This document shows positions 1 to 64,000 of a DNA stretch of 64,000 nucleotides, in pieces. How positions within the stretch are numbered: the first letter of the stretch is position 1; each line of letters starts with the position of its first letter. The DNA is from an uncultured Phycisphaerales bacterium (GTDB taxonomy: Bacteria; Planctomycetota; Phycisphaerae; Sedimentisphaerales; Anaerobacaceae): assembly GCA_903857265.1 (NCBI GenBank), contig CAIODZ010000015.1:1-64000 (forward strand), given 5' to 3'. Position numbers and translations under genes: made by a program. The notes beneath the pieces are model-generated. The model was not told the origin of the DNA, searched no databases, and saw nothing but the letters and a program-made list of their open reading frames with translations.

Positions 1-202
1 AGTTCCAGACATATGTCGTGTTAGGATTAGCTTTAATGATGTCCCAATCCAAGTCGGTTGTGATAGTCCCACTTTTGCAGGGACTTCCCGAAACCGTATA
101 ATCAATCGCTATAAGATATTGACCTACAGCCACAACCGGGAAAATTAAGGCAGCTACTAAAAAGGCAAGACCTATACCACAGATGCACTCTCTCTTCATC
201 AT
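1..202 (-). CDS. Partial secreted/membrane protein with N-terminal signal (MKRECICGIGLAFLVAALIFPVVAVGQYLIAIDYTV...), truncated by window start
   Basis: Manual translation of minus strand from ATG at 202/199; hydrophobic signal segment; GGAG upstream of ATG. Confidence 0.55.
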   Translation of the reverse strand, partial: MMKRECICGIGLAFLVAALIFPVVAVGQYLIAIDYTVSGSPCKSGTITTDLDWDIIKANPNTTYVWN

Positions 203-402
203 CTCTCTACTCCTTACTTTGCTTCACTCTCTTCCGTCGTGCCGCTACAGCCCATTACGGCAGCGGCAACCAATTGTTATCAGACTAACGGGTAACTTCC
301 CGTTTGTCAAGTAAAATCCTACTTTTTTTTAGGTTTTCCTGCTTTTCCCATTTTTTCCGGTCTTACGGCTTAAAAACCGCCATTTTTGCTCGATCCAGCC
401 GG

Positions 403-2223
403 TTACTGCATATTCTTTTTAAGTGTTAGCACATCCTTGATACTGATATAGCCGTCCTGGTCGAAATCGCACCGGTCGTCATATAAGTTGTTAGGGTCAG
501 ATGAGTTTAAGAGGCAGTTCATCGCTATTTTCAGCGCGCGGACGTCCTTCAAGCCAACCACGCCGTCATTATCGGCATCGCCCGGAACAGGCGTCCATGC
601 CTGACCACCCGGCCCGTATGCGATTCTCATAAGTGGGTCACCAATAAGGACTTCCGACCAGCTCAGATAGGGAATAGCCGTAAAAGCCGCTTCCACGAGG
701 GTCAGATCAGCTTTGCCGTCCCCATCTTCATCTGACAGAAGATTGTAGAACAAATATAAATTGTCAATAGCAGCATCCGACAGCGGTTCAAATGAATGGC
801 CTATAGCGGCGGTGCCCCCTATTGATATGAAATCGACCACTTTACCCTGTGCAACGGGGGCTGTGTTTACGTCTGAAAACATCGTTACTCCGTTAAAACT
901 CTCGATAGAGGTGAAGACGGCCCCGTTTACGACATTAAAAAGCGGCCCGCCGGCCGGTCCACCCTTGAGTATATAATTACTCGCGCTGCCCTCATCGCCG
1001 TTATGACCAAATGTTGCCAGGAGTATCACGCCCTGCCCCGATTGTCTTTGAGGATATGTACTCAGAAGTGCATCCAAATCCGCCTGGTTGGTTCTTGTCG
1101 CACTGCGGCGATCCAGTATAACGCACAAGTCGTAGGCAGAATCCATCAATCCCGTATTAAAACCATTGTAATTCACCGATTTGTTTGTCATCGCCTTGAA
1201 ACAGGCGACATAATCGTCTTTGCGTAAGATACGAGGTGCATTCGGAGGTTGTGGGACACAGGGGTCGTACACCCAATAGTTTGCCGAAGTGTCCAGATTA
1301 AATACGCGGTTATTATCGAGCTCACTTGCCGGAGCATCGTCTAATACCGCCACCGCTTTTAAGGGGTTGACGCCGAAATGTGGGTCTGACGCCCGTTTTG
1401 CCCTTTCCAACATGAGTCGAACCGCGAAAACCGCGCTCTGTCCCTGTTTTTTGGGGCCGTCAAGCCGGGCGGTCAGATACATATCCCCGGCGTTAAATTT
1501 TCTGTTGACGGTTCCATTCTTGTTCGGCTCACCCTCCATTTTGGGCGGCGGCCCACTATCGGAATAGGGAACACTCCAAACCATATTTTTAGTCCCAGGC
1601 ACGACCCGTTCAAACAGGTCGAAGCCGCTGTAGTAATAACCCTGATAGGGGTTAACCAAGCGGTTGTTCAGTCCGAAGGGATTAGCGCCGTAATCGCCGT
1701 ACCAAAGGGTAACAAGTTCCGATTCCACTGAGGCCGCATTGATATCCGAGGTATGAAGTGATACCGTAGAATAATTTGAGCCGGCGGGATAAACAGCATC
1801 GGAGTAAACAGTGTCCTGGATGCGATAGGGCATACCGGCGGTGGTGATTATTACTTTGACCTGTGTGATACGATTGGGATGGCTGGGGTCTGTCAAGTAC
1901 GCCCGGAGAGGATTGGCTATAAACTGATTGTACTGTTGCCTGGTGAGGATTTCATCGGCCGGGGTCGCTGAGGGCCCGCTTGAATCAGCAAGGCCCGACA
2001 AACTGAGCACCTGTGAATCGGTGATTTGGGGATAATACTGCCGATACATTTTGGCGATATACCGGCTTGTTGGACTGTTTTGGTTGACGAGGATAATAAC
2101 ATCCTGCGGTCCCAACCGGCCATAAGCGTAAGACGAAACCAGCAACACCAAAAAAATGATAAACCCTCCACAGGCACCTCCCGGCACATTCTGCCCTGCG
2201 AAGAGTTTTCTCCTGCTCAGCAT
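403..2223 (-). CDS. TIGR03790-like family protein with C-terminal dockerin type I-like repeats; signal/TM N-terminus
   Basis: ORF 403..2268, likely start MLSRRKLF at 2223 after GGAGGAG; C-term GDADNDGVVGLKDVRALK...CDFDQDGYISIKDVLTLKK duplicated Ca-binding dockerin motif. Confidence 0.75.
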   Translation of the reverse strand: MLSRRKLFAGQNVPGGACGGFIIFLVLLVSSYAYGRLGPQDVIILVNQNSPTSRYIAKMYRQYYPQITDSQVLSLSGLADSSGPSATPADEILTRQQYNQFIANPLRAYLTDPSHPNRITQVKVIITTAGMPYRIQDTVYSDAVYPAGSNYSTVSLHTSDINAASVESELVTLWYGDYGANPFGLNNRLVNPYQGYYYSGFDLFERVVPGTKNMVWSVPYSDSGPPPKMEGEPNKNGTVNRKFNAGDMYLTARLDGPKKQGQSAVFAVRLMLERAKRASDPHFGVNPLKAVAVLDDAPASELDNNRVFNLDTSANYWVYDPCVPQPPNAPRILRKDDYVACFKAMTNKSVNYNGFNTGLMDSAYDLCVILDRRSATRTNQADLDALLSTYPQRQSGQGVILLATFGHNGDEGSASNYILKGGPAGGPLFNVVNGAVFTSIESFNGVTMFSDVNTAPVAQGKVVDFISIGGTAAIGHSFEPLSDAAIDNLYLFYNLLSDEDGDGKADLTLVEAAFTAIPYLSWSEVLIGDPLMRIAYGPGGQAWTPVPGDADNDGVVGLKDVRALKIAMNCLLNSSDPNNLYDDRCDFDQDGYISIKDVLTLKKNMQ

Positions 2224-2357
2224 CTCTTCTCCTCCTCCACCCGGAGGAAACTGCAACCCGGCAGTCAAAGGTAAAACCCGGCCAGCTAACTGGGGTGTGG
2301 GAGCTGATGCTTTAAATCAAGACAACAGACAGCAACCAGCCAAAGCAAATTACTATA

Positions 2358-3074
2358 TTATTTTCGGCGTCTCAAAGCGAGCGCCGCCGCAGTTATAAAC
2401 AGAACCATAGAGGCCGGCTCGGGAACAATGGTGAAGGTATTATCAGAGCCGGCGGCATAAAAATAAACACCGCCGTATGCATAAGGGTCGCTATTGTCAA
2501 AGTTCGTGCCGTCGGTCAGATAACCATAGAACAGGCCGCCCCCGTCATTCATCAAGGTATATGTGGCTGTTCCTGCAAGAGGCACTTGTTCTGCTTTGAT
2601 TGTGAAATTGAATATTTCGGAGTAATTGGCCGGATTATCGATATTGTTATCATAGCCGACTCCCGTATATGACGGCGCGCCCCACACCTTCTGGACGGTG
2701 TGAACTTCCCTAACCTCGCCGGTGACGGGGACGTTGAGTGAGGCCGAATCCCACTTGGTCCACGGGGCAGGACTTGGGTCGGGTGCAAGAAAGTTTATGC
2801 CACCGATGATTTCAATCACGCCGGTATTGTCAACGGAGAGGTCTGTTTGCCATGCTTCGAGGCCATTGCTGGTTTTTTCTATGCCGGCTGGCGTATATAC
2901 CCAGGCAAATACATGAACCGTAGTTTGCTGGCCTGGTAAAAGGGTCGTATCGTCCGCGGTCATTTTGAAAACCAGTGTGGGATCCGTCAGAGCGGCAACA
3001 GACACAGAACACAGACAAAGCAGTGCCAATATAGGTAATATGGCAAGGCAAGGACTCAATTTGCTTTTCACCAT
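2358..3074 (-). CDS. PEP-CTERM sorting domain protein
   Basis: C-terminus VPEPASMVLFITAAALALRRRK; signal peptide; likely start MVKSKL at 3074 preceded by GGTGGAGGAG. Confidence 0.88.
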   Translation of the reverse strand: MVKSKLSPCLAILPILALLCLCSVSVAALTDPTLVFKMTADDTTLLPGQQTTVHVFAWVYTPAGIEKTSNGLEAWQTDLSVDNTGVIEIIGGINFLAPDPSPAPWTKWDSASLNVPVTGEVREVHTVQKVWGAPSYTGVGYDNNIDNPANYSEIFNFTIKAEQVPLAGTATYTLMNDGGGLFYGYLTDGTNFDNSDPYAYGGVYFYAAGSDNTFTIVPEPASMVLFITAAALALRRRK

Positions 3075-3410
3075 TATTGCTCCTCCACCCAACTAAACAA
3101 ACATTTCTTGCCCATTATCAAGGGCATTCATCACCCAAGGCCTTAGGGCCTTCTCATTAAAAAAGAACTAATCCAGTTTGTCATTGTAACGCAAATTGCC
3201 TGATTGTCAACAATAAAAAAACTAATTTTGCGTTTTGAGAAATTACCCTCGATTCAGATATCTGATACCTCAGTCCAATATCCAATAATAACGGTCTGAC
3301 GGTCAAAATCCCCTTTTAAGCTTCTATAATAGGGGTTAGGGGTTTGCCCATTTTAACACCTGCGAGACCGGGCTAAAAATGGATATGTTGCTTTTTGTCA
3401 ACATCAATGC

Positions 3411-3438
3411 TTGACAAAATCAACACAATCATTATTAT
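3411..3438 (+). promoter_or_regulatory. Sigma-70-type promoter candidate for the response regulator
   Basis: TTGACA (3411-3416), 16-nt spacer, TATTAT (3433-3438); gene starts at 3496. Confidence 0.5.
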
Positions 3439-3495
3439 TGATGTTGTAACTCATCTCAAATTTCAAGACAGTTCACGGGCAGGGAACGCCCAAAA

Positions 3496-4899
3496 ATGGA
3501 GCCGGGTAAAGCGATGGCTGAAAAGACGATTCTCGTGGTGGACGACGACAAGGTAATCCGCGATTGCCTGACGGAGTTTTTGAAGACCGATGGTTTCAAA
3601 ACAGGCATCGCAGCGACAGTCAAAGAGGCATCGGTCGAGCTGGAAAAGCAGGACTACGCGCTTGTCATTACCGAAATCAACCTGCCCGACGGCGACGGCT
3701 TTCAATTATTAGACATCATAAGGAATAACTATCCCCAGACGGTTGTCGTGGTCATCACGGGTTATGGCACTATTGAAAGCGCGGTGCGGGCAATCAAGAC
3801 CGGGGCGTATGATTACCTGACCAAGCCGATTAACGACGATGAGCTGCGCCTCGCTGTCGCCCGCGCGATAAAACAACAGTCGCTCATCAGTGAAAACGTC
3901 AGTTTGCGCTCACAGCTCGAGCAAAGATACAGTTTGGACAACATCCTTAGCCACGATTACAAAATGGCGAGGATATTCGAGCTGGTGGAAGCCGTCGCGG
4001 ACAGTAAAACCACGATTCTTATGACGGGGCCATCGGGAACGGGCAAAACGATGCTCGCCCGCGCGATTCATCACCATTCAGGCAGACGCAAAGAGGCGTT
4101 TATTGAAGTGAGCTGCGGCGCGCTGCCTGAAACGCTCCTCGAAAGCGAACTCTTCGGCCACATTAAAGGCAGTTTTACGGGTGCGGTGGCGAACAAGAAG
4201 GGGAAATTCTTAGCGGCGGATGGGGGGACGATATTTTTAGATGAGGTAGGCAACGCGTCGCCCGCGCTGCAGGTGAAGTTATTGCGGGTGCTGGAAGACA
4301 GGCAGTTTGAGCCGGTGGGAAGCAATAAGACGATTACGGTTGACGCGAGGATAATATTAGCGACAAACAGGAATCTCATCGAGGAGGTCAAGCAGGGAAG
4401 ATTCAGAGAGGATTTGTATTACAGAATCAACGTCGTTACGGTAAATCTGCCTGCGTTATCGGAGAGGGTGGGGGATATTGCGTTATTGGCCAAGCATTTT
4501 TTGAAAAGATATAGCGGGCAGCACAACAAAAAGAAACTGGGAATAACCGATGAGGCGATTGGGTTTCTGGAACGTTACCCGTGGCCTGGCAACGTGCGAG
4601 AGCTTGAGAACGTGATTGAGCGGGCGGTGCTGCTGGGTAAGGGCAGCTTCGTAACGCCCGACGATTTGCCGGCAGGTATAAGGCAGGAGCAGGTCATACA
4701 GGGGCCTGGGTATAACGCGGTGAGTTTGAAAAAGGCGGTCGCTGAGCCGGAGAAAAATATTATTCGTCAGGCGCTGGAGGCGCACAAGTGGAACAGGCAG
4801 GAGACGGCAGACGCGCTTGGCATAAACCGCACGACGCTTTTTAAGAAGATGAAACGCTATGGCCTGTATGCCGAGGCGGAGCGGTTGGGGCTTATGTGA
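3496..4899 (+). CDS. Sigma-54-dependent response regulator, NtrC family (REC-AAA+-Fis HTH)
   Basis: REC domain (VDDDK...), GPSGTGKT Walker A, GAFTGA-like motif GSFTGA, C-terminal HTH NRQETADALGINRTTLFKKMKRYG. Confidence 0.96.
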   Translation: MEPGKAMAEKTILVVDDDKVIRDCLTEFLKTDGFKTGIAATVKEASVELEKQDYALVITEINLPDGDGFQLLDIIRNNYPQTVVVVITGYGTIESAVRAIKTGAYDYLTKPINDDELRLAVARAIKQQSLISENVSLRSQLEQRYSLDNILSHDYKMARIFELVEAVADSKTTILMTGPSGTGKTMLARAIHHHSGRRKEAFIEVSCGALPETLLESELFGHIKGSFTGAVANKKGKFLAADGGTIFLDEVGNASPALQVKLLRVLEDRQFEPVGSNKTITVDARIILATNRNLIEEVKQGRFREDLYYRINVVTVNLPALSERVGDIALLAKHFLKRYSGQHNKKKLGITDEAIGFLERYPWPGNVRELENVIERAVLLGKGSFVTPDDLPAGIRQEQVIQGPGYNAVSLKKAVAEPEKNIIRQALEAHKWNRQETADALGINRTTLFKKMKRYGLYAEAERLGLM

Positions 4900-4943
4900 T
4901 GTTAGACGCGGATTACGCAGATAAACGCTGCTTTTATTCGTCC

Positions 4944-5231
4944 TTAGCTTTCCACTTTCACCAGTTCGTACATTCCGTGGCCGCTGTTGCGGAGTTTGCC
5001 CAGCCGACACAATTCCTCCCAGACCTCTCGCGGAAACTGGTTTGGCGGCTGTATCGCGTAAACGCCCTTGGCCCCGCTCGAAAACGGTCCGCGTCCCAAG
5101 CTCGAATCCTCATCCAGCGCAGTGAGTTTGAGCCGTTTTTTGAACGCCTTCATCGCGCTTTTGAGCACCTCCGGCGTTATGCTACTTGCTGGTTCTGGAG
5201 TGATGGGGCCTTGCTGCTGGTTATCTGTCAT
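4944..5231 (-). CDS. Conserved hypothetical protein
   Basis: ORF 4944..5285; likely start MTDNQQQ at 5231. Confidence 0.6.
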   Translation of the reverse strand: MTDNQQQGPITPEPASSITPEVLKSAMKAFKKRLKLTALDEDSSLGRGPFSSGAKGVYAIQPPNQFPREVWEELCRLGKLRNSGHGMYELVKVES

Positions 5232-5389
5232 ATCTGCCTCCGTTCTCGTTTTAAATTTAAGCCACCCGGCTCCGTCTTTGACCACCCGGCTTCGCTAAGG
5301 AGCTACGCCGAGGTAAACGCCGAGGCAAGCAGATTACACGGTTAACACAGATTTAGCAACCGCGAAGATTTTTTCGACCGCGATAAAGC

Positions 5390-5974
5390 TTATTTGGCGT
5401 TTTTGCCGGGGGCATTTGGTTCTGTTTTAGCAGCATTCGGGTCGGCCTGCTGGACCTTAGTCGCTTCCGGACCAAATACGACAACATCGTCAACAAAGAA
5501 ATTGACATCCTGCGGCGGGCCTTCGATATAAACGTCTAATGTTTTCAAAGTCCCGCTGGCATCAAGTGTGAACTCTCCTGAAAGCTCGACCCATTCAGTT
5601 TTGCCCACCGGCGCCTTGGCAACATTTTTATATACGGTGCCCTTGTCGTCGGCCTGCTCGATGGATATCATGGTATCAGAATCTGCGTTTTCCAGCCGAA
5701 CCCACGCTGAAATCTTATATGTCTTTCCATTCAATACTTTGCCGAGCAGGGACTGTTTTATCCCCTGCCACTCCGCGGTCCTCCCGGACACCTTTGCGCT
5801 TTTTGCGCCGCTGTGAATAGGCGTTGTTACCGCCTCGATTTTGCACGACCTGTCCGCCCAATCTTCGATACCGTTTTCAAAACCGGGATTTTTCAGCACG
5901 TTGGCATCGCCGAACGCAGGCGTAAATGACACAAGCAAACTTAGAAACAGGCATGAACACAAACACTTAACCAT
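5390..5974 (-). CDS. Secreted carbohydrate-binding (CBM4/9-like) domain protein
   Basis: Signal peptide; NPGFENGIEDWADRSCKIEAVTTPIHSGAKSAKVSGR...WQGI typical of CBM_4_9. Confidence 0.8.
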   Translation of the reverse strand: MVKCLCSCLFLSLLVSFTPAFGDANVLKNPGFENGIEDWADRSCKIEAVTTPIHSGAKSAKVSGRTAEWQGIKQSLLGKVLNGKTYKISAWVRLENADSDTMISIEQADDKGTVYKNVAKAPVGKTEWVELSGEFTLDASGTLKTLDVYIEGPPQDVNFFVDDVVVFGPEATKVQQADPNAAKTEPNAPGKNAK

Positions 5975-6168
5975 TTTTCAACCCCTCAATAATAAAAAAT
6001 TACTAAATTTGTTATCGTTACATTTGGCATGAGGTTACTTTTATCGTTTGAAGATGTCAAGGGGGCAAAAAGTTTTACCGCAGAGAACGCTGAGACCGCA
6101 GAGAATTTTTAGATGCTAAGAAGGGAGAAGATACTCGATACTGGATGCTCGATACTAGAAGGCGGGGG

Positions 6169-6211
6169 CGGGAAAATCTTATTGAAAACTCACCGCGAAT
6201 GTCGGTAGAAT
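6169..6211. repeat. Copy 1 of imperfect 43-bp direct repeat
   Basis: cgggaaaatcttattgaaaactcaccgcgaatgtcggtagaat; 38/43 identical to 6761-6803. Confidence 0.85.
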
Positions 6212-6243
6212 TGGGAAAAAATAAGATTCGAGGATGTATTCTT

Positions 6244-6747
6244 ATGCATAATGACCACATTCCCCAGTTTATGTTAATACTTTTCAAATACTTATGGGCT
6301 TTAGTAATAGCGATTGACTGCATTGGTGCGGTTACGATAAGTTTTCATATGAAACAGGCGTCAGCCAAAGAGCGTCTGAAAATGATGCTCGGCTGGGCTT
6401 TCTGGACGAACGTCCCCTGGATTGTTATGGGTATAGGTTTAACGATTGGGAAAGTCCCGACTTTTTTTCATTATTTTCGGCCCAGAGACGGAAATCCTTT
6501 TGTGTTGGCGTGGTGGGCTTCGGTTGCCGCGGTTTTCATAATCGGTTCGTATTGGATATTTATTGGCCAGGGAGCGGCGAAACTCGCAGAATACGGAGTG
6601 TTAAGATATCGATTTATTGGAAAACCATCGATAGTCCTCAGCGAAAAGGGCATAAAACTGTATTTTCTGCTGTCCCTGACTACAGTGCTGATAATCGGGA
6701 TAATAGTGTGGTTAGGGGATGTTCAGATACCTCCCTTTGCTAAATAG
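6244..6747 (+). CDS. Hypothetical multi-TM membrane protein
   Basis: ORF 6145..6747; start at MHNDHIPQF (6244) more likely; several hydrophobic helices. Confidence 0.65.
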   Translation: MHNDHIPQFMLILFKYLWALVIAIDCIGAVTISFHMKQASAKERLKMMLGWAFWTNVPWIVMGIGLTIGKVPTFFHYFRPRDGNPFVLAWWASVAAVFIIGSYWIFIGQGAAKLAEYGVLRYRFIGKPSIVLSEKGIKLYFLLSLTTVLIIGIIVWLGDVQIPPFAK

Positions 6748-6760
6748 ATGACACCTGCGA

Positions 6761-6803
6761 CGGGTAAATCTTGTTGGAAACTCACCACGATTGTCGGTAG
6801 AAT
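6761..6803. repeat. Copy 2 of imperfect 43-bp direct repeat
   Basis: cgggtaaatcttgttggaaactcaccacgattgtcggtagaat. Confidence 0.85.
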
Positions 6804-6922
6804 CAAAAACAAAAAGAAACAGGACTTGTGGCGTAGTGCGAGAAATGGGTTTATGCTTGTTCAATACTTTTAGTGAGCTTTTATGCGGACTTCGTACTCA
6901 TGACAATTATTGGGATATTAAA

Positions 6923-7735
6923 ATGGAAGCATTTTGGGGTGTAATCGTTGGTGCCCTTATCTCTCTTCTTGGCGTTTTGCTTACTCTCCGATGGAACCAA
7001 AGAGTTCATGAAGATAATCTCAGAGAGGAACGCCGAAAAACAAAAGAAGAACGGGAATTCTTAGCTAAACAAGCTGCGTTATTAGCGGCTTCTGATGCAG
7101 TGACCAGATTTATATCCTACTATCTTTCATTAGCTGATAGGTCTCTCCCAAGTGATGGGGTTGTCGCTGAAGAAGTAATCGAGATGGAAGTAGCGATGAA
7201 TCATCTCCATTTCTATTGCAATATTGAGACTATAGAGAAAGTGACCCATTTAGGGCAAGTATTGGACGATGCTACCCTCGAAGCGATAACAGCAAAAATG
7301 CCATCTGGTTTTATAAATGAGGATATAAAGGCAACTGATGTCCTGATATCAGGGTTGGAAAAAATGAATGCAGCCCTTCAAGAAGAAGTTAAAGCAATCC
7401 TACAATGCGAGCCAATGAATCCTTTAATTGTTTCGCATCGGAACCTACTCGCACAGAACTTTCAGACAATAGCGGGCCTTCACGGAAAGAGAGTGGAGCT
7501 TATAAAGCAAAAATACATTGAAACCGAAAAATGTAGGGATGTTATAAAAAAGAATCTAAAAACCATATATGATGCATTGAGAGACGTTTTGCTTTTTGCT
7601 AGACAAGAACTATCCTTCTCTATAGACCAAGAAAGATATAAGATACTTATCACCGCGCGGACGGAGTCGATAATAAGAAACCTTGAAAAATGTCTCGCAG
7701 AGATTCGGAAACAAGTTTTGGCAAAGATGCAATAG
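6923..7735 (+). CDS. Hypothetical protein, single N-terminal TM followed by coiled coil
   Basis: ORF 6791..7735; MEAFWGVIVGALISLLGVLLTLRWNQRVHEDNLREERRKTKEERE. Confidence 0.65.
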   Translation: MEAFWGVIVGALISLLGVLLTLRWNQRVHEDNLREERRKTKEEREFLAKQAALLAASDAVTRFISYYLSLADRSLPSDGVVAEEVIEMEVAMNHLHFYCNIETIEKVTHLGQVLDDATLEAITAKMPSGFINEDIKATDVLISGLEKMNAALQEEVKAILQCEPMNPLIVSHRNLLAQNFQTIAGLHGKRVELIKQKYIETEKCRDVIKKNLKTIYDALRDVLLFARQELSFSIDQERYKILITARTESIIRNLEKCLAEIRKQVLAKMQ

Positions 7736-7853
7736 CTTTTTCTGAAAATATGAGGGAAACTAAGGGCAGTGGGGCTGTTGAAAAAGTCGCATAAATTTAT
7801 CCTTCAAGAAGCTATCTCCAAAACTATACACACAAGAAAAATAGGATTAAATA

Positions 7854-8408
7854 ATGAGCTGGTTCAGTCGTAAACCAACACAGCAGAAACAAGTTGAGGC
7901 TGCAATCACAGTCATGTCCAATCTATACATGCACACGATACCGGAGGCAAAGGATGCCCCTGCCCCTTTGCAGTTCAGTCTTCCGGATTCGCGGTATCGC
8001 TACCTGATCTTTTGTTTGAGTACTGTGGTAACGGCAGTACTGGCATATGACGAGGAAAAGAAAATTCAACCAGAGGCGATCATCAAAGGGTGCTTGGATT
8101 TTGCAACGTGGACAGCTACAGAAAATGCCCAAGAATACTTCGGTGGTTCAGTGAATCCTCAAGATGTCGCAAACAATGGTAAAATGTATCTCCAAGAGTT
8201 TGCTAAACATTGGTCGCGATGGCCCGAACTTGAGAAAGAGGGCAGAAACGATGAGATTATTGATTTAATTTGCTCCATGATTCACACTACGGAATCGAAT
8301 ATGCCCGCCGGTAAAACTGACATGCAACGTCTCGGAAAATTGGCTCTACAGATTGATTGTAGGTTCCCCACCATGCGTGGCGCGTTCATTGAGTTAGCCA
8401 ACCAATAA
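7854..8408 (+). CDS. Hypothetical protein
   Basis: Complete ORF, no strong antisense competitor; family not recognised. Confidence 0.6.
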   Translation: MSWFSRKPTQQKQVEAAITVMSNLYMHTIPEAKDAPAPLQFSLPDSRYRYLIFCLSTVVTAVLAYDEEKKIQPEAIIKGCLDFATWTATENAQEYFGGSVNPQDVANNGKMYLQEFAKHWSRWPELEKEGRNDEIIDLICSMIHTTESNMPAGKTDMQRLGKLALQIDCRFPTMRGAFIELANQ

Positions 8409-8488
8409 GTCTGTACGAAATGAATAATGAGAACAGCAACCTATTTTAACCAGCCAGAAGCTTCACAGGAGAGGTGAATAGACGAACT

Positions 8489-9187
8489 ATGCCGAAGAAA
8501 AGACATTCAGCGAGTAAGTATCTGCCGAGAGGGCTGGATATACTCTACGAAGACAAGGATATCTTAGTGGTAGATAAGCCGGCGGGGCTGTTGACCGTGG
8601 GGACGGACAACAATAAAACGAGGACGGCTTACTATATGCTGACCGATTACGTGCGCAAGGGCAATCCGAAATCGCGAAACCGGATTTTCATCGTTCATCG
8701 GCTGGACCAGTCAACATCCGGCGTGTTAGTATTCGCGAAAACCGAAGAGGCGAAATTCCAGCTCCAAAAGGAGTGGAAAGACACGGAAAAGAAATATATC
8801 GCGGTGGTCTATGGGCAGTTGGCCAAAAAAGAGGACGTGATTAGCTCATACTTAGCTGAGAACAAGGCATACGTTGTCTATTCCACAAAAGACACCGCAA
8901 AAGGCAAACTGGCACATACGGCTTATAAGGTGCTCAAAGAGAGCAGGCAGTTTAGTTTGCTGGAGATAAATCTTTTGACGGGCAGGAAGAACCAGATACG
9001 CGTGCATTTGGCTGATAAGGGACACCCGGTCGTTGGCGACGGCAAATACGGAAAATCAAAGGACGGCTTCAGGCGATTAGCACTTCACGCCAAATCGATT
9101 TCATTTAACCACCCGGTTACGGGGAGGCGGATGACGTTTGACGCAAAAGTGCCGAATTATTTTAACGAGCTGGTTGAGAACGGGTAA
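8489..9187 (+). CDS. RluA-family pseudouridine synthase
   Basis: IVHRLDQSTSGVLVFAK catalytic motif, LLTGRKNQIRVHLADKGHPVVGDGKYG. Confidence 0.95.
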   Translation: MPKKRHSASKYLPRGLDILYEDKDILVVDKPAGLLTVGTDNNKTRTAYYMLTDYVRKGNPKSRNRIFIVHRLDQSTSGVLVFAKTEEAKFQLQKEWKDTEKKYIAVVYGQLAKKEDVISSYLAENKAYVVYSTKDTAKGKLAHTAYKVLKESRQFSLLEINLLTGRKNQIRVHLADKGHPVVGDGKYGKSKDGFRRLALHAKSISFNHPVTGRRMTFDAKVPNYFNELVENG

Positions 9188-9339
9188 GTGATTGCCGATT
9201 GCCGATTGGCGATTGAAAGTGGGTCCCCTGTTGCAAAACCAAAGGAGTAACTTCTCGGGGACAGACGGGCAGGTGAGGACTAACCCTGCTACTCGCCAAG
9301 GGCGAAGATGGCAGGGCTAAATATTTTGAGGAAAAAGTA

Positions 9340-10269
9340 TTACGCGTTTTTGCGCCTGATTTTGCGGACGATGTCCTCGTAATCCTTAACTTCGTTGATG
9401 GATTCGAAGCCGACGACGACGGCGTTGACGCAGCCGAGGTTGAAGACGAAGCTGGCACTTTTTTCGCGAAGCTCACGGCTGTCACGAAATTCGCCATTGC
9501 CAATGAGCTTCATACCGATGACGCCTTTGCCTGCGTCGTGAATTTTACGGATAATGGGGACAACTTCTTCGGGTGAGCCATCCATCTCCGCACCCGTGGC
9601 GTTGATTCTGGTGTGGACGGATTCGACCCAGGGGTCTTCGGCGGCGACTTTGAGGGCGTCTATCGAGTGGCATGAGACGCCGAGCGCGCGGACTTTACCT
9701 TTTGCCTTGGCTTCGCTCATTCCATCCATATAGGGCTTGAGGGTCTTGTTCCAGTCGGGCGCCATCATGCAATGGAGCAGGAGAAGGTCGATGTAGTCGG
9801 TGTTCAATTCTTTGAGGAAGCGGTCGATTGTAACCATTGGCTTTTCTTTTTCTTCGGCGGGCGGGTCCCAAACCATCAGTTTGGAGACGATGGTGAATTT
9901 GTCGCGGGGAATACCCTGAAGCGCGGGGATGATATAAGGATGCGAGCCATACATATCGGCACAATCGAAGAGCCGACATCCGCGGTCATACGCTTCTTTC
10001 AATAAACCCTGGAATTTTTCTTTGCCGAGGCGGACCTGATTCGAGGAGTGTCGTCCGCCGTGCATACCGGTGCCGCAGCCGACGCGTGTAACTTTGATGC
10101 CGGTGTTGCCAAGGGTAACGATTTCCCAAGGGTCAAATGTTTTGCTCTTTGCCGACGTTGCCATTTTGGATTCGCATCCTGTCAATGCCGAGCCAAGAAG
10201 CAGTCCTGATGCGCCGACGAGTGAGCCGACAAGAAATTCACGACGTCCGATACGTTCCATTTTTAGCAC
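9340..10269 (-). CDS. Aldo/keto reductase with TAT-like signal
   Basis: RRxFLVGSLVGASGLLLGSALTGC; DCADMYG, SK, LLLLH AKR motifs. Confidence 0.9.
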   Translation of the reverse strand: MLKMERIGRREFLVGSLVGASGLLLGSALTGCESKMATSAKSKTFDPWEIVTLGNTGIKVTRVGCGTGMHGGRHSSNQVRLGKEKFQGLLKEAYDRGCRLFDCADMYGSHPYIIPALQGIPRDKFTIVSKLMVWDPPAEEKEKPMVTIDRFLKELNTDYIDLLLLHCMMAPDWNKTLKPYMDGMSEAKAKGKVRALGVSCHSIDALKVAAEDPWVESVHTRINATGAEMDGSPEEVVPIIRKIHDAGKGVIGMKLIGNGEFRDSRELREKSASFVFNLGCVNAVVVGFESINEVKDYEDIVRKIRRKNA

Positions 10270-10314
10270 TCCTGAAATTATGACTTGCGTATTCTGGTTT
10301 TTTTTATGACGCCC

Positions 10315-10845
10315 CTAACTGATTTGGCCGAGCATATTTCGCCATCGATTGATATGCCCATCTTCGTCGGCCTGATCCTTTTCAATCATCTTTCTTGTTT
10401 GTTCGTCCCAATCGACGGTTTCAAGGAGTTCAGCATAATGTTTCACGGCCCTGGTTTCAACCCAAATACCGGTTTTTAGAATGGCTTTGGGTCCGAGGAG
10501 GCGGGAGGTAAAGCCAAAAATGAAGCCGAGGAGCGAGTATGCGGGGCAAAAGATGGCGGGCCTGAAGCCATATTCGTAGAGTTTGACCTGAAAATCCTGG
10601 AGGTGGGTCATCTCGTCGCACATAGCGACGATAAGCTGGCGGTTAAACTCAGATGGGGCTTTGGTGAGCTGGAATTTGTAGATGCTGACTGCCATGGTTT
10701 CGAGGGTGTGGAAGGCCTGAAGAGCTTTTTTGAGCGTTTTCAACTTCGCCGGGTCGGCGGGTTTGCTTCTGAGATGAACATCGTGTGCCGTCATCTGCGG
10801 ACGTATTATTTCGACATTGTATTTTGGCCTGTTCTCGTCGGTCAT
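10315..10845 (-). CDS. COQ7-like (demethoxyubiquinone hydroxylase family) ferritin-like diiron protein
   Basis: ETMAVSIYKFQ...CDEMTHLQDFQ...ETRAVKHYAELL...DQADEDGHINRW E/ExxH pattern. Confidence 0.75.
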   Translation of the reverse strand: MTDENRPKYNVEIIRPQMTAHDVHLRSKPADPAKLKTLKKALQAFHTLETMAVSIYKFQLTKAPSEFNRQLIVAMCDEMTHLQDFQVKLYEYGFRPAIFCPAYSLLGFIFGFTSRLLGPKAILKTGIWVETRAVKHYAELLETVDWDEQTRKMIEKDQADEDGHINRWRNMLGQIS

Positions 10846-11015
10846 TTACCACATCCTTTCGCGTAAGCGTATTGATTATCCCAATGAGCAGGCGATTTGT
10901 CAAATGCAAGAGGCCTGACAAAAGCCTTGCGAAAATGAGCATGTTTGGTTATTGTTTGAGGTTCGTTTTCGCAGTCAAAATTTGAGAGTTAATTATTATT
11001 TGCGGGAAAATTGAG

Positions 11016-13055
11016 ATGGGTGAAGCGGTAAGAGTGAAAGGCGTGAGCGAGCTCGACGAGCTTTGTATTGATACGATAAGGTTTTTGGCGGCGGACGCGG
11101 TGCAGAAGGCAAAGGCGGGGCATCCCGGTATGCCGATGGGTTTGGCGCCGGCAGCATATACTTTATGGATGAGGCATCTGAAATTCAATCCGGCGAATCC
11201 GAAGTGGTTCAACCGCGACCGGTTTGTGCTTTCGGGCGGGCACGGGTGTATGCTGCTTTATTCGCTGCTGTATCTGACGGGCTACGATATGACGCTCGAT
11301 GACCTGAAAAATTTCAGGCAGTGGGGAAGCAAGACGCCGGGGCATCCGGAATACAAACCCGATTTGGGTATCGAAGCGACAACAGGACCGCTGGGTCAGG
11401 GGATATCGAATGCGGTGGGTATGGCGATTGCGCAAAAATACACGGCTAATTATTTCAACCGCGATGGATTTCCGGTCGTCGATTACAAAATTTACGTAAC
11501 CTGCGGCGACGGCGACCTCGAAGAAGGGATATCAAGCGAGGCAAGCTCATTAGCGGGACATCTTGCGCTGGATAATCTTATCGTCATTTACGACGACAAC
11601 CATATTTCAATCGATGGCGTTACGGGATTGTCGTTCACCGAGGACACGGCGAAACGATACAAGGCATACGGGTGGAACGTGATTGAGGTGCCGGGCGACG
11701 GGAATGATATGGTTATGTTCGATAAGGCGCTGAAAAAAGTGAAACGGACGAAGGATAAGCCGACGCTGATAAAACTTCGCACGCATATCGCCTTCGGCGC
11801 ACCGACAAAACACGATACAGCGGAGGCACACGGCTCGCCATTGGGTGAAGATGAGATTAAAGCAGCCAAGCGGGCATTCGGATGGGACCCGGAAAAGACG
11901 TTTAATGTCCCCGAACAGGTCCTGCCGCATACCCGCACCGCAATCGACAAAGGCAAAAGAGCGGAGGCGTCGTGGAACCGGATGTTCAGGAAATATGAGG
12001 CGGCAAATCCGCAGTTAGCGGAACAATTCAAAATTGCCGTTGAAAATAAAGTCACGGTTGATTTTGATTCGCTGCTTCCGAAATTTGATGCGATAAAAGA
12101 AGGCAAGCCCAACGCGATTGCGACGCGTTCAGCATCGGGAAAGACGCTGGATGTCCTTATGCCGCAAATGCCGTTTATATTGGGAGGCAGCGCGGATTTG
12201 ACGCCATCAAATAATACGCGATGGAAAGATGTGAAGGATTTTCAGCCGGCTTCCAGAGACGGCAGATATATTCGTTTCGGCGTTCGCGAGCACGGGATGG
12301 GGGCGATACTCAGCGGCATCTCGATAAGCGGGATGACTCGCGCGTTCGGCGGGACGTTTTTGACTTTCAGCGATTATATGCGAGGCGCGGTACGCGTATC
12401 GGCCGTTTCAAAATATCCGACCATTTTTGTCTGGACGCACGATAGTATCGGCCTTGGCGAAGACGGCCCGACGCACCAGGCGGTCGAGCATTTTGCTGCG
12501 CTGCGGGCGATACCGAACTTTTTAGTCATCAGGCCAGCCGACGCAAATGAAACCGCACAGGCGTGGAAGTTCATTTTGCAATATCACGAAGGGCCTGTGG
12601 GGATACTGCTCACACGGCAAAATGTCCCCGTCATCGACCAGACAAAATACGCGCCTGCGGCAAACCTTGCCAAAGGCGCTTATGTGCTGACCGGGGCGGA
12701 CAAACCAGAAGTTTTACTTTTGGCAACCGGCTCGGAGGTTTATCTTGCAGTCGAAGCGTATAACAAACTTTCCGCTGAAGGGATTAAGGCGAGAGTGGTT
12801 AGTATGCCCTGCTGGGAGTTATTCGAGAAACAAAGCAAGGAATATCGTGACTCGGTGATACTGCCCGACGTTAAGGCGAGAGTCGCGGTTGAGGCGGGCG
12901 TTGAGCTTGGCTGGCACAAGTGGATTGGGGACAGGGGAATCTTTATCGGAATGCACTCATTCGGCGCATCCGCTCCCTACAAGGTTTGTTTCGAGAAATT
13001 CGGGATAACCGCAGACGCGGTCGTCGCAGCGGCAAAAAAGCTACTGGGAAAATAA
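11016..13055 (+). CDS. tkt: Transketolase
   Basis: AKAGHPGMPMGLAPAAYTLW, CGDGDLEEGISSEASSLAGHL, DSIGLGEDGPTHQAVEH. Confidence 0.97.
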   Translation: MGEAVRVKGVSELDELCIDTIRFLAADAVQKAKAGHPGMPMGLAPAAYTLWMRHLKFNPANPKWFNRDRFVLSGGHGCMLLYSLLYLTGYDMTLDDLKNFRQWGSKTPGHPEYKPDLGIEATTGPLGQGISNAVGMAIAQKYTANYFNRDGFPVVDYKIYVTCGDGDLEEGISSEASSLAGHLALDNLIVIYDDNHISIDGVTGLSFTEDTAKRYKAYGWNVIEVPGDGNDMVMFDKALKKVKRTKDKPTLIKLRTHIAFGAPTKHDTAEAHGSPLGEDEIKAAKRAFGWDPEKTFNVPEQVLPHTRTAIDKGKRAEASWNRMFRKYEAANPQLAEQFKIAVENKVTVDFDSLLPKFDAIKEGKPNAIATRSASGKTLDVLMPQMPFILGGSADLTPSNNTRWKDVKDFQPASRDGRYIRFGVREHGMGAILSGISISGMTRAFGGTFLTFSDYMRGAVRVSAVSKYPTIFVWTHDSIGLGEDGPTHQAVEHFAALRAIPNFLVIRPADANETAQAWKFILQYHEGPVGILLTRQNVPVIDQTKYAPAANLAKGAYVLTGADKPEVLLLATGSEVYLAVEAYNKLSAEGIKARVVSMPCWELFEKQSKEYRDSVILPDVKARVAVEAGVELGWHKWIGDRGIFIGMHSFGASAPYKVCFEKFGITADAVVAAAKKLLGK

Positions 13056-13066
13056 CGACTGAGCGT

Positions 13067-13969
13067 TTAGTGTGAGAGAAGCAGCATAAGGACGCCGATG
13101 ATGACGCCGACGAGAGCAACGGCCTTGTGGCGGATTTGGACCTCGCCGAAAATGAATGCGCCGCCCAAAAAGGAAATCACGACGCTTCCGCTGCGGACAG
13201 CGGTTACAAGAGAAATCATCGCGCCGGGATAACCAAGCGCTTTGAAGTAAGTGATATCAGCAACAGCCAGTAAAGCCCCGATAAGGAGGATACCCCAGCG
13301 CCATTTGAAGGGAGTGTGTTTTGCGCGGACCGGCCACCAGAAAACGAACAGAACAAAGGTCATAACGGGAACCGCGTAAATCATAAACCAAACCTGGACG
13401 CCTACGGCGGAAAAGCCAAGCGTGTGGACGAGATATTTGTCGTAAAGTGCGCTGGCGGCACCGATAAGGACCGAGAGGAAAAGAAGAATAACCCATTTAT
13501 TAGTATGAAAAACGATGCCTTCGCGGCTGCCAACGAGAGAAAAAATATAGTAGGAGACAAAGAGCACGCCAAATGCGGCCCATTGAAAAGGGGTTAGGCG
13601 TTCGCCGAAGACAAGCATAGCGCCGAGAAGCGTCCAGGCGGGGCCTGAAGCGCCAATGGGGGCGTATATTGAGATGGGCAGGTGCTTGACGGAAAAAAAG
13701 CCCAGCAGCCAGAGCGAGACGACGATAAGGGCCTTTAAGAAGCAGCAAAAATGGGCCAGCGGGCCAAAAGTCGGGATAAATATCCCCAGTGGCGTCAAAA
13801 AGTGAGGCGAAACCGCGGAAAGCACGATAATGGGCAAAAGCAACACCGCCTCCACCAATACCGAGAAGAACAACAGCGGTATTACGGCATTATTGCGGAT
13901 AGCCCTTTTTCTGCATACGTCATACAGCCCTATAAAGACAGCCGAAAGGGCGCTAAGATATAACCACAT
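13067..13969 (-). CDS. EamA/DMT-superfamily transporter
   Basis: About 10 hydrophobic helices, duplicated EamA-like halves (GASGPAWTLLGAMLVFGERLTPFQWAAFGVLF). Confidence 0.85.
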   Translation of the reverse strand: MWLYLSALSAVFIGLYDVCRKRAIRNNAVIPLLFFSVLVEAVLLLPIIVLSAVSPHFLTPLGIFIPTFGPLAHFCCFLKALIVVSLWLLGFFSVKHLPISIYAPIGASGPAWTLLGAMLVFGERLTPFQWAAFGVLFVSYYIFSLVGSREGIVFHTNKWVILLFLSVLIGAASALYDKYLVHTLGFSAVGVQVWFMIYAVPVMTFVLFVFWWPVRAKHTPFKWRWGILLIGALLAVADITYFKALGYPGAMISLVTAVRSGSVVISFLGGAFIFGEVQIRHKAVALVGVIIGVLMLLLSH

Positions 13970-14070
13970 ACTGCTTCACCGAATAATAATAACAAGCCGA
14001 CTCATCAGGGCAAAGGCCCCTGCCGGAGAACGGTACGAAAGGCGGCATTTCTACCATAATAGAATATCGT

Positions 14071-17000
14071 TTGCACACTAAAAAATCTGCAATGAATCCA
14101 TTATACATCGGGGGCTGGCTTAATGGGGCAAATAATCGTAGAATGGCTAAAAGCTCTGCGTATTATTCAGGATTTATGGAGCTTGGGCACGACAAGTCGA
14201 TTGGTGAACTGAGCCGGCGATTAGGCGCTACCGGGGGGGTGGTAAAAGTTGCCGGGACGTGGGGTTCTTTTGCGCGCCTTTTGGCGGCACACCTGTCAAA
14301 GCAATTATCCCGGCCGATTATTTACGTTTGCCCGCATATTGATGATGCGGATAACGCGGTTGATGATTTGCAGACGTTTGGGGCCGAGGCGGTTCAATTA
14401 CTGCCTGCGTGGGAGGGCGAGGAGGAAATCGCGGACGCGACCGATGAGATTCGGGCGGACCGGCTGAAAATCGTCGCTCGTGTCTCGTCGCTGATGACTC
14501 GTGAAAAAGATAAAGGCATAATCATTGCAGCATCGATGCAGGCGATAGGTCAGCCCATACCGAAACTATCAGCTATCGAGAGCGGCTCGCTTGCACTTCA
14601 AACCGGCAAACAGACGACACCTGAAGATGTAAGCGCGTGGCTAATTGATAACGGATTCGAGCGAACGGACAAGGTTGATTTGCCGGGGCAATTCGCAAGA
14701 CGTGGCGGAATCGTCGATATTTACGCGCCGATGATGGGGTTTGCAAATGAGGCCGGCCAGACACAAGCGCTGCGTGTAGAATTTTTCGGCGACACAATCG
14801 AAAGCATTCGGACAATCGATTTGGATACGCAGGTATCGACGCATCAATTATCAGCGGTCAGCATTGTATCGGCGACATGCGGGGACAAACAGGAACAGCG
14901 GGAGCTATTTCTGAATATACTGCCTGCTGATGGAATTGTAATTTTAGATGAGCCGGCGGACTGCCAAGAGGTGGTAAAAGTATATTTTGAACGAGCGGAG
15001 CAGAAAGAACGACTATACAACTGGCCCGAAATTTATAAATCGCTTGAGCGATTCACGCAGCTTCACATTTCCCGGTTCGCGACCGAAAACCCGGATGAAT
15101 TTATCAAATTAGATATAAGGAGCGTCCAGCAGTATCAGCACAAGGCGGCATCGCTTTGGGCGGGACATAAAGAGGCGCTGGCTGAATTAGTCGAGCTTGC
15201 AAAACATCAGGACGTGCTGCTTTATTGCGAAGCGGAAGCGGAGATTGACCGGGTGAGCGAAATCATCAGGCAGGAGCACGGCGATATTCCGCCGAGATTC
15301 AAACTGCTCAAGGGATTCATTCATCAGGGGTTCGCGATGCCGTCGCTGAACACGATGGTTCTGAGCCATCATGAATTATTCGGGCAATTCGCGCTTCGGC
15401 GAAGACAGAGGCCGATGCGTGCGACGACGCCGATTGATACGCTGGAGGATTTGCAACAGGGCGATTACGTTGTGCACAGCTCTTACGGCGTGGGAAAATT
15501 TTTAGGTATCGAGACCATCAGAGAAAAAGATGGTCAGAATGAATACCTCACAATCGAATACGACGGCGGCGTCAAGGTGCAGGTCTCGGTGAATAATATC
15601 GGGCTGGTACAAAAATACATCGGCACAAGCCCGAAGCGGCCCAAATTGTCGAAGGTCGGGTCGAAGCGGTGGCAAAACCAGAAAGAAAAAGTCACGCAAT
15701 CCGTAAAGGACCTTGCGGTTGAACTATTGGAGCTTCAGGCGAAACGCCAGGCGATAGGCGGGTTCGCGTTTGCGGCGGATTCAAATTGGCAAAAAGAATT
15801 CGAGGAGTCATTCCCATACCAGGAGACGCCCGACCAGACGACCAACGCGGCGCAGATAAAGCAGGATATGATGCACCCCACGGCGATGGATCGGCTGCTC
15901 TGCGGGGACGTGGGGTATGGCAAGACGGAGCTTGCGATGAGGGCGGCGTTCAAGGCGGTCGAAAATGGCAAGCAGGTAGCTGCGCTTGTACCTACGACGG
16001 TGCTTAGTATCCAGCACGCCCGGACGTTTACGGAACGCTTCGCGGATTTCCCGGTTGTAATAGAATCGCTTAACCGGTTCAAGACGACCGCCCAGGCAAA
16101 GGACATTATTTCCCGCACAAGGGCAGGCAAGGTCGATATTTTGATTGGGACGCACCGGCTGTTGAGCGGGGACGTGAAGTTCAAGGATTTGGGGCTGGTG
16201 ATAATCGACGAGGAGCAGCGATTCGGCGTGGAGCACAAGGAGAAGCTAAAAAAGCTGCGCGTGAACGTTGACATATTGACGATGACGGCGACGCCGATTC
16301 CGCGGACGCTGCATATGGCGATGCTGGGACTTCGGGACATAAGCTCGCTTGCGACCGCGCCGCTTGACAGGCGGAGCATCGTTACAAGCGTAACTACTTA
16401 CAACGATGAGCTGATACGAAAGGTGATTAGCCGGGAATTGAACAGGCAGGGACAGGTTTTCTTCGTTCATAACCGGGTCAAGTCAATCGAAAAGAAATGC
16501 TGGGAAATTCAGAAGCTGGTTCCGGACGCCAAAGTCGCGATTGCCCACGGGCAGATGACCTCGCACGAGCTGGAAAAGGCGATGATTGCGTTTGTGCTGG
16601 GCCAGACCGACGTGCTGGTCTGCACGACGATAATCGAATCGGGGCTGGATATTCCAAACGCCAATACGATGATTGTCAATGACGCGGACAGGTTCGGCTT
16701 AGCGGAATTGCACCAGTTACGAGGCCGGGTGGGCAGATACAAGCACAGGGCATACGCGTATATGCTGCTTCCCGCGTCGCGACCCATCACGCCAATCGCA
16801 TCGAGACGGCTGAAGGCCATCGAGGAGTATTCGCATTTGGGCGCGGGTTTCAGGATTGCGCTGCGGGATTTGGAAATTCGCGGGGCGGGAAATATCCTGG
16901 GCGCGGAGCAGTCGGGGCACATTCAAATGGTGGGCTATCAAATGTATTGCGAACTGCTGGCTAACGCTGTCAAGCAAATGAAAGGTGAGCCGATTGAAGG

Positions 17001-17439
17001 GATACCGACCGCCAACATCGATTTGGGATTCGCGGCATACATAACCAAAAACTATATTCCGGCGGACAGGATCCGGCTGGACGTGTATCGCAGAATAGCG
17101 GTGGCGAAAAACGCGGAAGAGCTGAAACATCTCGAAACGGAGCTTGCGGACGTGTATGGCCCGCCGACCGAGGAAGTTAAATCGCTTTTGAGTATCGCCG
17201 GGCTTCGAATAGCCGCAAGCGAACTGGATATAAAAAGTATCGTGGCGCACGGGGGAAATCTGGTATTTTCGTTCGCGGCGGACGCGGAGAAAAACGCAAA
17301 ACGACTGTTTAAAAACGTTGCGGGCAGATATACTGTAGCCGACGAGACAATGGCGTATCTGCATCTGCCGGAAAGCTACTTCGAACAGCAAACGCTTATA
17401 AATTTTGTCCGCAAAATTTTAAGAGGAAAAAAACAATGA
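14071..17439 (+). CDS. mfd: Transcription-repair coupling factor Mfd
   Basis: RNAP-interaction domain QGDYVVHSSYGVGKFLGIE; LLCGDVGYGKTELAMRAAFKAVENGKQVAALVPTTVLSIQH; DEEQRFGVEHKEKLK. Confidence 0.97.
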   Translation: MHTKKSAMNPLYIGGWLNGANNRRMAKSSAYYSGFMELGHDKSIGELSRRLGATGGVVKVAGTWGSFARLLAAHLSKQLSRPIIYVCPHIDDADNAVDDLQTFGAEAVQLLPAWEGEEEIADATDEIRADRLKIVARVSSLMTREKDKGIIIAASMQAIGQPIPKLSAIESGSLALQTGKQTTPEDVSAWLIDNGFERTDKVDLPGQFARRGGIVDIYAPMMGFANEAGQTQALRVEFFGDTIESIRTIDLDTQVSTHQLSAVSIVSATCGDKQEQRELFLNILPADGIVILDEPADCQEVVKVYFERAEQKERLYNWPEIYKSLERFTQLHISRFATENPDEFIKLDIRSVQQYQHKAASLWAGHKEALAELVELAKHQDVLLYCEAEAEIDRVSEIIRQEHGDIPPRFKLLKGFIHQGFAMPSLNTMVLSHHELFGQFALRRRQRPMRATTPIDTLEDLQQGDYVVHSSYGVGKFLGIETIREKDGQNEYLTIEYDGGVKVQVSVNNIGLVQKYIGTSPKRPKLSKVGSKRWQNQKEKVTQSVKDLAVELLELQAKRQAIGGFAFAADSNWQKEFEESFPYQETPDQTTNAAQIKQDMMHPTAMDRLLCGDVGYGKTELAMRAAFKAVENGKQVAALVPTTVLSIQHARTFTERFADFPVVIESLNRFKTTAQAKDIISRTRAGKVDILIGTHRLLSGDVKFKDLGLVIIDEEQRFGVEHKEKLKKLRVNVDILTMTATPIPRTLHMAMLGLRDISSLATAPLDRRSIVTSVTTYNDELIRKVISRELNRQGQVFFVHNRVKSIEKKCWEIQKLVPDAKVAIAHGQMTSHELEKAMIAFVLGQTDVLVCTTIIESGLDIPNANTMIVNDADRFGLAELHQLRGRVGRYKHRAYAYMLLPASRPITPIASRRLKAIEEYSHLGAGFRIALRDLEIRGAGNILGAEQSGHIQMVGYQMYCELLANAVKQMKGEPIEGIPTANIDLGFAAYITKNYIPADRIRLDVYRRIAVAKNAEELKHLETELADVYGPPTEEVKSLLSIAGLRIAASELDIKSIVAHGGNLVFSFAADAEKNAKRLFKNVAGRYTVADETMAYLHLPESYFEQQTLINFVRKILRGKKQ

Positions 17440-17978
17440 CAAAAACGCTTATCAGATACTGCTGCATTACAGCATTGATAGGGCTTACGGGGATTGTTCT
17501 GGCAATCAGTCCGTCGGAAAAACAGCAATTGGACAATTTCAAGGTATCGACGCTGAAGGGACTTCGAGGCGTGGCGGTCAAGGTGATGATTGTGCGTGAT
17601 GATGCGAGCATGCTGCCATTACTCAAAGAACAGACCCTACAGGGGGAAGTCGAGGTTGCTCTTCAAAGCGCCGGCATCGAGATTGCCAGGCCTACACCGG
17701 AAGTGGGGCTTTACGTGGTGCTGGTCAAAGTAACAGCGGCGAACAATGATAAACTGAACGTCGCGATGCACGTTCAGTCGTCGCTTTTGCAGATTGTGAA
17801 TTTATCGCGGGACACGACCATAAAAACAGAGGCCCTGACCTGGCCATCCTTCGGGCAGAGCAGGTTCGGCGTCGTTTCGGTCGCAATCGCCAAAAGCACA
17901 ATCGAAAAAACCGTTAAAGACCAGGTAAAGGACTTCGCCAATGACTGGAAGGCGGCAAACCCAAAACAGCAACCATAA
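17436..17978 (+). CDS. Secreted hypothetical protein downstream of mfd
   Basis: Overlaps mfd stop; signal peptide. Confidence 0.65.
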   Translation: MTKTLIRYCCITALIGLTGIVLAISPSEKQQLDNFKVSTLKGLRGVAVKVMIVRDDASMLPLLKEQTLQGEVEVALQSAGIEIARPTPEVGLYVVLVKVTAANNDKLNVAMHVQSSLLQIVNLSRDTTIKTEALTWPSFGQSRFGVVSVAIAKSTIEKTVKDQVKDFANDWKAANPKQQP

Positions 17979-18122
17979 AACAATTTGGTATTGTAATCTT
18001 GCTGTTAGTCAATTAAACTTTGGCCGCGATATAATATTTGCCACGAAGACGCCAAGACGCAAAGTTTTTATAAATTTTTCTTCGTGACTTTGTGGAGAGA
18101 AACGAAGGTTAAGGCCAACGGA

Positions 18123-19052
18123 ATGGCAAGAAAAAGACAAAGAGCTGCATCGAATCCATGGTTCAACTTCGCGCGCGACTCGTACCTTGAGCGCACGAGC
18201 AGGCCCGTTTACGCAATCGTTTATCTGCTGCCCTTCATAATCTTTTATGAATTAGGCACAATCTTCATCAATACCGACGTGCTGAGCCAGACGCAGGTGA
18301 GGGTGGTGGCGTTTGTCTGGCTGCAGGAACTGCTTCAGCATCTCGGCTTCGGCGGTAAATTCCTCTGGGCGGCGCCGGCCTTAGTCGTGGTCGTCATACT
18401 GCTGGCATACCAGCTTGTTTCGAGAAAACGGTGGTGGGTTTCGTTCGGCGATATGCTGCCTATGACGATTGAGTGCGTGCTGTTGGCCATACCGCTTATC
18501 GTGCTGAGCTTGTTTTTGAATAGCACGGGCACACCAAAACACAGCAGGATTAATGACGTTGTGCCGAGGGCGGTTGTTGTGCAATGCGCAGCTGAACAAA
18601 ACGCGGCACAGGCAAAAACAAAATATCAACAGCCAAAGGCAAAGCCAACGCCAACGGCAGTCGCGAAGCCGAAACCACAATCATCGCTTCTGGCCGATAT
18701 CGTTACTGGTATCGGCGCGGGCATTTATGAGGAATTGTTGTTCCGGCTGATACTGATATGCGCGATAATGCTTTTGCTGCAGGACGTGATTGGAATAAAT
18801 CAACACAGCGCCGTAATCATCGCGGTGCTTCTGTCGGCAGCCCTTTTCGGCGCACATCATCACATCGATTTCCTGACCGGGCGGGTAAACCAGAGCGACT
18901 TATTCGACTGGTCCAAGTTCGCATTCCGGACAACGGCCGGGGTTTATTTCGCGGCGTTATTCGCAATACGCGGCTTCGGAATTACGGCTGGAACGCACGC
19001 GTTTTACGACATAATCGCAACTTTGATTAACGCGATTATCTTCCAGCGATAA
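18123..19052 (+). CDS. CPBP-family intramembrane metalloprotease
   Basis: GIYEELLFRLILI (EExxxR), FGAHHH, FAIRGFGITAGTHAFYD motifs. Confidence 0.88.
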   Translation: MARKRQRAASNPWFNFARDSYLERTSRPVYAIVYLLPFIIFYELGTIFINTDVLSQTQVRVVAFVWLQELLQHLGFGGKFLWAAPALVVVVILLAYQLVSRKRWWVSFGDMLPMTIECVLLAIPLIVLSLFLNSTGTPKHSRINDVVPRAVVVQCAAEQNAAQAKTKYQQPKAKPTPTAVAKPKPQSSLLADIVTGIGAGIYEELLFRLILICAIMLLLQDVIGINQHSAVIIAVLLSAALFGAHHHIDFLTGRVNQSDLFDWSKFAFRTTAGVYFAALFAIRGFGITAGTHAFYDIIATLINAIIFQR

Positions 19053-19265
19053 AAATTGCCAAAAATCGCCCCAGCAGCAAAATTTTTTGTCTAAATTTCA
19101 CTTCTGTTACCCGTTTAAAACCCGTGGTTTGTGTAATAATCGTCCTATAAGTGAGAGAAAAGGCCCTATCAATACTGATAATGGGCTTGAATTTTACGCT
19201 TATTTTGTTGTATAATGAAGGCGTGGAACGGGATTATAACATATAGATTTGGGGCCTGACAAACT

Positions 19266-19811
19266 ATGGAATCTCCGCAAGTCAATGTGGCAATCGAAGA
19301 ATTGTCCTTCAGCTTATTCCAGAGACCTTTGCATCCTGAACTGTTCAATATCTACGCCAGCAGACGACTCAAAAGCGAGAAGTATGAGGCGTTAATATGG
19401 GTTACCGGCTGCACTCACGTCGTAAGCGCATTCGCGGGCGACGTGTGTCTGGCTGAAGTCATCAGCGCACCAAACCAGATGCTGCCCGAGCGAGGCCTGA
19501 TTGAGCGTTTCCAGTTCCACGGCCCGCGCTCACACAAATGCACACTGAGCAAAAACGTCAGCTATATGACCGATTTCCAGGTTGAGCGTCTCACGCCGGC
19601 GCTGTACCGGCAGAGCTTTAACGACCTCGAACGATTCGGCAGAGACCGCGGTGTGTTCGTCCGGTTCCCTGAGCTTGAGATAGACGGCCTACAGCCCTTC
19701 TGCTACATAGATTTCGAGACGAGAAAAACCGAGATTCACGTTCACACTTTCGCCGCGTATCCCGACCAGATAGCGATTGTAAAAACGCAGTCGCTGTTCG
19801 ATTTCCAGTAA
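19266..19811 (+). CDS. DUF2617-like protein
   Basis: LSFSLFQRPLHPELFNIYASRR...FAAYPDQIAIVKTQSLF resembles remembered planctomycete DUF2617 pattern. Confidence 0.65.
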   Translation: MESPQVNVAIEELSFSLFQRPLHPELFNIYASRRLKSEKYEALIWVTGCTHVVSAFAGDVCLAEVISAPNQMLPERGLIERFQFHGPRSHKCTLSKNVSYMTDFQVERLTPALYRQSFNDLERFGRDRGVFVRFPELEIDGLQPFCYIDFETRKTEIHVHTFAAYPDQIAIVKTQSLFDFQ

Positions 19812-19893
19812 TAGTCGGAGTACCGGCTTTGAATTACCTCCCGCGAACAGAATAAACAGTCCCCCCTCCGCGCGCTATTTTCGCAAGTTTATT

Positions 19894-20874
19894 TTATGCC
19901 TGCTGCCCGGCGTGTGTTTTGAGGGCTTCGAGTTTTTCGCGGATTTCCTCAGCCATTCGGCTGTTCGGGAAATCGCGTATGATTTCCTCGCCAGTATTAA
20001 CCGCCTTGGCCCACTGCCTGCCTGATACGGCCAGCGCAAACTGCACGCCGAGGTTATGCAGCTTTGTGCGGAAAACATCTCTTGCGCCTTCCTGGAGGGC
20101 AAGGCCCTCGTTGGGCGTAAGATACTGGTCAAGCTCACGAAGGATTTCGATGCTTCGGTCGGTTACCTGGCGTTTGACGGCGTCATCCCAGGCGTTGAGA
20201 AGTATTTTCTTGCGTTCCTCTTTCTTTTCGAGCAGCCGCTGTCTCATCGCCAAGGCCTTGTCATTAATGGGGTATTCTTTTATCAGCAGCTCAATCTGGG
20301 CGCTTGCCTTTGCCCACTGATGGTCGTCAAGGTGCTTTCCGATGTGGCTTATTATCTGGTTCATTCTTTCAGCGTCATTGGCGTCGCGGTATTTGTCGGC
20401 CTGCGTATGAAGCTGCTCGGCGAGTTTTTTATAGCCGGTTTTGTGAGCTATTTCGTCAATGATTTCGTATGCGGAGTCAAAGTCCTTCTGCTGCAGCTTG
20501 TCAAAAACAGCATCCCGGAGTGTCTGCATATCGTTGTCGCGGAAAGCGATTGTCTTGGCCATTTCGCTGACGTGCGTGCTCATGTTGACCTGGTTGACGG
20601 CCTGACGGAGTTTTTCCAGCTCATCGGCCACCTTGTCCGTTTTCGCGTTGGTATCGTTAATGAGGTCGAGCATTTTGAGGGATGATACGAAAATAACTAT
20701 CAGCGTTATCAAAGAGAATAACGCCACAAGCAGCCCCAATGCGCTGGTAATGCCGGCCGACTCCTTCCCAAAAACGCCCGCGAAAAGCGCAACCAGAACA
20801 GCAGCCGCGATTATGCCGTAAACGATAAACAGGTTCTTGAAATTCGCCAGCGGGTTGTTTTTCCCGTGCTCCAT
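19894..20874 (-). CDS. Hypothetical membrane-anchored helical-repeat protein
   Basis: Two N-terminal TM helices then coiled-coil/TPR-like helices. Confidence 0.65.
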   Translation of the reverse strand: MEHGKNNPLANFKNLFIVYGIIAAAVLVALFAGVFGKESAGITSALGLLVALFSLITLIVIFVSSLKMLDLINDTNAKTDKVADELEKLRQAVNQVNMSTHVSEMAKTIAFRDNDMQTLRDAVFDKLQQKDFDSAYEIIDEIAHKTGYKKLAEQLHTQADKYRDANDAERMNQIISHIGKHLDDHQWAKASAQIELLIKEYPINDKALAMRQRLLEKKEERKKILLNAWDDAVKRQVTDRSIEILRELDQYLTPNEGLALQEGARDVFRTKLHNLGVQFALAVSGRQWAKAVNTGEEIIRDFPNSRMAEEIREKLEALKTHAGQQA

Positions 20875-21001
20875 AGCCGTTCCTTAAAAATAAGTGCTGT
20901 CAGGAAACTGCGTATTTATTATAATCCTTTTCCGGCAGCTTTGTCAACATCGCTGGAAACAGGTAAAGGCAGATATACCAGTTTAAAGGGAGGTATTGAA
21001 A

Positions 21002-22222
21002 ATGGAAACCATCAAAAAGTTAACCTTAATCACAGTCCTGTTGACCGGGATGGCAAACTCAGTCAAAGCAGCTATTGACCCAAACCAGCAAACCGTAGTG
21101 GCGGGCAATAACAAATTCGCCCTTGAGCTTTACGGCAAACTCGAAAGCCAGCAGGGCAATCTGTTCCTGTCGCCATACAGCATATCGACGGCTTTGGCGA
21201 TGACCTGCGCGGGAGCGAGAGGCCAAACAGAAAAACAGATGGCCGAGGCCCTTTGTTTTGCGCCTATGAAAAACGAGCAGTTTCATAAGGTGTTCGGCGA
21301 AATCATCAAACAATTGAACGCTTCGGGCGAAAAAGGCGGCTATGAGCTGGTAGTAGCAAACGCGTTATGGGGGCAAAAGGATTATAAATTCCTGCCAGAG
21401 TTTTTGACGCTTGTCAGGGAAAACTACGGGGGCGATTTGCAGCAGGTTGACTTCGCAGCACAGACCGAGGAGGTCCGAAAGACAATCAACGCCTGGGTGG
21501 AAAGCAAAACCAAAGACAAGATAAAGGAGCTAATCAAGCCGGGGATGCTCGATTCGATGACCCGGCTTGTCTTGACAAACGCCATTTACTTCAAGGGCAA
21601 ATGGGCAAGCCCGTTCAAACCGGAACGCACACAGGATTCGCCGTTCGTTCTTCTGGACGGTCAAAAGGTAAATGTCCCAACGATGAACCAGACGAGCAAA
21701 TTCGGCTATATGGAAACCAATGACATTTGGGTATTGGAAATGCCTTATGTGAATAACGATTTGTCGATGGTCATTTTGCTTCCTAAAAAGGTTGATGGCA
21801 TCAAAGACCTTGAAAAAGAGCTCGTTTCTGACAATCTCGCCGGCTGGCTTGCCAGGATTCACAAGCGGGAAGTGCAGGTCTTTTTCCCAAGGTTCAAGAT
21901 GGCAAGCGAGTTTGGGTTAGCCAAGGTACTCAGTGCAATGGGAATGCCGGACGCGTTTTCGGGAAAGGCGGATTTTTCCGGTATGACAGGCAACCGTGAC
22001 CTCTTCATATCGGCTGTGGTTCACAAAGCATACGTCGATGTCAACGAAGAGGGAACCGAGGCGGCGGCAGCAACCGGCGTTACCATGAAATTAACCTCGA
22101 TCCGCGAACCATTGCCGGTTTTCAGGGCTGACCACCCGTTTATCTTTTTGATTCGCGATAATCAGACGGGTAGCATCTTATTTTTGGGCAGAGTGACAAA
22201 TCCTGCTTCGAAAGATAATTAA
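21002..22222 (+). CDS. Secreted serpin-family protease inhibitor
   Basis: SxxS..NLFLSPYSISTALAMTCAGARGQT; hinge DVNEEGTEAAAATGVTM; DHPFIFLIRDNQTGSILFLGRVTNP; SD gggagg before ATG 21002. Confidence 0.95.
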   Translation: METIKKLTLITVLLTGMANSVKAAIDPNQQTVVAGNNKFALELYGKLESQQGNLFLSPYSISTALAMTCAGARGQTEKQMAEALCFAPMKNEQFHKVFGEIIKQLNASGEKGGYELVVANALWGQKDYKFLPEFLTLVRENYGGDLQQVDFAAQTEEVRKTINAWVESKTKDKIKELIKPGMLDSMTRLVLTNAIYFKGKWASPFKPERTQDSPFVLLDGQKVNVPTMNQTSKFGYMETNDIWVLEMPYVNNDLSMVILLPKKVDGIKDLEKELVSDNLAGWLARIHKREVQVFFPRFKMASEFGLAKVLSAMGMPDAFSGKADFSGMTGNRDLFISAVVHKAYVDVNEEGTEAAAATGVTMKLTSIREPLPVFRADHPFIFLIRDNQTGSILFLGRVTNPASKDN

Positions 22223-23328
22223 CTTCGCCTGTTCGCCCGGTAAAGCATAAAAAATATCCAGCCAATTATCACGATTGTCATTGGCAGAATCACTATAACC
22301 GGATTTATCTTTATACCGAGGTTCCACATAATAGTAAGATACTGGACAAGCGACATAAATATGGACATCAGAACAAGCAAACTGCCGAACAATTTCCTGA
22401 AACCTTCGATATTCGCCCATACAGATGCGACCCGTGGCACGACAATCACAACAATAATAAAAACTGTTAAAATGGCCGGAATCATAATCATTCCCGGCAA
22501 TTTCGGCATATAACCATCCACTTGGCCGTGACCATTCCAGTGTGTCGCCATTTGCTCGGGCATCCACGGATAAAAATACGCGCTCACGGCAAACATAACT
22601 AAAAGCAGACAAATCGTAATTAACTCGGTTTTAGAAGGCAAAAACCATATTGCTTTTTTATCGCCGACAAGGTCTGCATACTCGGACGGCGGGCCCATCT
22701 CCGTAATAATCCTTTGAAAATTCTCCCAGGTTCGCCGCTGCGGCTCAAGTTCGGCAAATCGCCTGTCCAGGTGACTGCTCACATCGGCGAGGATTTCGAA
22801 ACTTTGAGGATGCCTTGCTGCTGACAACGCCTGCTCCACTCTTTTTAGATAATCCGCTTTTGCCTCAGCCCACATCGGAGAGACCTCGTTTGCGCCAAAA
22901 CCACGTACACTACTATTAAGTGCTTCTACGAGACGTTCCGGTTCATCGGTCCCGACATACATTTTTTTGCCGGATTTCAGGACAACCGTTACCGCCTTCA
23001 TCCCCGAAACGTTATACAACCAGCCTCCCGGACCATAATGAATACCCCAGCCGAAGATGACTCCTTTGAACGGCTCACAATAAGTAATCCGCTCAAGCGG
23101 AACCGTCTTCCAGAAAATTCCCGGCCCGAACCAGAACCTCAGGAAACCATCTTTTATTTCAACGGTCAACTTATAACCAAAAACAAAAAGAAAGATGCCT
23201 ATTGCGCCTATAGGCATCCATAGCGGCCAAAGACCATAGGCAAAAACAATCGCTCCAATCGTAATCAGAATTAAACCGACGATAATCTGTAAATACCCCG
23301 GCTGGCTGTGCCTGTATTGAGCATTCAT
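22219..23328 (-). CDS. DUF1648-domain membrane protein (PadR-linked)
   Basis: MPEQMATHWNGHGQVDGYMPK DUF1648 motif; multiple TMs; overlaps padR-like gene by 4 bp. Confidence 0.82.
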   Translation of the reverse strand: MNAQYRHSQPGYLQIIVGLILITIGAIVFAYGLWPLWMPIGAIGIFLFVFGYKLTVEIKDGFLRFWFGPGIFWKTVPLERITYCEPFKGVIFGWGIHYGPGGWLYNVSGMKAVTVVLKSGKKMYVGTDEPERLVEALNSSVRGFGANEVSPMWAEAKADYLKRVEQALSAARHPQSFEILADVSSHLDRRFAELEPQRRTWENFQRIITEMGPPSEYADLVGDKKAIWFLPSKTELITICLLLVMFAVSAYFYPWMPEQMATHWNGHGQVDGYMPKLPGMIMIPAILTVFIIVVIVVPRVASVWANIEGFRKLFGSLLVLMSIFMSLVQYLTIMWNLGIKINPVIVILPMTIVIIGWIFFMLYRANRRS

Positions 23329-23663
23329 AATCCGGTTCCTTTCCTGATAGATTCCAAACTGCTGATAAGCTGGTCCCAGTGCCTGTTCATATTTTCAAGG
23401 GTTTTTTGGCCGGCCACGGTAAGCTGAAAATATTTTCTCGGCGGGCCGTCGGTAGAAAGTTGCGAGTAGCTTGTTACCAAACCATCGGTTTCCAAGCGGG
23501 CAAGAACCGGATAGATATTGCCCTCACGAATCTGCAAACCTTCGATGCGTTTCATTGTTTGCACCATTTCGTAGCCGTGCGATGGGCCGCGATTGAGAAG
23601 GTTAAGGACAACGATATCCAATAGCCCCTTGCGAAGCTGCGTTTGCCAGTTTTCAAGATTCAT
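23325..23663 (-). CDS. PadR-family transcriptional regulator
   Basis: LLDIVVLNLLNRGPSHGYEMVQTM...LQIREGNIYPVLARLETDGLV...GPPRKYFQLTVAGQ. Confidence 0.95.
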   Translation of the reverse strand: MNLENWQTQLRKGLLDIVVLNLLNRGPSHGYEMVQTMKRIEGLQIREGNIYPVLARLETDGLVTSYSQLSTDGPPRKYFQLTVAGQKTLENMNRHWDQLISSLESIRKGTGL

Positions 23664-23718
23664 AATCTTATCCCAACATCCATTTGTTCAATCATAATTA
23701 GAATTTGTATTCTTCCAG

Positions 23719-23737
23719 TATACTACATTGTAGTATA
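23719..23737. promoter_or_regulatory. PadR-type operator candidate, perfect 9-1-9 palindrome
   Basis: TATACTACA-T-TGTAGTATA, 56 bp upstream of the padR start; on the minus strand it lies just downstream of TTGACA. Confidence 0.75.
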
Positions 23738-24219
23738 TCGTCTTGTCAAGAAGTTTTTATAAATATTTTCAAAAAGTTGGCTTTGGGTACTATTACTACC
23801 TTCCTGTTTTATAGTTTCGAGGCGATATCAAGCCCGATTTTCTCTACTGAAACGAAGGATATGTTGCTTTTTGTAAACATTGCCGTTGACATATTGCAAC
23901 CTTAACTGGTATGGCACGGCGGCAAGGTATAACTGAAAAATGGCGGGAAAGCCGTAAATTCGGACTATCGCATAGCCGTTGTTTTTTGGCAACGCCCAGC
24001 CCCAAACCTCAAACAGGTTGCACTCGTGAATAGTCAAACAAAACTCAAGGTCAATACAAAAAACGCCGGTTTTGAGCCATTTTCGCAACCGGATAAATCA
24101 TCACAACAAATACTGATAAAACTTTGCAGCGAGTATGCGTTTTGCACGTATAAAGATAAGACAGTGCCGATGAAGGAGCAGCAGGCAACGCTGATTTGAG
24201 ATTTTGCGAGGGTACTGAG

Positions 24220-24486
24220 ATGGATGAAGCACGGCTGGCAGATGAATTGAACGAGCTGGTAAAGCAATTCGGAGGAGCTTCAGACCCCACATCGAAACGC
24301 CTTGAAGTCCTTGCCAAAAAGGCGGAAGTAAACCAGAAAGAACTACAGGCGAGTGTCGATTGCCTGCGTGAATCGCTCGACTACCTGCGGGTTTGCATAA
24401 AATACCTGTTATTGGATATTGAGGCCACCCGCCGGGAAAACGACTACCTGCAAAAGCTGCTCAAGGATAAAGACCGGGAAGAATAA
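24220..24486 (+). CDS. Small coiled-coil hypothetical protein
   Basis: MDEARLADELNELVKQFGG...; start chosen at 24220. Confidence 0.55.
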   Translation: MDEARLADELNELVKQFGGASDPTSKRLEVLAKKAEVNQKELQASVDCLRESLDYLRVCIKYLLLDIEATRRENDYLQKLLKDKDREE

Positions 24487-24554
24487 TTCCGCCGGACGCA
24501 CAATCATCCTTTGTGAGCAATAATCCCTTTTTTCCTTTGCCGCAATCCGTCTGT

Positions 24555-26546
24555 CTATTTGCCGGACGGCGCCACGGGCATCGGCTGGCCCGGGGCCATT
24601 TGACGCGGGGACTGCTTTTGCATACCCTGATTCATCTGGCCCGGCTGCTGCTGCATCTGTTGCTGCATCATCATCTGAAACGCCGTCATCATCTCTGAAA
24701 GGTGCTCTTTGGTTAATGCGAAATCGATTGTTAATGAGCCGTTATCGATTTTGTGCGCGAAGACAAGATTGCTTTTGCTTGGCACATCAGGCATCGTAAA
24801 GGGTAACTGGGGAGAAAACGCCTGCATCATTTTCATCAAACGCAGATAGTTATAAGTAACTATAGCGTCCTTGCTGCCGGCGTCCGGGATAACGGCAATC
24901 GCCTTTTGCATTTCCGAGCAGACCTGCGCGGGAGCGCCTGCCTTTACCTGGTCGATGAGCTTGTAAACAGCGTTGGGGTCGCCTGATATCCTGCACACCC
25001 ATAAGCCGTTGACAATCGCCCAGCGGTATTCAAAGCCGCCGCCGTACATAGCTTCAAGCACTTTGGCCTGGGGCGAGTTGGTATCAGTATATTTCATAGA
25101 TAACTTGGCGGCGTCTATTGAAACGCCCTTGTAATTTTCTGCGCCGCGTTTGAGGGTAAAGCCGGTTTCCATACCCATACCCTTGTAGAGGTCGTTAAAT
25201 GAGCTGCCGGTCCAGAGCTGGACAAATTCATCACTAACTTTGTTAAACTTATTAACATCTTTTACCTCAAGGACATATTTTGCGTCGAAGCAGGGCTTTG
25301 CGTTGGGGTCAACCTTGAACGAGCAGACAACAAAGTCGCCAATTGAATCAACTAAATCATCGAGGATATTTTTGGTTTTAATGATGTTGGGGTCATTGGC
25401 GTCTTTTCCTGACATCATCGCCATCAGGTCAACGCACTTGGCGTTGAGTTTTTTATACGCCGTATGATTTATCCGCCCGACACAATTCATTGCCGCGCCA
25501 TCCTCGGTGTAGCCGATAAGCGGGTTATTCTTGGCGGCACCATCGGCGACGAGCATTCCGGCCATTTCGGTCCCGGGCAGGGCATCCAAACCAACCCTGA
25601 AATTGAGCACGGCGGGTTTCGGATTACAGGAAAGCGTAATTGACTTCGACTGCTGCGTAAAATCTTTGGCGTAACCGCCTAAGGCATTCGCGAAGCCGGC
25701 CATAAACGCCGGGCTTTTCTGCATCTGTGCCTTTTGGGTTTTCATGGACTCAATCTGGGTATCAAAGCTGGCAATCATCGGGTTGTTGGGGTCTTTGGCG
25801 ACCATCTGTTGTTTAGTCTTTTCAAGAGTATCGATGTTGGACTGGATGGACATTCCCGGGTCGGCTAAGTGCTTTCTCATTTCCTCCAGACCGTCGGAGA
25901 TTTGTTTTTTGTAAACCGACGAGATTTTCACCATATTCGCGTAGGCCCATATCGGCTCAGTTGATGACTGTTTGACCTGTGCGGCATCGAGAGACGACGC
26001 CAAACTGGTTGTTTTTGCGCCAGCGATTGTCGCGGCCATAGCGCTGAGTTTGCGGTAATCCTTCGACATAAGCGCAAACGAGTTGACCTTTTTAATGAAA
26101 AATTGCCCTGAAGGCCCCATTCCAACGGCTGATATGCCATTGGAGTCAGCCGGACTGACGTGGAAGTTGGGGTCGGTAAGCTGGGCATAATCGGTAACGG
26201 GCAGCAGGATGTAAAAGTCCGGTTCCTTATCGCCTGATTCGGCTGTTGCAAACGCCGCAAAAATGCCGTTGACGTCAAAACCCTTAAGTTCGAAGTTGCC
26301 GAACATCATACCGAGCTGGCCCTTAATCATACTGCCGGTTGACACCGGTATCGGCGAGACGCCCATAAGATACTGGTCGAGATTGCCTGTGGCTTGATTG
26401 AGATTGTTAATCCGGACACAGAAAATGGAGTCCGCGGGAATTATACTGAGCACCGCGTCGCCTTTGTCCGCCCCCTGCACAAATGCCGGGACACATAAAG
26501 CTAATATGATTGCTGCGAGTGTTGTTGAAATCGTGCGTCTGAACAT
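24555..26546 (-). CDS. Large secreted hypothetical protein, Gln/Met-rich C-terminus
   Basis: Signal peptide TTLAAIILALCVPAFVQGA; C-term MMMQQQMQQQPGQMNQGMQKQ. Confidence 0.75.
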   Translation of the reverse strand: MFRRTISTTLAAIILALCVPAFVQGADKGDAVLSIIPADSIFCVRINNLNQATGNLDQYLMGVSPIPVSTGSMIKGQLGMMFGNFELKGFDVNGIFAAFATAESGDKEPDFYILLPVTDYAQLTDPNFHVSPADSNGISAVGMGPSGQFFIKKVNSFALMSKDYRKLSAMAATIAGAKTTSLASSLDAAQVKQSSTEPIWAYANMVKISSVYKKQISDGLEEMRKHLADPGMSIQSNIDTLEKTKQQMVAKDPNNPMIASFDTQIESMKTQKAQMQKSPAFMAGFANALGGYAKDFTQQSKSITLSCNPKPAVLNFRVGLDALPGTEMAGMLVADGAAKNNPLIGYTEDGAAMNCVGRINHTAYKKLNAKCVDLMAMMSGKDANDPNIIKTKNILDDLVDSIGDFVVCSFKVDPNAKPCFDAKYVLEVKDVNKFNKVSDEFVQLWTGSSFNDLYKGMGMETGFTLKRGAENYKGVSIDAAKLSMKYTDTNSPQAKVLEAMYGGGFEYRWAIVNGLWVCRISGDPNAVYKLIDQVKAGAPAQVCSEMQKAIAVIPDAGSKDAIVTYNYLRLMKMMQAFSPQLPFTMPDVPSKSNLVFAHKIDNGSLTIDFALTKEHLSEMMTAFQMMMQQQMQQQPGQMNQGMQKQSPRQMAPGQPMPVAPSGK

Positions 26547-26694
26547 TGTATTGCCTCCCTAAATTAATTGTTTTATTTTTTATGTGGACAAGTTCAACTT
26601 CGCGGTATTTATACACACAAAACTGATGTCCTGCAAGAAAATCGTGGATAATTCCGGCTTTAAGAAACTGAGCCGACTCGTGCAATAATTTTGT

Positions 26695-29600
26695 CTAATT
26701 TTGCTCGGCGTAAAGAATCGCAACTTCTTCCTCACTCAAAGCCCGGTTGTAAATGCGCACTTCGTCAATTATGCCTTTAAACAAGGAATAGGGATAATAA
26801 TTCATGCCAATAATTAATGGAACATTCCGGCTAATATCAGCGTTAGAGATAAACTGCCGGTCAAGAGAACCATCCACATAAATAGCGTGGTTTACCCCAT
26901 CTTTTGTGTAAACGATATGGTGCCATACATTGTTAATAGTGTTAACACTGAAAGTCACATTTCTATAACCACCCTGACTGTTATCACCAATTACTATACT
27001 TCTCGAATATAGCATATACCATGTTCCAGAACTTAATAATGAGCCGTAACGATTGGATACCAAAGCCCCAGATGTGGAAGTTTTCATCCAGACACTTACG
27101 GTGATATTGTCATAATTACTTGGCCCGCTTCCGCAATTGACATAATCATCGACACCATCAAAGTTTAATCCACCCCCTATTTTCCCGCTTGTCCAGGCTG
27201 GACCACCGACCAGATTCCCATCGCTGTGACCAGCCGAATCATAAGCAATTATTCCATTGGCCTCGTCAAATTTCCACCATGCTGCAAGACCATAACTGGT
27301 ATTAGGTTCGGAACAAGTAGTAAAACTCCAGATATTACCTTTTGTGATGTTTACGTCTTTCAATTCATCTATACGCCAATAGTAAGTTGCCAAATACTCA
27401 AGACCGTTGGAGTTAAAGTTGTTAGTGTCCCAGTGATTAACATCCTGATTACCCATATATTCACTGGAACTGCATACGGCGACATTAACATCGTTATAAT
27501 TGGTACCAAAATATACATCATGTGAACTGGCATACGTCGCAGCCGACCATCTAAGAACAGGGTGTTTAGTTACATTCCGCAGGGCGTCTGATGGCTGCGG
27601 ATCCATCGCTTTTCCTAATGGGGCCACTTTAAAGCCCCAGACGTCGCCTTTTGTCATGCAATCCACGGCTACCTCGTCGATACGCCAATAATAAATTGTG
27701 TTTAGATCCAGGCCGGCAGGCGCATAGTTGTTTGTATTCCACGTATTCGAAATCTGGCTGCCAACAAACTGAGCTGATGAAGTATCTGCGCTGCTTATAT
27801 TGTTAAAGTCGATACCGAAATATATATCGTGTGAGGCACAGCTTTGGCCGGGCGACCATTGCAAAATTACGTTCCTGTTTATGATAACAAGATCGTCAGC
27901 CGGATTAGGAGAGATCGCTTTGGCGACAAAACAGGTCTGCCAGTTACCAGCCATGACTGCGAAATCAAAAAAATCAACGACTCTATCACCATCCGGCCAA
28001 GGTGAAATATCCGCAGAGCAGCGGAGAATCCCCGCTTTGAGCCATTGTTCGGCAAAATCAAGTAAATCACTAATGTTCTTTGTAACACCCCATTGGTTTG
28101 CGAATATGGCAAAGTCAGCAAAATCGACGGTTCCATCGCCCCCAAGGGGCGCTAAATCCGCTGGGATTTCATTAAAGAGCCACTGATCGCACAGCGATAC
28201 AAGGTCTTCAATACCCACGACCCCGGGACATGCGGTATCACCGGGCAGATATTGCCAATATAATCTGGGATATTCTAAACCATCGTTACACAGCCACCAA
28301 AAATCGTTGACGCCATTTGCCGTCTCACCGACAAAATCCCAGCCGACGAAACTTGCCCGCATTTTCATTTGTGCATCCGTTAGCGGTGTCCCGCACCCGC
28401 ACTCATTATCCGGCCCGCTTGTGATAAGATAATAACAATTGCTGAAGGTACCATTATTGTTCCAACCAACCAGACCGCCGGGGACAAACGTACCAGTGAC
28501 AGTGCCTCTTGTATAGCAATTACTGATATTGCTGTCGTTCCGCCCCACAAGTCCACCGATATACCCATCGCCGGAAACAGCACCTGTAGAATAACAATCG
28601 CTGATATTGCCGCCGTTTTCTCCTACCAGCCCGCCGAGGGTGGTTGAAGTATATACGGAATAGATATTACCTGTCGAATAACAATTTTTAATATTACCAC
28701 CGCTCCAGTTATATCCTACCAAGCCACCCAGACATTGCGAACCATATCCGCAATTAACATCGCCCATTGAATAGCACTTCTCAATACTGCCGTTGTTAGC
28801 TCCCACGAGTCCGCCGAAGTCATTTGAATACTCATCTACGCTATAGACCATACCCATCGCATGACAACTACTGATACTACCACTATTTACTCCAACCAGT
28901 CCGCCAAAATAGTTGCATTGATCTCCTGCATTGACGGCACCCGTCGAATAGGAATTACTGATACTGCCTGTCGAGTTATTTCCCACCAGCCCACCGATGT
29001 ATTCCACGAACCATTCGGCTGTAACAGTGCCCGTCGAACAACAATTGCTGATGCTGCCGCCGTTATTTTGGCCTACAAGTCCGCCGAGATATTTTGCATG
29101 ATCTGGGCATGATATGGCGCTTGCCGAATAACAATTGCTGATACTACCGGAGTTGTGCCGTCCAACCAGTCCGCCACCGCTATCGTTACTAGAAGCAGTG
29201 CCTGTAGAGTAGCAATTGCTGATATCGCCGTAGTTAGATGCCACCAACCCACCGACAACTTCACCATTAGTGACGGCATTTGTCGAATTGCAATCGCTGA
29301 TAGTTCCGTAGTTTCGTCCCACCAGCCCGCCTGCCCAATACCCGCTTGCGTTGGTGCCTGTCGAATAACAATTGCTGATAGTTCCGTAATTATCCCCCGC
29401 CAGCCCGCCGATAACCGACCCATTTGTGACAGTACCTTTAGAACAGCAATTGCTGATATATCCGTAGTTCTGTCCCGCCAGCCCGCCGATGCAAGAAGAA
29501 CCCTTAACTGAACGATTTTCAAGGCAAAGGTTTTTGATTTGACAGTTGGAACCGATATAGCCAAACAGACCGATGTAGCTATTGCTGCCGCCGTTTATCG

Positions 29601-29922
29601 TCAAATTTGTAATTTTATGCCCTGCCCCGTCGAAAACACCGTTAAATATCCCTCCGCCTTGAGGCGCAATTACAGCGGTAGTAAATGTGCCGGAGGGACC
29701 GAGGTTGATATCTGCTGTAAGTATGAAGCAGCTGTTATAGTCATCGATATTGACAGCCATGGTTAACAAATCATCAGCAGAACTGATTTGGTATGGATTG
29801 TTCGGTTCGCCTGTCCCGCCGGAGTATTTGGCAGAACAGGGGCTGACCATGGCGAAGGTTAGAAAAACTAAAACGGCTAATAAAACCCTATGTTTCTTAT
29901 TCGACGGCAGCGTGTTTTTCAT
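26695..29922 (-). CDS. Secreted GLUG-repeat / dockerin-like / LamG-domain giant protein (paralogue 1)
   Basis: Many GGLVGxNxGxISNCYSTG repeats; VVGIEDLVSLCDQWL and VDFADFAIFANQW segments; C-terminal LamG (WWKFDEANGIIAYDSAG...IIDEVRIYNRALSEEEV). Confidence 0.9.
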   Translation of the reverse strand: MKNTLPSNKKHRVLLAVLVFLTFAMVSPCSAKYSGGTGEPNNPYQISSADDLLTMAVNIDDYNSCFILTADINLGPSGTFTTAVIAPQGGGIFNGVFDGAGHKITNLTINGGSNSYIGLFGYIGSNCQIKNLCLENRSVKGSSCIGGLAGQNYGYISNCCSKGTVTNGSVIGGLAGDNYGTISNCYSTGTNASGYWAGGLVGRNYGTISDCNSTNAVTNGEVVGGLVASNYGDISNCYSTGTASSNDSGGGLVGRHNSGSISNCYSASAISCPDHAKYLGGLVGQNNGGSISNCCSTGTVTAEWFVEYIGGLVGNNSTGSISNSYSTGAVNAGDQCNYFGGLVGVNSGSISSCHAMGMVYSVDEYSNDFGGLVGANNGSIEKCYSMGDVNCGYGSQCLGGLVGYNWSGGNIKNCYSTGNIYSVYTSTTLGGLVGENGGNISDCYSTGAVSGDGYIGGLVGRNDSNISNCYTRGTVTGTFVPGGLVGWNNNGTFSNCYYLITSGPDNECGCGTPLTDAQMKMRASFVGWDFVGETANGVNDFWWLCNDGLEYPRLYWQYLPGDTACPGVVGIEDLVSLCDQWLFNEIPADLAPLGGDGTVDFADFAIFANQWGVTKNISDLLDFAEQWLKAGILRCSADISPWPDGDRVVDFFDFAVMAGNWQTCFVAKAISPNPADDLVIINRNVILQWSPGQSCASHDIYFGIDFNNISSADTSSAQFVGSQISNTWNTNNYAPAGLDLNTIYYWRIDEVAVDCMTKGDVWGFKVAPLGKAMDPQPSDALRNVTKHPVLRWSAATYASSHDVYFGTNYNDVNVAVCSSSEYMGNQDVNHWDTNNFNSNGLEYLATYYWRIDELKDVNITKGNIWSFTTCSEPNTSYGLAAWWKFDEANGIIAYDSAGHSDGNLVGGPAWTSGKIGGGLNFDGVDDYVNCGSGPSNYDNITVSVWMKTSTSGALVSNRYGSLLSSGTWYMLYSRSIVIGDNSQGGYRNVTFSVNTINNVWHHIVYTKDGVNHAIYVDGSLDRQFISNADISRNVPLIIGMNYYPYSLFKGIIDEVRIYNRALSEEEVAILYAEQN

Positions 29923-30415
29923 TTCTCATCCTCTTATCAATTATATCACTAATTCCGTATCATATTGAGCCGAAAAAATCAAGGGGAAACCGCTCAAACC
30001 GCGGTATGCCGGGCCGGGCGGTGAAATAGCCGCAAATAGTCAAAAAATACGTCACCGAGGCACTTTTTTCGAGCGAAAAAGCGTATTTAGCTGGAAAGTC
30101 AGGTATTGTTTTAGTCGATATCAAGGCAGTATTAGCAGGGCATGGTCCGGTACTCGTCTCGGCGAAGGCAAGAGTAAGCTCAGATAACCCGACTAAGCCC
30201 TGATAATACCAGTAATTAACCTGTTGCAGACGGGCCGAGCCGCAGCCGGGAATGAACAATGAAGCCGATTCGGCAATAGAATATAGAAGGAAAGGCCTGT
30301 GCAACGAGCGGCAATCATTGACAGAACGAGCAAACAGAGTAGAATGGTAACTACGGAGAACACAAAGGGCCAAGGCGTTTGACAAACTTTGAATATTGCA
30401 AACTCGAGGTAAAAG

Positions 30416-32923
30416 ATGTTTGAGCGATTTACAGACAGGGCACGCAAGGTAATGGCGCTTGCCAACCAGGAGGCGCAGCGTTTCAACCACGAATACATCG
30501 GGACCGAGCACATCCTTCTGGGTTTGGTAAAGGAAGGAAGCGGCGTCGGCGCAACCGTTCTTAAAAATTTGGACGTGGATATAAAGAAGCTGCGCTTAGA
30601 AGTTGAGAAGCTCGTAAAGAGCGGCCCGGATATGGTTACTATGGGCAAGCTGCCGCATACGCCACGCGCCAAAAAGGTAATAGAATTCGCAATCGAGGAA
30701 GCTCGGTCGCTGAATCATAATTATGTCGGAACAGAGCACCTGTTGTTGGGCCTGCTGCGCGAGACCGAAGGCATCGCGGCGCAGGTAATGATGAATCTCG
30801 GACTTCGGCTGGAAGACGTTCGCCAGGAGGTGCTGAACCTTCTGGGAGCAGGCGTCGATACGAATGAGCCGACGGGGCTTGATATGAAGATGGGCGGTCC
30901 TGCGGCGGCGATGGGCGGAAAACCCAAGAGTAAAACGCCGGCGCTGGATAGCTTCGGCAGAGACCTGACTCAATTGGCCATCGACGGCGAGCTTGACCCG
31001 GTCATCGGAAGAAAACGCGAGATAGAGCGATTGATTCAGATATTGTGCAGACGCACGAAGAATAACCCGGTGCTGCTTGGTGAGGCGGGCGTAGGAAAGA
31101 CCGCAATCGTCGAAGGGCTGGCCCAGCAGATAATCAACAAACAGGTGCCGGAGATTTTGAAAGATAAACGCATCGTCGTGCTCGACCTTGCGATGATGGT
31201 CGCGGGACCAAAATACCGCGGTCAGTTTGAGGAGCGAATCAAGGCAGTAATCAACGAGGTCCGAAGGGCCAAAAGCGTGGTATTATTTATCGATGAGCTG
31301 CACACGCTGGTCGGCGCGGGCGGCGCGGAAGGCGCGATTGACGCGTCGAACGTTCTCAAGCCCGCTTTAGCCCGCGGCGAGGTGCAGTGTATAGGCGCAA
31401 CCACTCTCGATGAATACAGAAAGCACATCGAGAAGGACGGCGCGCTTGAGCGGAGATTCCAGACGATTATCGTTGAGCCGCCTTCAAAAGACGAGACGGT
31501 CGACATACTCAGGGGATTGCAGGACCGCTACGAAGCGCATCACAGGGTGCGGTTCACCGATGAAGCCTTGTTCCAGGCGGTCGAAATGTCAACACGGTAT
31601 ATCACAGGCAGATGCCTGCCCGACAAGGCGATAGATGTTGTCGATGAGGCGGGCGCGCGAGTCCGGCTGAAAAATATGGCCCCCCCACCGAACCTCGCGG
31701 AGCTTGAAAAGAAAATCGAAAATCTCCAGCGTGAAAAGGACGAGGCGGTCCGCAACGCCGACTACGAACGCGCGGCATCGCTCAGGGACGAAGCACAGCA
31801 GATGCTCAACGACAAGACACAGATGCAGAAAAGCTGGTATGAGGAAAACAAAGAGGCGACAGGCATAGTTGACACGGAAGTAATCGCCGAGGTCGTGAGC
31901 AATATGACAGGCGTGCCTTTGACTCGATTGGAAAAGAAAGAAACGCAGCGGCTGCTTGAGCTTGAAGCCGAAATTCACAAACAGGTTGTTTCGCAGGATG
32001 ACGCTGTGGCCGCGGTTTCCAAAGCGGTGCGTCGCAGCAGAAGCGGGATGAAAGACCCGAACAGGCCGATGGGATGCTTTATCTTTTTAGGCCCCAGCGG
32101 CGTCGGCAAAACGCTGCTTGCGCAGGCGCTTGCGGAGTTTATGTTCGGCGATAAGAACGCTCTTGTCCGGCTGGATATGAGCGAGTTTATGGAAAAGCAC
32201 AACGTCAGCCGGCTGGTGGGCGCTCCCCCGGGATACGTCGGCTACGAAGAAGGCGGCCAGCTTACCGAAAGAATCAGACGCAGACCATACGCCGTGCTGC
32301 TGCTTGATGAAATCGAAAAGGCGCACCCAGACGTTTACAACATACTGCTCCAGATAATGGATGAGGGACGACTCACCGACAGCTTCGGCAGAATGATTGA
32401 CTTCAAGAACGTAGTCATCATTATGACCAGCAACATCGGCGCGGAGTTAATCAAGAACAACACCGGCTTCGGCTTCGGCAAAAAGACGCCTGAGGCCAAC
32501 TACGAAAAGATGAGAGATATGCTGCACAAGGAAGTCGAGCGTCACTTCAGACCCGAGTTCCTTAACCGCGTCGATGATATAATCGTCTTCAAGCCGTTAT
32601 CAAAGGAGGACCTGCAAACGATAGTCGATTATGAGCTTAGCAAGGTATTCAAACGGCTGACCGAGCATGGTTTCAAACTCGAACTGACCGACCGCGCCAA
32701 GGAATTCATCATCGAGAAGGGCTATAACCCCGAATTCGGCGCAAGACCTTTACGAAGAGCAATCGAGCATTACATCGAAGACCCGTTGTCGGAAGCTGTG
32801 CTGCGAGGCGAATTCAAGGGCAAGAACACCATCAAAATCGACGTGCTTGACGAAGACCATCTCAAGCTCGAAGGCATTGAAGTGCCTCAACCGGAAAAAA
32901 GCGACGAGAAAGCAGTCGTCTAA
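30416..32923 (+). CDS. clpC: ATP-dependent Clp protease ATP-binding subunit ClpC
   Basis: [37 protein letters not shown]; two AAA+ modules GEAGVGKT / [11 protein letters not shown] segment. Confidence 0.97.
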
Positions 32924-32973
32924 ATCAGAACCCGGACATAAAATCTCGCCTGAAAATACGCTCAAAAGCGATT

Positions 32974-33420
32974 TTAAGGCGTCATTTCAAGCTCAAGTTG
33001 GGTTTGCTGCGGCGTGAGAAGCTTGTTGAAACTCGCCTTGTCCATCCACTCGATACGGCCATCATATCGAAGCACAATCACGCCCGGATGGGAAAAAAAG
33101 GAATGATAGTCCTTATTTACATAGGCAAGAACCGTTTCCGGCGGCGAATCAATTGTTATCCACCTCGCCCTGTAGTTCAGATTGCCAAGCCGGGGTTCTC
33201 CCGCGAAGGTTTTTATAATCCCGTCCACATACGATTCAGGCGGCACTGAACCATTTTTTCCCCTGTATTCCGTGACCGCCTTTTGAAGCTGTTCCATCGC
33301 CCTCGTCGCTTCGGAGCGATTCACCCAGTTTTTCAGTTCTATCATCCCCAGAACTGCTGCGGCAGTAATCAGGATTACCAATGTGAAATTTGTCAGAACC
33401 CATTTCTGCTGTCTGTTCAT
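32974..33420 (-). CDS. Single-TM hypothetical (pseudopilin-like) protein
   Basis: N-terminal hydrophobic helix followed by small globular domain. Confidence 0.55.
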   Translation of the reverse strand: MNRQQKWVLTNFTLVILITAAAVLGMIELKNWVNRSEATRAMEQLQKAVTEYRGKNGSVPPESYVDGIIKTFAGEPRLGNLNYRARWITIDSPPETVLAYVNKDYHSFFSHPGVIVLRYDGRIEWMDKASFNKLLTPQQTQLELEMTP

Positions 33421-33431
33421 AATCTACCTGT

Positions 33432-34502
33432 CTATTTTTTGCCATGGGGTAAAACTTTTACTCGCCCACCCTCAACAACCAATCTGCCCTCTGCGAACAG
33501 CTGAATTGCTTCCGGGTAAGCGATACACTCCTGTTCAAATACTCTCGCTGCCAGCGTGTCCGGCGTGTCGTCATCCTTCACAGGACAGCACCGCTGAACG
33601 ATAACAGGCCCGTTGTCGTATTCGTTGGTGCAAAAATGCACGGTGCAGCCGCTTACTTTACAGCCGGCCTTCAAAACCGCTTCGTGAACGTGATGTCCCC
33701 ACATACCCCTACCGCCGAAACTTGGCAAAAGCGCGGGATGTATATTCATAACCCTGTCCTCAAACCGGGCAGGAATTTTCCAAAGGCAAAGCCAGCCGCC
33801 CTGCACAACAAGCTCGACCTTAGCGGCGACCAGCTCCCGTTCAATACATTTGCTGAACTCACCTATATCGGGATGGTCCTTTGTCCGAACAATTTTAACA
33901 TCGAGACCGGCGGCTTTGGCCCTTTCGACGCCGGCAACGGCTGAACGCGAGCTTATAACTACAGCCACCTCAGCATCAAGCTTACCCTGCTTGATACAAT
34001 CAACAATGTTTATCAGCGTCGTGCCGCCCCCGCTTATCAAAACGCCGATACGCACGGACTTTGCTTTTTTCGCTTTTTCAACCTTCATTTCAACGTCTTT
34101 TTTACCATCCATGGCGCGGTTTACAAGTCCGTCGGCTTTTTTATTATCCTCCCTGAAGATATGTCTGACCTGCCAGCTCTCGAATTCGGCGAGCATTTCG
34201 ACTGCACGGTCGAAGAGCAGCCTTATCTGTTCGCTTTTCACCTTGTATTGACCGTTTATCTGCCTGACTAATAATTCGCTGTCACTGTAAACGATGATTT
34301 GTCTTGCACCAAGAGACCTGGCCGCCTCAAGGGCCTTGTGAATGGCGGTATATTCGGCAAAGTTGTTGGTTGCTTCGCCGAGGAAAAACGCCTTGGCCTG
34401 TAATTCCTTTCCCCATGAGTCCGTAAGTACAAACGCCGACGCGGCAGGACCGGGATTGCCCCTGCTTCCTCCATCGATATGAGCGATTATACTCTCCGCC
34501 AA
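33432..34502 (-). CDS. Fusion of RNase HI-like domain and phosphoribosylglycinamide formyltransferase (PurN-like) domain
   Basis: DGGSRGNPG, EYTAIHKALE, YSDSELLVRQ, KKADGLVNRA (RNase HI D-E-D-D); GVLISGGGTTL, NIHPALLPSFGGRG, GCTVHFCTNEYDNGPVIVQ (PurN N-H-D). Confidence 0.92.
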   Translation of the reverse strand: MAESIIAHIDGGSRGNPGPAASAFVLTDSWGKELQAKAFFLGEATNNFAEYTAIHKALEAARSLGARQIIVYSDSELLVRQINGQYKVKSEQIRLLFDRAVEMLAEFESWQVRHIFREDNKKADGLVNRAMDGKKDVEMKVEKAKKAKSVRIGVLISGGGTTLINIVDCIKQGKLDAEVAVVISSRSAVAGVERAKAAGLDVKIVRTKDHPDIGEFSKCIERELVAAKVELVVQGGWLCLWKIPARFEDRVMNIHPALLPSFGGRGMWGHHVHEAVLKAGCKVSGCTVHFCTNEYDNGPVIVQRCCPVKDDDTPDTLAARVFEQECIAYPEAIQLFAEGRLVVEGGRVKVLPHGKK

Positions 34503-34615
34503 TGTATTGCCTCTACAATTTACTTTGAATTGAGAATTTAGAATGAAGAATTTAGAATTTAAAACCCGGCCGACGTTTGTCTTTCTGAATTCTTAATTCC
34601 CAATTCTCAATTCGT

Positions 34616-35350
34616 TTATTCCTGCGAGGAACCGAGCACCAGTATTCGCGTGCAGTTGGCACAGCGGATTATATCATCCTTGGTCATAAGCTGGTTAACG
34701 CACTCGTTGGTAACGCCCATAAAGCATCCGCCGCAGGTATAAGCGCCCGTCCTGCCCTGGTTCTGCTCGATAATCGCGACCGCTTCGCCATCGTATGTAT
34801 CCGCGACGCGCTTGAAAATCTCCAGTTGTTCAGTCGGCACATGCGCGGCGGCCTCGTCCCACTCTGACTGAATCTGGTCTGTCTCGGCTTCATACTTGGT
34901 CGCCAACTGCTCCGACTCTTTGCGGATCTGCTCGAGTTTTCCTTTTTGCTCGTCAATCTGCTGCTGAATCTTCTGTATCTCGGCGTTATCAACCTCGATA
35001 TCCTTCATCAGCTCGAGAATCTGCGACTCGATTTTGGAATTGTCCGCCCGCGTCGTGTTCAACTGGGTCAATACGGCCGCGTATTCCTTGTTGGTCCGGG
35101 CGGTATTCAGCGACGCTCTAAGCTTGGCGATATCCACGTCCCGCGTTTTAAGCTCAAGCTCAAGACGGTCCGATTGAATCGTGGTGAGTTGAATTTCTTC
35201 TTTTTTTGCTTCGAGGGCGTTTTGAAGTGTGCGAATCTGATTTTCCTGTATTATGACGTTTCTTCTGCACCTGGCAAGCTTCGCTTTGGCCGCCCGAAGA
35301 CGGTTCTCCACGCTCTGGAGCTTTATCAGCGCCTGTAATACCGAACCCAT
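34616..35350 (-). CDS. C4-type zinc-ribbon coiled-coil protein (DUF164/CdsZ-like)
   Basis: Long coiled coil and C-term YTCGGCFMGVTNECVNQLMTKDDIIRCANCTRIL. Confidence 0.88.
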   Translation of the reverse strand: MGSVLQALIKLQSVENRLRAAKAKLARCRRNVIIQENQIRTLQNALEAKKEEIQLTTIQSDRLELELKTRDVDIAKLRASLNTARTNKEYAAVLTQLNTTRADNSKIESQILELMKDIEVDNAEIQKIQQQIDEQKGKLEQIRKESEQLATKYEAETDQIQSEWDEAAAHVPTEQLEIFKRVADTYDGEAVAIIEQNQGRTGAYTCGGCFMGVTNECVNQLMTKDDIIRCANCTRILVLGSSQE

Positions 35351-35489
35351 CTATTACCTTTCAAAATTGCACACTTTATGTTCAGCCCTATAATTATGCG
35401 CGACTTTGCCGCTTGCTGCAACCGGTTTTATGATATTTTTTTCGCCGGACATCGCATCACCCGCCAGCCCCCCAATTGCCGAAGTCGGC

Positions 35490-35696
35490 TTAAAATTTCG
35501 CCTCGCCGCACCACCAGTCCCCACCGGTAACCGGAAAACCGCGATTCGACACATCACAAAAGTTCTGATATACCCGCCCGGCAAAGAATACCGACGGCGG
35601 ATACCTGCGGCACTCACCACGCAGCACCTTTGCCCCCTGCTCTGCAAGCTGACTCCACCACTTGCAATCCTTGCAGAATGTATAAGTGTGTTTCAT
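35490..35696 (-). CDS. Small Cys/Trp-rich protein (FCxxCKWW...GECRRYPP...WWCGE)
   Basis: Motif pattern of small zinc-binding-like proteins often seen in phage and planctomycete genomes. Confidence 0.6.
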   Translation of the reverse strand: MKHTYTFCKDCKWWSQLAEQGAKVLRGECRRYPPSVFFAGRVYQNFCDVSNRGFPVTGGDWWCGEAKF

Positions 35697-35909
35697 TTCC
35701 TCTCCCCGAAACGAAATTTAACTATATTAATTTTTCAATCAAGCAGCAAAACACAAACTTGGACGACTTAATTATAGGACTATTCCGGCGAAAAAAGCAA
35801 TGAGAAACAAAGAAAAATCTCTAAAACCGGAAAACGACCCCCCTTCGACTTCGCTCCCCGGCCAACAGATTACCGGGGCAGGCAGGACGAGCTGACCCCT
35901 TTTTCTGCT

Positions 35910-36272
35910 CTATGCATGCAAGCCGCGACAGAGCCGCTCAATGTCTCTGGCAACAATATCCGCTATTACCGGGTCGCCGGCAGCGTTAAAACCTTCTGAG
36001 AAACCATATCTGCTCAGGAATGGTTTCTTTACAGGTGTAAGGTCAGCTGGTGCGGGATCACCAGGCCCTTTGCGACGCCCGGCGGTAAGCCGGCGATGCT
36101 CTGCCATTATGTCTTCCGCAAGGTCAAAACGCGGGATATCAGTACTGCTAACGCCATCGCCTTTGCCCGCTGGGCCGACAGCGCCTGGTATTACGTCCTT
36201 AGCTCGCAGAATCTCCGGTCCGCGAGGGGTTTTGAGGTCATCGGCTTGTATGTCTTTCTCGGCCATTTGCAA
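35910..36272 (-). CDS. Hypothetical protein, disordered N-terminus
   Basis: ORF with coherent C-term PVIADIVARDIERLCRG. Confidence 0.5.
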   Translation of the reverse strand: MQMAEKDIQADDLKTPRGPEILRAKDVIPGAVGPAGKGDGVSSTDIPRFDLAEDIMAEHRRLTAGRRKGPGDPAPADLTPVKKPFLSRYGFSEGFNAAGDPVIADIVARDIERLCRGLHA

Positions 36273-36362
36273 CTTATCCTGTCTCTACCAATTTATCCAT
36301 TTTAACAGTCGGACAGGCAGGATTCAAGCGGGAATAACCAAAAATGGGGTAATCTATCGGGT

Positions 36363-36397
36363 AAAAAAATGAGGGCCTACCCTCCACGCAGGCCCTC
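36363..36397 (-). terminator. Rho-independent terminator after the M16 peptidase operon
   Basis: gagggcct (36371-36378)/aggccctc (36390-36397) stem followed on minus strand by A then T7. Confidence 0.85.
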
Positions 36398-36503
36398 GTA
36401 CATCAATCGGCTGGAATTCCGTCATAGGTGGTATTATTCGCTTCGTGAATCTTCGGCCTGCCGGGCAAGTGACTTTACGGCTTTCGATATGAATCCGAGA
36501 TTT

Positions 36504-37730
36504 TTAGCTGTTTTGTGCGGGAGCTAAGGAGAACTGGGCGAATTCGCCAAGAGGATACTCTTTAAGAAGGGCATTGATATCGGCGACGGTAACCGCCTTA
36601 ATCGCTTTTATGTCCTCTTCTATTTTTCTATACCGGCCAAGATACATCCAGTTGGAACCCAGTACACCTAACCGACCCATAGGCAATTCGTTCTTTATCA
36701 CCAGTGAGCTTAGGGCCTTGTTCTTGGCCTTGGCCAATTCGTCTTCCGTAACGCCTGCTTTCGTCAGGTCAGCGAATATCCTGCTAATAATTTCCATCGC
36801 TCTGGCGGCGTTTTCACTGCTGCATCGGATATACGTGTAATTTGCGCCTGTGCCGTCCATCGGAGCGAAGTCGAAAGACACCGTTTCGACTATCGCCTTA
36901 TCCACAAGCTCCCAGAAGAATCGCGACCCGACATCGTCGCCGACAATCATACTCAAAAGCTCCGCCGCAAATCGTTTATTACTCTGTGCGCTTACCGACG
37001 GACTCACAAGGCAAACATGCTCGCGGGAAAGATGGGCTTTTTCCAGTCGCTTTTTGTCTCTGCTGCCGCGAGTATCTGTAATTTTTCTTCCCACTTCAAA
37101 GCTTTCCCAGCCGGAGCAACCCGCCTCGATTATGTCGCGAATCTCGTCCCACTCAAAATTGCCCGCGAACACAGCGACCATATTATTCGGGGCGTATCGC
37201 TGCGAGAAATATCCACGCATCTGCTCGGCGGTCATAGCGTCTATCGATTCAACGCTGCCCAGAACGCTGTGGCCGCAGGGATGGCCCGCAAAATAAAGCT
37301 CCCGGCACTTGTCTATAACATCAAAACTGGGCTGGTCCTTATATCTTGCGATTTCTTCTTTGATGACATTTTTTTCCATGTTGAAATCTTCCGTGCGCAG
37401 TGCGGGCCTCATCATCTCTATCCAGAGCCGCGTTATTTCCGCCAGATACTCAGGCAAAACCGCTGCATAGTAAACCGTGCTTTCTTCGCCGGTTCCAGCA
37501 TTACACATAGCCCCAACTTTATCGAAGGCCTTGTTGACAGCGGCATAATCGAGCCGTTCGGTGCCCTTAAAGATCATATGTTCGAGAAAATGCGACACAC
37601 CGTTGATTTTCAAATCCTCATCGCGTGAGCCGGTCTTCACAAAAAATCCAACAGCGGTCGATTTAGCGCTCTTATTCACCTCGCCGATAACCGTCAGTCC
37701 GTTTTTTAATTTATGAATCTTAAATTCCAT
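36504..37730 (-). CDS. M16-family zinc peptidase (insulinase/MPP-like), catalytic
   Basis: HFLEHMIFKGTERL (HxxEH) and downstream E. Confidence 0.95.
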   Translation of the reverse strand: MEFKIHKLKNGLTVIGEVNKSAKSTAVGFFVKTGSRDEDLKINGVSHFLEHMIFKGTERLDYAAVNKAFDKVGAMCNAGTGEESTVYYAAVLPEYLAEITRLWIEMMRPALRTEDFNMEKNVIKEEIARYKDQPSFDVIDKCRELYFAGHPCGHSVLGSVESIDAMTAEQMRGYFSQRYAPNNMVAVFAGNFEWDEIRDIIEAGCSGWESFEVGRKITDTRGSRDKKRLEKAHLSREHVCLVSPSVSAQSNKRFAAELLSMIVGDDVGSRFFWELVDKAIVETVSFDFAPMDGTGANYTYIRCSSENAARAMEIISRIFADLTKAGVTEDELAKAKNKALSSLVIKNELPMGRLGVLGSNWMYLGRYRKIEEDIKAIKAVTVADINALLKEYPLGEFAQFSLAPAQNS

Positions 37731-37737
37731 ATTTTTA

Positions 37738-38970
37738 CTATCCGACCTTCACTTCCTTCGGGCCTATCGTTACGACCGTAAAATCCATGAAGCGATTTTC
37801 TCGCAGGAAATTCAGCACCGAATCAACGCTCGTATTGTCGATTGCTTTTTTGATTTCGTCGAAGGTTCGCACCTTGCCTAACATATAGTAATCGCCCGCG
37901 ATTGAACCCGCCCTGCTGCTCGATGATTCGCTTTGCATAATAAGCGATGATTTCAAGCCGGCTTTGGCCCGCTGAAGTTCCTCTTCGCTGATACCCTCCG
38001 CCAAACGATTGAATTCCGCGACTATCACGTCGTACGCCTGTTGTGCCTTATCAGGCATTGTTCCCGTATAGCACCTTATCCCCGCCGCTTCTTTCATCGC
38101 ATGGTATTGCGCACCGACGGCGTAACAAAGCCCGCGTTTTTCCCTGACCTCGGTAAACAACCTCGCGCTCATCCCCCCCGACAGCACCGCCACGGCGACA
38201 CGGGCGTTATAATAATTCTTGTCACGCGCAGCAACAGTCGGCGTCATAAGCCCGATGTGTACCTGCGCGCCGTCATTGGGAATATGTTTATAGCGTCCCC
38301 GGCTTTCGCCTATTTTAAATGACTTGAACCGTTTGCCGGCCTTTGCGCCAAATATCTTTTCAACCTGGCGCACAACCGCGTCAAAATCGTATTTCCCCGC
38401 TACCGAAAAAATCATCCCGGCGGGATTGAATCTCTCGGCGATAATTTCCCTGGTCGTTTCAGGCGTAAGTGATTCGAGGTCCGCAATCTCTCCGGCGGAA
38501 CTTCTGCCTAACGGTTCAGGATAAAACTGCTCGCATAGTTTCAGCATAACCTTATGTCCAGGGTCATCATCAAGCCCTTTAACGCCTTCGATTGCCAGTT
38601 GCCTGGCCGGGATAAACTGCTCATCCTCAAGTTTTGGGCAAAGTATTATATCGCCATACAAATCAATCGCCGCAGCGAGGTTGCTCGCCTCCAGAGCCGC
38701 ACCAATTGAGATATTCGCGCTATCGACACCGGCTGAACGCTGAAGTCCCAACCCGTCGAGGGCGTCGCCTAACTGCATGTTGTCCCTTTGGCCTGCGCCG
38801 CGGAATACCCAGTCGGCTATCACATTGGCAGCACCGCAGCAGCCCGCGGGCATAACCGAAGCGCCGGCAGGCAGCATAAATCCGAACGCCACCGACTCCA
38901 CGGCTTCCATCCGCTCGCCGAGCAGCATCATCCCGTTGCTCAGCTTATGTTTGTCGAGTTTTTGTTTCAT
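37738..38970 (-). CDS. M16-family peptidase, probably non-catalytic partner
   Basis: M16 fold similarity (MSARLFTEVREKRGLCYAVGAQ); no HxxEH motif visible; tandem with the catalytic M16. Confidence 0.9.
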   Translation of the reverse strand: MKQKLDKHKLSNGMMLLGERMEAVESVAFGFMLPAGASVMPAGCCGAANVIADWVFRGAGQRDNMQLGDALDGLGLQRSAGVDSANISIGAALEASNLAAAIDLYGDIILCPKLEDEQFIPARQLAIEGVKGLDDDPGHKVMLKLCEQFYPEPLGRSSAGEIADLESLTPETTREIIAERFNPAGMIFSVAGKYDFDAVVRQVEKIFGAKAGKRFKSFKIGESRGRYKHIPNDGAQVHIGLMTPTVAARDKNYYNARVAVAVLSGGMSARLFTEVREKRGLCYAVGAQYHAMKEAAGIRCYTGTMPDKAQQAYDVIVAEFNRLAEGISEEELQRAKAGLKSSLIMQSESSSSRAGSIAGDYYMLGKVRTFDEIKKAIDNTSVDSVLNFLRENRFMDFTVVTIGPKEVKVG

Positions 38971-39147
38971 ATCTCAATACATTCCGCAAAAGTGCCGGCG
39001 ATTGTAACCGCCGGAAGCCTCCCTTTCAAATGCGAAAAATAAAAACTAATATGTTCGCCCCCAACTTTGGCAATCTTTTATCCTTGAGATTAGGCCGAGG
39101 ATTCGATACAATATTAGTTAGATTATAAACGGGGAACAGAGGGTTTT

Positions 39148-41802
39148 ATGATGAAAGAGGTCATTTTGGCATTTCTAATTCTTTCCACAGCCATCTTCTG
39201 CCCCGCCATTGCCAAATACTCCGGCGGCTCTGGCGAAACAAACGATCCATACCAGATAGCAACAGCCGAAGACCTCAACGACATCGGCAACCACCCGGAG
39301 GATTTCAACAAGTGTTTCCTCCAGACAACCGACATCAATCTCGCCGCTTATACAGGCACGCAATTTAAAATCATTGGGTCTTTTTCTGGTGTTTTCGATG
39401 GTAATGGCCATAGCATATCTACCTTTACGTATCAATCTTCCTCTGCCACCTACATCGGTCTGTTCGGTTCCGTTACGACTTCTTATGCTCAGTTGAAAAA
39501 TATGATCTTGGTCGATCCCAACATAAATGGAGGAACGGGAAATTGTGTTGGCGCATTAGTTGGAAAACTATCTGATGCTTTTATATCAAATTGTTGTGTT
39601 AAAGGCGGTTGTGTTAAAGGCGGTGACTACATAGGTGGTTTATGTGGATGGAATTACAGAGGCACAATCAAAAATTGCTATGCGACTGCCTCTGTTAAGG
39701 GCATTTCTCATCTCGGTGGTCTGTGTGGATTGACTGACGAAGGTTCTATCAGCTACTGCTATGCAACAGGAACCATAATAGGAGAAGGACCTAGACTCGG
39801 CGGGCTGTGCGGACATAATGAACAATCTCAAATCAGGAACTGCTACGCAACGGGGTCTGTTACTGTTACCAGCTCTTCATTTTCTCTCGGTGGACTGTGT
39901 GGATCAAGCGACAGCGGATATATCAGCGACTGCTACGCAACTGGCTCTGTCACCGGTGACTATTTTATCGGTGGGTTATGTGGAAACAATTCCTACGGCA
40001 CAATCAGCAACTGCTACGCAACAGGAAATGTAATCGGCGGATATGAATCGTATGGAGTCGGCGGCTTATGTGGAAGTGGTGTCGATTGTACAATAATCAG
40101 TGGCTATTTTCTTGATACAGCAGGGCTGAATAATGGTTACGGAACGCCACGGAGGGATTGGCAAATGAGACAACAGAACACCTTTGTCGGCTGGGACTTC
40201 AATGATATATGGCATATCTGTGAAACCTATAACTACCCGAAACTTATCTGGCAAATTCTGCCGGGCGATATCGTTTGTCCTGACGGGGTCGATTTTTTAG
40301 ACCTTGAAGAACTGTGCAAGCAGTGGCTTTTAGAAGAAATACCGGCAGATTTGGCACCCTCTGGAGGCGATGGAATCGTCAATTTTGCGGACTTCGCTGT
40401 CTTTGCAGAACAATGGGGTATCACAAATGATATTAACGACTTACTCGACTTTGCTGGACAATGGCTCAAGGAGGGGATTCCTTACTGTTCTGCTGATATT
40501 GCACCTTTGCCCGATGGCGACGGAATCGTCAATTTCGCCGACTTTGCTCTTATGGCCGGGAGCTGGCCTACCATTTCTGTCACCGAGGCGACAAAACCCC
40601 AACCAGCCGACCATGCCACTAACGTAAGCAGAAACGTGATATTGCAATGGTTTCCCGGCCAAAGCTGCATGTCACACCACATCTTTTTTGGTACCGACTT
40701 CAACGAAGTAAACGACGCTGACATCAATAACACAAATGTGTATATGGGCAACCAAGTTGCCAACTACTGGGATACCAACAATTATGATTCAAATGGTCTT
40801 GATTTTAACACAACCTATTATTGGCGAATTGACGAATCAGCTTGGGGTCACACGATAAATGGCAATGTTTGGAGTTTTACAGTGGTTTCATTAGAGAAAG
40901 CAAAGAACCCGCAACCTTCGGACGGCCAAATGAATGTAAGCCCGTACATTGTTCTTAGCTGGTCAGCTGCGATGGATGCCGATTTGCACGATGTATATTT
41001 CGGGACAAGTTACAACAATGTCAATATTGCTGCACACGGTTCCGGCGAGTATAAGGGCAATCAGGTTGCGAATACGTGGGACACGAATAACTATGCACCT
41101 GCCGGCCTTAATTTCGACACGACATACTATTGGCGAATTGACGAGACAGCAACCGGAGGTTATGTAACAAAAGGCGATGTGTGGAGTTTTACTACCTTCC
41201 GTGAAATCGCAGCATGGTGGAAGTTTGACGAAGGAACAGGAACTATTGCCTATGATTCTGCTGGCAACAACAATGGAACTGTCTATGGAGCAACATGGAC
41301 AACCGGAAAAATCGGCGATGCATTAACTTTTGATGGCACCAACGATTACGTCGATTGTGGAAGCGGGCCAAGCAACTATGATAATATAACTGTAAGTGTA
41401 TGGATGAAAACGGCCACAGAGGGAGTTGTGGTCTCTAATCGTTACGGCGAATGGGGTTATGGTACATGGTATACACTGTCTTCAACGAGTATAGAAATTG
41501 GCGATAACAGCCAAGGGGGGTATAAGTATCTGAATTTCAACGCTACTACCCTTGATGGCTTATGGCATCATGTTGTCTATACAAAGAATGGAACGAACCA
41601 CGCAATTTATGTAGATGGTTCTCTGAACCAGGAGTTTACGTCTAATGCGGATATTAGCCAGAATTATCCAACATTCATTGGCAGAAGATGGACTAATGAT
41701 AGTCATATTTCTTGGTTTAACGGCATAATTGACGATGTGCGCATTTACAACAGGGCTATGACCGCGAAAGAAATTCACCAGATTTACCAACAAGGCTTAT
41801 AG
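39148..41802 (+). CDS. Secreted GLUG-repeat / dockerin-like / LamG-domain giant protein (paralogue 2)
   Basis: GGLCGxNxxGxISNCYATG repeats; VNFADFAVFAEQW; LamG C-term closely similar to 26695..29922. Confidence 0.9.
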   Translation: MMKEVILAFLILSTAIFCPAIAKYSGGSGETNDPYQIATAEDLNDIGNHPEDFNKCFLQTTDINLAAYTGTQFKIIGSFSGVFDGNGHSISTFTYQSSSATYIGLFGSVTTSYAQLKNMILVDPNINGGTGNCVGALVGKLSDAFISNCCVKGGCVKGGDYIGGLCGWNYRGTIKNCYATASVKGISHLGGLCGLTDEGSISYCYATGTIIGEGPRLGGLCGHNEQSQIRNCYATGSVTVTSSSFSLGGLCGSSDSGYISDCYATGSVTGDYFIGGLCGNNSYGTISNCYATGNVIGGYESYGVGGLCGSGVDCTIISGYFLDTAGLNNGYGTPRRDWQMRQQNTFVGWDFNDIWHICETYNYPKLIWQILPGDIVCPDGVDFLDLEELCKQWLLEEIPADLAPSGGDGIVNFADFAVFAEQWGITNDINDLLDFAGQWLKEGIPYCSADIAPLPDGDGIVNFADFALMAGSWPTISVTEATKPQPADHATNVSRNVILQWFPGQSCMSHHIFFGTDFNEVNDADINNTNVYMGNQVANYWDTNNYDSNGLDFNTTYYWRIDESAWGHTINGNVWSFTVVSLEKAKNPQPSDGQMNVSPYIVLSWSAAMDADLHDVYFGTSYNNVNIAAHGSGEYKGNQVANTWDTNNYAPAGLNFDTTYYWRIDETATGGYVTKGDVWSFTTFREIAAWWKFDEGTGTIAYDSAGNNNGTVYGATWTTGKIGDALTFDGTNDYVDCGSGPSNYDNITVSVWMKTATEGVVVSNRYGEWGYGTWYTLSSTSIEIGDNSQGGYKYLNFNATTLDGLWHHVVYTKNGTNHAIYVDGSLNQEFTSNADISQNYPTFIGRRWTNDSHISWFNGIIDDVRIYNRAMTAKEIHQIYQQGL

Positions 41803-41886
41803 TTAACAGGCCTTTAATCCTCATATTCCCCAGCAGGGGCAAAATACCTTGAAATTGGGGCTGTCGCCCAATATGCTCTTGTGCTT

Positions 41887-42495
41887 ATGGAAAAAATAAA
41901 CGCAGTTATTTTTGATTGGGGCGGGGTCTTAATCGAAGACCCGGCGCCGGCATTATTCAAATATTGCGCAAATACGCTCGGCGTCGGCGAAGAGCAATAC
42001 GTAACCACATTCAATATCTGTATAAATGATTTCCAGACCGGGATAGTTACCGAACAACAGTTCTGGATGAATATGACTGAACGTCTCAATGTGCCGATGC
42101 CTAAAGCCGCTTCCCTCTGGACGGAGGCATTCACCGCAGCATACAAACCGAGGCAGGAGATGTTCTCGCTGGCGTTCCGATTGCGAAGGGCCGGCTGCAA
42201 AACCGCGATACTATCCAACACCGAAATGCCCGTTGCGGAATTGATAAATAAACTAAAATACGACGCGTTCGACGTAACGGTCTTGTCCTGTCTTGAAGGC
42301 ACAGCAAAACCCGGAAGAAAAATTTACGACCTCGCTCTCGCCCGACTCGGGATTCCCGCCAGACAAACCCTGTTTATCGACGACAAGCAGGAGAACATCG
42401 ACGGCGCAAAACAGGTCGGACTTCAAACGATTCTCTTTAAGGATGCCGAAAAGTCCAAAAAAGACATAGCTAGATTTTTCCCAAATGTTGTATAA
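41887..42495 (+). CDS. HAD-superfamily hydrolase (beta-phosphoglucomutase/epoxide-hydrolase-like subgroup)
   Basis: VIFDWGGVLIEDP, AILSNTEMP, KPGRKIYDLAL, FIDDKQENIDGA. Confidence 0.92.
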   Translation: MEKINAVIFDWGGVLIEDPAPALFKYCANTLGVGEEQYVTTFNICINDFQTGIVTEQQFWMNMTERLNVPMPKAASLWTEAFTAAYKPRQEMFSLAFRLRRAGCKTAILSNTEMPVAELINKLKYDAFDVTVLSCLEGTAKPGRKIYDLALARLGIPARQTLFIDDKQENIDGAKQVGLQTILFKDAEKSKKDIARFFPNVV

Positions 42496-42552
42496 TGGTC
42501 ATAAGTCATAATTAACGATAGCCACACCGGCAGTAAAAGAACGGGTAAAACT

Positions 42553-43554
42553 ATGTCGCACAAGATGACTCGTCGCGGCCTCATCGCCGGCTCAATCGTT
42601 GGAGCCGCCGGCTTTGTCGGGCTGGAAGAAAGAATACTTTTAGCCGCTATGCAGGAGGGCGACCCGAACGCAATAAAACCACCCCCCGCAAATGAAGCCA
42701 AAATCCCCACAGGCAAGCTCGGCAACCTGACAATCAGCAGGATGATTATGGGAGGCAATCTCATCGGCGGCTGGGCACACGCACGAGACCTGATATACGC
42801 ATCGAAACTGTTCAAGGCATACAACACCGAGGAGAAAGTATTCCAGACGCTGCGCCTCGGAGAGCAATATGGCATCAACACCATCCTCATCGACGTATCT
42901 CAGATGGACATCGTCAACAAGTACAAAAAACTAAACGACAGCAAGCTCCAGATGATAGTATCCGTCAAGCCGCCGGAAGAAAATCCGATTGCCAATATCG
43001 ACGTCGCCGCAGATAAAGGCGCCTCAACAATATATCTGCACGGCGCGGCCGGCGACACCTTCGTGAAACAGGGACATGTAGATATTATTTCGAAAACGCT
43101 CGAACACATACGAAAGAAGGGCTTACAGGCGGGCGTCGGCTGTCATTCGGTTTACGTCCTGCAGCAGTGCAGGGACGTAAAAATCGAGCCCGATTACTGG
43201 GTAAAGACCTTCCACCACGACAAATACTGGTCGGCCCATCCAAAGGATAAACGCGAGCCGTTCAGCGTTGACGTCAAACAATCCGATAACCACGATGAAA
43301 TCCACGACAATATGTTCTGCCTTGAGCCAGAAGAGACAATCGAGTTTTTCAAGACCGAGAAGAAGCCCTGGATTGCCTTCAAAACGCTCGCCGCTGGCGC
43401 GATAACGCCCAAGAGCGGCTTCAAATACGCCTTTGAAAACGGCGCGGATTTCATAACCGTGGGCATGTTCGATTTCCAGATTGCCGAAGACACAGCCGCT
43501 GTCCGAGAAATCCTCGAAAAAACAAAAGAAAGACAGCGTCAGTGGCACAGTTAA
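42553..43554 (+). CDS. TAT-exported aldo/keto reductase-like protein
   Basis: TRRGLIAGSIVGAAGFVG signal; AKR-like TIM-barrel pattern LGNLTISRMIMGG ... VGCHSVY. Confidence 0.78.
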   Translation: MSHKMTRRGLIAGSIVGAAGFVGLEERILLAAMQEGDPNAIKPPPANEAKIPTGKLGNLTISRMIMGGNLIGGWAHARDLIYASKLFKAYNTEEKVFQTLRLGEQYGINTILIDVSQMDIVNKYKKLNDSKLQMIVSVKPPEENPIANIDVAADKGASTIYLHGAAGDTFVKQGHVDIISKTLEHIRKKGLQAGVGCHSVYVLQQCRDVKIEPDYWVKTFHHDKYWSAHPKDKREPFSVDVKQSDNHDEIHDNMFCLEPEETIEFFKTEKKPWIAFKTLAAGAITPKSGFKYAFENGADFITVGMFDFQIAEDTAAVREILEKTKERQRQWHS

Positions 43555-43560
43555 ACGTCT

Positions 43561-43812
43561 TTAATGCAATTGTTTTTCGTCGGCCTTGTCGTCGGTTTTC
43601 TTTTTGAACCTGGATTTGAGTTTTTCCATAAATTTCTCAGCGGCGGCCCTTTGTTTGTCGTTAAGAAATTTCCTGAAAACAAACTGTCGAATACCCAGCA
43701 GTTCCAGGCCGATTAAAGCAAGCCATGAACCGGGCGTCAGGGGAGTCAATAACGCGAAAATCCCATATATAATCAGAATTACGCCAATTACTTTTTTAAT
43801 GATTGTCTTCAT
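43561..43812 (-). CDS. Small membrane hypothetical protein
   Basis: VIGVILIIYGIFALLTPLTPGSWLALIGLELLGIR. Confidence 0.6.
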   Translation of the reverse strand: MKTIIKKVIGVILIIYGIFALLTPLTPGSWLALIGLELLGIRQFVFRKFLNDKQRAAAEKFMEKLKSRFKKKTDDKADEKQLH

Positions 43813-43893
43813 TTTCCCCGGTGATTATAAACCAGCCCGCGCAAACGGTCAAAGTTATTGCCAAACGACGCTGTTATTACTATAAAAAGAGCA

Positions 43894-44313
43894 ATGAACC
43901 ATCACTTGGCCATTTTGAAAAAGCAGTATTTAGACGCGATACTGACAGGACGCAAAACAATCGAGTTGCGTCTCTATCAGACAAGGCAGAAATGGCTTTC
44001 ACAAATAAGCGCGGGCGACAAAATCTTCCTCAAGGCAAGTTCAGGTCCCATTATGGCTACAGCAATAGTTGACAAGATAAAATACTACGAGAACCTGACC
44101 CCAGGGCAGATTTTAGAAATGCAAAAACAATACAATCAGCAAATCCTCGGCAACGAACAACACTGGCACCAAAAAGCAACCTCGCGATACGGGGTTCTGG
44201 TCTGGTTAAAAGACGTGCAGCCGATTCCTCATCAATTCATAAAAAAATTCGACTGGCGCGCCTGGGTTGTCCTGACGCCACAAGAAAATTTCGGATTGCT
44301 TATCCCCAAGTAA
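43894..44313 (+). CDS. ASCH-domain-like protein
   Basis: LKKQYLDAILTGRKTIELRLYQTR...AGDKIFLKASSGPIMATAIV. Confidence 0.75.
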   Translation: MNHHLAILKKQYLDAILTGRKTIELRLYQTRQKWLSQISAGDKIFLKASSGPIMATAIVDKIKYYENLTPGQILEMQKQYNQQILGNEQHWHQKATSRYGVLVWLKDVQPIPHQFIKKFDWRAWVVLTPQENFGLLIPK

Positions 44314-44318
44314 TACGA

Positions 44319-44924
44319 TTAAAGAATCTTCTCAAGATAAGTCCTTAACGAACGAATGGCGTTGCCGCGATGGGAAATTGCGTTTTTTTCTTCGGAGGTC
44401 ATCTGGGCGACGGTTTTATTCGATTCCGGCACAAAGAAAATCGGGTCATAACCAAAACCGTTCTCGCCCGCCGGCTTATCAATAATCACTCCCTCCAATT
44501 TCCCCGACGTCTCAATCAAAACCTTTTCCGGGCTTGCCAAACAAAGGCAGCACATAAATCGAGCCGTCCATTTTTCCCTTGGCACGCCCTCAAGCAGCTT
44601 TAAGACCTTGGCCATATTCTTATGGTCGATAAGTCCTCGATTTGCCTCTTTGACGCCTGAGAACCTTGCGCTTTTCACCCCCGGTTGTCCATTCAGCGCA
44701 TCAACCACTAATCCCGAATCATCCGCAAGGGTCCACAGGCCAGTCGCTTTTGCGTAACCGATTGCCTTTTTGCGTGCGTTCTCGGCAAATGTTTTACCGT
44801 CTTCCTCAATCTCGCCTACGTTGGGAAAATCCGACAAGCCAACCCATTCAATACCACCCGCCAGCATCTCACGCAGCTCTTTGAGCTTACCCGGATTCGT
44901 GCTGGCTACAAGTATCTTTCTCAT
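44319..44924 (-). CDS. rdgB: XTP/dITP diphosphatase (RdgB/HAM1)
   Basis: ILVASTNPGKLKELREML; ADDSGLVVDALNGQPGVKSARFSG; GYDPIFFVPESNKTVAQMTSEEKNAISHRGNA. Confidence 0.96.
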   Translation of the reverse strand: MRKILVASTNPGKLKELREMLAGGIEWVGLSDFPNVGEIEEDGKTFAENARKKAIGYAKATGLWTLADDSGLVVDALNGQPGVKSARFSGVKEANRGLIDHKNMAKVLKLLEGVPREKWTARFMCCLCLASPEKVLIETSGKLEGVIIDKPAGENGFGYDPIFFVPESNKTVAQMTSEEKNAISHRGNAIRSLRTYLEKIL

Positions 44925-45460
44925 AATCTAACGTCTGACCTCAAAAGGCCGAAAACATAAGCATCGTGCCATTTGCCTGTCGATTTTGCCCTTGCCGATT
45001 TGCGCTTCAAACCCTCTTTTTTGAAACCGATTTTCTTCAAAAGATTCGCTGAGGCCTTGTTTTCAACGAATACATCCGCCTGAAGCCGCACCAATTTCAG
45101 TTTGCGAAAAGCAAATTTAACTATTGCTTTCAGCGCTTCGACGGTAATCCCCTGTCTCCAGTATTTTTTACCCAGCCAGTAACCTACTTCAGCTTTGGCG
45201 CTGAATTTGTCGTAACTGACAAAACCAATCATGCCAACAAGTTTTCCTGAGTGTTTCAGTATTATCCCGAAATTATACGGATTATGCTTTGCTTTTTTCC
45301 GGCGCAGTTTTATGAAATCCTTCGCGTCTTTGACGCGATAAGGGTATGGGACAACTCCTAAATATCTTGTTACATCGAGGTGATTGGCGTTGGTCGAAAT
45401 ATCCGCCGCGTCTTTAAGAGTGGGAGGCCTTAAAATCAATCTCTCTGTTACAATCCGCAT
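44921..45460 (-). CDS. GNAT-family N-acetyltransferase (RimJ/RimL-like)
   Basis: TERLILRPPTLKDAADI...GYWLGKKYWRQGITVEALKAI. Confidence 0.93.
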   Translation of the reverse strand: MRIVTERLILRPPTLKDAADISTNANHLDVTRYLGVVPYPYRVKDAKDFIKLRRKKAKHNPYNFGIILKHSGKLVGMIGFVSYDKFSAKAEVGYWLGKKYWRQGITVEALKAIVKFAFRKLKLVRLQADVFVENKASANLLKKIGFKKEGLKRKSARAKSTGKWHDAYVFGLLRSDVRL

Positions 45461-45466
45461 CTGCCT

Positions 45467-46378
45467 TTAGCTCATCAGTTTCTTCACAAGCGCACGCTGG
45501 AAGTGCAGGCGGTTTTCGGACTGGTCAAAGATAATCGAATTAGGCGATTCTACGACCTCATCGGTAATCTCGTAATCGCGATACGCGGGCAGGCAGTGCA
45601 TAATCTTTACGCCAGTGGGGGCGAATTTGAGCAATTCGGTATTGACCTGGAAACCCTTGAATGCCTTGATGCGTTTTTGCTTTTCGGCTTCCTGGCCCAT
45701 GCTCACCCATGTATCGGTATAGACGACATCCGCGCCGGCGACCGCCTCGGCAGGATTATTGGTTGTCGAAACGCTGTCGGCTTTTATGCCGTTTGTCTTT
45801 TCTATGACGCCCCAGTCGAGTTCGTAACCCTTGGGCGAAGCGACGACCAGTTTCATATTGAATTTCGCGGCCGTAAAAGCCAGCGATTGCGCAACATTGT
45901 TGCCATCGCCGATAAACGCAATTTTGACACCCGTCAGTCGGCCAAGGTGCTCTTTTATCGTAAGCACGTCCGCCATCGCCTGGCAGGGATGCGACAAATC
46001 AGTCAGCGCATTTATCACGGGAACCGTCGCGTATTTTGCAAGCTCGACAACGGTATTATGCGCGAACGTCCGCGCCATTATTCCGTCAACATATCGGCTG
46101 AGCACACGCGCCATATCCTTAATCGGCTCGCGCGCGCCGATGCCGCCTACGTCTTCGGGGCGAATGAATATCGCGCTGCCGCCCAAATCCGACATCGCGA
46201 CCTGGAAGCTGATTCGCGTCCGCAATGAGGGCTTCTCGAAGACCATCGCCAGAACCTTGCCAGACAGGCAGACATCCCGCCCGCCGCTTTTATAGAGCTT
46301 TTTCAGAGAGATGCTTAAGTCAAGCAGCTCGTTCAATTCTTCAGTCGAACAATCGCTTATGCACAAAAAGTGTCTCAT
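45467..46378 (-). CDS. argF: Ornithine carbamoyltransferase
   Basis: FEKPSLRTRISF, HPCQAMADVLTIKE, HCLPAYRDYEITDEV. Confidence 0.95.
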   Translation of the reverse strand: MRHFLCISDCSTEELNELLDLSISLKKLYKSGGRDVCLSGKVLAMVFEKPSLRTRISFQVAMSDLGGSAIFIRPEDVGGIGAREPIKDMARVLSRYVDGIMARTFAHNTVVELAKYATVPVINALTDLSHPCQAMADVLTIKEHLGRLTGVKIAFIGDGNNVAQSLAFTAAKFNMKLVVASPKGYELDWGVIEKTNGIKADSVSTTNNPAEAVAGADVVYTDTWVSMGQEAEKQKRIKAFKGFQVNTELLKFAPTGVKIMHCLPAYRDYEITDEVVESPNSIIFDQSENRLHFQRALVKKLMS

Positions 46379-47568
46379 TTTGTCTCGCCCATCACACTAT
46401 CAAGGATACTTATCGCCTCGTCGATTTGCCCTTTCGTAACAATCATCGCGGGCATAAAACGCAGCACGGTATTGTTCGTGCAATTGATACGCAGGCCCCG
46501 CGCGAGGCACTTATCGACTATTGCCGCGCCAGGCGAAGAAAGCTGCACGCCAATCATAAGGCCTTTTCCGCGAACTTCCTTGATGATGTCGTATTTTTCG
46601 CCGAGCTGTTCGAGTTTTTGTTTTGCGTATTCGCCCATCTTTACAGCGTTTTCGATGAGGTTATCTTCTTCAATCGCCTCGACGACCGCGATACCCGCCG
46701 CACAGGCAATACAATTTCCGCCGAATGTTGAGGCGTGTTTGCCGGGGACCAATTTGGCAGCGAGCTCCTCTTTTGCCATCATCGCACCGATTGCCACACC
46801 GCCGCCCAGCGCCTTTGCCAGCGTAATAATATCCGGCTCAACATCATTATGTTGATACGCGAACCATTTGCCCGTCCGCCCCATCCCGGTCTGCACCTCG
46901 TCGAATATCATCACCGCGCCTTTTTCATCGCACAACTGGCGAATCGCCTCGACGTATTCCTTCGTCGCGACGTTAATACCACCTTCGCCCTGAATCGGCT
47001 CAATCATCACCGCGCAAACCTCGTCGGTGAACGCCTTTTCAAGTGCGCTTATATCGTTGTAAGGCACGTAAACGAAGCCGGGCAGCAAAGGCAAAAAACC
47101 TTCGTGATATTTGGGCTGAGCCGTAGCAGTAACCGTGGCGAAAGTCCGCCCGTGGAAGCTGCCTTCGGCTGTGATGAATTTGTATTTGCCCTCGGCTGTC
47201 GCCAGACGCGCCAATTTCAAAGCTCCCTCGTTTGCCTCCGCGCCGCTGTTGCAGAAAAAGCACTTTCCGCCGAATCCGCGTTCGCTAATCAGTTTCGCCA
47301 ACTGGCCCTGCTGCTCTGAGTAAAAAGTGTTATCGATATGCAGAAGCTCGCCCGCCTGCTTGCGAATCGCATCGACTACTTTCGGATGACAATGGCCTAT
47401 TCCGCTGACCGCCCAGCCGGGGAACATATCGAGAATCTTGTTGCCCTCGGCGTCGTAAAGATAACATCCTTCACCCTTAACAATCACACGCGGCAGCCGT
47501 TTGTAATTCGCGATTACGTATTTACTGTAAAGCTCTATCGTTTCCTGCGTCGTCATTTCTGTTTTCAA
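46375..47568 (-). CDS. argD: Acetylornithine/class III aminotransferase
   Basis: SGAEANEGALKLAR, EPIQGEGGI, FDEVQTGMGRTGKWFAYQH, ITLAKALGGGV; 4-bp overlap with argF. Confidence 0.94.
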   Translation of the reverse strand: MKTEMTTQETIELYSKYVIANYKRLPRVIVKGEGCYLYDAEGNKILDMFPGWAVSGIGHCHPKVVDAIRKQAGELLHIDNTFYSEQQGQLAKLISERGFGGKCFFCNSGAEANEGALKLARLATAEGKYKFITAEGSFHGRTFATVTATAQPKYHEGFLPLLPGFVYVPYNDISALEKAFTDEVCAVMIEPIQGEGGINVATKEYVEAIRQLCDEKGAVMIFDEVQTGMGRTGKWFAYQHNDVEPDIITLAKALGGGVAIGAMMAKEELAAKLVPGKHASTFGGNCIACAAGIAVVEAIEEDNLIENAVKMGEYAKQKLEQLGEKYDIIKEVRGKGLMIGVQLSSPGAAIVDKCLARGLRINCTNNTVLRFMPAMIVTKGQIDEAISILDSVMGETK

Positions 47569-47578
47569 TTCTCCATTC

Positions 47579-48454
47579 TTACTTCACAATTTCCGTTCCA
47601 ACGCCTTTGTCGGTGTAAATCTCAAGCAAAAGCGAATGTTCAATCTGCCCGTCGATAATATGCGCCTTTTTGACGCCCGCCTCAAGAGCGATTAAACACG
47701 CCTCGACCTTGGGAAACATCGCGTCGGTAATGATTTTCGCGTCAATCATTTCCTTAATCTGCTGCTCATTCAAGCTCGAAACCCAGCTATTGGGGTCTTT
47801 CATATCCATTCGAATCCCGTGCGTATCGCTGACCATTACTAATTTCTCGGCTTCGACCGCCGCCGCAACTTTGCCCGCCGCGGTATCGGCGTTGACATTC
47901 AGTGTGCCGCCGAACTGGTCCATCGCGACCGATGCGATTACCGGTATCGTCCCGTCGGCACAAAGCGTCTTCAAAAGCTGGCCGTTGACTTCAGTAACCT
48001 TGCCTACAAAACCCAAATCGATTTTGCGGCCGTCAGCCCCGTCGAGCCGCAATTGTTCCGCAAACAGCACGCAACTGCTCAGCGTATGAAGCGCCATCGT
48101 CCGGCAGCCCAGCTCGCCCAGCACTTTGCACACCGGGTCATTTACGCTGTGAACCAGCGTGTGTTCGACTATCCGCAGCGTCCGCTCGTCAGTATAGCGT
48201 CTGCCCTGCACCCAGACCGGCTCCAGCCCCGCCTCGTTCATCGCGCGGGTTATCGCCTTGCCGCCTCCGTGGACGATTATCGTCCTGATGCCTACCGTTG
48301 ACATAAACGCCACGTCGGTCAGCAGCTTTTTTTGCAGACATTCGTCGTCCAGAACGCTGCCGCCCAATTTCACCACCACTATCTTGCCCCGGAACTTGCG
48401 AATATACGCCATCGCCTCAATCAATCCCTGGGCCTTGGTAATAGCTTCTTCCAC
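47579..48454 (-). CDS. argB: Acetylglutamate kinase
   Basis: VVKLGGSVL, VGIRTIIVHGGGKAI, NVNADTAAGKVAAAVEAEKLVMVSDTHGI. Confidence 0.95.
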   Translation of the reverse strand: MEEAITKAQGLIEAMAYIRKFRGKIVVVKLGGSVLDDECLQKKLLTDVAFMSTVGIRTIIVHGGGKAITRAMNEAGLEPVWVQGRRYTDERTLRIVEHTLVHSVNDPVCKVLGELGCRTMALHTLSSCVLFAEQLRLDGADGRKIDLGFVGKVTEVNGQLLKTLCADGTIPVIASVAMDQFGGTLNVNADTAAGKVAAAVEAEKLVMVSDTHGIRMDMKDPNSWVSSLNEQQIKEMIDAKIITDAMFPKVEACLIALEAGVKKAHIIDGQIEHSLLLEIYTDKGVGTEIVK

Positions 48455-48721
48455 GCCTTTGTCTCCAAATAAATCAGTGTGCGTAAAACTGTAAGTTTAT
48501 GATTGCTATAGGCACACGTCAATCAGCAATTTTCCCCAATATCAATTCTCTGCCCAATTTTTCACAATCGACGGCGTAAAATAACCGTAAAAACTTCCTG
48601 TTTCAATCATCAGCACAGTAATTGCCAAACCGTTTAACAAACCGCAGGCAGTGGTTTTCGTGGTTGCTACACAGCGCTCGGGCCTGTATACTCATGCGGG
48701 TTGGCGAACGGGGAAATTAAA

Positions 48722-49852
48722 ATGATTAAGAATCAGCAAAGAATCGAACAGATAGCGGGACTAATCCTCATCGGCGCGATTATCGTCGGCTGCGCGTTTG
48801 TGCTGCGGCTGTTTGCTCTGGCTATTCTCTGGGCGGCTATCCTGTGTTTTGCCACATGGCCTTTGCGTGAGCTGTTATTGAAATGGTTTCGCGGCCGGCA
48901 CAATCTCACCGCGACAGTGATGACTATCGTTCTTTCGCTCGTGCTTTTCGTGCCGTTTTTTGTAGTCGGCCTGACCTTCACCAACAGCATTCGCTCAGCG
49001 ATGCATTGGCTTGAAACCCATAATGACATGACATTGCTGCCTCTCCCCGCGTGGGTCGAACGTATTCCATACGCAGGCAGGAAGATTAGCGAATATTGGT
49101 CCGACATGACCGAAAACGCGGAGCCCGTCTTAAACCAGCTCAAGCCCTGGTTTCAGGAAGCCGGGTTGTGGCTGCTCAAACACAGCCTCGATTTTGCACA
49201 GGGTGTTTTCAACCTCGCGATGAGCGTGCTGATTGCTTTTTTTCTATACCGTGACGGCGAAGGGATTATCGCTAATCTTCGTGAGGCCTTCAAACGGATT
49301 GGCGGCGACTATGCTCAGCGCCTGATGGATGTCGTCAAGACGACTGTCCGCAGCGTCGTGTATGGCACAATAGGCACGGCATTAGCTCAGGGTGTGGCGG
49401 CAGGAATTGGATTTGCCATCGCGGGAGTGCCTTCCCCAATGCTGCTTGCGCTGTTTACCTTTATCCTGGGTCTCATTCCATTTGGCCCGCCGATTATCTG
49501 GATAGGCGCATCCTTATGGCTCTTTGCTGATGGACATATCGGATGGGGTATTTTTATGATTTTCTATGGCTTGTTATGTATCAGCGGGATTGATAACTTC
49601 GTAAAACCATACCTCATCAGCCGGGGATCTAAGTTGTCGTTTATCGTTATGTTTATCGGCGTCCTCGGCGGTCTCGCGACTTTCGGCTTAATCGGCGTTT
49701 TTCTTGGGCCCACCCTGCTGGCTGTGGGTTACAGCCTGGCACACGAGATTCTAACCGATCGCCGCTCCGCCCTTGCGCCTAAACCAGCGAGCAAACAGCA
49801 AAATCCTTCGGCTGAGAAGACCATCGGAGTCGATGGAAAAATTAACAATTGA
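48722..49852 (+). CDS. AI-2E-family transporter (YdiK/PerM-like)
   Basis: Multi-TM; FTFILGLIPFGPPIIWIGASLWLF...GIDNFVKPYLISRGSKLSFIVMFIGVLGGLATFGLIGVFLGP. Confidence 0.92.
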   Translation: MIKNQQRIEQIAGLILIGAIIVGCAFVLRLFALAILWAAILCFATWPLRELLLKWFRGRHNLTATVMTIVLSLVLFVPFFVVGLTFTNSIRSAMHWLETHNDMTLLPLPAWVERIPYAGRKISEYWSDMTENAEPVLNQLKPWFQEAGLWLLKHSLDFAQGVFNLAMSVLIAFFLYRDGEGIIANLREAFKRIGGDYAQRLMDVVKTTVRSVVYGTIGTALAQGVAAGIGFAIAGVPSPMLLALFTFILGLIPFGPPIIWIGASLWLFADGHIGWGIFMIFYGLLCISGIDNFVKPYLISRGSKLSFIVMFIGVLGGLATFGLIGVFLGPTLLAVGYSLAHEILTDRRSALAPKPASKQQNPSAEKTIGVDGKINN

Positions 49853-50312
49853 TTTCTGAACCTATCAAACCGGCCTGCGTATATGTTATGAACGATGACC
49901 ACGGGCTGCGGTAATTCTCTCCTCTCCTCCCTCCTGACCGCAGCCCAATCTTTTTATAACTACCCATTCCTTAAGCGGTTACATTCGAAATCTGCCAGCC
50001 GCCCAAAAATGCGAAGACGCCTTGAATCGCGTGATTTTGGGCATAAGATTTGCAGGTCGAACCACAAAAAAAGCAAAAAAAACCGTATTTTTTCCAAAAA
50101 TTTCCCTTGTCGAACCCGGCTGATTATGGTAGGATGATTTTGTTATGTTATCGAAGCGAGAGTTTGCCGAATAGTTCCACACCGATTAGGCAATATGCGC
50201 TGTTCTTTTTGATTTTTGTACCAACAACAGGGCTGGGATATCTCGCTTTCTCCCCTCCCTCCGACCCAGTCCTGTTTTTTTTCTGCGCCGAAAGCGGCCT
50301 TCCCCTCAGTAC

Positions 50313-51797
50313 TCAATAAATCCTGTGTCCTGTTCGTGCAGTATGCTCGATGTTTATGAAGAAATAACGCAGGGCGTCGATTGGGTGGTCATAAACGCCG
50401 TCTTTGAGGGGTAATTCATCGCCGGTCGGCGTATCGGGATAGTGATAGCAGGTCAGGGCCTCTATCAGGCGAGCACATTTAGGCGAGACAATAAATCGAC
50501 TTTTGCCTGCGCCGTCCCGTATCGCCCGGCGGATTGACTCGATGCCCTCTGCGATTCCGCTTCGGCGATAACGAACATTTATTCCAAGTGAGCGCAATTC
50601 ACGAACCGCACTTGTGCCTGTAACATCGTTGGCTCCCGCACCCGCCGGGTCGCAAAAAGTCGCGATAACTCGTGATTCACCGCCAGGGATTCTGGTCTTC
50701 AACTCGGCTGCGTGAACATCGATTGTCGCGCGAGTTCGCACGTACTCATCAATCATCCGCACCACGCCTTCGCTATCAATCTGAATCCATAGGCACACAA
50801 ACGGGTTGGCAAAACCAAAGTCCAGCGAACGATATAAAGGCAAATTCGCATCATATTCGACGGGCCTGACGTGAATAGCGGTATCAAACTGGTCAAAAAC
50901 AACGTTTTCGAGATTGGGTTTGATACACAGCATCTCGGCTTCCCAGCCCGCCCTGCTGCTGCGTCGCATCTGCGTAATGCAGTCGTCAATTTTCAAATAG
51001 CCGACTGCCTGTTTTGCCCTGCCCGCGCAATCGCCCCACAACGGACATTGCGAACAGTTCCTGTCGGCGCATTTTTCGATTGTCTCCCAGATACACCATT
51101 TTAAAACGGGCGTGCCGGTTTTGGCAGCCGACGAAACGATTTTCTGCATAAGGCCGTATGGCTTGTGCATCGTGCTGATTGTTTCCATACCGGCGATAAT
51201 ACTGTCCGTGCTTTGCGTAGTGAATTTCGCGGCGTTGAAAACATCAGGGTCGAAAAGCTCGACCTCATCACAGCGAAGTTTCTGGATGTGCTGACCCCGG
51301 ACGCTCGCCTGCGATTGCGTGAGAACATCTACCGCCGAGCCATTGGCAAATCGGCAGCCGGTTTTCCGCACCGGTTCAGCAAGAAACTTATCGAAGCCAA
51401 GCCGCAGAAAATCGGTGAGATACCGATACATCCTTCCCGCCTGCTCTTCGGAACCCGCCAATATCCGCACCTGGCAATTGGGTTTGAAGACGCAGTCCAA
51501 AAGCGTCGCCACAGCCGCGAGGTCCGTCTTGCCTCCGCCCCGGTTTGCCCAGACAACGCAATCGGCATTGGCAGGTTTGGGATTTGAAAAGTCGCAATTG
51601 AAACCATACCAGAGATAATCTAAAGGACTGCTGTGTTCCGGGCAAATCTGCCTGTCCGGCACATCAATCCCCAAAAAGACCTTGATATAATTTTTCAAAT
51701 CCGCTTTGGTTACCGGCCTTGTTCGCCTTAGCGATTCATACAAGCAGGAAACACTTTGGGTCTGCGCATTTGCCGGCAGAATGATACCGTTAGCCAT
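50313..51797 (-). CDS. Phage terminase large subunit-like protein (ATPase plus nuclease)
   Basis: VVWANRGGGKTDLA (Walker A), LRCDEVELFD (Walker B), SLDFGFANPFVCLW / ATFCDPAG / DHPIDALRYFF (RNase H-like nuclease acidic motifs). Confidence 0.9.
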   Translation of the reverse strand: MANGIILPANAQTQSVSCLYESLRRTRPVTKADLKNYIKVFLGIDVPDRQICPEHSSPLDYLWYGFNCDFSNPKPANADCVVWANRGGGKTDLAAVATLLDCVFKPNCQVRILAGSEEQAGRMYRYLTDFLRLGFDKFLAEPVRKTGCRFANGSAVDVLTQSQASVRGQHIQKLRCDEVELFDPDVFNAAKFTTQSTDSIIAGMETISTMHKPYGLMQKIVSSAAKTGTPVLKWCIWETIEKCADRNCSQCPLWGDCAGRAKQAVGYLKIDDCITQMRRSSRAGWEAEMLCIKPNLENVVFDQFDTAIHVRPVEYDANLPLYRSLDFGFANPFVCLWIQIDSEGVVRMIDEYVRTRATIDVHAAELKTRIPGGESRVIATFCDPAGAGANDVTGTSAVRELRSLGINVRYRRSGIAEGIESIRRAIRDGAGKSRFIVSPKCARLIEALTCYHYPDTPTGDELPLKDGVYDHPIDALRYFFINIEHTARTGHRIY

Positions 51798-51865
51798 AGT
51801 ACGCCTCCGAATTCCAGATGGGGAAATTGAAAATTTGTGATTTGAATCTTAATTAAACTTCAGCT

Positions 51866-52300
51866 TTATTCCGCATCGATTTTTTGGATGCGGGTTAGGT
51901 GCCTGCCGCCGTCGAAGGGGGTGTTGAGCCAAAGTTCAACGATTTCCAGCGCCTCTTCAATCGCAATCATCCGCTCGCCCATCGACAGAATATTGGCGTC
52001 GTTATGCGCCCTGCTCAGCCGGGCGGAACGCAAATCCCAGCATAAGGCGCATCGCACGCCCTTGACCCTGTTGGCGACCATCGCTTCGCCGTTGCCTGAG
52101 CCGCCAAGTATGATTCCGCGGTCGTATTTGCCCGCAGCTACGGCCTTTGCCACTGGTCTCATAATATCGGGATAATCGCAGGGCTTTTCCGAATCCGTGC
52201 CGAAATCGTCAACGGTATGCCCCTTTTCGACAAGAAACTTCTTTATGATTTCCTTGTATTTGTAACCCGCCTGGTCTGCGCCAATAGCTATTTTCATCAA
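51866..52300 (-). CDS. rpiB: Ribose-5-phosphate isomerase B
   Basis: IAIGADQAGYKYKEIIKKFL, DYPDIMRPVAKAV, RGIILGGSGNGEAMVANRVKGVRCALCWD. Confidence 0.95.
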   Translation of the reverse strand: MMKIAIGADQAGYKYKEIIKKFLVEKGHTVDDFGTDSEKPCDYPDIMRPVAKAVAAGKYDRGIILGGSGNGEAMVANRVKGVRCALCWDLRSARLSRAHNDANILSMGERMIAIEEALEIVELWLNTPFDGGRHLTRIQKIDAE

Positions 52301-52405
52301 TCGTATCCTTTCCGGTTAATTTATTAGACGGACGATTATAAGGCAAATCGCCCGCCGGCTCAAAAAAAATTACCTCATCCATTTTGGTCTGCTGAAAACA
52401 AAACG

Positions 52406-52624
52406 TATATTTTAACTGGAAGAATGCCCCGCTCTGTTTTGGGAGGGTTCGGCTTGCCTCGCCGAAGGGTGCGGAAACCGACGAAAGCTGCAGCCAAAAA
52501 TAACTGCTGCGGCTTTCCCAAAACAGGGCGGGGTTAATGTTAAAAAGCTTTTAGTAAAGAGAGACGATGCCCTTTTGGAAGAAAGTGAGGGCAAGATATT
52601 TCGGGCCTGCGTCTCTCTTTTTTT
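52406..52624 (+). ncRNA. Candidate structured non-coding RNA: -10-like TATATT, three-way-junction domain, terminal hairpin with T-run
   Basis: 18-bp stem 52427-52444/52516-52533 enclosing hairpins 52448-52466 and 52485-52515; 11-bp stem 52556-52566/52610-52620 followed by T7; the non-Watson-Crick pairs in the outer stem and second hairpin are G.U only on + strand. Confidence 0.5.
52556..52624 (+). terminator. Rho-independent terminator-like hairpin
   Basis: aaagagagacg/cgtctctcttt perfect 11 bp, continuing into a 7-T run. Confidence 0.65.
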
Positions 52625-52737
52625 CGTTTCTCATTGCCCCCCGCCCGATAATCATTCCATTAAAATTTTCCATAAATCGCTCGCAATATTTTTTGTTTTT
52701 GCCTGAAGTTGTCATATACTTTCTACGGAGGAAGTTG

Positions 52738-52800
52738 ATGACGGGACCCGCGGGTCGTGGCACGAGGCCTCAAAAAAAACTAAAATTAAGAAGGCGATAA
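52738..52800 (+). CDS. Candidate 20-aa basic micro-protein MTGPAGRGTRPQKKLKLRRR
   Basis: GGAGG Shine-Dalgarno 6 nt before ATG; TATACT -10-like at 52715-52720; hairpin aagggagac/gtctccctt at 52807-52859 downstream. Confidence 0.35.
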   Translation: MTGPAGRGTRPQKKLKLRRR

Positions 52801-52913
52801 TTGGATAAGGGAGACCGCCCGGCACATTAAATGAGCCAAAAGGAGCGCATGTCTCCCTTCGTTTATTTCACCGGCTGCACGTCACCAATCAGGCCAAAAA
52901 CCTGCGGTGCGCC

Positions 52914-54584
52914 TCACTTATAGCGGTACACTTTGACTTTCTGAATGCTGTAACCGCCCGGCGGAAATCGCAAACCTCTGCCGGAAATAATCTCGTCGCC
53001 GTTAAGTCGTCTCCCGGGTATCCATTTGCCGTCAACGAATGTGCCCTCTTCAACGGTTGCAAAACCAACCATCTCAGCAGGTGTGCTCGTGGAAAACAAA
53101 ACCATCAGACCTTTGCCAACCGCCAGAAATTCATCCGGCCCAGTCGCAATTACAATCCCGGCGGCAACAGGTCCCTCCGTCGGCCCGCTCACCCATCGTC
53201 TCAGTATCCTGAGTTCGAGGGTATAGCCGCCCAACTGCACTTTCTCAACCTGGTTAGGATCATCCATCGCAATTCCCGCGATTGTCCCTTTGGCTTGGCC
53301 TTCTAAAATAAACGGCGCAATCCTGGACAGGACGCTGTAGCATTTGGCAAGTTCGCTGTTTGGTTCCGCTATTCTTTCGATACCGAAGGGCGAGAAGCCC
53401 ATCAAGTTGTGCTGCCCTAAAGCATAAAATATGTTAATTACGCCGTCTTTGTCGCCGCGGGTCTCAGGTATGAAAAGGGGATTGCCCAATCTGCTGTACC
53501 ATTCACAGCGTGCCTTGAAGTCCGGCACATAAAGATCCGGACAAAGCATATCAATATGCGCCGCGCCCGCCTTCCAGATATCCATAACTTCCGCCAGCGG
53601 GCCGCCGCTGGGAAATTCGCCGGGCTGGGGACACCCTTCCTGGTCAAGCCATGCGTTCACGTACATCGGAATCGGATATTCGGCCTTGCCCGCCTCGGCT
53701 ACCTTCTCGATGTAACGCGAGTATTGCCACGCCATAAAAATTTCATCTGTAAATGACGAGCGATTCCGCCAGTCCTTCTCGTGCGGCTTATTGACGCCGA
53801 AAACCTCTTCCCATGTTCCTGAAGTTTTGAATCCGCCGGTCTGCCAGGCATTGTGAATCTCCGGCAGCAGCGTATCTTTGTGTTTTTGAAGATAATCCAT
53901 AAGCTCTTTCGGCACAGGTTTGTTATACGCCTCGTTCGCGGCTTTGCATCTGTCGCGTGAATCGCCGAGAACGCCGGACTCATTTTCCACCTGCATCATT
54001 ATCACGGTATGCTGCTGGCCATCGACTTCTTTGATATGCCGCATCAGCGCCGCAAACGCCTTGGCATCGGCGTCTCTGGAAGCATCGCTGAAAGTAGAGA
54101 GTATTTCGAGGGCATTGCCATCCGCGTTCCGGGCGAACGGGAAACGGGGCAAATCGGTTTTTACCCAGACGGGGACATAAGTTGACACGCCGTTTTTCCA
54201 GCTTCCGAACCAGAGTAACACAAGACGCATATTGTAGCGTCTCGCGTCTTTGATAAGGTCGTCCACCAACGAAAAATCGAATTTGCCTTCTTCCGGCTCT
54301 ATCAAATCCCATGAAACCACAGCCAGAACCGTATTGAGGTTCGCCTCAGCGAGTTTCGGCCATATCGGCTTCATATATTCAGTGCTGGATGAGCTTGAGT
54401 TGTGCAGTTCGCCGGCGAGCATAAGAAACGGCTTGCCGTCCACAATGAGCTGGGTAGCCGCGCCCTGCTTGCTGAGGTGAGGTATGGTATTGTCCTTGTC
54501 GGCTCCGAGGGCCTGCGCAGATAACATGCCCGCAAGAACTAAAACCGCGATTATAACGATGTTAAAATAATTTGCTTTCAACAT
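52914..54584 (-). CDS. Secreted glycoside hydrolase, GH35/DUF5597 beta-galactosidase-like
   Basis: LIVDGKPFLMLAGELHNSSSSS, NTVLAVVSWDLIEPEEGKFDF, MMQVENESGVLGD; start MLKANYFN at 54584 with AGGAG SD. Confidence 0.88.
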   Translation of the reverse strand: MLKANYFNIVIIAVLVLAGMLSAQALGADKDNTIPHLSKQGAATQLIVDGKPFLMLAGELHNSSSSSTEYMKPIWPKLAEANLNTVLAVVSWDLIEPEEGKFDFSLVDDLIKDARRYNMRLVLLWFGSWKNGVSTYVPVWVKTDLPRFPFARNADGNALEILSTFSDASRDADAKAFAALMRHIKEVDGQQHTVIMMQVENESGVLGDSRDRCKAANEAYNKPVPKELMDYLQKHKDTLLPEIHNAWQTGGFKTSGTWEEVFGVNKPHEKDWRNRSSFTDEIFMAWQYSRYIEKVAEAGKAEYPIPMYVNAWLDQEGCPQPGEFPSGGPLAEVMDIWKAGAAHIDMLCPDLYVPDFKARCEWYSRLGNPLFIPETRGDKDGVINIFYALGQHNLMGFSPFGIERIAEPNSELAKCYSVLSRIAPFILEGQAKGTIAGIAMDDPNQVEKVQLGGYTLELRILRRWVSGPTEGPVAAGIVIATGPDEFLAVGKGLMVLFSTSTPAEMVGFATVEEGTFVDGKWIPGRRLNGDEIISGRGLRFPPGGYSIQKVKVYRYK

Positions 54585-54681
54585 AAATTTTCTCCTGACG
54601 TTTTTGTGCTTATTACCGAATCGGTTCAACGCATCAGCCGAATTGTATTTTGCCGCACCTGCCTTTGTCAACTTCATTATA

Positions 54682-55116
54682 TCACTCGCCTGTATTTGCG
54701 GATGCCTTGCTTTCCGCCATCGCCGCCAATAATCTGCTCGCCAGTTCGGGCGGTAAATCGGGCAGCTTTTCGGCTTCGGGTTGCTCTTCTGGGTTGGGCT
54801 CTGCTTTTTGTCGAAGGTAATTAATCACGTCTAAGCAGGCCTTGCGAGACGTTTCCTGGTTCTCCGATTCAGTCAACTGAACCAGTTTAGCCGCGGCCAC
54901 ATTAGCGAATCTCGCGATTATCAGTTCGCCTCGCCTGTGCGCGGATTTGACCCGCCTGTCAAATTCATCCGCGAAATTATCCTCCGCCAGCCATTTATCG
55001 TAAACGCGTTTGTTAATCCTGTGCTTTTCAAAAATCTGCTGCTCTTCAAGCTCCGCCGTGAACAAATCATCAATTACTTCGCGTTGTTTTTTTGTGAGCG
55101 GTTTTACATCCGGCAT
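54682..55116 (-). CDS. HTH protein resembling phage terminase small subunit (phBC6A51-like)
   Basis: LTKKQREVIDDLFTAELEEQQIFEKHRINKRVYDKWLAEDNFADEFDRRV; overlaps ParB-like ORF. Confidence 0.68.
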   Translation of the reverse strand: MPDVKPLTKKQREVIDDLFTAELEEQQIFEKHRINKRVYDKWLAEDNFADEFDRRVKSAHRRGELIIARFANVAAAKLVQLTESENQETSRKACLDVINYLRQKAEPNPEEQPEAEKLPDLPPELASRLLAAMAESKASANTGE

Positions 55117-55769
55117 TTTTCAACCTCCCTTAAATATTGTTCCGCGATTGCAGTAATCGCCCCGGCGCGACGCTGCGCTTTTGTCGTCTCGATACTTGAT
55201 ACTCGATTTTCGATACTCGATATCGCGTTCTCTATAATCTCCTGCTGTTGCTTTGTTACAAAAAACACAAGCGGAACAGCAAATGGCTTATACTGAACGC
55301 TGCTCGCTGTCCGCTGAACGCTGTCTTTCAGCGCGGCCAGTCGTTCAATCTGTTTGGCCGTCTGAGGGAGTAATTTGGCTAATTGGGCTGTCCCCATCCG
55401 CTCCGTAAGCTTTTTCAGCAATTCTACTTTCTTCGCGAGCATATCCGAGCCGGCCAATCTATTCAGCGTCGTCAGCAAAATAGCCGTCTGCTCATCATCC
55501 ACGTCCCAGACAACACAATCCGCTTCCTTACGCCCCAGTTGCTCCAGGGCTTTTACGCGGTGATGGCCATTAATGATTTCAAAGTGGTCTTTCTCTTTGG
55601 GATGAGGCCTGACGACAATCGGCTCATAAAGCCCCGTCCGCTCGATATTGCGAATCAGCTTGCGAAACGTGGAATCACTCATCACGTTCGGATTATCGGG
55701 ATGCGCAGTAAGCTTTGACAACGCTATCGACTCAATCTTGCCTTCATATTTCATTTCTGCGTTCTTCAT
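55104..55769 (-). CDS. ParB N-terminal domain protein
   Basis: IALSKLTAHPDNPNVMSD...GLYEPIVVRPHPKEKDHFEIINGHHRVKALEQLG. Confidence 0.9.
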   Translation of the reverse strand: MKNAEMKYEGKIESIALSKLTAHPDNPNVMSDSTFRKLIRNIERTGLYEPIVVRPHPKEKDHFEIINGHHRVKALEQLGRKEADCVVWDVDDEQTAILLTTLNRLAGSDMLAKKVELLKKLTERMGTAQLAKLLPQTAKQIERLAALKDSVQRTASSVQYKPFAVPLVFFVTKQQQEIIENAISSIENRVSSIETTKAQRRAGAITAIAEQYLREVEKCRM

Positions 55770-55770
55770 T

Positions 55771-56517
55771 CTACACTCTCAATTCCGCTTGTTGGTTTCG
55801 CCAAATGTAATACACGGGCCTGTCGGTTAGTTTATTGAGAACAAATCTTGTGCGTTCGATGCCGGGCTGCATAAGCCGTCTCTGGCCGTAACTCTGAAGG
55901 AATCGCGCCATCTCGCCATCGATAAAATCTGCCCTCTGTCCTCTGTCTTCCGTCCTCAGCTTTTCCAGCTTCTGCTGGACAACCCCCGGGTCGATTAAAT
56001 CCTGCTCATCAACGCCGACCGCACTGAACGCCTCAATCAGCCGAACACAGGACGCGGAAATTGGGGCATCGTACCGCGTCAATCCCGCCTTTTCCAAAAA
56101 CGGGTTCGCTCTGCCCATCACCGCCATCGCCTCGACGAAGGGAACATCCATAATGGGCATTGTTTCTCTGACTAATCGCACCGCAAGCCCCAGCGAGCGA
56201 AACCTCGGCTCGATAATCACCCTGCTTATTGTGCGTATGTTCCTGTTGATGAGCTTTAGACGCGTGCCCTTATCCAGCCCCGCGAAAATCCCGCCCATCG
56301 CGATATTTCGCATCTGCGCCCCAGCCGTCGGCATCGAATAAATAATCACACCTACCGTTTCGAGTTTCATCGCCGTGCGGAATTTGCCCTTCAGCGCAAA
56401 AATCGCCACGCAAGGCCCAGGATGGCTCTCGCGGTAATGATAATGCGAAAGCGATTCGTAATCCGCCCTTGTCCCGGGAACAATTTCGAGATTTCTTATT
56501 ACAGTGCAAGCTTCCAT
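55771..56517 (-). CDS. GNAT-fold acyltransferase-like protein (ABC-ATPase-associated type)
   Basis: ISRVIIEPRFRSLGLAVRLVRETMP (R-x-x-G-x-A acyl-CoA loop), AMAVMGRANPFLEKAGLTRYDAP. Confidence 0.7.
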   Translation of the reverse strand: MEACTVIRNLEIVPGTRADYESLSHYHYRESHPGPCVAIFALKGKFRTAMKLETVGVIIYSMPTAGAQMRNIAMGGIFAGLDKGTRLKLINRNIRTISRVIIEPRFRSLGLAVRLVRETMPIMDVPFVEAMAVMGRANPFLEKAGLTRYDAPISASCVRLIEAFSAVGVDEQDLIDPGVVQQKLEKLRTEDRGQRADFIDGEMARFLQSYGQRRLMQPGIERTRFVLNKLTDRPVYYIWRNQQAELRV

Positions 56518-56575
56518 ATAAATTTAGAATTTAGAATGAAGAATTTAGAAAAGGAAAGTTCCAAATTCCCAATTC

Positions 56576-57232
56576 TCACTTCTTACTTCTCAATTTTTTG
56601 TAACTCACTTCCGCTTCTCCTGAGAAGTTTTTCACCACCAGCACATCCGGCTGCAAATCCGCCAGTATGTCCTCGTGGGCCGACGCGAGGAAAAACGTAA
56701 CGCCGTTATGTTTCGCGAACCTGCGAACGTTATAAGCAATGACGCCCGCGGTGATGCGGTCCAAGTTGCTGCAAAACTCGTCTGCGAATATGAACTTCCT
56801 GCCCGACGCCAGCGCGCAGGCCAGGCGAAAGCGATATTTCTGCCCTTCGCTCAGGTTCGCCGGCACATTCAGCATACAAAACACGTCGCTCAACCCCGCG
56901 TAGCTCAAAAGCGATAATCCGTCAATCGTCCCAGTACCGCCCACGCAGTCAATCGCCGCCCTGTCTGCCGGCAAAGCTATCTGCTCGATGACGATTTTAT
57001 CATCGTCCGCTACCGCCGTTTGCATTTCTCGCAGCAGCACGCTTTTGCCCGCCCCCGATGGCCCGGTTATGTAAACTATGTCCCCATCGTTGACCTCGAC
57101 TGTGCATGCGTGTGTCGTGCGCTGGCCTCTTAGCCGGTCGATTCCCACGCCGAACATCCGCATCACCGTCGTAACTCGCTCGCTTTTTTGCGGATTAATC
57201 TCGAATTGTTTCGCCACAGAAAATTTACGCAT
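56576..57232 (-). CDS. Soluble ABC-type ATPase (no transmembrane partner)
   Basis: ITGPSGAGKSVLLREM Walker A, NLSEGQKYRFRLACAL signature, KFIFADEFCSNLDRITAGVIA Walker B/D-loop. Confidence 0.9.
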   Translation of the reverse strand: MRKFSVAKQFEINPQKSERVTTVMRMFGVGIDRLRGQRTTHACTVEVNDGDIVYITGPSGAGKSVLLREMQTAVADDDKIVIEQIALPADRAAIDCVGGTGTIDGLSLLSYAGLSDVFCMLNVPANLSEGQKYRFRLACALASGRKFIFADEFCSNLDRITAGVIAYNVRRFAKHNGVTFFLASAHEDILADLQPDVLVVKNFSGEAEVSYKKLRSKK

Positions 57233-57235
57233 CGC

Positions 57236-57664
57236 TCAATCCCCCTTTTTCGGCACATTTGTCAGCCGCTGAATTTGTCGCATCGTCTTCCGCACCTCGT
57301 AATACGTCGTTTCGTGCCTATCCGCTATTTCCTTCATTGGCAGCCCGTCCACAAAATAATCTCTCGCCATTCCAATTTGTTCCTGCGTGAATTTGCCGCG
57401 GTTGTGCAGACAAATGATGTATTGCCCGTCAAGAAGCCGGCGAACCAGTTTGTGAATACGCCTCGCGACGTTCGCCTCATTGACGCCCGCCAGCCGCGCC
57501 ATCTGATTTAATGTCCCCGTGCCGTTCAGATACATCTGCACCAGCGCGCCATCTTTGCCCGTCAGCAGCCCCGCCCTGCATCGCAGAAGGTCGATTCTGT
57601 CCGTAGCTTCTGTCTCTTCTCTGCCGATGGGATTAACTTTTTGAAACGCCCTGCTCCTGGCCAT
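57236..57664 (-). CDS. HTH DNA-binding protein (sigma-70 region 4-like, two HTH-like segments)
   Basis: TLNQMARLAGVNEANVARRIHKLVRRLL and FTQEQIGMARDYFVDGLPMKEIADRHETTYYEVRKTMRQI; 3-nt gap to ABC ATPase gene. Confidence 0.7.
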   Translation of the reverse strand: MARSRAFQKVNPIGREETEATDRIDLLRCRAGLLTGKDGALVQMYLNGTGTLNQMARLAGVNEANVARRIHKLVRRLLDGQYIICLHNRGKFTQEQIGMARDYFVDGLPMKEIADRHETTYYEVRKTMRQIQRLTNVPKKGD

Positions 57665-58355
57665 TGTCTCGCACCTCCATTTTCTTTTGCCTTTTTATTA
57701 TTTCTCTGTGTCCTCTGTGACCTCTGTGGCTAAAAATCTGTGGCTAAACTCAAAACTAAAAACTAAACACTCTCGCCCACCCGCACTCCGTCCCTGTCGG
57801 GCGACCTAACCCTTATTTACTTGCTATGTCAGTTTATTAACACCAATACATATTGTTAACTATTAACCTAACAACAACCGCAATTTTATATCTATCATCC
57901 TAAATGTCAAATTGTTTTTAGTATAAAAACAAATATTTTTTACTGTTCACTATTTACAAAACAAGAGAATTGCCAAAAACCCCTTTTTTAGCCCAATAAC
58001 GAAGATTTTCAGGGGTTTATTTTGAGAATGGAGTTAGATAATTTTTTTGTCTTTTGGCTAATTTTATTGCGAGTTTTTCAAATTGACATGGACAATACAG
58101 CTTTCTTAAACCAATTCCCGCCCGTCCTGCCTGCACTGAGCCTGTCGAAGTGAGCTTGTCGAAGGAATCCGCAATCGCACACGTAGCGAAGCGCAGGGTC
58201 CGCTTCGGCAATACGAACGACGAACTAAGGTCTTGAAATCCGGGCTGAATCGGAATCATTGCTATTCTCCTGCCAGCAGGATAAAATCCTTGGAAACCTG
58301 TGCCATAAGTAGAATATATGTGGAACAAACGCAGGATTATTTAGGATGCGGGAAA

Positions 58356-58751
58356 ATGCGGGTAAACTATAAGATAATTCAAGCCAGGGATTTCATAAAG
58401 GCCAAGCCCACCGGCGAGATAGATCTTGATGAGAGCAAAAAATTACTCGGTCAACTTGCAAAGATGGAGCAGATAATCGGAGATCATGAGATACTGATGG
58501 ACTTGCGGGAGACCTACGGCCACATGGATCATGCCGACTTGTTTGAGCTGGTTCTCGAACTTGGGCGACACAAGGAGGCATTCCGAAGTAAGATCGCTGT
58601 CATTGCAAGAGATGATGAACAATTCAACAAAGCTGTTTTTTTGGAGATGTGCGCGAATATCGACAGATTTACCGTTATGGCGTTCACCGATTTTGAAAAG
58701 GCGACAAACTGGCTCCAGTCCAGTGAGGGTATACAAGACCTGTGGGCATAA
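58356..58751 (+). CDS. STAS/SpoIIAA-like protein
   Basis: GEIDLDESKKLLGQLAKMEQIIGDHEILMDLRETYGHMDHADLFELVLELGRHKEAFRSKIAVIARDD...ATNWLQ. Confidence 0.65.
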   Translation: MRVNYKIIQARDFIKAKPTGEIDLDESKKLLGQLAKMEQIIGDHEILMDLRETYGHMDHADLFELVLELGRHKEAFRSKIAVIARDDEQFNKAVFLEMCANIDRFTVMAFTDFEKATNWLQSSEGIQDLWA

Positions 58752-58798
58752 GCTTGCTGCCGCAATGAAGATGTAATGTAAGCGAAAGGAGAAGAGCC

Positions 58799-60346
58799 AT
58801 GACCCGAAACACGCATATTGCCATTACGCTGGCCGCTCTTCTTACTTTATGCAATTTGCTTTTTGCACAAAAAGAAGAACTCCGCCAAACTGCTTCGCGT
58901 TCCCCAGCGGACAAAGCTAAGGAAGTAAATCCAGACACACATCTGGTGCTCACTTTCCCCGGCAAGCCAACATTAGGCAATTCGGGACAGATTCGTATTT
59001 ATGACGCAGCAGACAACCGTATGGTTGACGTCCTGGACCTGAGCATCCCGCCAGGCCCGACAACCAGCAACAAGACCACGGCACCTTACGCTGCGATTCC
59101 TTACGAATACGTCTCAGGCCGCTTCACCAATGCCAACACTAACCCGGGAACTCCATCCGGCACTGCGCTTGCCACGCCGGATAACTTCCAGCTTACGATC
59201 ATCGGCGGCTTCACCGATGCGTTTCACTTTTACCCCGTCATCATCCATGACACCGTGGCGACGATATACCCTCACAATAATATTCTGGAGTATAACAAGA
59301 CATATTACGTGCAGATTGATCCCCCAGTGCTGACCCTCAGCGACGGTAGCTTCTCTGGAATCACAGGAAAAACCGGATGGACTTTCACAACCAAAAAAAA
59401 TCCGCCTCCAAAGAATTCCCAGCGGCTCGTGGTCTGCGCCGACGGCACAGGCGATTTCAGCACCGTGCAGGGAGCGGTCGATTTTCTCCCGAATAACAAT
59501 CCCAATCGCGTAACCATATTCATCAAAAACGGCACGTATGAGGAAATCGTTTATTTCCGCAACAAGACAAACATCACATTCCTCGGCGAGGACCGGGACA
59601 AGACAATTGTGTGTTACGCCAATAATGAGGTCTTCAATCCGCATCCGTCGAACGTAGCCACCAACGAGATGCCGGGGACATTTCCTTCCCGCCGCGCTGC
59701 GTTCATGGGAGATAATTCAAAAGGGATTCACCTCGTCAACTTCACGGTCAAAACCACAGCGAAAGGCCAGGCCGAAGGACTGCTTCTGGCGGGCGGGCAA
59801 AATATCGTCAGCAATGTTAATATTGAGGGCTCAGGAGATGCCTTACAAGTCAACGGCTCGGTTTACCTGACCGATTGCAAAATTACAGGTGACGGAGATA
59901 TAATCCTCGGCCGCGGACCGGCGTTCTTCAACCGTTGCGAGCTCATTTCACATGGCGGCGCCTATATGTGGATACGCAACACATCCGCTAACCACGGTAA
60001 TGTCTTTCTGAATTGCAGGTTCCAAACTGAAGGGGCACGCGAAACCGAAATCGCACGTGCGCCTACGAACAAAGGAAAGGATTACCCATACTGCGAAGCA
60101 GTTTTGCTCAATTGCGCCCTTGCGGGCATTAGTCCCGCGGGGTGGGGTCCGGTAGGCCCCGACACATCGAATATTCATTATTGGGAATACAATAGCACCA
60201 ACATCAGCGACGGCAAACCGGTTGATATCAGCCGGCGGCATCCCGCCTCCAGACAACTGAACAAAGACAAAGACGCCGAGATAATCGCCAACTACAGCAA
60301 TCCTGCTTATGTGCTTGGCGGCTGGACACCTTCGATGCCCCCGTAA
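58799..60346 (+). CDS. Secreted pectinesterase-family protein with N-terminal Ig-like domain
   Basis: VVCADGTGDFSTVQGAVDFLPNNNPNRVTIFIKNGTYEEIVYF...DKTIVCYANN; parallel beta-helix pattern. Confidence 0.92.
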   Translation: MTRNTHIAITLAALLTLCNLLFAQKEELRQTASRSPADKAKEVNPDTHLVLTFPGKPTLGNSGQIRIYDAADNRMVDVLDLSIPPGPTTSNKTTAPYAAIPYEYVSGRFTNANTNPGTPSGTALATPDNFQLTIIGGFTDAFHFYPVIIHDTVATIYPHNNILEYNKTYYVQIDPPVLTLSDGSFSGITGKTGWTFTTKKNPPPKNSQRLVVCADGTGDFSTVQGAVDFLPNNNPNRVTIFIKNGTYEEIVYFRNKTNITFLGEDRDKTIVCYANNEVFNPHPSNVATNEMPGTFPSRRAAFMGDNSKGIHLVNFTVKTTAKGQAEGLLLAGGQNIVSNVNIEGSGDALQVNGSVYLTDCKITGDGDIILGRGPAFFNRCELISHGGAYMWIRNTSANHGNVFLNCRFQTEGARETEIARAPTNKGKDYPYCEAVLLNCALAGISPAGWGPVGPDTSNIHYWEYNSTNISDGKPVDISRRHPASRQLNKDKDAEIIANYSNPAYVLGGWTPSMPP

Positions 60347-60389
60347 CTATCGCGGTTGGAGAATCCAGGTCGAACCCTTTCCATTCCGA

Positions 60390-60419
60390 TATACGCTGTC
60401 CGCTGAACGCTGCTTCTGC
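60390..60419. repeat. 30-bp perfect repeat copy 1 (tatacgctgtccgctgaacgctgcttctgc)
   Basis: Identical to 61331-61360. Confidence 0.95.
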
Positions 60420-60690
60420 CCGCTCCCGGCGAATTCAAAACTCTTACCGCCTTCTGCTCTTGCAATATAGGCATTTGCGAGGTCTATATTAGGCAATATG
60501 CCCATAGACCCGTTCACTGCGATTCGTATGATATATATAGAGCATTCCAGATGGTCCTTCGACAGAGCCCCCCTGAAATGAAAAACCGTTTCGAGTTGGT
60601 ATAGAAAATGAATATGTGGGTTTGGTTCTCAGGCGGCTTGTGGCTGTGTGCAATGAACACTAAACCCAGAAAAAGAAAGGTCGGATTGTT

Positions 60691-60843
60691 ATGCTTTACA
60701 CTTTAGCTGTAGTTTTGCTCATATTGTGGCTCCTCGGGTTAGTGAGTTCCTACACTATGGGTGGGTTCATTCACATTCTTCTGGTGATTGCCATTGTGGT
60801 TATTCTGCTTAGAGTCATCAGCGGACGAAGAATCACGTCGTGA
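60691..60843 (+). CDS. lmo0937-family-like 50-aa membrane protein
   Basis: MLYTLAVVLLILWLLGLVSSYTMGGFIHILLVIAIVVILLRVISGRRITS; below the 60-aa cutoff of the supplied ORF track. Confidence 0.82.
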   Translation: MLYTLAVVLLILWLLGLVSSYTMGGFIHILLVIAIVVILLRVISGRRITS

Positions 60844-60860
60844 CCATTCAGATGTTAACT

Positions 60861-60884
60861 GTTATGGGTGTTAACACCCATAAC
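60861..60884 (+). promoter_or_regulatory. 24-bp perfect palindrome, extended hairpin
   Basis: GTTATGGGTGTTAACACCCATAAC; arms extend outward with G.U/WC pairs on + strand. Confidence 0.7.
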
Positions 60885-60932
60885 GGTTGGGCTTCGGTCT
60901 TCCGCTTGTCCGCCTGTGGCGGATAGCGTTAT

Positions 60933-60952
60933 CTATGGGTTACTACCCGTAG
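60933..60952 (+). promoter_or_regulatory. Hairpin ctatgggt-tact-acccgtag upstream of DUF3185-like gene
   Basis: 8-bp stem, one G.U on + strand. Confidence 0.55.
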
Positions 60953-60990
60953 TACTGTGGCGGAGCAGTAAAAATTTAAAGGAAAATCCA

Positions 60991-61206
60991 ATGAATACGA
61001 ATAAACTAATCTCGCTGGCAATTGTTGCCGGCGGTATCGCTCTTGTGGCTTTTGGTGTTGCTGCGACAAACTCGTTCCCTTCTGATGTTTCTCGCTTTTT
61101 CACAGGCTCACCTACCGACAAGGCGATATGGATGGTAATCGGCGGAATTGTTGCGATGATTATTGGCCTGGGTGGCTTGTCGTACGGTAAACCTAAGGGT
61201 GCCTGA
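60991..61206 (+). CDS. DUF3185-like small membrane protein
   Basis: MNTNKLISLAIVAGGIALVAFGVAATNSFPSDVSRFFTGSPTDKAIWMVIGGIVAMIIGLGGL; SD AAGGAAA. Confidence 0.82.
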   Translation: MNTNKLISLAIVAGGIALVAFGVAATNSFPSDVSRFFTGSPTDKAIWMVIGGIVAMIIGLGGLSYGKPKGA

Positions 61207-61330
61207 TTGCTTCAAAAAAGTTCTCCGTGCTCTCTGTCCTGCCTCGGCTCCCCGCCGCGGCGAGACGGGTGTCTTTTGCTTGCCTTGAGCGAAGTCGAAG
61301 GGCCTTAATTCCGCGATTCCAACTGTCAGC

Positions 61331-61360
61331 TATACGCTGTCCGCTGAACGCTGCTTCTGC
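61331..61360. repeat. 30-bp perfect repeat copy 2
   Basis: Identical to 60390-60419. Confidence 0.95.
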
Positions 61361-61574
61361 TTCCCTTGCACTTCCCGCGCAAAATGAACATCACTTCCAT
61401 CTTGCAAATATCCCCACATTGCTTAAACTAATTATCTATGGCTAAGAAACCTGTATCCAACTTGAAGAAAACCAAAACCGGCAAAATCATTCGTGCCATT
61501 ACCGTCAAAGACATCCTCGACGAGCAAATCGCCTACAAACTGGCTTAGAGTATATTGAAAAATAGTAGCAATAA

Positions 61575-62057
61575 ATGGAAATAGTTAATCAGCAAAACAT
61601 AACTCTTGTTACTGCAATGATTGGTGCTGTGTGTGGCATATTGGGTTTGATTTTAGGTATAATTAATACTTGGCATCAAATTAGCAAAAACCGTGTTAGG
61701 CTAAAAATAATTCCTAAAATTGCATTTATGATTGATGCAAATAATGTTTTGACGTTTGATAGGTATAACGAAAGCGTTTCCGACCGTTTTCGCAAAGGTA
61801 TTCCATTTAGACTTTGTATAGAAGTAATCAACTTAAGTGCCTTTCCTTTAACCATTTCTGATATTGGATTTGGCAAAACAAATAATTTAAGGCAAATTCT
61901 TTTTTGTCCAGAACTTACGCCAGGAAAAACATGGCCGCCTCGTCTTGAATCAAGAGAATCTGTTGTAGCTTATGCGAATACTGATTGTGGTGTTACTTGT
62001 TATGGGACAAGCCCAATATTCAAAGAGTATATTCGAGATTTACATCTAAAATCATAA
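61575..62057 (+). CDS. Membrane-anchored hypothetical protein
   Basis: N-terminal TM then beta-rich segment (CIEVINLSAFPLTISDIGFGK). Confidence 0.65.
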   Translation: MEIVNQQNITLVTAMIGAVCGILGLILGIINTWHQISKNRVRLKIIPKIAFMIDANNVLTFDRYNESVSDRFRKGIPFRLCIEVINLSAFPLTISDIGFGKTNNLRQILFCPELTPGKTWPPRLESRESVVAYANTDCGVTCYGTSPIFKEYIRDLHLKS

Positions 62058-62064
62058 ACATAAT

Positions 62065-62850
62065 ATGGCCGCTGAATCAATATTATTTGAACAGAGCTTT
62101 CTCTCGAAGAAATCCGAAGATGTTATTTTACCAAATTTTATACCCACATATATCCAGCTTCACCAAGATATTTGGTATCGCCTAATTTGTGTTGATGCTA
62201 ACCTACAGATACTCGAAACGATTGGTCGTTTTCCTCTCCATCATTTATACGCCCCCCAGAACAATGTCTTTTGGGGAATGGTTTTTTGGAACTTTGTCCA
62301 AATGTCAGTCATGCTCCTGCACGGCCTTGTTTCCGACAATACGAAGAACGCGCATACCCTTCCGAAATTTAGAAACACTGTGCTTAATCATCTGCGCACA
62401 GATTCACTTAAGATTGCATATCGCAAAAGTTTAAATCAGACTAAGTTAAATAAACAACTTGTACCTATACGCAATAAAATAAGCCACATGCGCAATGAAG
62501 TAGTAGCCCATCGCTTTCTCGATACCAAAGGTCGCTTGAAAGCTCCACATATTGGTGGTGTTAGCATTTCCGAACTGCGTAAGGTATTTGAAGATATAAA
62601 ACGACTCTTTGAGGCATGCTGCTTTGGCAGCGAATACGTCACCTCGTTCTATCCGCCCCTTGTGCCAGGCTATAAGACCACCGAAAAAGATATCGAGGAA
62701 ATTCTCTGCTTGATAGTAAAAAATAGTTATTGGCTCAATCAACCAGAACGTCACGCGCCATCTTGGCAACACATCAAACCGCACAAACCCATTAAGGATA
62801 TTGAAGAACTTAACAAATGGAGGACCAAGCTCAACCTCTCGCCAGCATAA
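62065..62850 (+). CDS. HEPN/AbiU2-like helical protein candidate
   Basis: PIRNKISHMRNEVVAHRFLD contains R-x4-H plus N..AH pattern; 7-nt gap from upstream gene. Confidence 0.5.
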   Translation: MAAESILFEQSFLSKKSEDVILPNFIPTYIQLHQDIWYRLICVDANLQILETIGRFPLHHLYAPQNNVFWGMVFWNFVQMSVMLLHGLVSDNTKNAHTLPKFRNTVLNHLRTDSLKIAYRKSLNQTKLNKQLVPIRNKISHMRNEVVAHRFLDTKGRLKAPHIGGVSISELRKVFEDIKRLFEACCFGSEYVTSFYPPLVPGYKTTEKDIEEILCLIVKNSYWLNQPERHAPSWQHIKPHKPIKDIEELNKWRTKLNLSPA

Positions 62851-63028
62851 ACCCTCTTTTTAGCGATTCAAAGATAAAACCGGCAGGTCAAAAAAATAAT
62901 TCTCTGCCTGCCCCGGCGTAGCGCAGCGAAGATGGGTGTGCTCTGTGAACTCTTGCCGGAAGGCATCCTTAGGGAGTGGCTAAAAAAACAGTGTAATCTG
63001 TGAACTCTGTGGCTAAAAAACTCGGTAG

Positions 63029-63598
63029 CTAAAAAAGCAATCTTTTAAGTAGTTCCATCGGCATACCCATAACGTTTGTCATACTGCCCTCGATGTGGTC
63101 AACGAATGGGTCGTTGTCGCTGATAGAATACGCGCCCGCCTTGTTCTGCCAGACGCCGCTCTCGATATGCTCGGCAATCTGGGCATCCGTCAGTTTCTTC
63201 GGGTAAACAACCGTCGTATCCGCTTCGACAATTTTCAGATTGCGCAATTTACAGATAATGGCAACGCCCGTGATGACCTTGTGGGGCTTGCTGAATAGCA
63301 TTCGCGTAATCTCTTCTGCGTGTTTCGCGTCGCGGGGCTTGCCGATAATTTGGCCCTCGAAATCGACGACGGTATCCGCCCCGATTACGATTGAATCAGG
63401 ATACTTGTCGGCAACGTCATTCCCCTTGGCTAAAGCCAATTGTTTGGCGTATTCGGCAGGAGCGATATTTTCAGCTGAGAAAATTGATTCATCGATTTGC
63501 GAGACGACAACGGTGAATTTGTAGCCGGCTTCGGCGAATAGCTGTTTACGCCGAGGCGACGCTGATGCCAGTATGATTGTTTTAGAATGAATATCCAA
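63029..63598 (-). CDS. maf: Maf-family nucleotide pyrophosphatase
   Basis: IILASASPRRKQLFAEAG, VIGADTVVDFEGQIIGKPRD, TNVMGMPMELL. Confidence 0.95.
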   Translation of the reverse strand: MDIHSKTIILASASPRRKQLFAEAGYKFTVVVSQIDESIFSAENIAPAEYAKQLALAKGNDVADKYPDSIVIGADTVVDFEGQIIGKPRDAKHAEEITRMLFSKPHKVITGVAIICKLRNLKIVEADTTVVYPKKLTDAQIAEHIESGVWQNKAGAYSISDNDPFVDHIEGSMTNVMGMPMELLKRLLF

Positions 63599-63632
63599 TT
63601 TTAATTTTCAGTGAAATCTGTGTAATCTGTGG

Positions 63633-64000
63633 TTACCTTAACCGTACCGAGTATGTTATTTTCCGGCAGAAGATAAGGTATTGTTTTTCGATTTTCTCAT
63701 AATCGCTGTCGATGTAATGCTCGAACAGCACCTTTCCGATTTCGTGGTTCCAGTTGACGGTAATCGGTATATTTCTGTCGGCGGCGATTATCATGTCCTC
63801 CTGGGCCAGGGGCCACTGGCCATTTAGCCCGTCGAAGAGCAGCTTTTGATATTTGGCTAAGCGTTTGCCGTAATCATCTTCACGAAGGAAGCGGACAAGG
63901 GCATACGCCTGGCTGTAAAAAGCAGCGACGGCGTCATCGTTTTCGGTTACAACTTCGCCGGGGTTGAGCGTTATCAGGGTCTTGAGAGGTATAATCTTAT
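63633..64000 (-). CDS. Partial DUF1570-like protein, truncated by window end
   Basis: Manual translation ...DAVAAFYSQAYALVRFLREDDYGKRLAKYQKLLFDGLNGQWPLAQEDMIIAADRNIPITVNWNHEIGKVLFEHYIDSDYEKIEKQYLIFCRK... Confidence 0.5.
   Translation of the reverse strand, partial: KIIPLKTLITLNPGEVVTENDDAVAAFYSQAYALVRFLREDDYGKRLAKYQKLLFDGLNGQWPLAQEDMIIAADRNIPITVNWNHEIGKVLFEHYIDSDYEKIEKQYLIFCRKITYSVRLR

Follow-up and report, generated by a model that had tools for sequence, protein, structure and literature searches.

What does a compact run of phage-like genes do in the chromosome of a planctomycete of the class Phycisphaerae? The genes in question lie in a 64,000-nucleotide stretch of contig CAIODZ010000015.1 from an uncultured Phycisphaerales bacterium, and we refer to this whole stretch as the window. 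A first-pass annotation had described five minus-strand open reading frames, mostly overlapping or nearly touching, and had suggested that they could form a phage-derived module for DNA modification, marking or packaging selection.

We confirmed all five open reading frames on the minus strand. The first (57236..57664) encodes a 142-aa protein with two helix-turn-helix (HTH) segments and two weak HTH-type matches; it is a probable regulator, and its orthologues stand first in the gene order in most relatives. The second (56576..57232) encodes a soluble ABC ATPase of 218 aa (PF00005, 5e-11; phrog_293, 1.5e-29). As had been claimed from the letters, its motifs are intact and no permease gene adjoins it: Walker A GPSGAGKS (57), the LSEGQ signature (127), Walker B FIFADEF (147) and the H-loop LASAHE (182) are all present. 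The third (55771..56517) encodes a GNAT-fold protein of 248 aa, for which the profile search returned phrog_886 (5.8e-13) and no Pfam match. The alignment of its orthologues contains His27-Tyr28 and the acyl-CoA loop R107-x-x-G110-x-A. This GNAT is the partner of the ABC protein, to which it is fused in other families. Then come a 221-aa protein with a ParB N-terminal domain (55104..55769; PF02195, 4e-10), whose orthologues occur in most loci with the full set, and a 144-aa HTH protein resembling a terminase small subunit (TerS-like, 54682..55116; phrog_2538, 1e-6), whose gene keeps a conserved place in the order among relatives.

The tight junctions reported earlier are real at three of the four boundaries: 3 nt separate HTH from ABC, 1 nt separates GNAT from ParB, and ParB and TerS overlap by 13 nt. 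The exception is the ABC/GNAT boundary of 58 nt, which is filled by a repeat dispersed in the genome of the window. This short AT-rich repeat (56518-56600) has more partial copies elsewhere in the genome. In two same-genus relatives (L039, L040) the ABC/GNAT gap is only about 16 nt.

The first-pass annotation overlooked a sixth member of the cassette. It encodes a complete terminase large subunit and lies downstream in the same orientation (TerL, 494 aa, 50313..51797; PF17289, 7e-8; phrog_2, 2.6e-20). In an alignment of 12 divergent orthologues, K90 and T91, D177 and E178, D326, D383 and D470/D474 are invariant, so that both parts of a terminase, the Walker A/B ATPase and the acidic residues of the RNase H nuclease, are present. 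Between the ATPase and nuclease domains there is a Cys4 insertion (C-x4-C-x2-C-x5-C). The motif, in the form C-x4/5-C-x2-C-x5-C, is common to TerL of Phycisphaerae (L130-L209) and of viral relatives (L210-L246), and it is possibly a zinc or Fe-S site.

Two other genes, both on the minus strand, stand between TerS and TerL in the window. Ribose-5-phosphate isomerase B (RpiB, 51866..52300) is a frequent chromosomal neighbour at this place and is probably outside the cassette functionally. The gene of the GH35 beta-galactosidase family (52914..54677; NF051902) is an inserted passenger. More generally, the gap between TerS and TerL (51866-54677 in the window; L130-L209) is a recurrent insertion spot, in which GH35, sulfatase-like and FAD-type or oxidoreductase-like proteins as well as RpiB are encountered. 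On the 3′ side of TerL, several loci (L140, L148, L149, L167, L171, L187, L192, L198 and L206) carry a gene for an XRE-ImmA-type protein followed by one for a PIN-like protein; judged by eye, they look like a toxin-antitoxin or regulatory pair.

Co-occurrence of the genes in related genomes had been set beforehand as the test that could refute the module. The module passed it: relatives carry these genes in the same order, and the set is therefore not a product of chance. GNAT is present as a single copy in 49 out of 61 relatives (30 out of 33 when only good genomes are counted), with a second or broken match in a few of them. Across the class it was found in 183 of 250 genomes and in 135 of 185 genera, and TerL in 157 of the 250 genomes. 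The order HTH-ABC-GNAT-ParB-TerS-(RpiB)-TerL is kept across the order to which the window belongs (20 neighbourhoods of 20 kb each), with single members absent in some, and these neighbourhoods contain no further widely conserved genes. Contig loci with TerL, from metagenome-assembled genomes labelled Sedimentisphaerales or Phycisphaerae, contain the same set amid housekeeping genes such as AspS.

Selection on these genes is purifying: counting estimates of dN/dS range from 0.04 to 0.27 over the members of the cassette, and for ABC compared with same-genus genomes they are 0.06-0.07. Moreover, TerL distances follow those of ABC (r = 0.76), GNAT (r = 0.74), ParB, TerS and HTH (r 0.64-0.76 overall), while the correlation with the host gene AspS is weaker (r = 0.59, n = 13). 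Purifying selection, co-variation and the invariant TerL residues support a functional, vertically inherited cassette over a decaying prophage. One might still regard the locus as a decaying prophage remnant or a recent phage acquisition, since its genes are clearly phage-derived and passengers have entered between TerS and TerL. This explanation is already contradicted by a single copy in the same order throughout the order and most of the class, by dN/dS well below 1 and by invariant catalytic residues, and no conserved integrase or structural genes surround the cassette in the relatives' neighbourhoods. We consider it highly improbable. The cassette is inherited vertically and outside prophages, as is expected of a gene transfer agent (GTA), and it has neither the sporadic distribution nor the integrase and full structural set of a prophage. 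Its vertical inheritance across the class was missed at first; it is not a local phage remnant.

The proposed phage derivation and link to packaging were borne out, as phages carry the same genes upstream of TerS-TerL-portal. The order of the phage homologues is ParB-ABC-(GNAT)-TerS-TerL-portal. SSU5-type phages, Pseudomonas phage nickie and Rhizobium phage RHph_X66 keep ParB-ABC-(small ORFs)-GNAT together, and in nickie and RHph_X66 a small protein, TerL and portal come next. In streptococcal and Gordonia phages, ParB-ABC is found near the terminase. Identity between the window and these phages is about 33-39% for ABC and 17-21% for GNAT. Within the segment that matched, the nearest viral relatives in IMG/VR share 38-44% identity with the TerL of the window. 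On the IMG/VR contigs (L211-L246) they are mostly encoded in two pieces, with the nuclease ORF upstream of a separate ATPase ORF, and ParB often stands next to them. We found no ABC-GNAT beside these viral TerL relatives, and an IMG/VR scan with GNAT yielded no match. One locus of another family (L296, family f34) reads HTH-ABC/GNAT fusion-ParB-TerS-like-TerL-like-portal-like-scaffold-like, the last four being judged by eye only; it resembles an intact phage late region carrying the cassette.

What the GNAT does is central to any functional reading. Its structural model (m9d52425c0fd2, mean pLDDT 87.8) has a true GNAT fold with a C-terminal helical extension. The nearest solved folds, namely NAT10, Naa50, Naa60, KacT, AtaT and dopamine N-acetyltransferase, are generic GNATs and none is decisive. 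Among viral structural matches there is the Mom protein of phage FSL SP-031, and the conserved His-Tyr at the end of helix 1 aligns with that of Mom. The relationship to Mom that had been considered was nonetheless not borne out. A comparison of the Mom and GNAT alignments gave a probability of 12%, a single-sequence Mom profile 1%, and the pairwise match an E-value of 0.0025. The Mom motifs S-x-x-D and Y-x-A-x-N are not invariant in the GNAT alignment, and only HY is common to both; membership in the Mom family is not supported. As a separate observation, a ParB-like gene overlaps a Mom-like gene in Microbacterium phage Appa (L427), an independent pairing of ParB and GNAT.

The suggestion that ABC and GNAT are a split enzyme of the COG2401 type fared better. 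Fused ABC-GNAT orthologues exist in sister families, and a tblastn search with GNAT matched a protein of phage Cyrano annotated as MK0520-type. The ABC motifs are intact and the GNAT is related to phage MK0520-type / PHROG 886 proteins, but the two are separate genes in the window and fused only in the sister families. Judged by sequence, the pair is a split variant of the COG2401 type and not a strict member. Our literature searches on COG2401 and on the combination of ABC ATPase, ParB and Mom found nothing. For the ABC and GNAT pair, passages of PMC7824862, citing Iyer et al. 2013, give the prediction that it modifies a DNA base with an acyl group of unknown identity.

It could be objected that this GNAT is an ordinary acetyltransferase of proteins, tRNA or metabolites which stands beside a terminase by accident, given the generic character of its closest solved folds and the lack of a significant sequence match to Mom. 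Its fixed pairing or fusion with ABC, the recurrence of ParB and terminase genes near it in phages and several bacterial lineages, and its unusual conserved HY motif and C-terminal helical extension all speak against such a coincidence, which we find unlikely.

Some members of the cassette are less firmly kept than others. ParB was not found beside the cassette in families f4, f10, f16 and f24, and in most of them TerS was not found either. In families f9, f18, f19 and f21 only a fused ABC-GNAT was found, amid unrelated genes and with no TerL adjoining. The fusions without TerL form a single clade and keep both the ABC motifs and the HY motif. The deep branches of the ABC tree, phage proteins included, are not resolved. 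The persistence of fused ABC-GNAT without TerL, together with the loss of TerS or ParB in some families, suggests that ABC-GNAT is useful by itself.

If the cassette packages DNA into a particle, shell genes should be sought in the same genomes. Four portal and capsid families (PF04860, phrog_21, PF25209 and PF05065) have no member near the cassette in the window's locus. In the genome of the window, which is 94% complete, the PF04860 and phrog_21 portals and the PF25209 capsid were not found, and three complete genomes (G039, G044, G048) contain none of the four families. Both portal families and the PF25209 capsid are sporadic in the window's order. Candidates for the shell of the cassette were tried and rejected. 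The HK97 portal PF04860 (5 out of 61 genomes) and capsid PF05065 (10 out of 61) are sporadic and prophage-like. The single PF05065 HK97 capsid of the window genome (G000:C34) sits on a small element that is sited differently in different genomes. The phrog_21 portals of other Phycisphaerae (G072, G085, G181, G196, G062) are prophage-like with long tape measures, and G181 has several copies. The small element itself (L380, which is G000:C34, and L382, L383 and L384) encodes an XRE regulator, a protease-like protein, an HK97 capsid and a tape-measure-like protein; neither a portal nor a terminase occurs within the stretch seen.

These results leave room for a capsid-free repurposing as a host system of DNA modification or processing, possibly a restriction-like one: ABC-GNAT would mark DNA, and TerL would cut or translocate DNA that is unmarked or specific. 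The four portal and capsid families tested are absent from the window's locus and sporadic in relatives, TerS and ParB are dispensable in f10 and f16, and the intact single clade of fusions persists with no TerL adjoining. However, TerL is strongly constrained as a translocating ATPase and not just as a nuclease, single-copy vertical retention on this scale is atypical of restriction or defence systems, and the relatives in phages and in family f43 are tied to packaging.

Family f43 belongs to another planctomycete class. GNAT is present in 38 of its 81 genomes. There, a phrog_9 TerL comes after (ParB-)ABC-GNAT, and a phrog_21 portal is adjacent or lies tens to hundreds of kilobases off. In many genomes the portal or the capsid leads into a conserved gene cluster that includes a PF25209 capsid, a neck protein and a tape measure of 236 aa. 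ABC, GNAT, TerL, portal and capsid are all present in each of the 16 genomes examined, distributed over one to three loci, mostly two or three. The distances of these five proteins correlate with one another (r 0.76-0.91, Mantel p at most 0.0005). Some f43 genomes are drafts, in which a location on different contigs is not proof of distance between loci; the separation is seen directly in the complete or near-complete genomes G295, G354, G382, G429, G432 and G444. In some loci (L346-L364 and L402-L418, e.g. L355:4354-19605) the genes are arranged as ParB-ABC-GNAT-TerL-portal-protease-capsid-neck-tape measure.

Published passages (PMC11841831, PMC9662315) name as genomic hallmarks of GTAs the restriction to packaging and structural genes, scattered loci and co-evolution with the host. 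The f43 pattern fits these hallmarks, and we regard the set as a candidate GTA. Portal, capsid and tail genes occur together with the cassette genes in f43 genomes; in the genome of the window, the four portal and capsid families yielded only the PF05065 capsid of the small element. In addition, the TerL families differ, with phrog_9 as the best match in f43 and phrog_2 in the window, so the GTA reading of the window rests on analogy. Our literature search found no report of a GTA in Planctomycetota.

On balance, we conclude that the five genes and TerL are rather probably a phage late-gene DNA-marking-and-packaging cassette which has been domesticated and is inherited vertically; this judgement concerns the whole and neither of its end uses. 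The domesticated cassette is probably used to mark, cut or package DNA. In the mechanism we propose, ABC and GNAT would form a single machine that acts on DNA: the ATPase would drive or gate the GNAT, and the GNAT would transfer an acyl group to a DNA base. The ParB, HTH and TerS proteins would bind DNA, ABC-GNAT would act in concert with ParB, and TerL would cut and translocate the marked DNA.

As the likeliest use we tentatively put forward the selection and packaging of DNA for a GTA-like particle, the shell genes of which would lie elsewhere and escape recognition. Capsid-free DNA modification or processing, as set out above, follows close behind as a somewhat less favoured possibility, and sequence alone cannot decide between the two. 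A terL that stands apart has a precedent. According to the passages of PMC9662315, shell proteins of the Brachyspira GTA can be without recognisable phage relatives, and a lone conserved terL stands outside its structural cluster; scattering is common among the genes of GTAs (PMC9662315, PMC11841831). By this analogy, a GTA is possible in the window's lineage too, with shell genes too divergent to recognise. A broader idea, that ancient GTAs are spread throughout Planctomycetota, with ABC-GNAT-ParB chemically marking host DNA for a dedicated terminase and with Phycisphaerae shell genes diverged too far, is speculative and strikes us as rather unlikely.

It is unusual that a phage packaging motor and a putative DNA-modifying partner are kept as single copies through most of a bacterial class. 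Two questions become testable here: the effect of ABC-GNAT on DNA and the use of GTAs by Planctomycetota. The candidate GTA of f43, where ABC-GNAT co-varies with portal and capsid at separate loci, offers a concrete experimental entry point. The class-wide domestication and the GTA link are new, and the prediction of DNA acylation by ABC and GNAT was already present in the passages of PMC7824862.

How does the cassette compare with known systems? Phage Mu Mom, a GNAT that modifies DNA adenine, shares the fold and the His-Tyr at the end of helix 1, but there is no significant profile match, S-x-x-D is not conserved here and Mu has no ABC partner. The ABC-GNAT system predicted by Iyer et al. (COG2401-like; PHROG 293 / 886) has the same two components and is found in phages beside ParB and terminase. 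In contrast to it, the components here are two chromosomal genes, vertically inherited class-wide and joined to a conserved TerL; the modification is putative in both. The packaging regions of nickie, RHph_X66 and SSU5-type phages have the same ParB-ABC-GNAT grouping, but they belong to working phages and run on into portal and capsid genes, whereas the window's region does not. The candidate cluster of f43, the GTA status of which is putative, carries structural genes, unlike the window's lineage. RcGTA, BaGTA and BhGTA of Brachyspira also differ from that lineage by their structural genes, which were not found in it, and the literature passages on them do not mention ABC-GNAT-ParB. Like the cassette, all three are phage-derived, vertically inherited and scattered on the chromosome.
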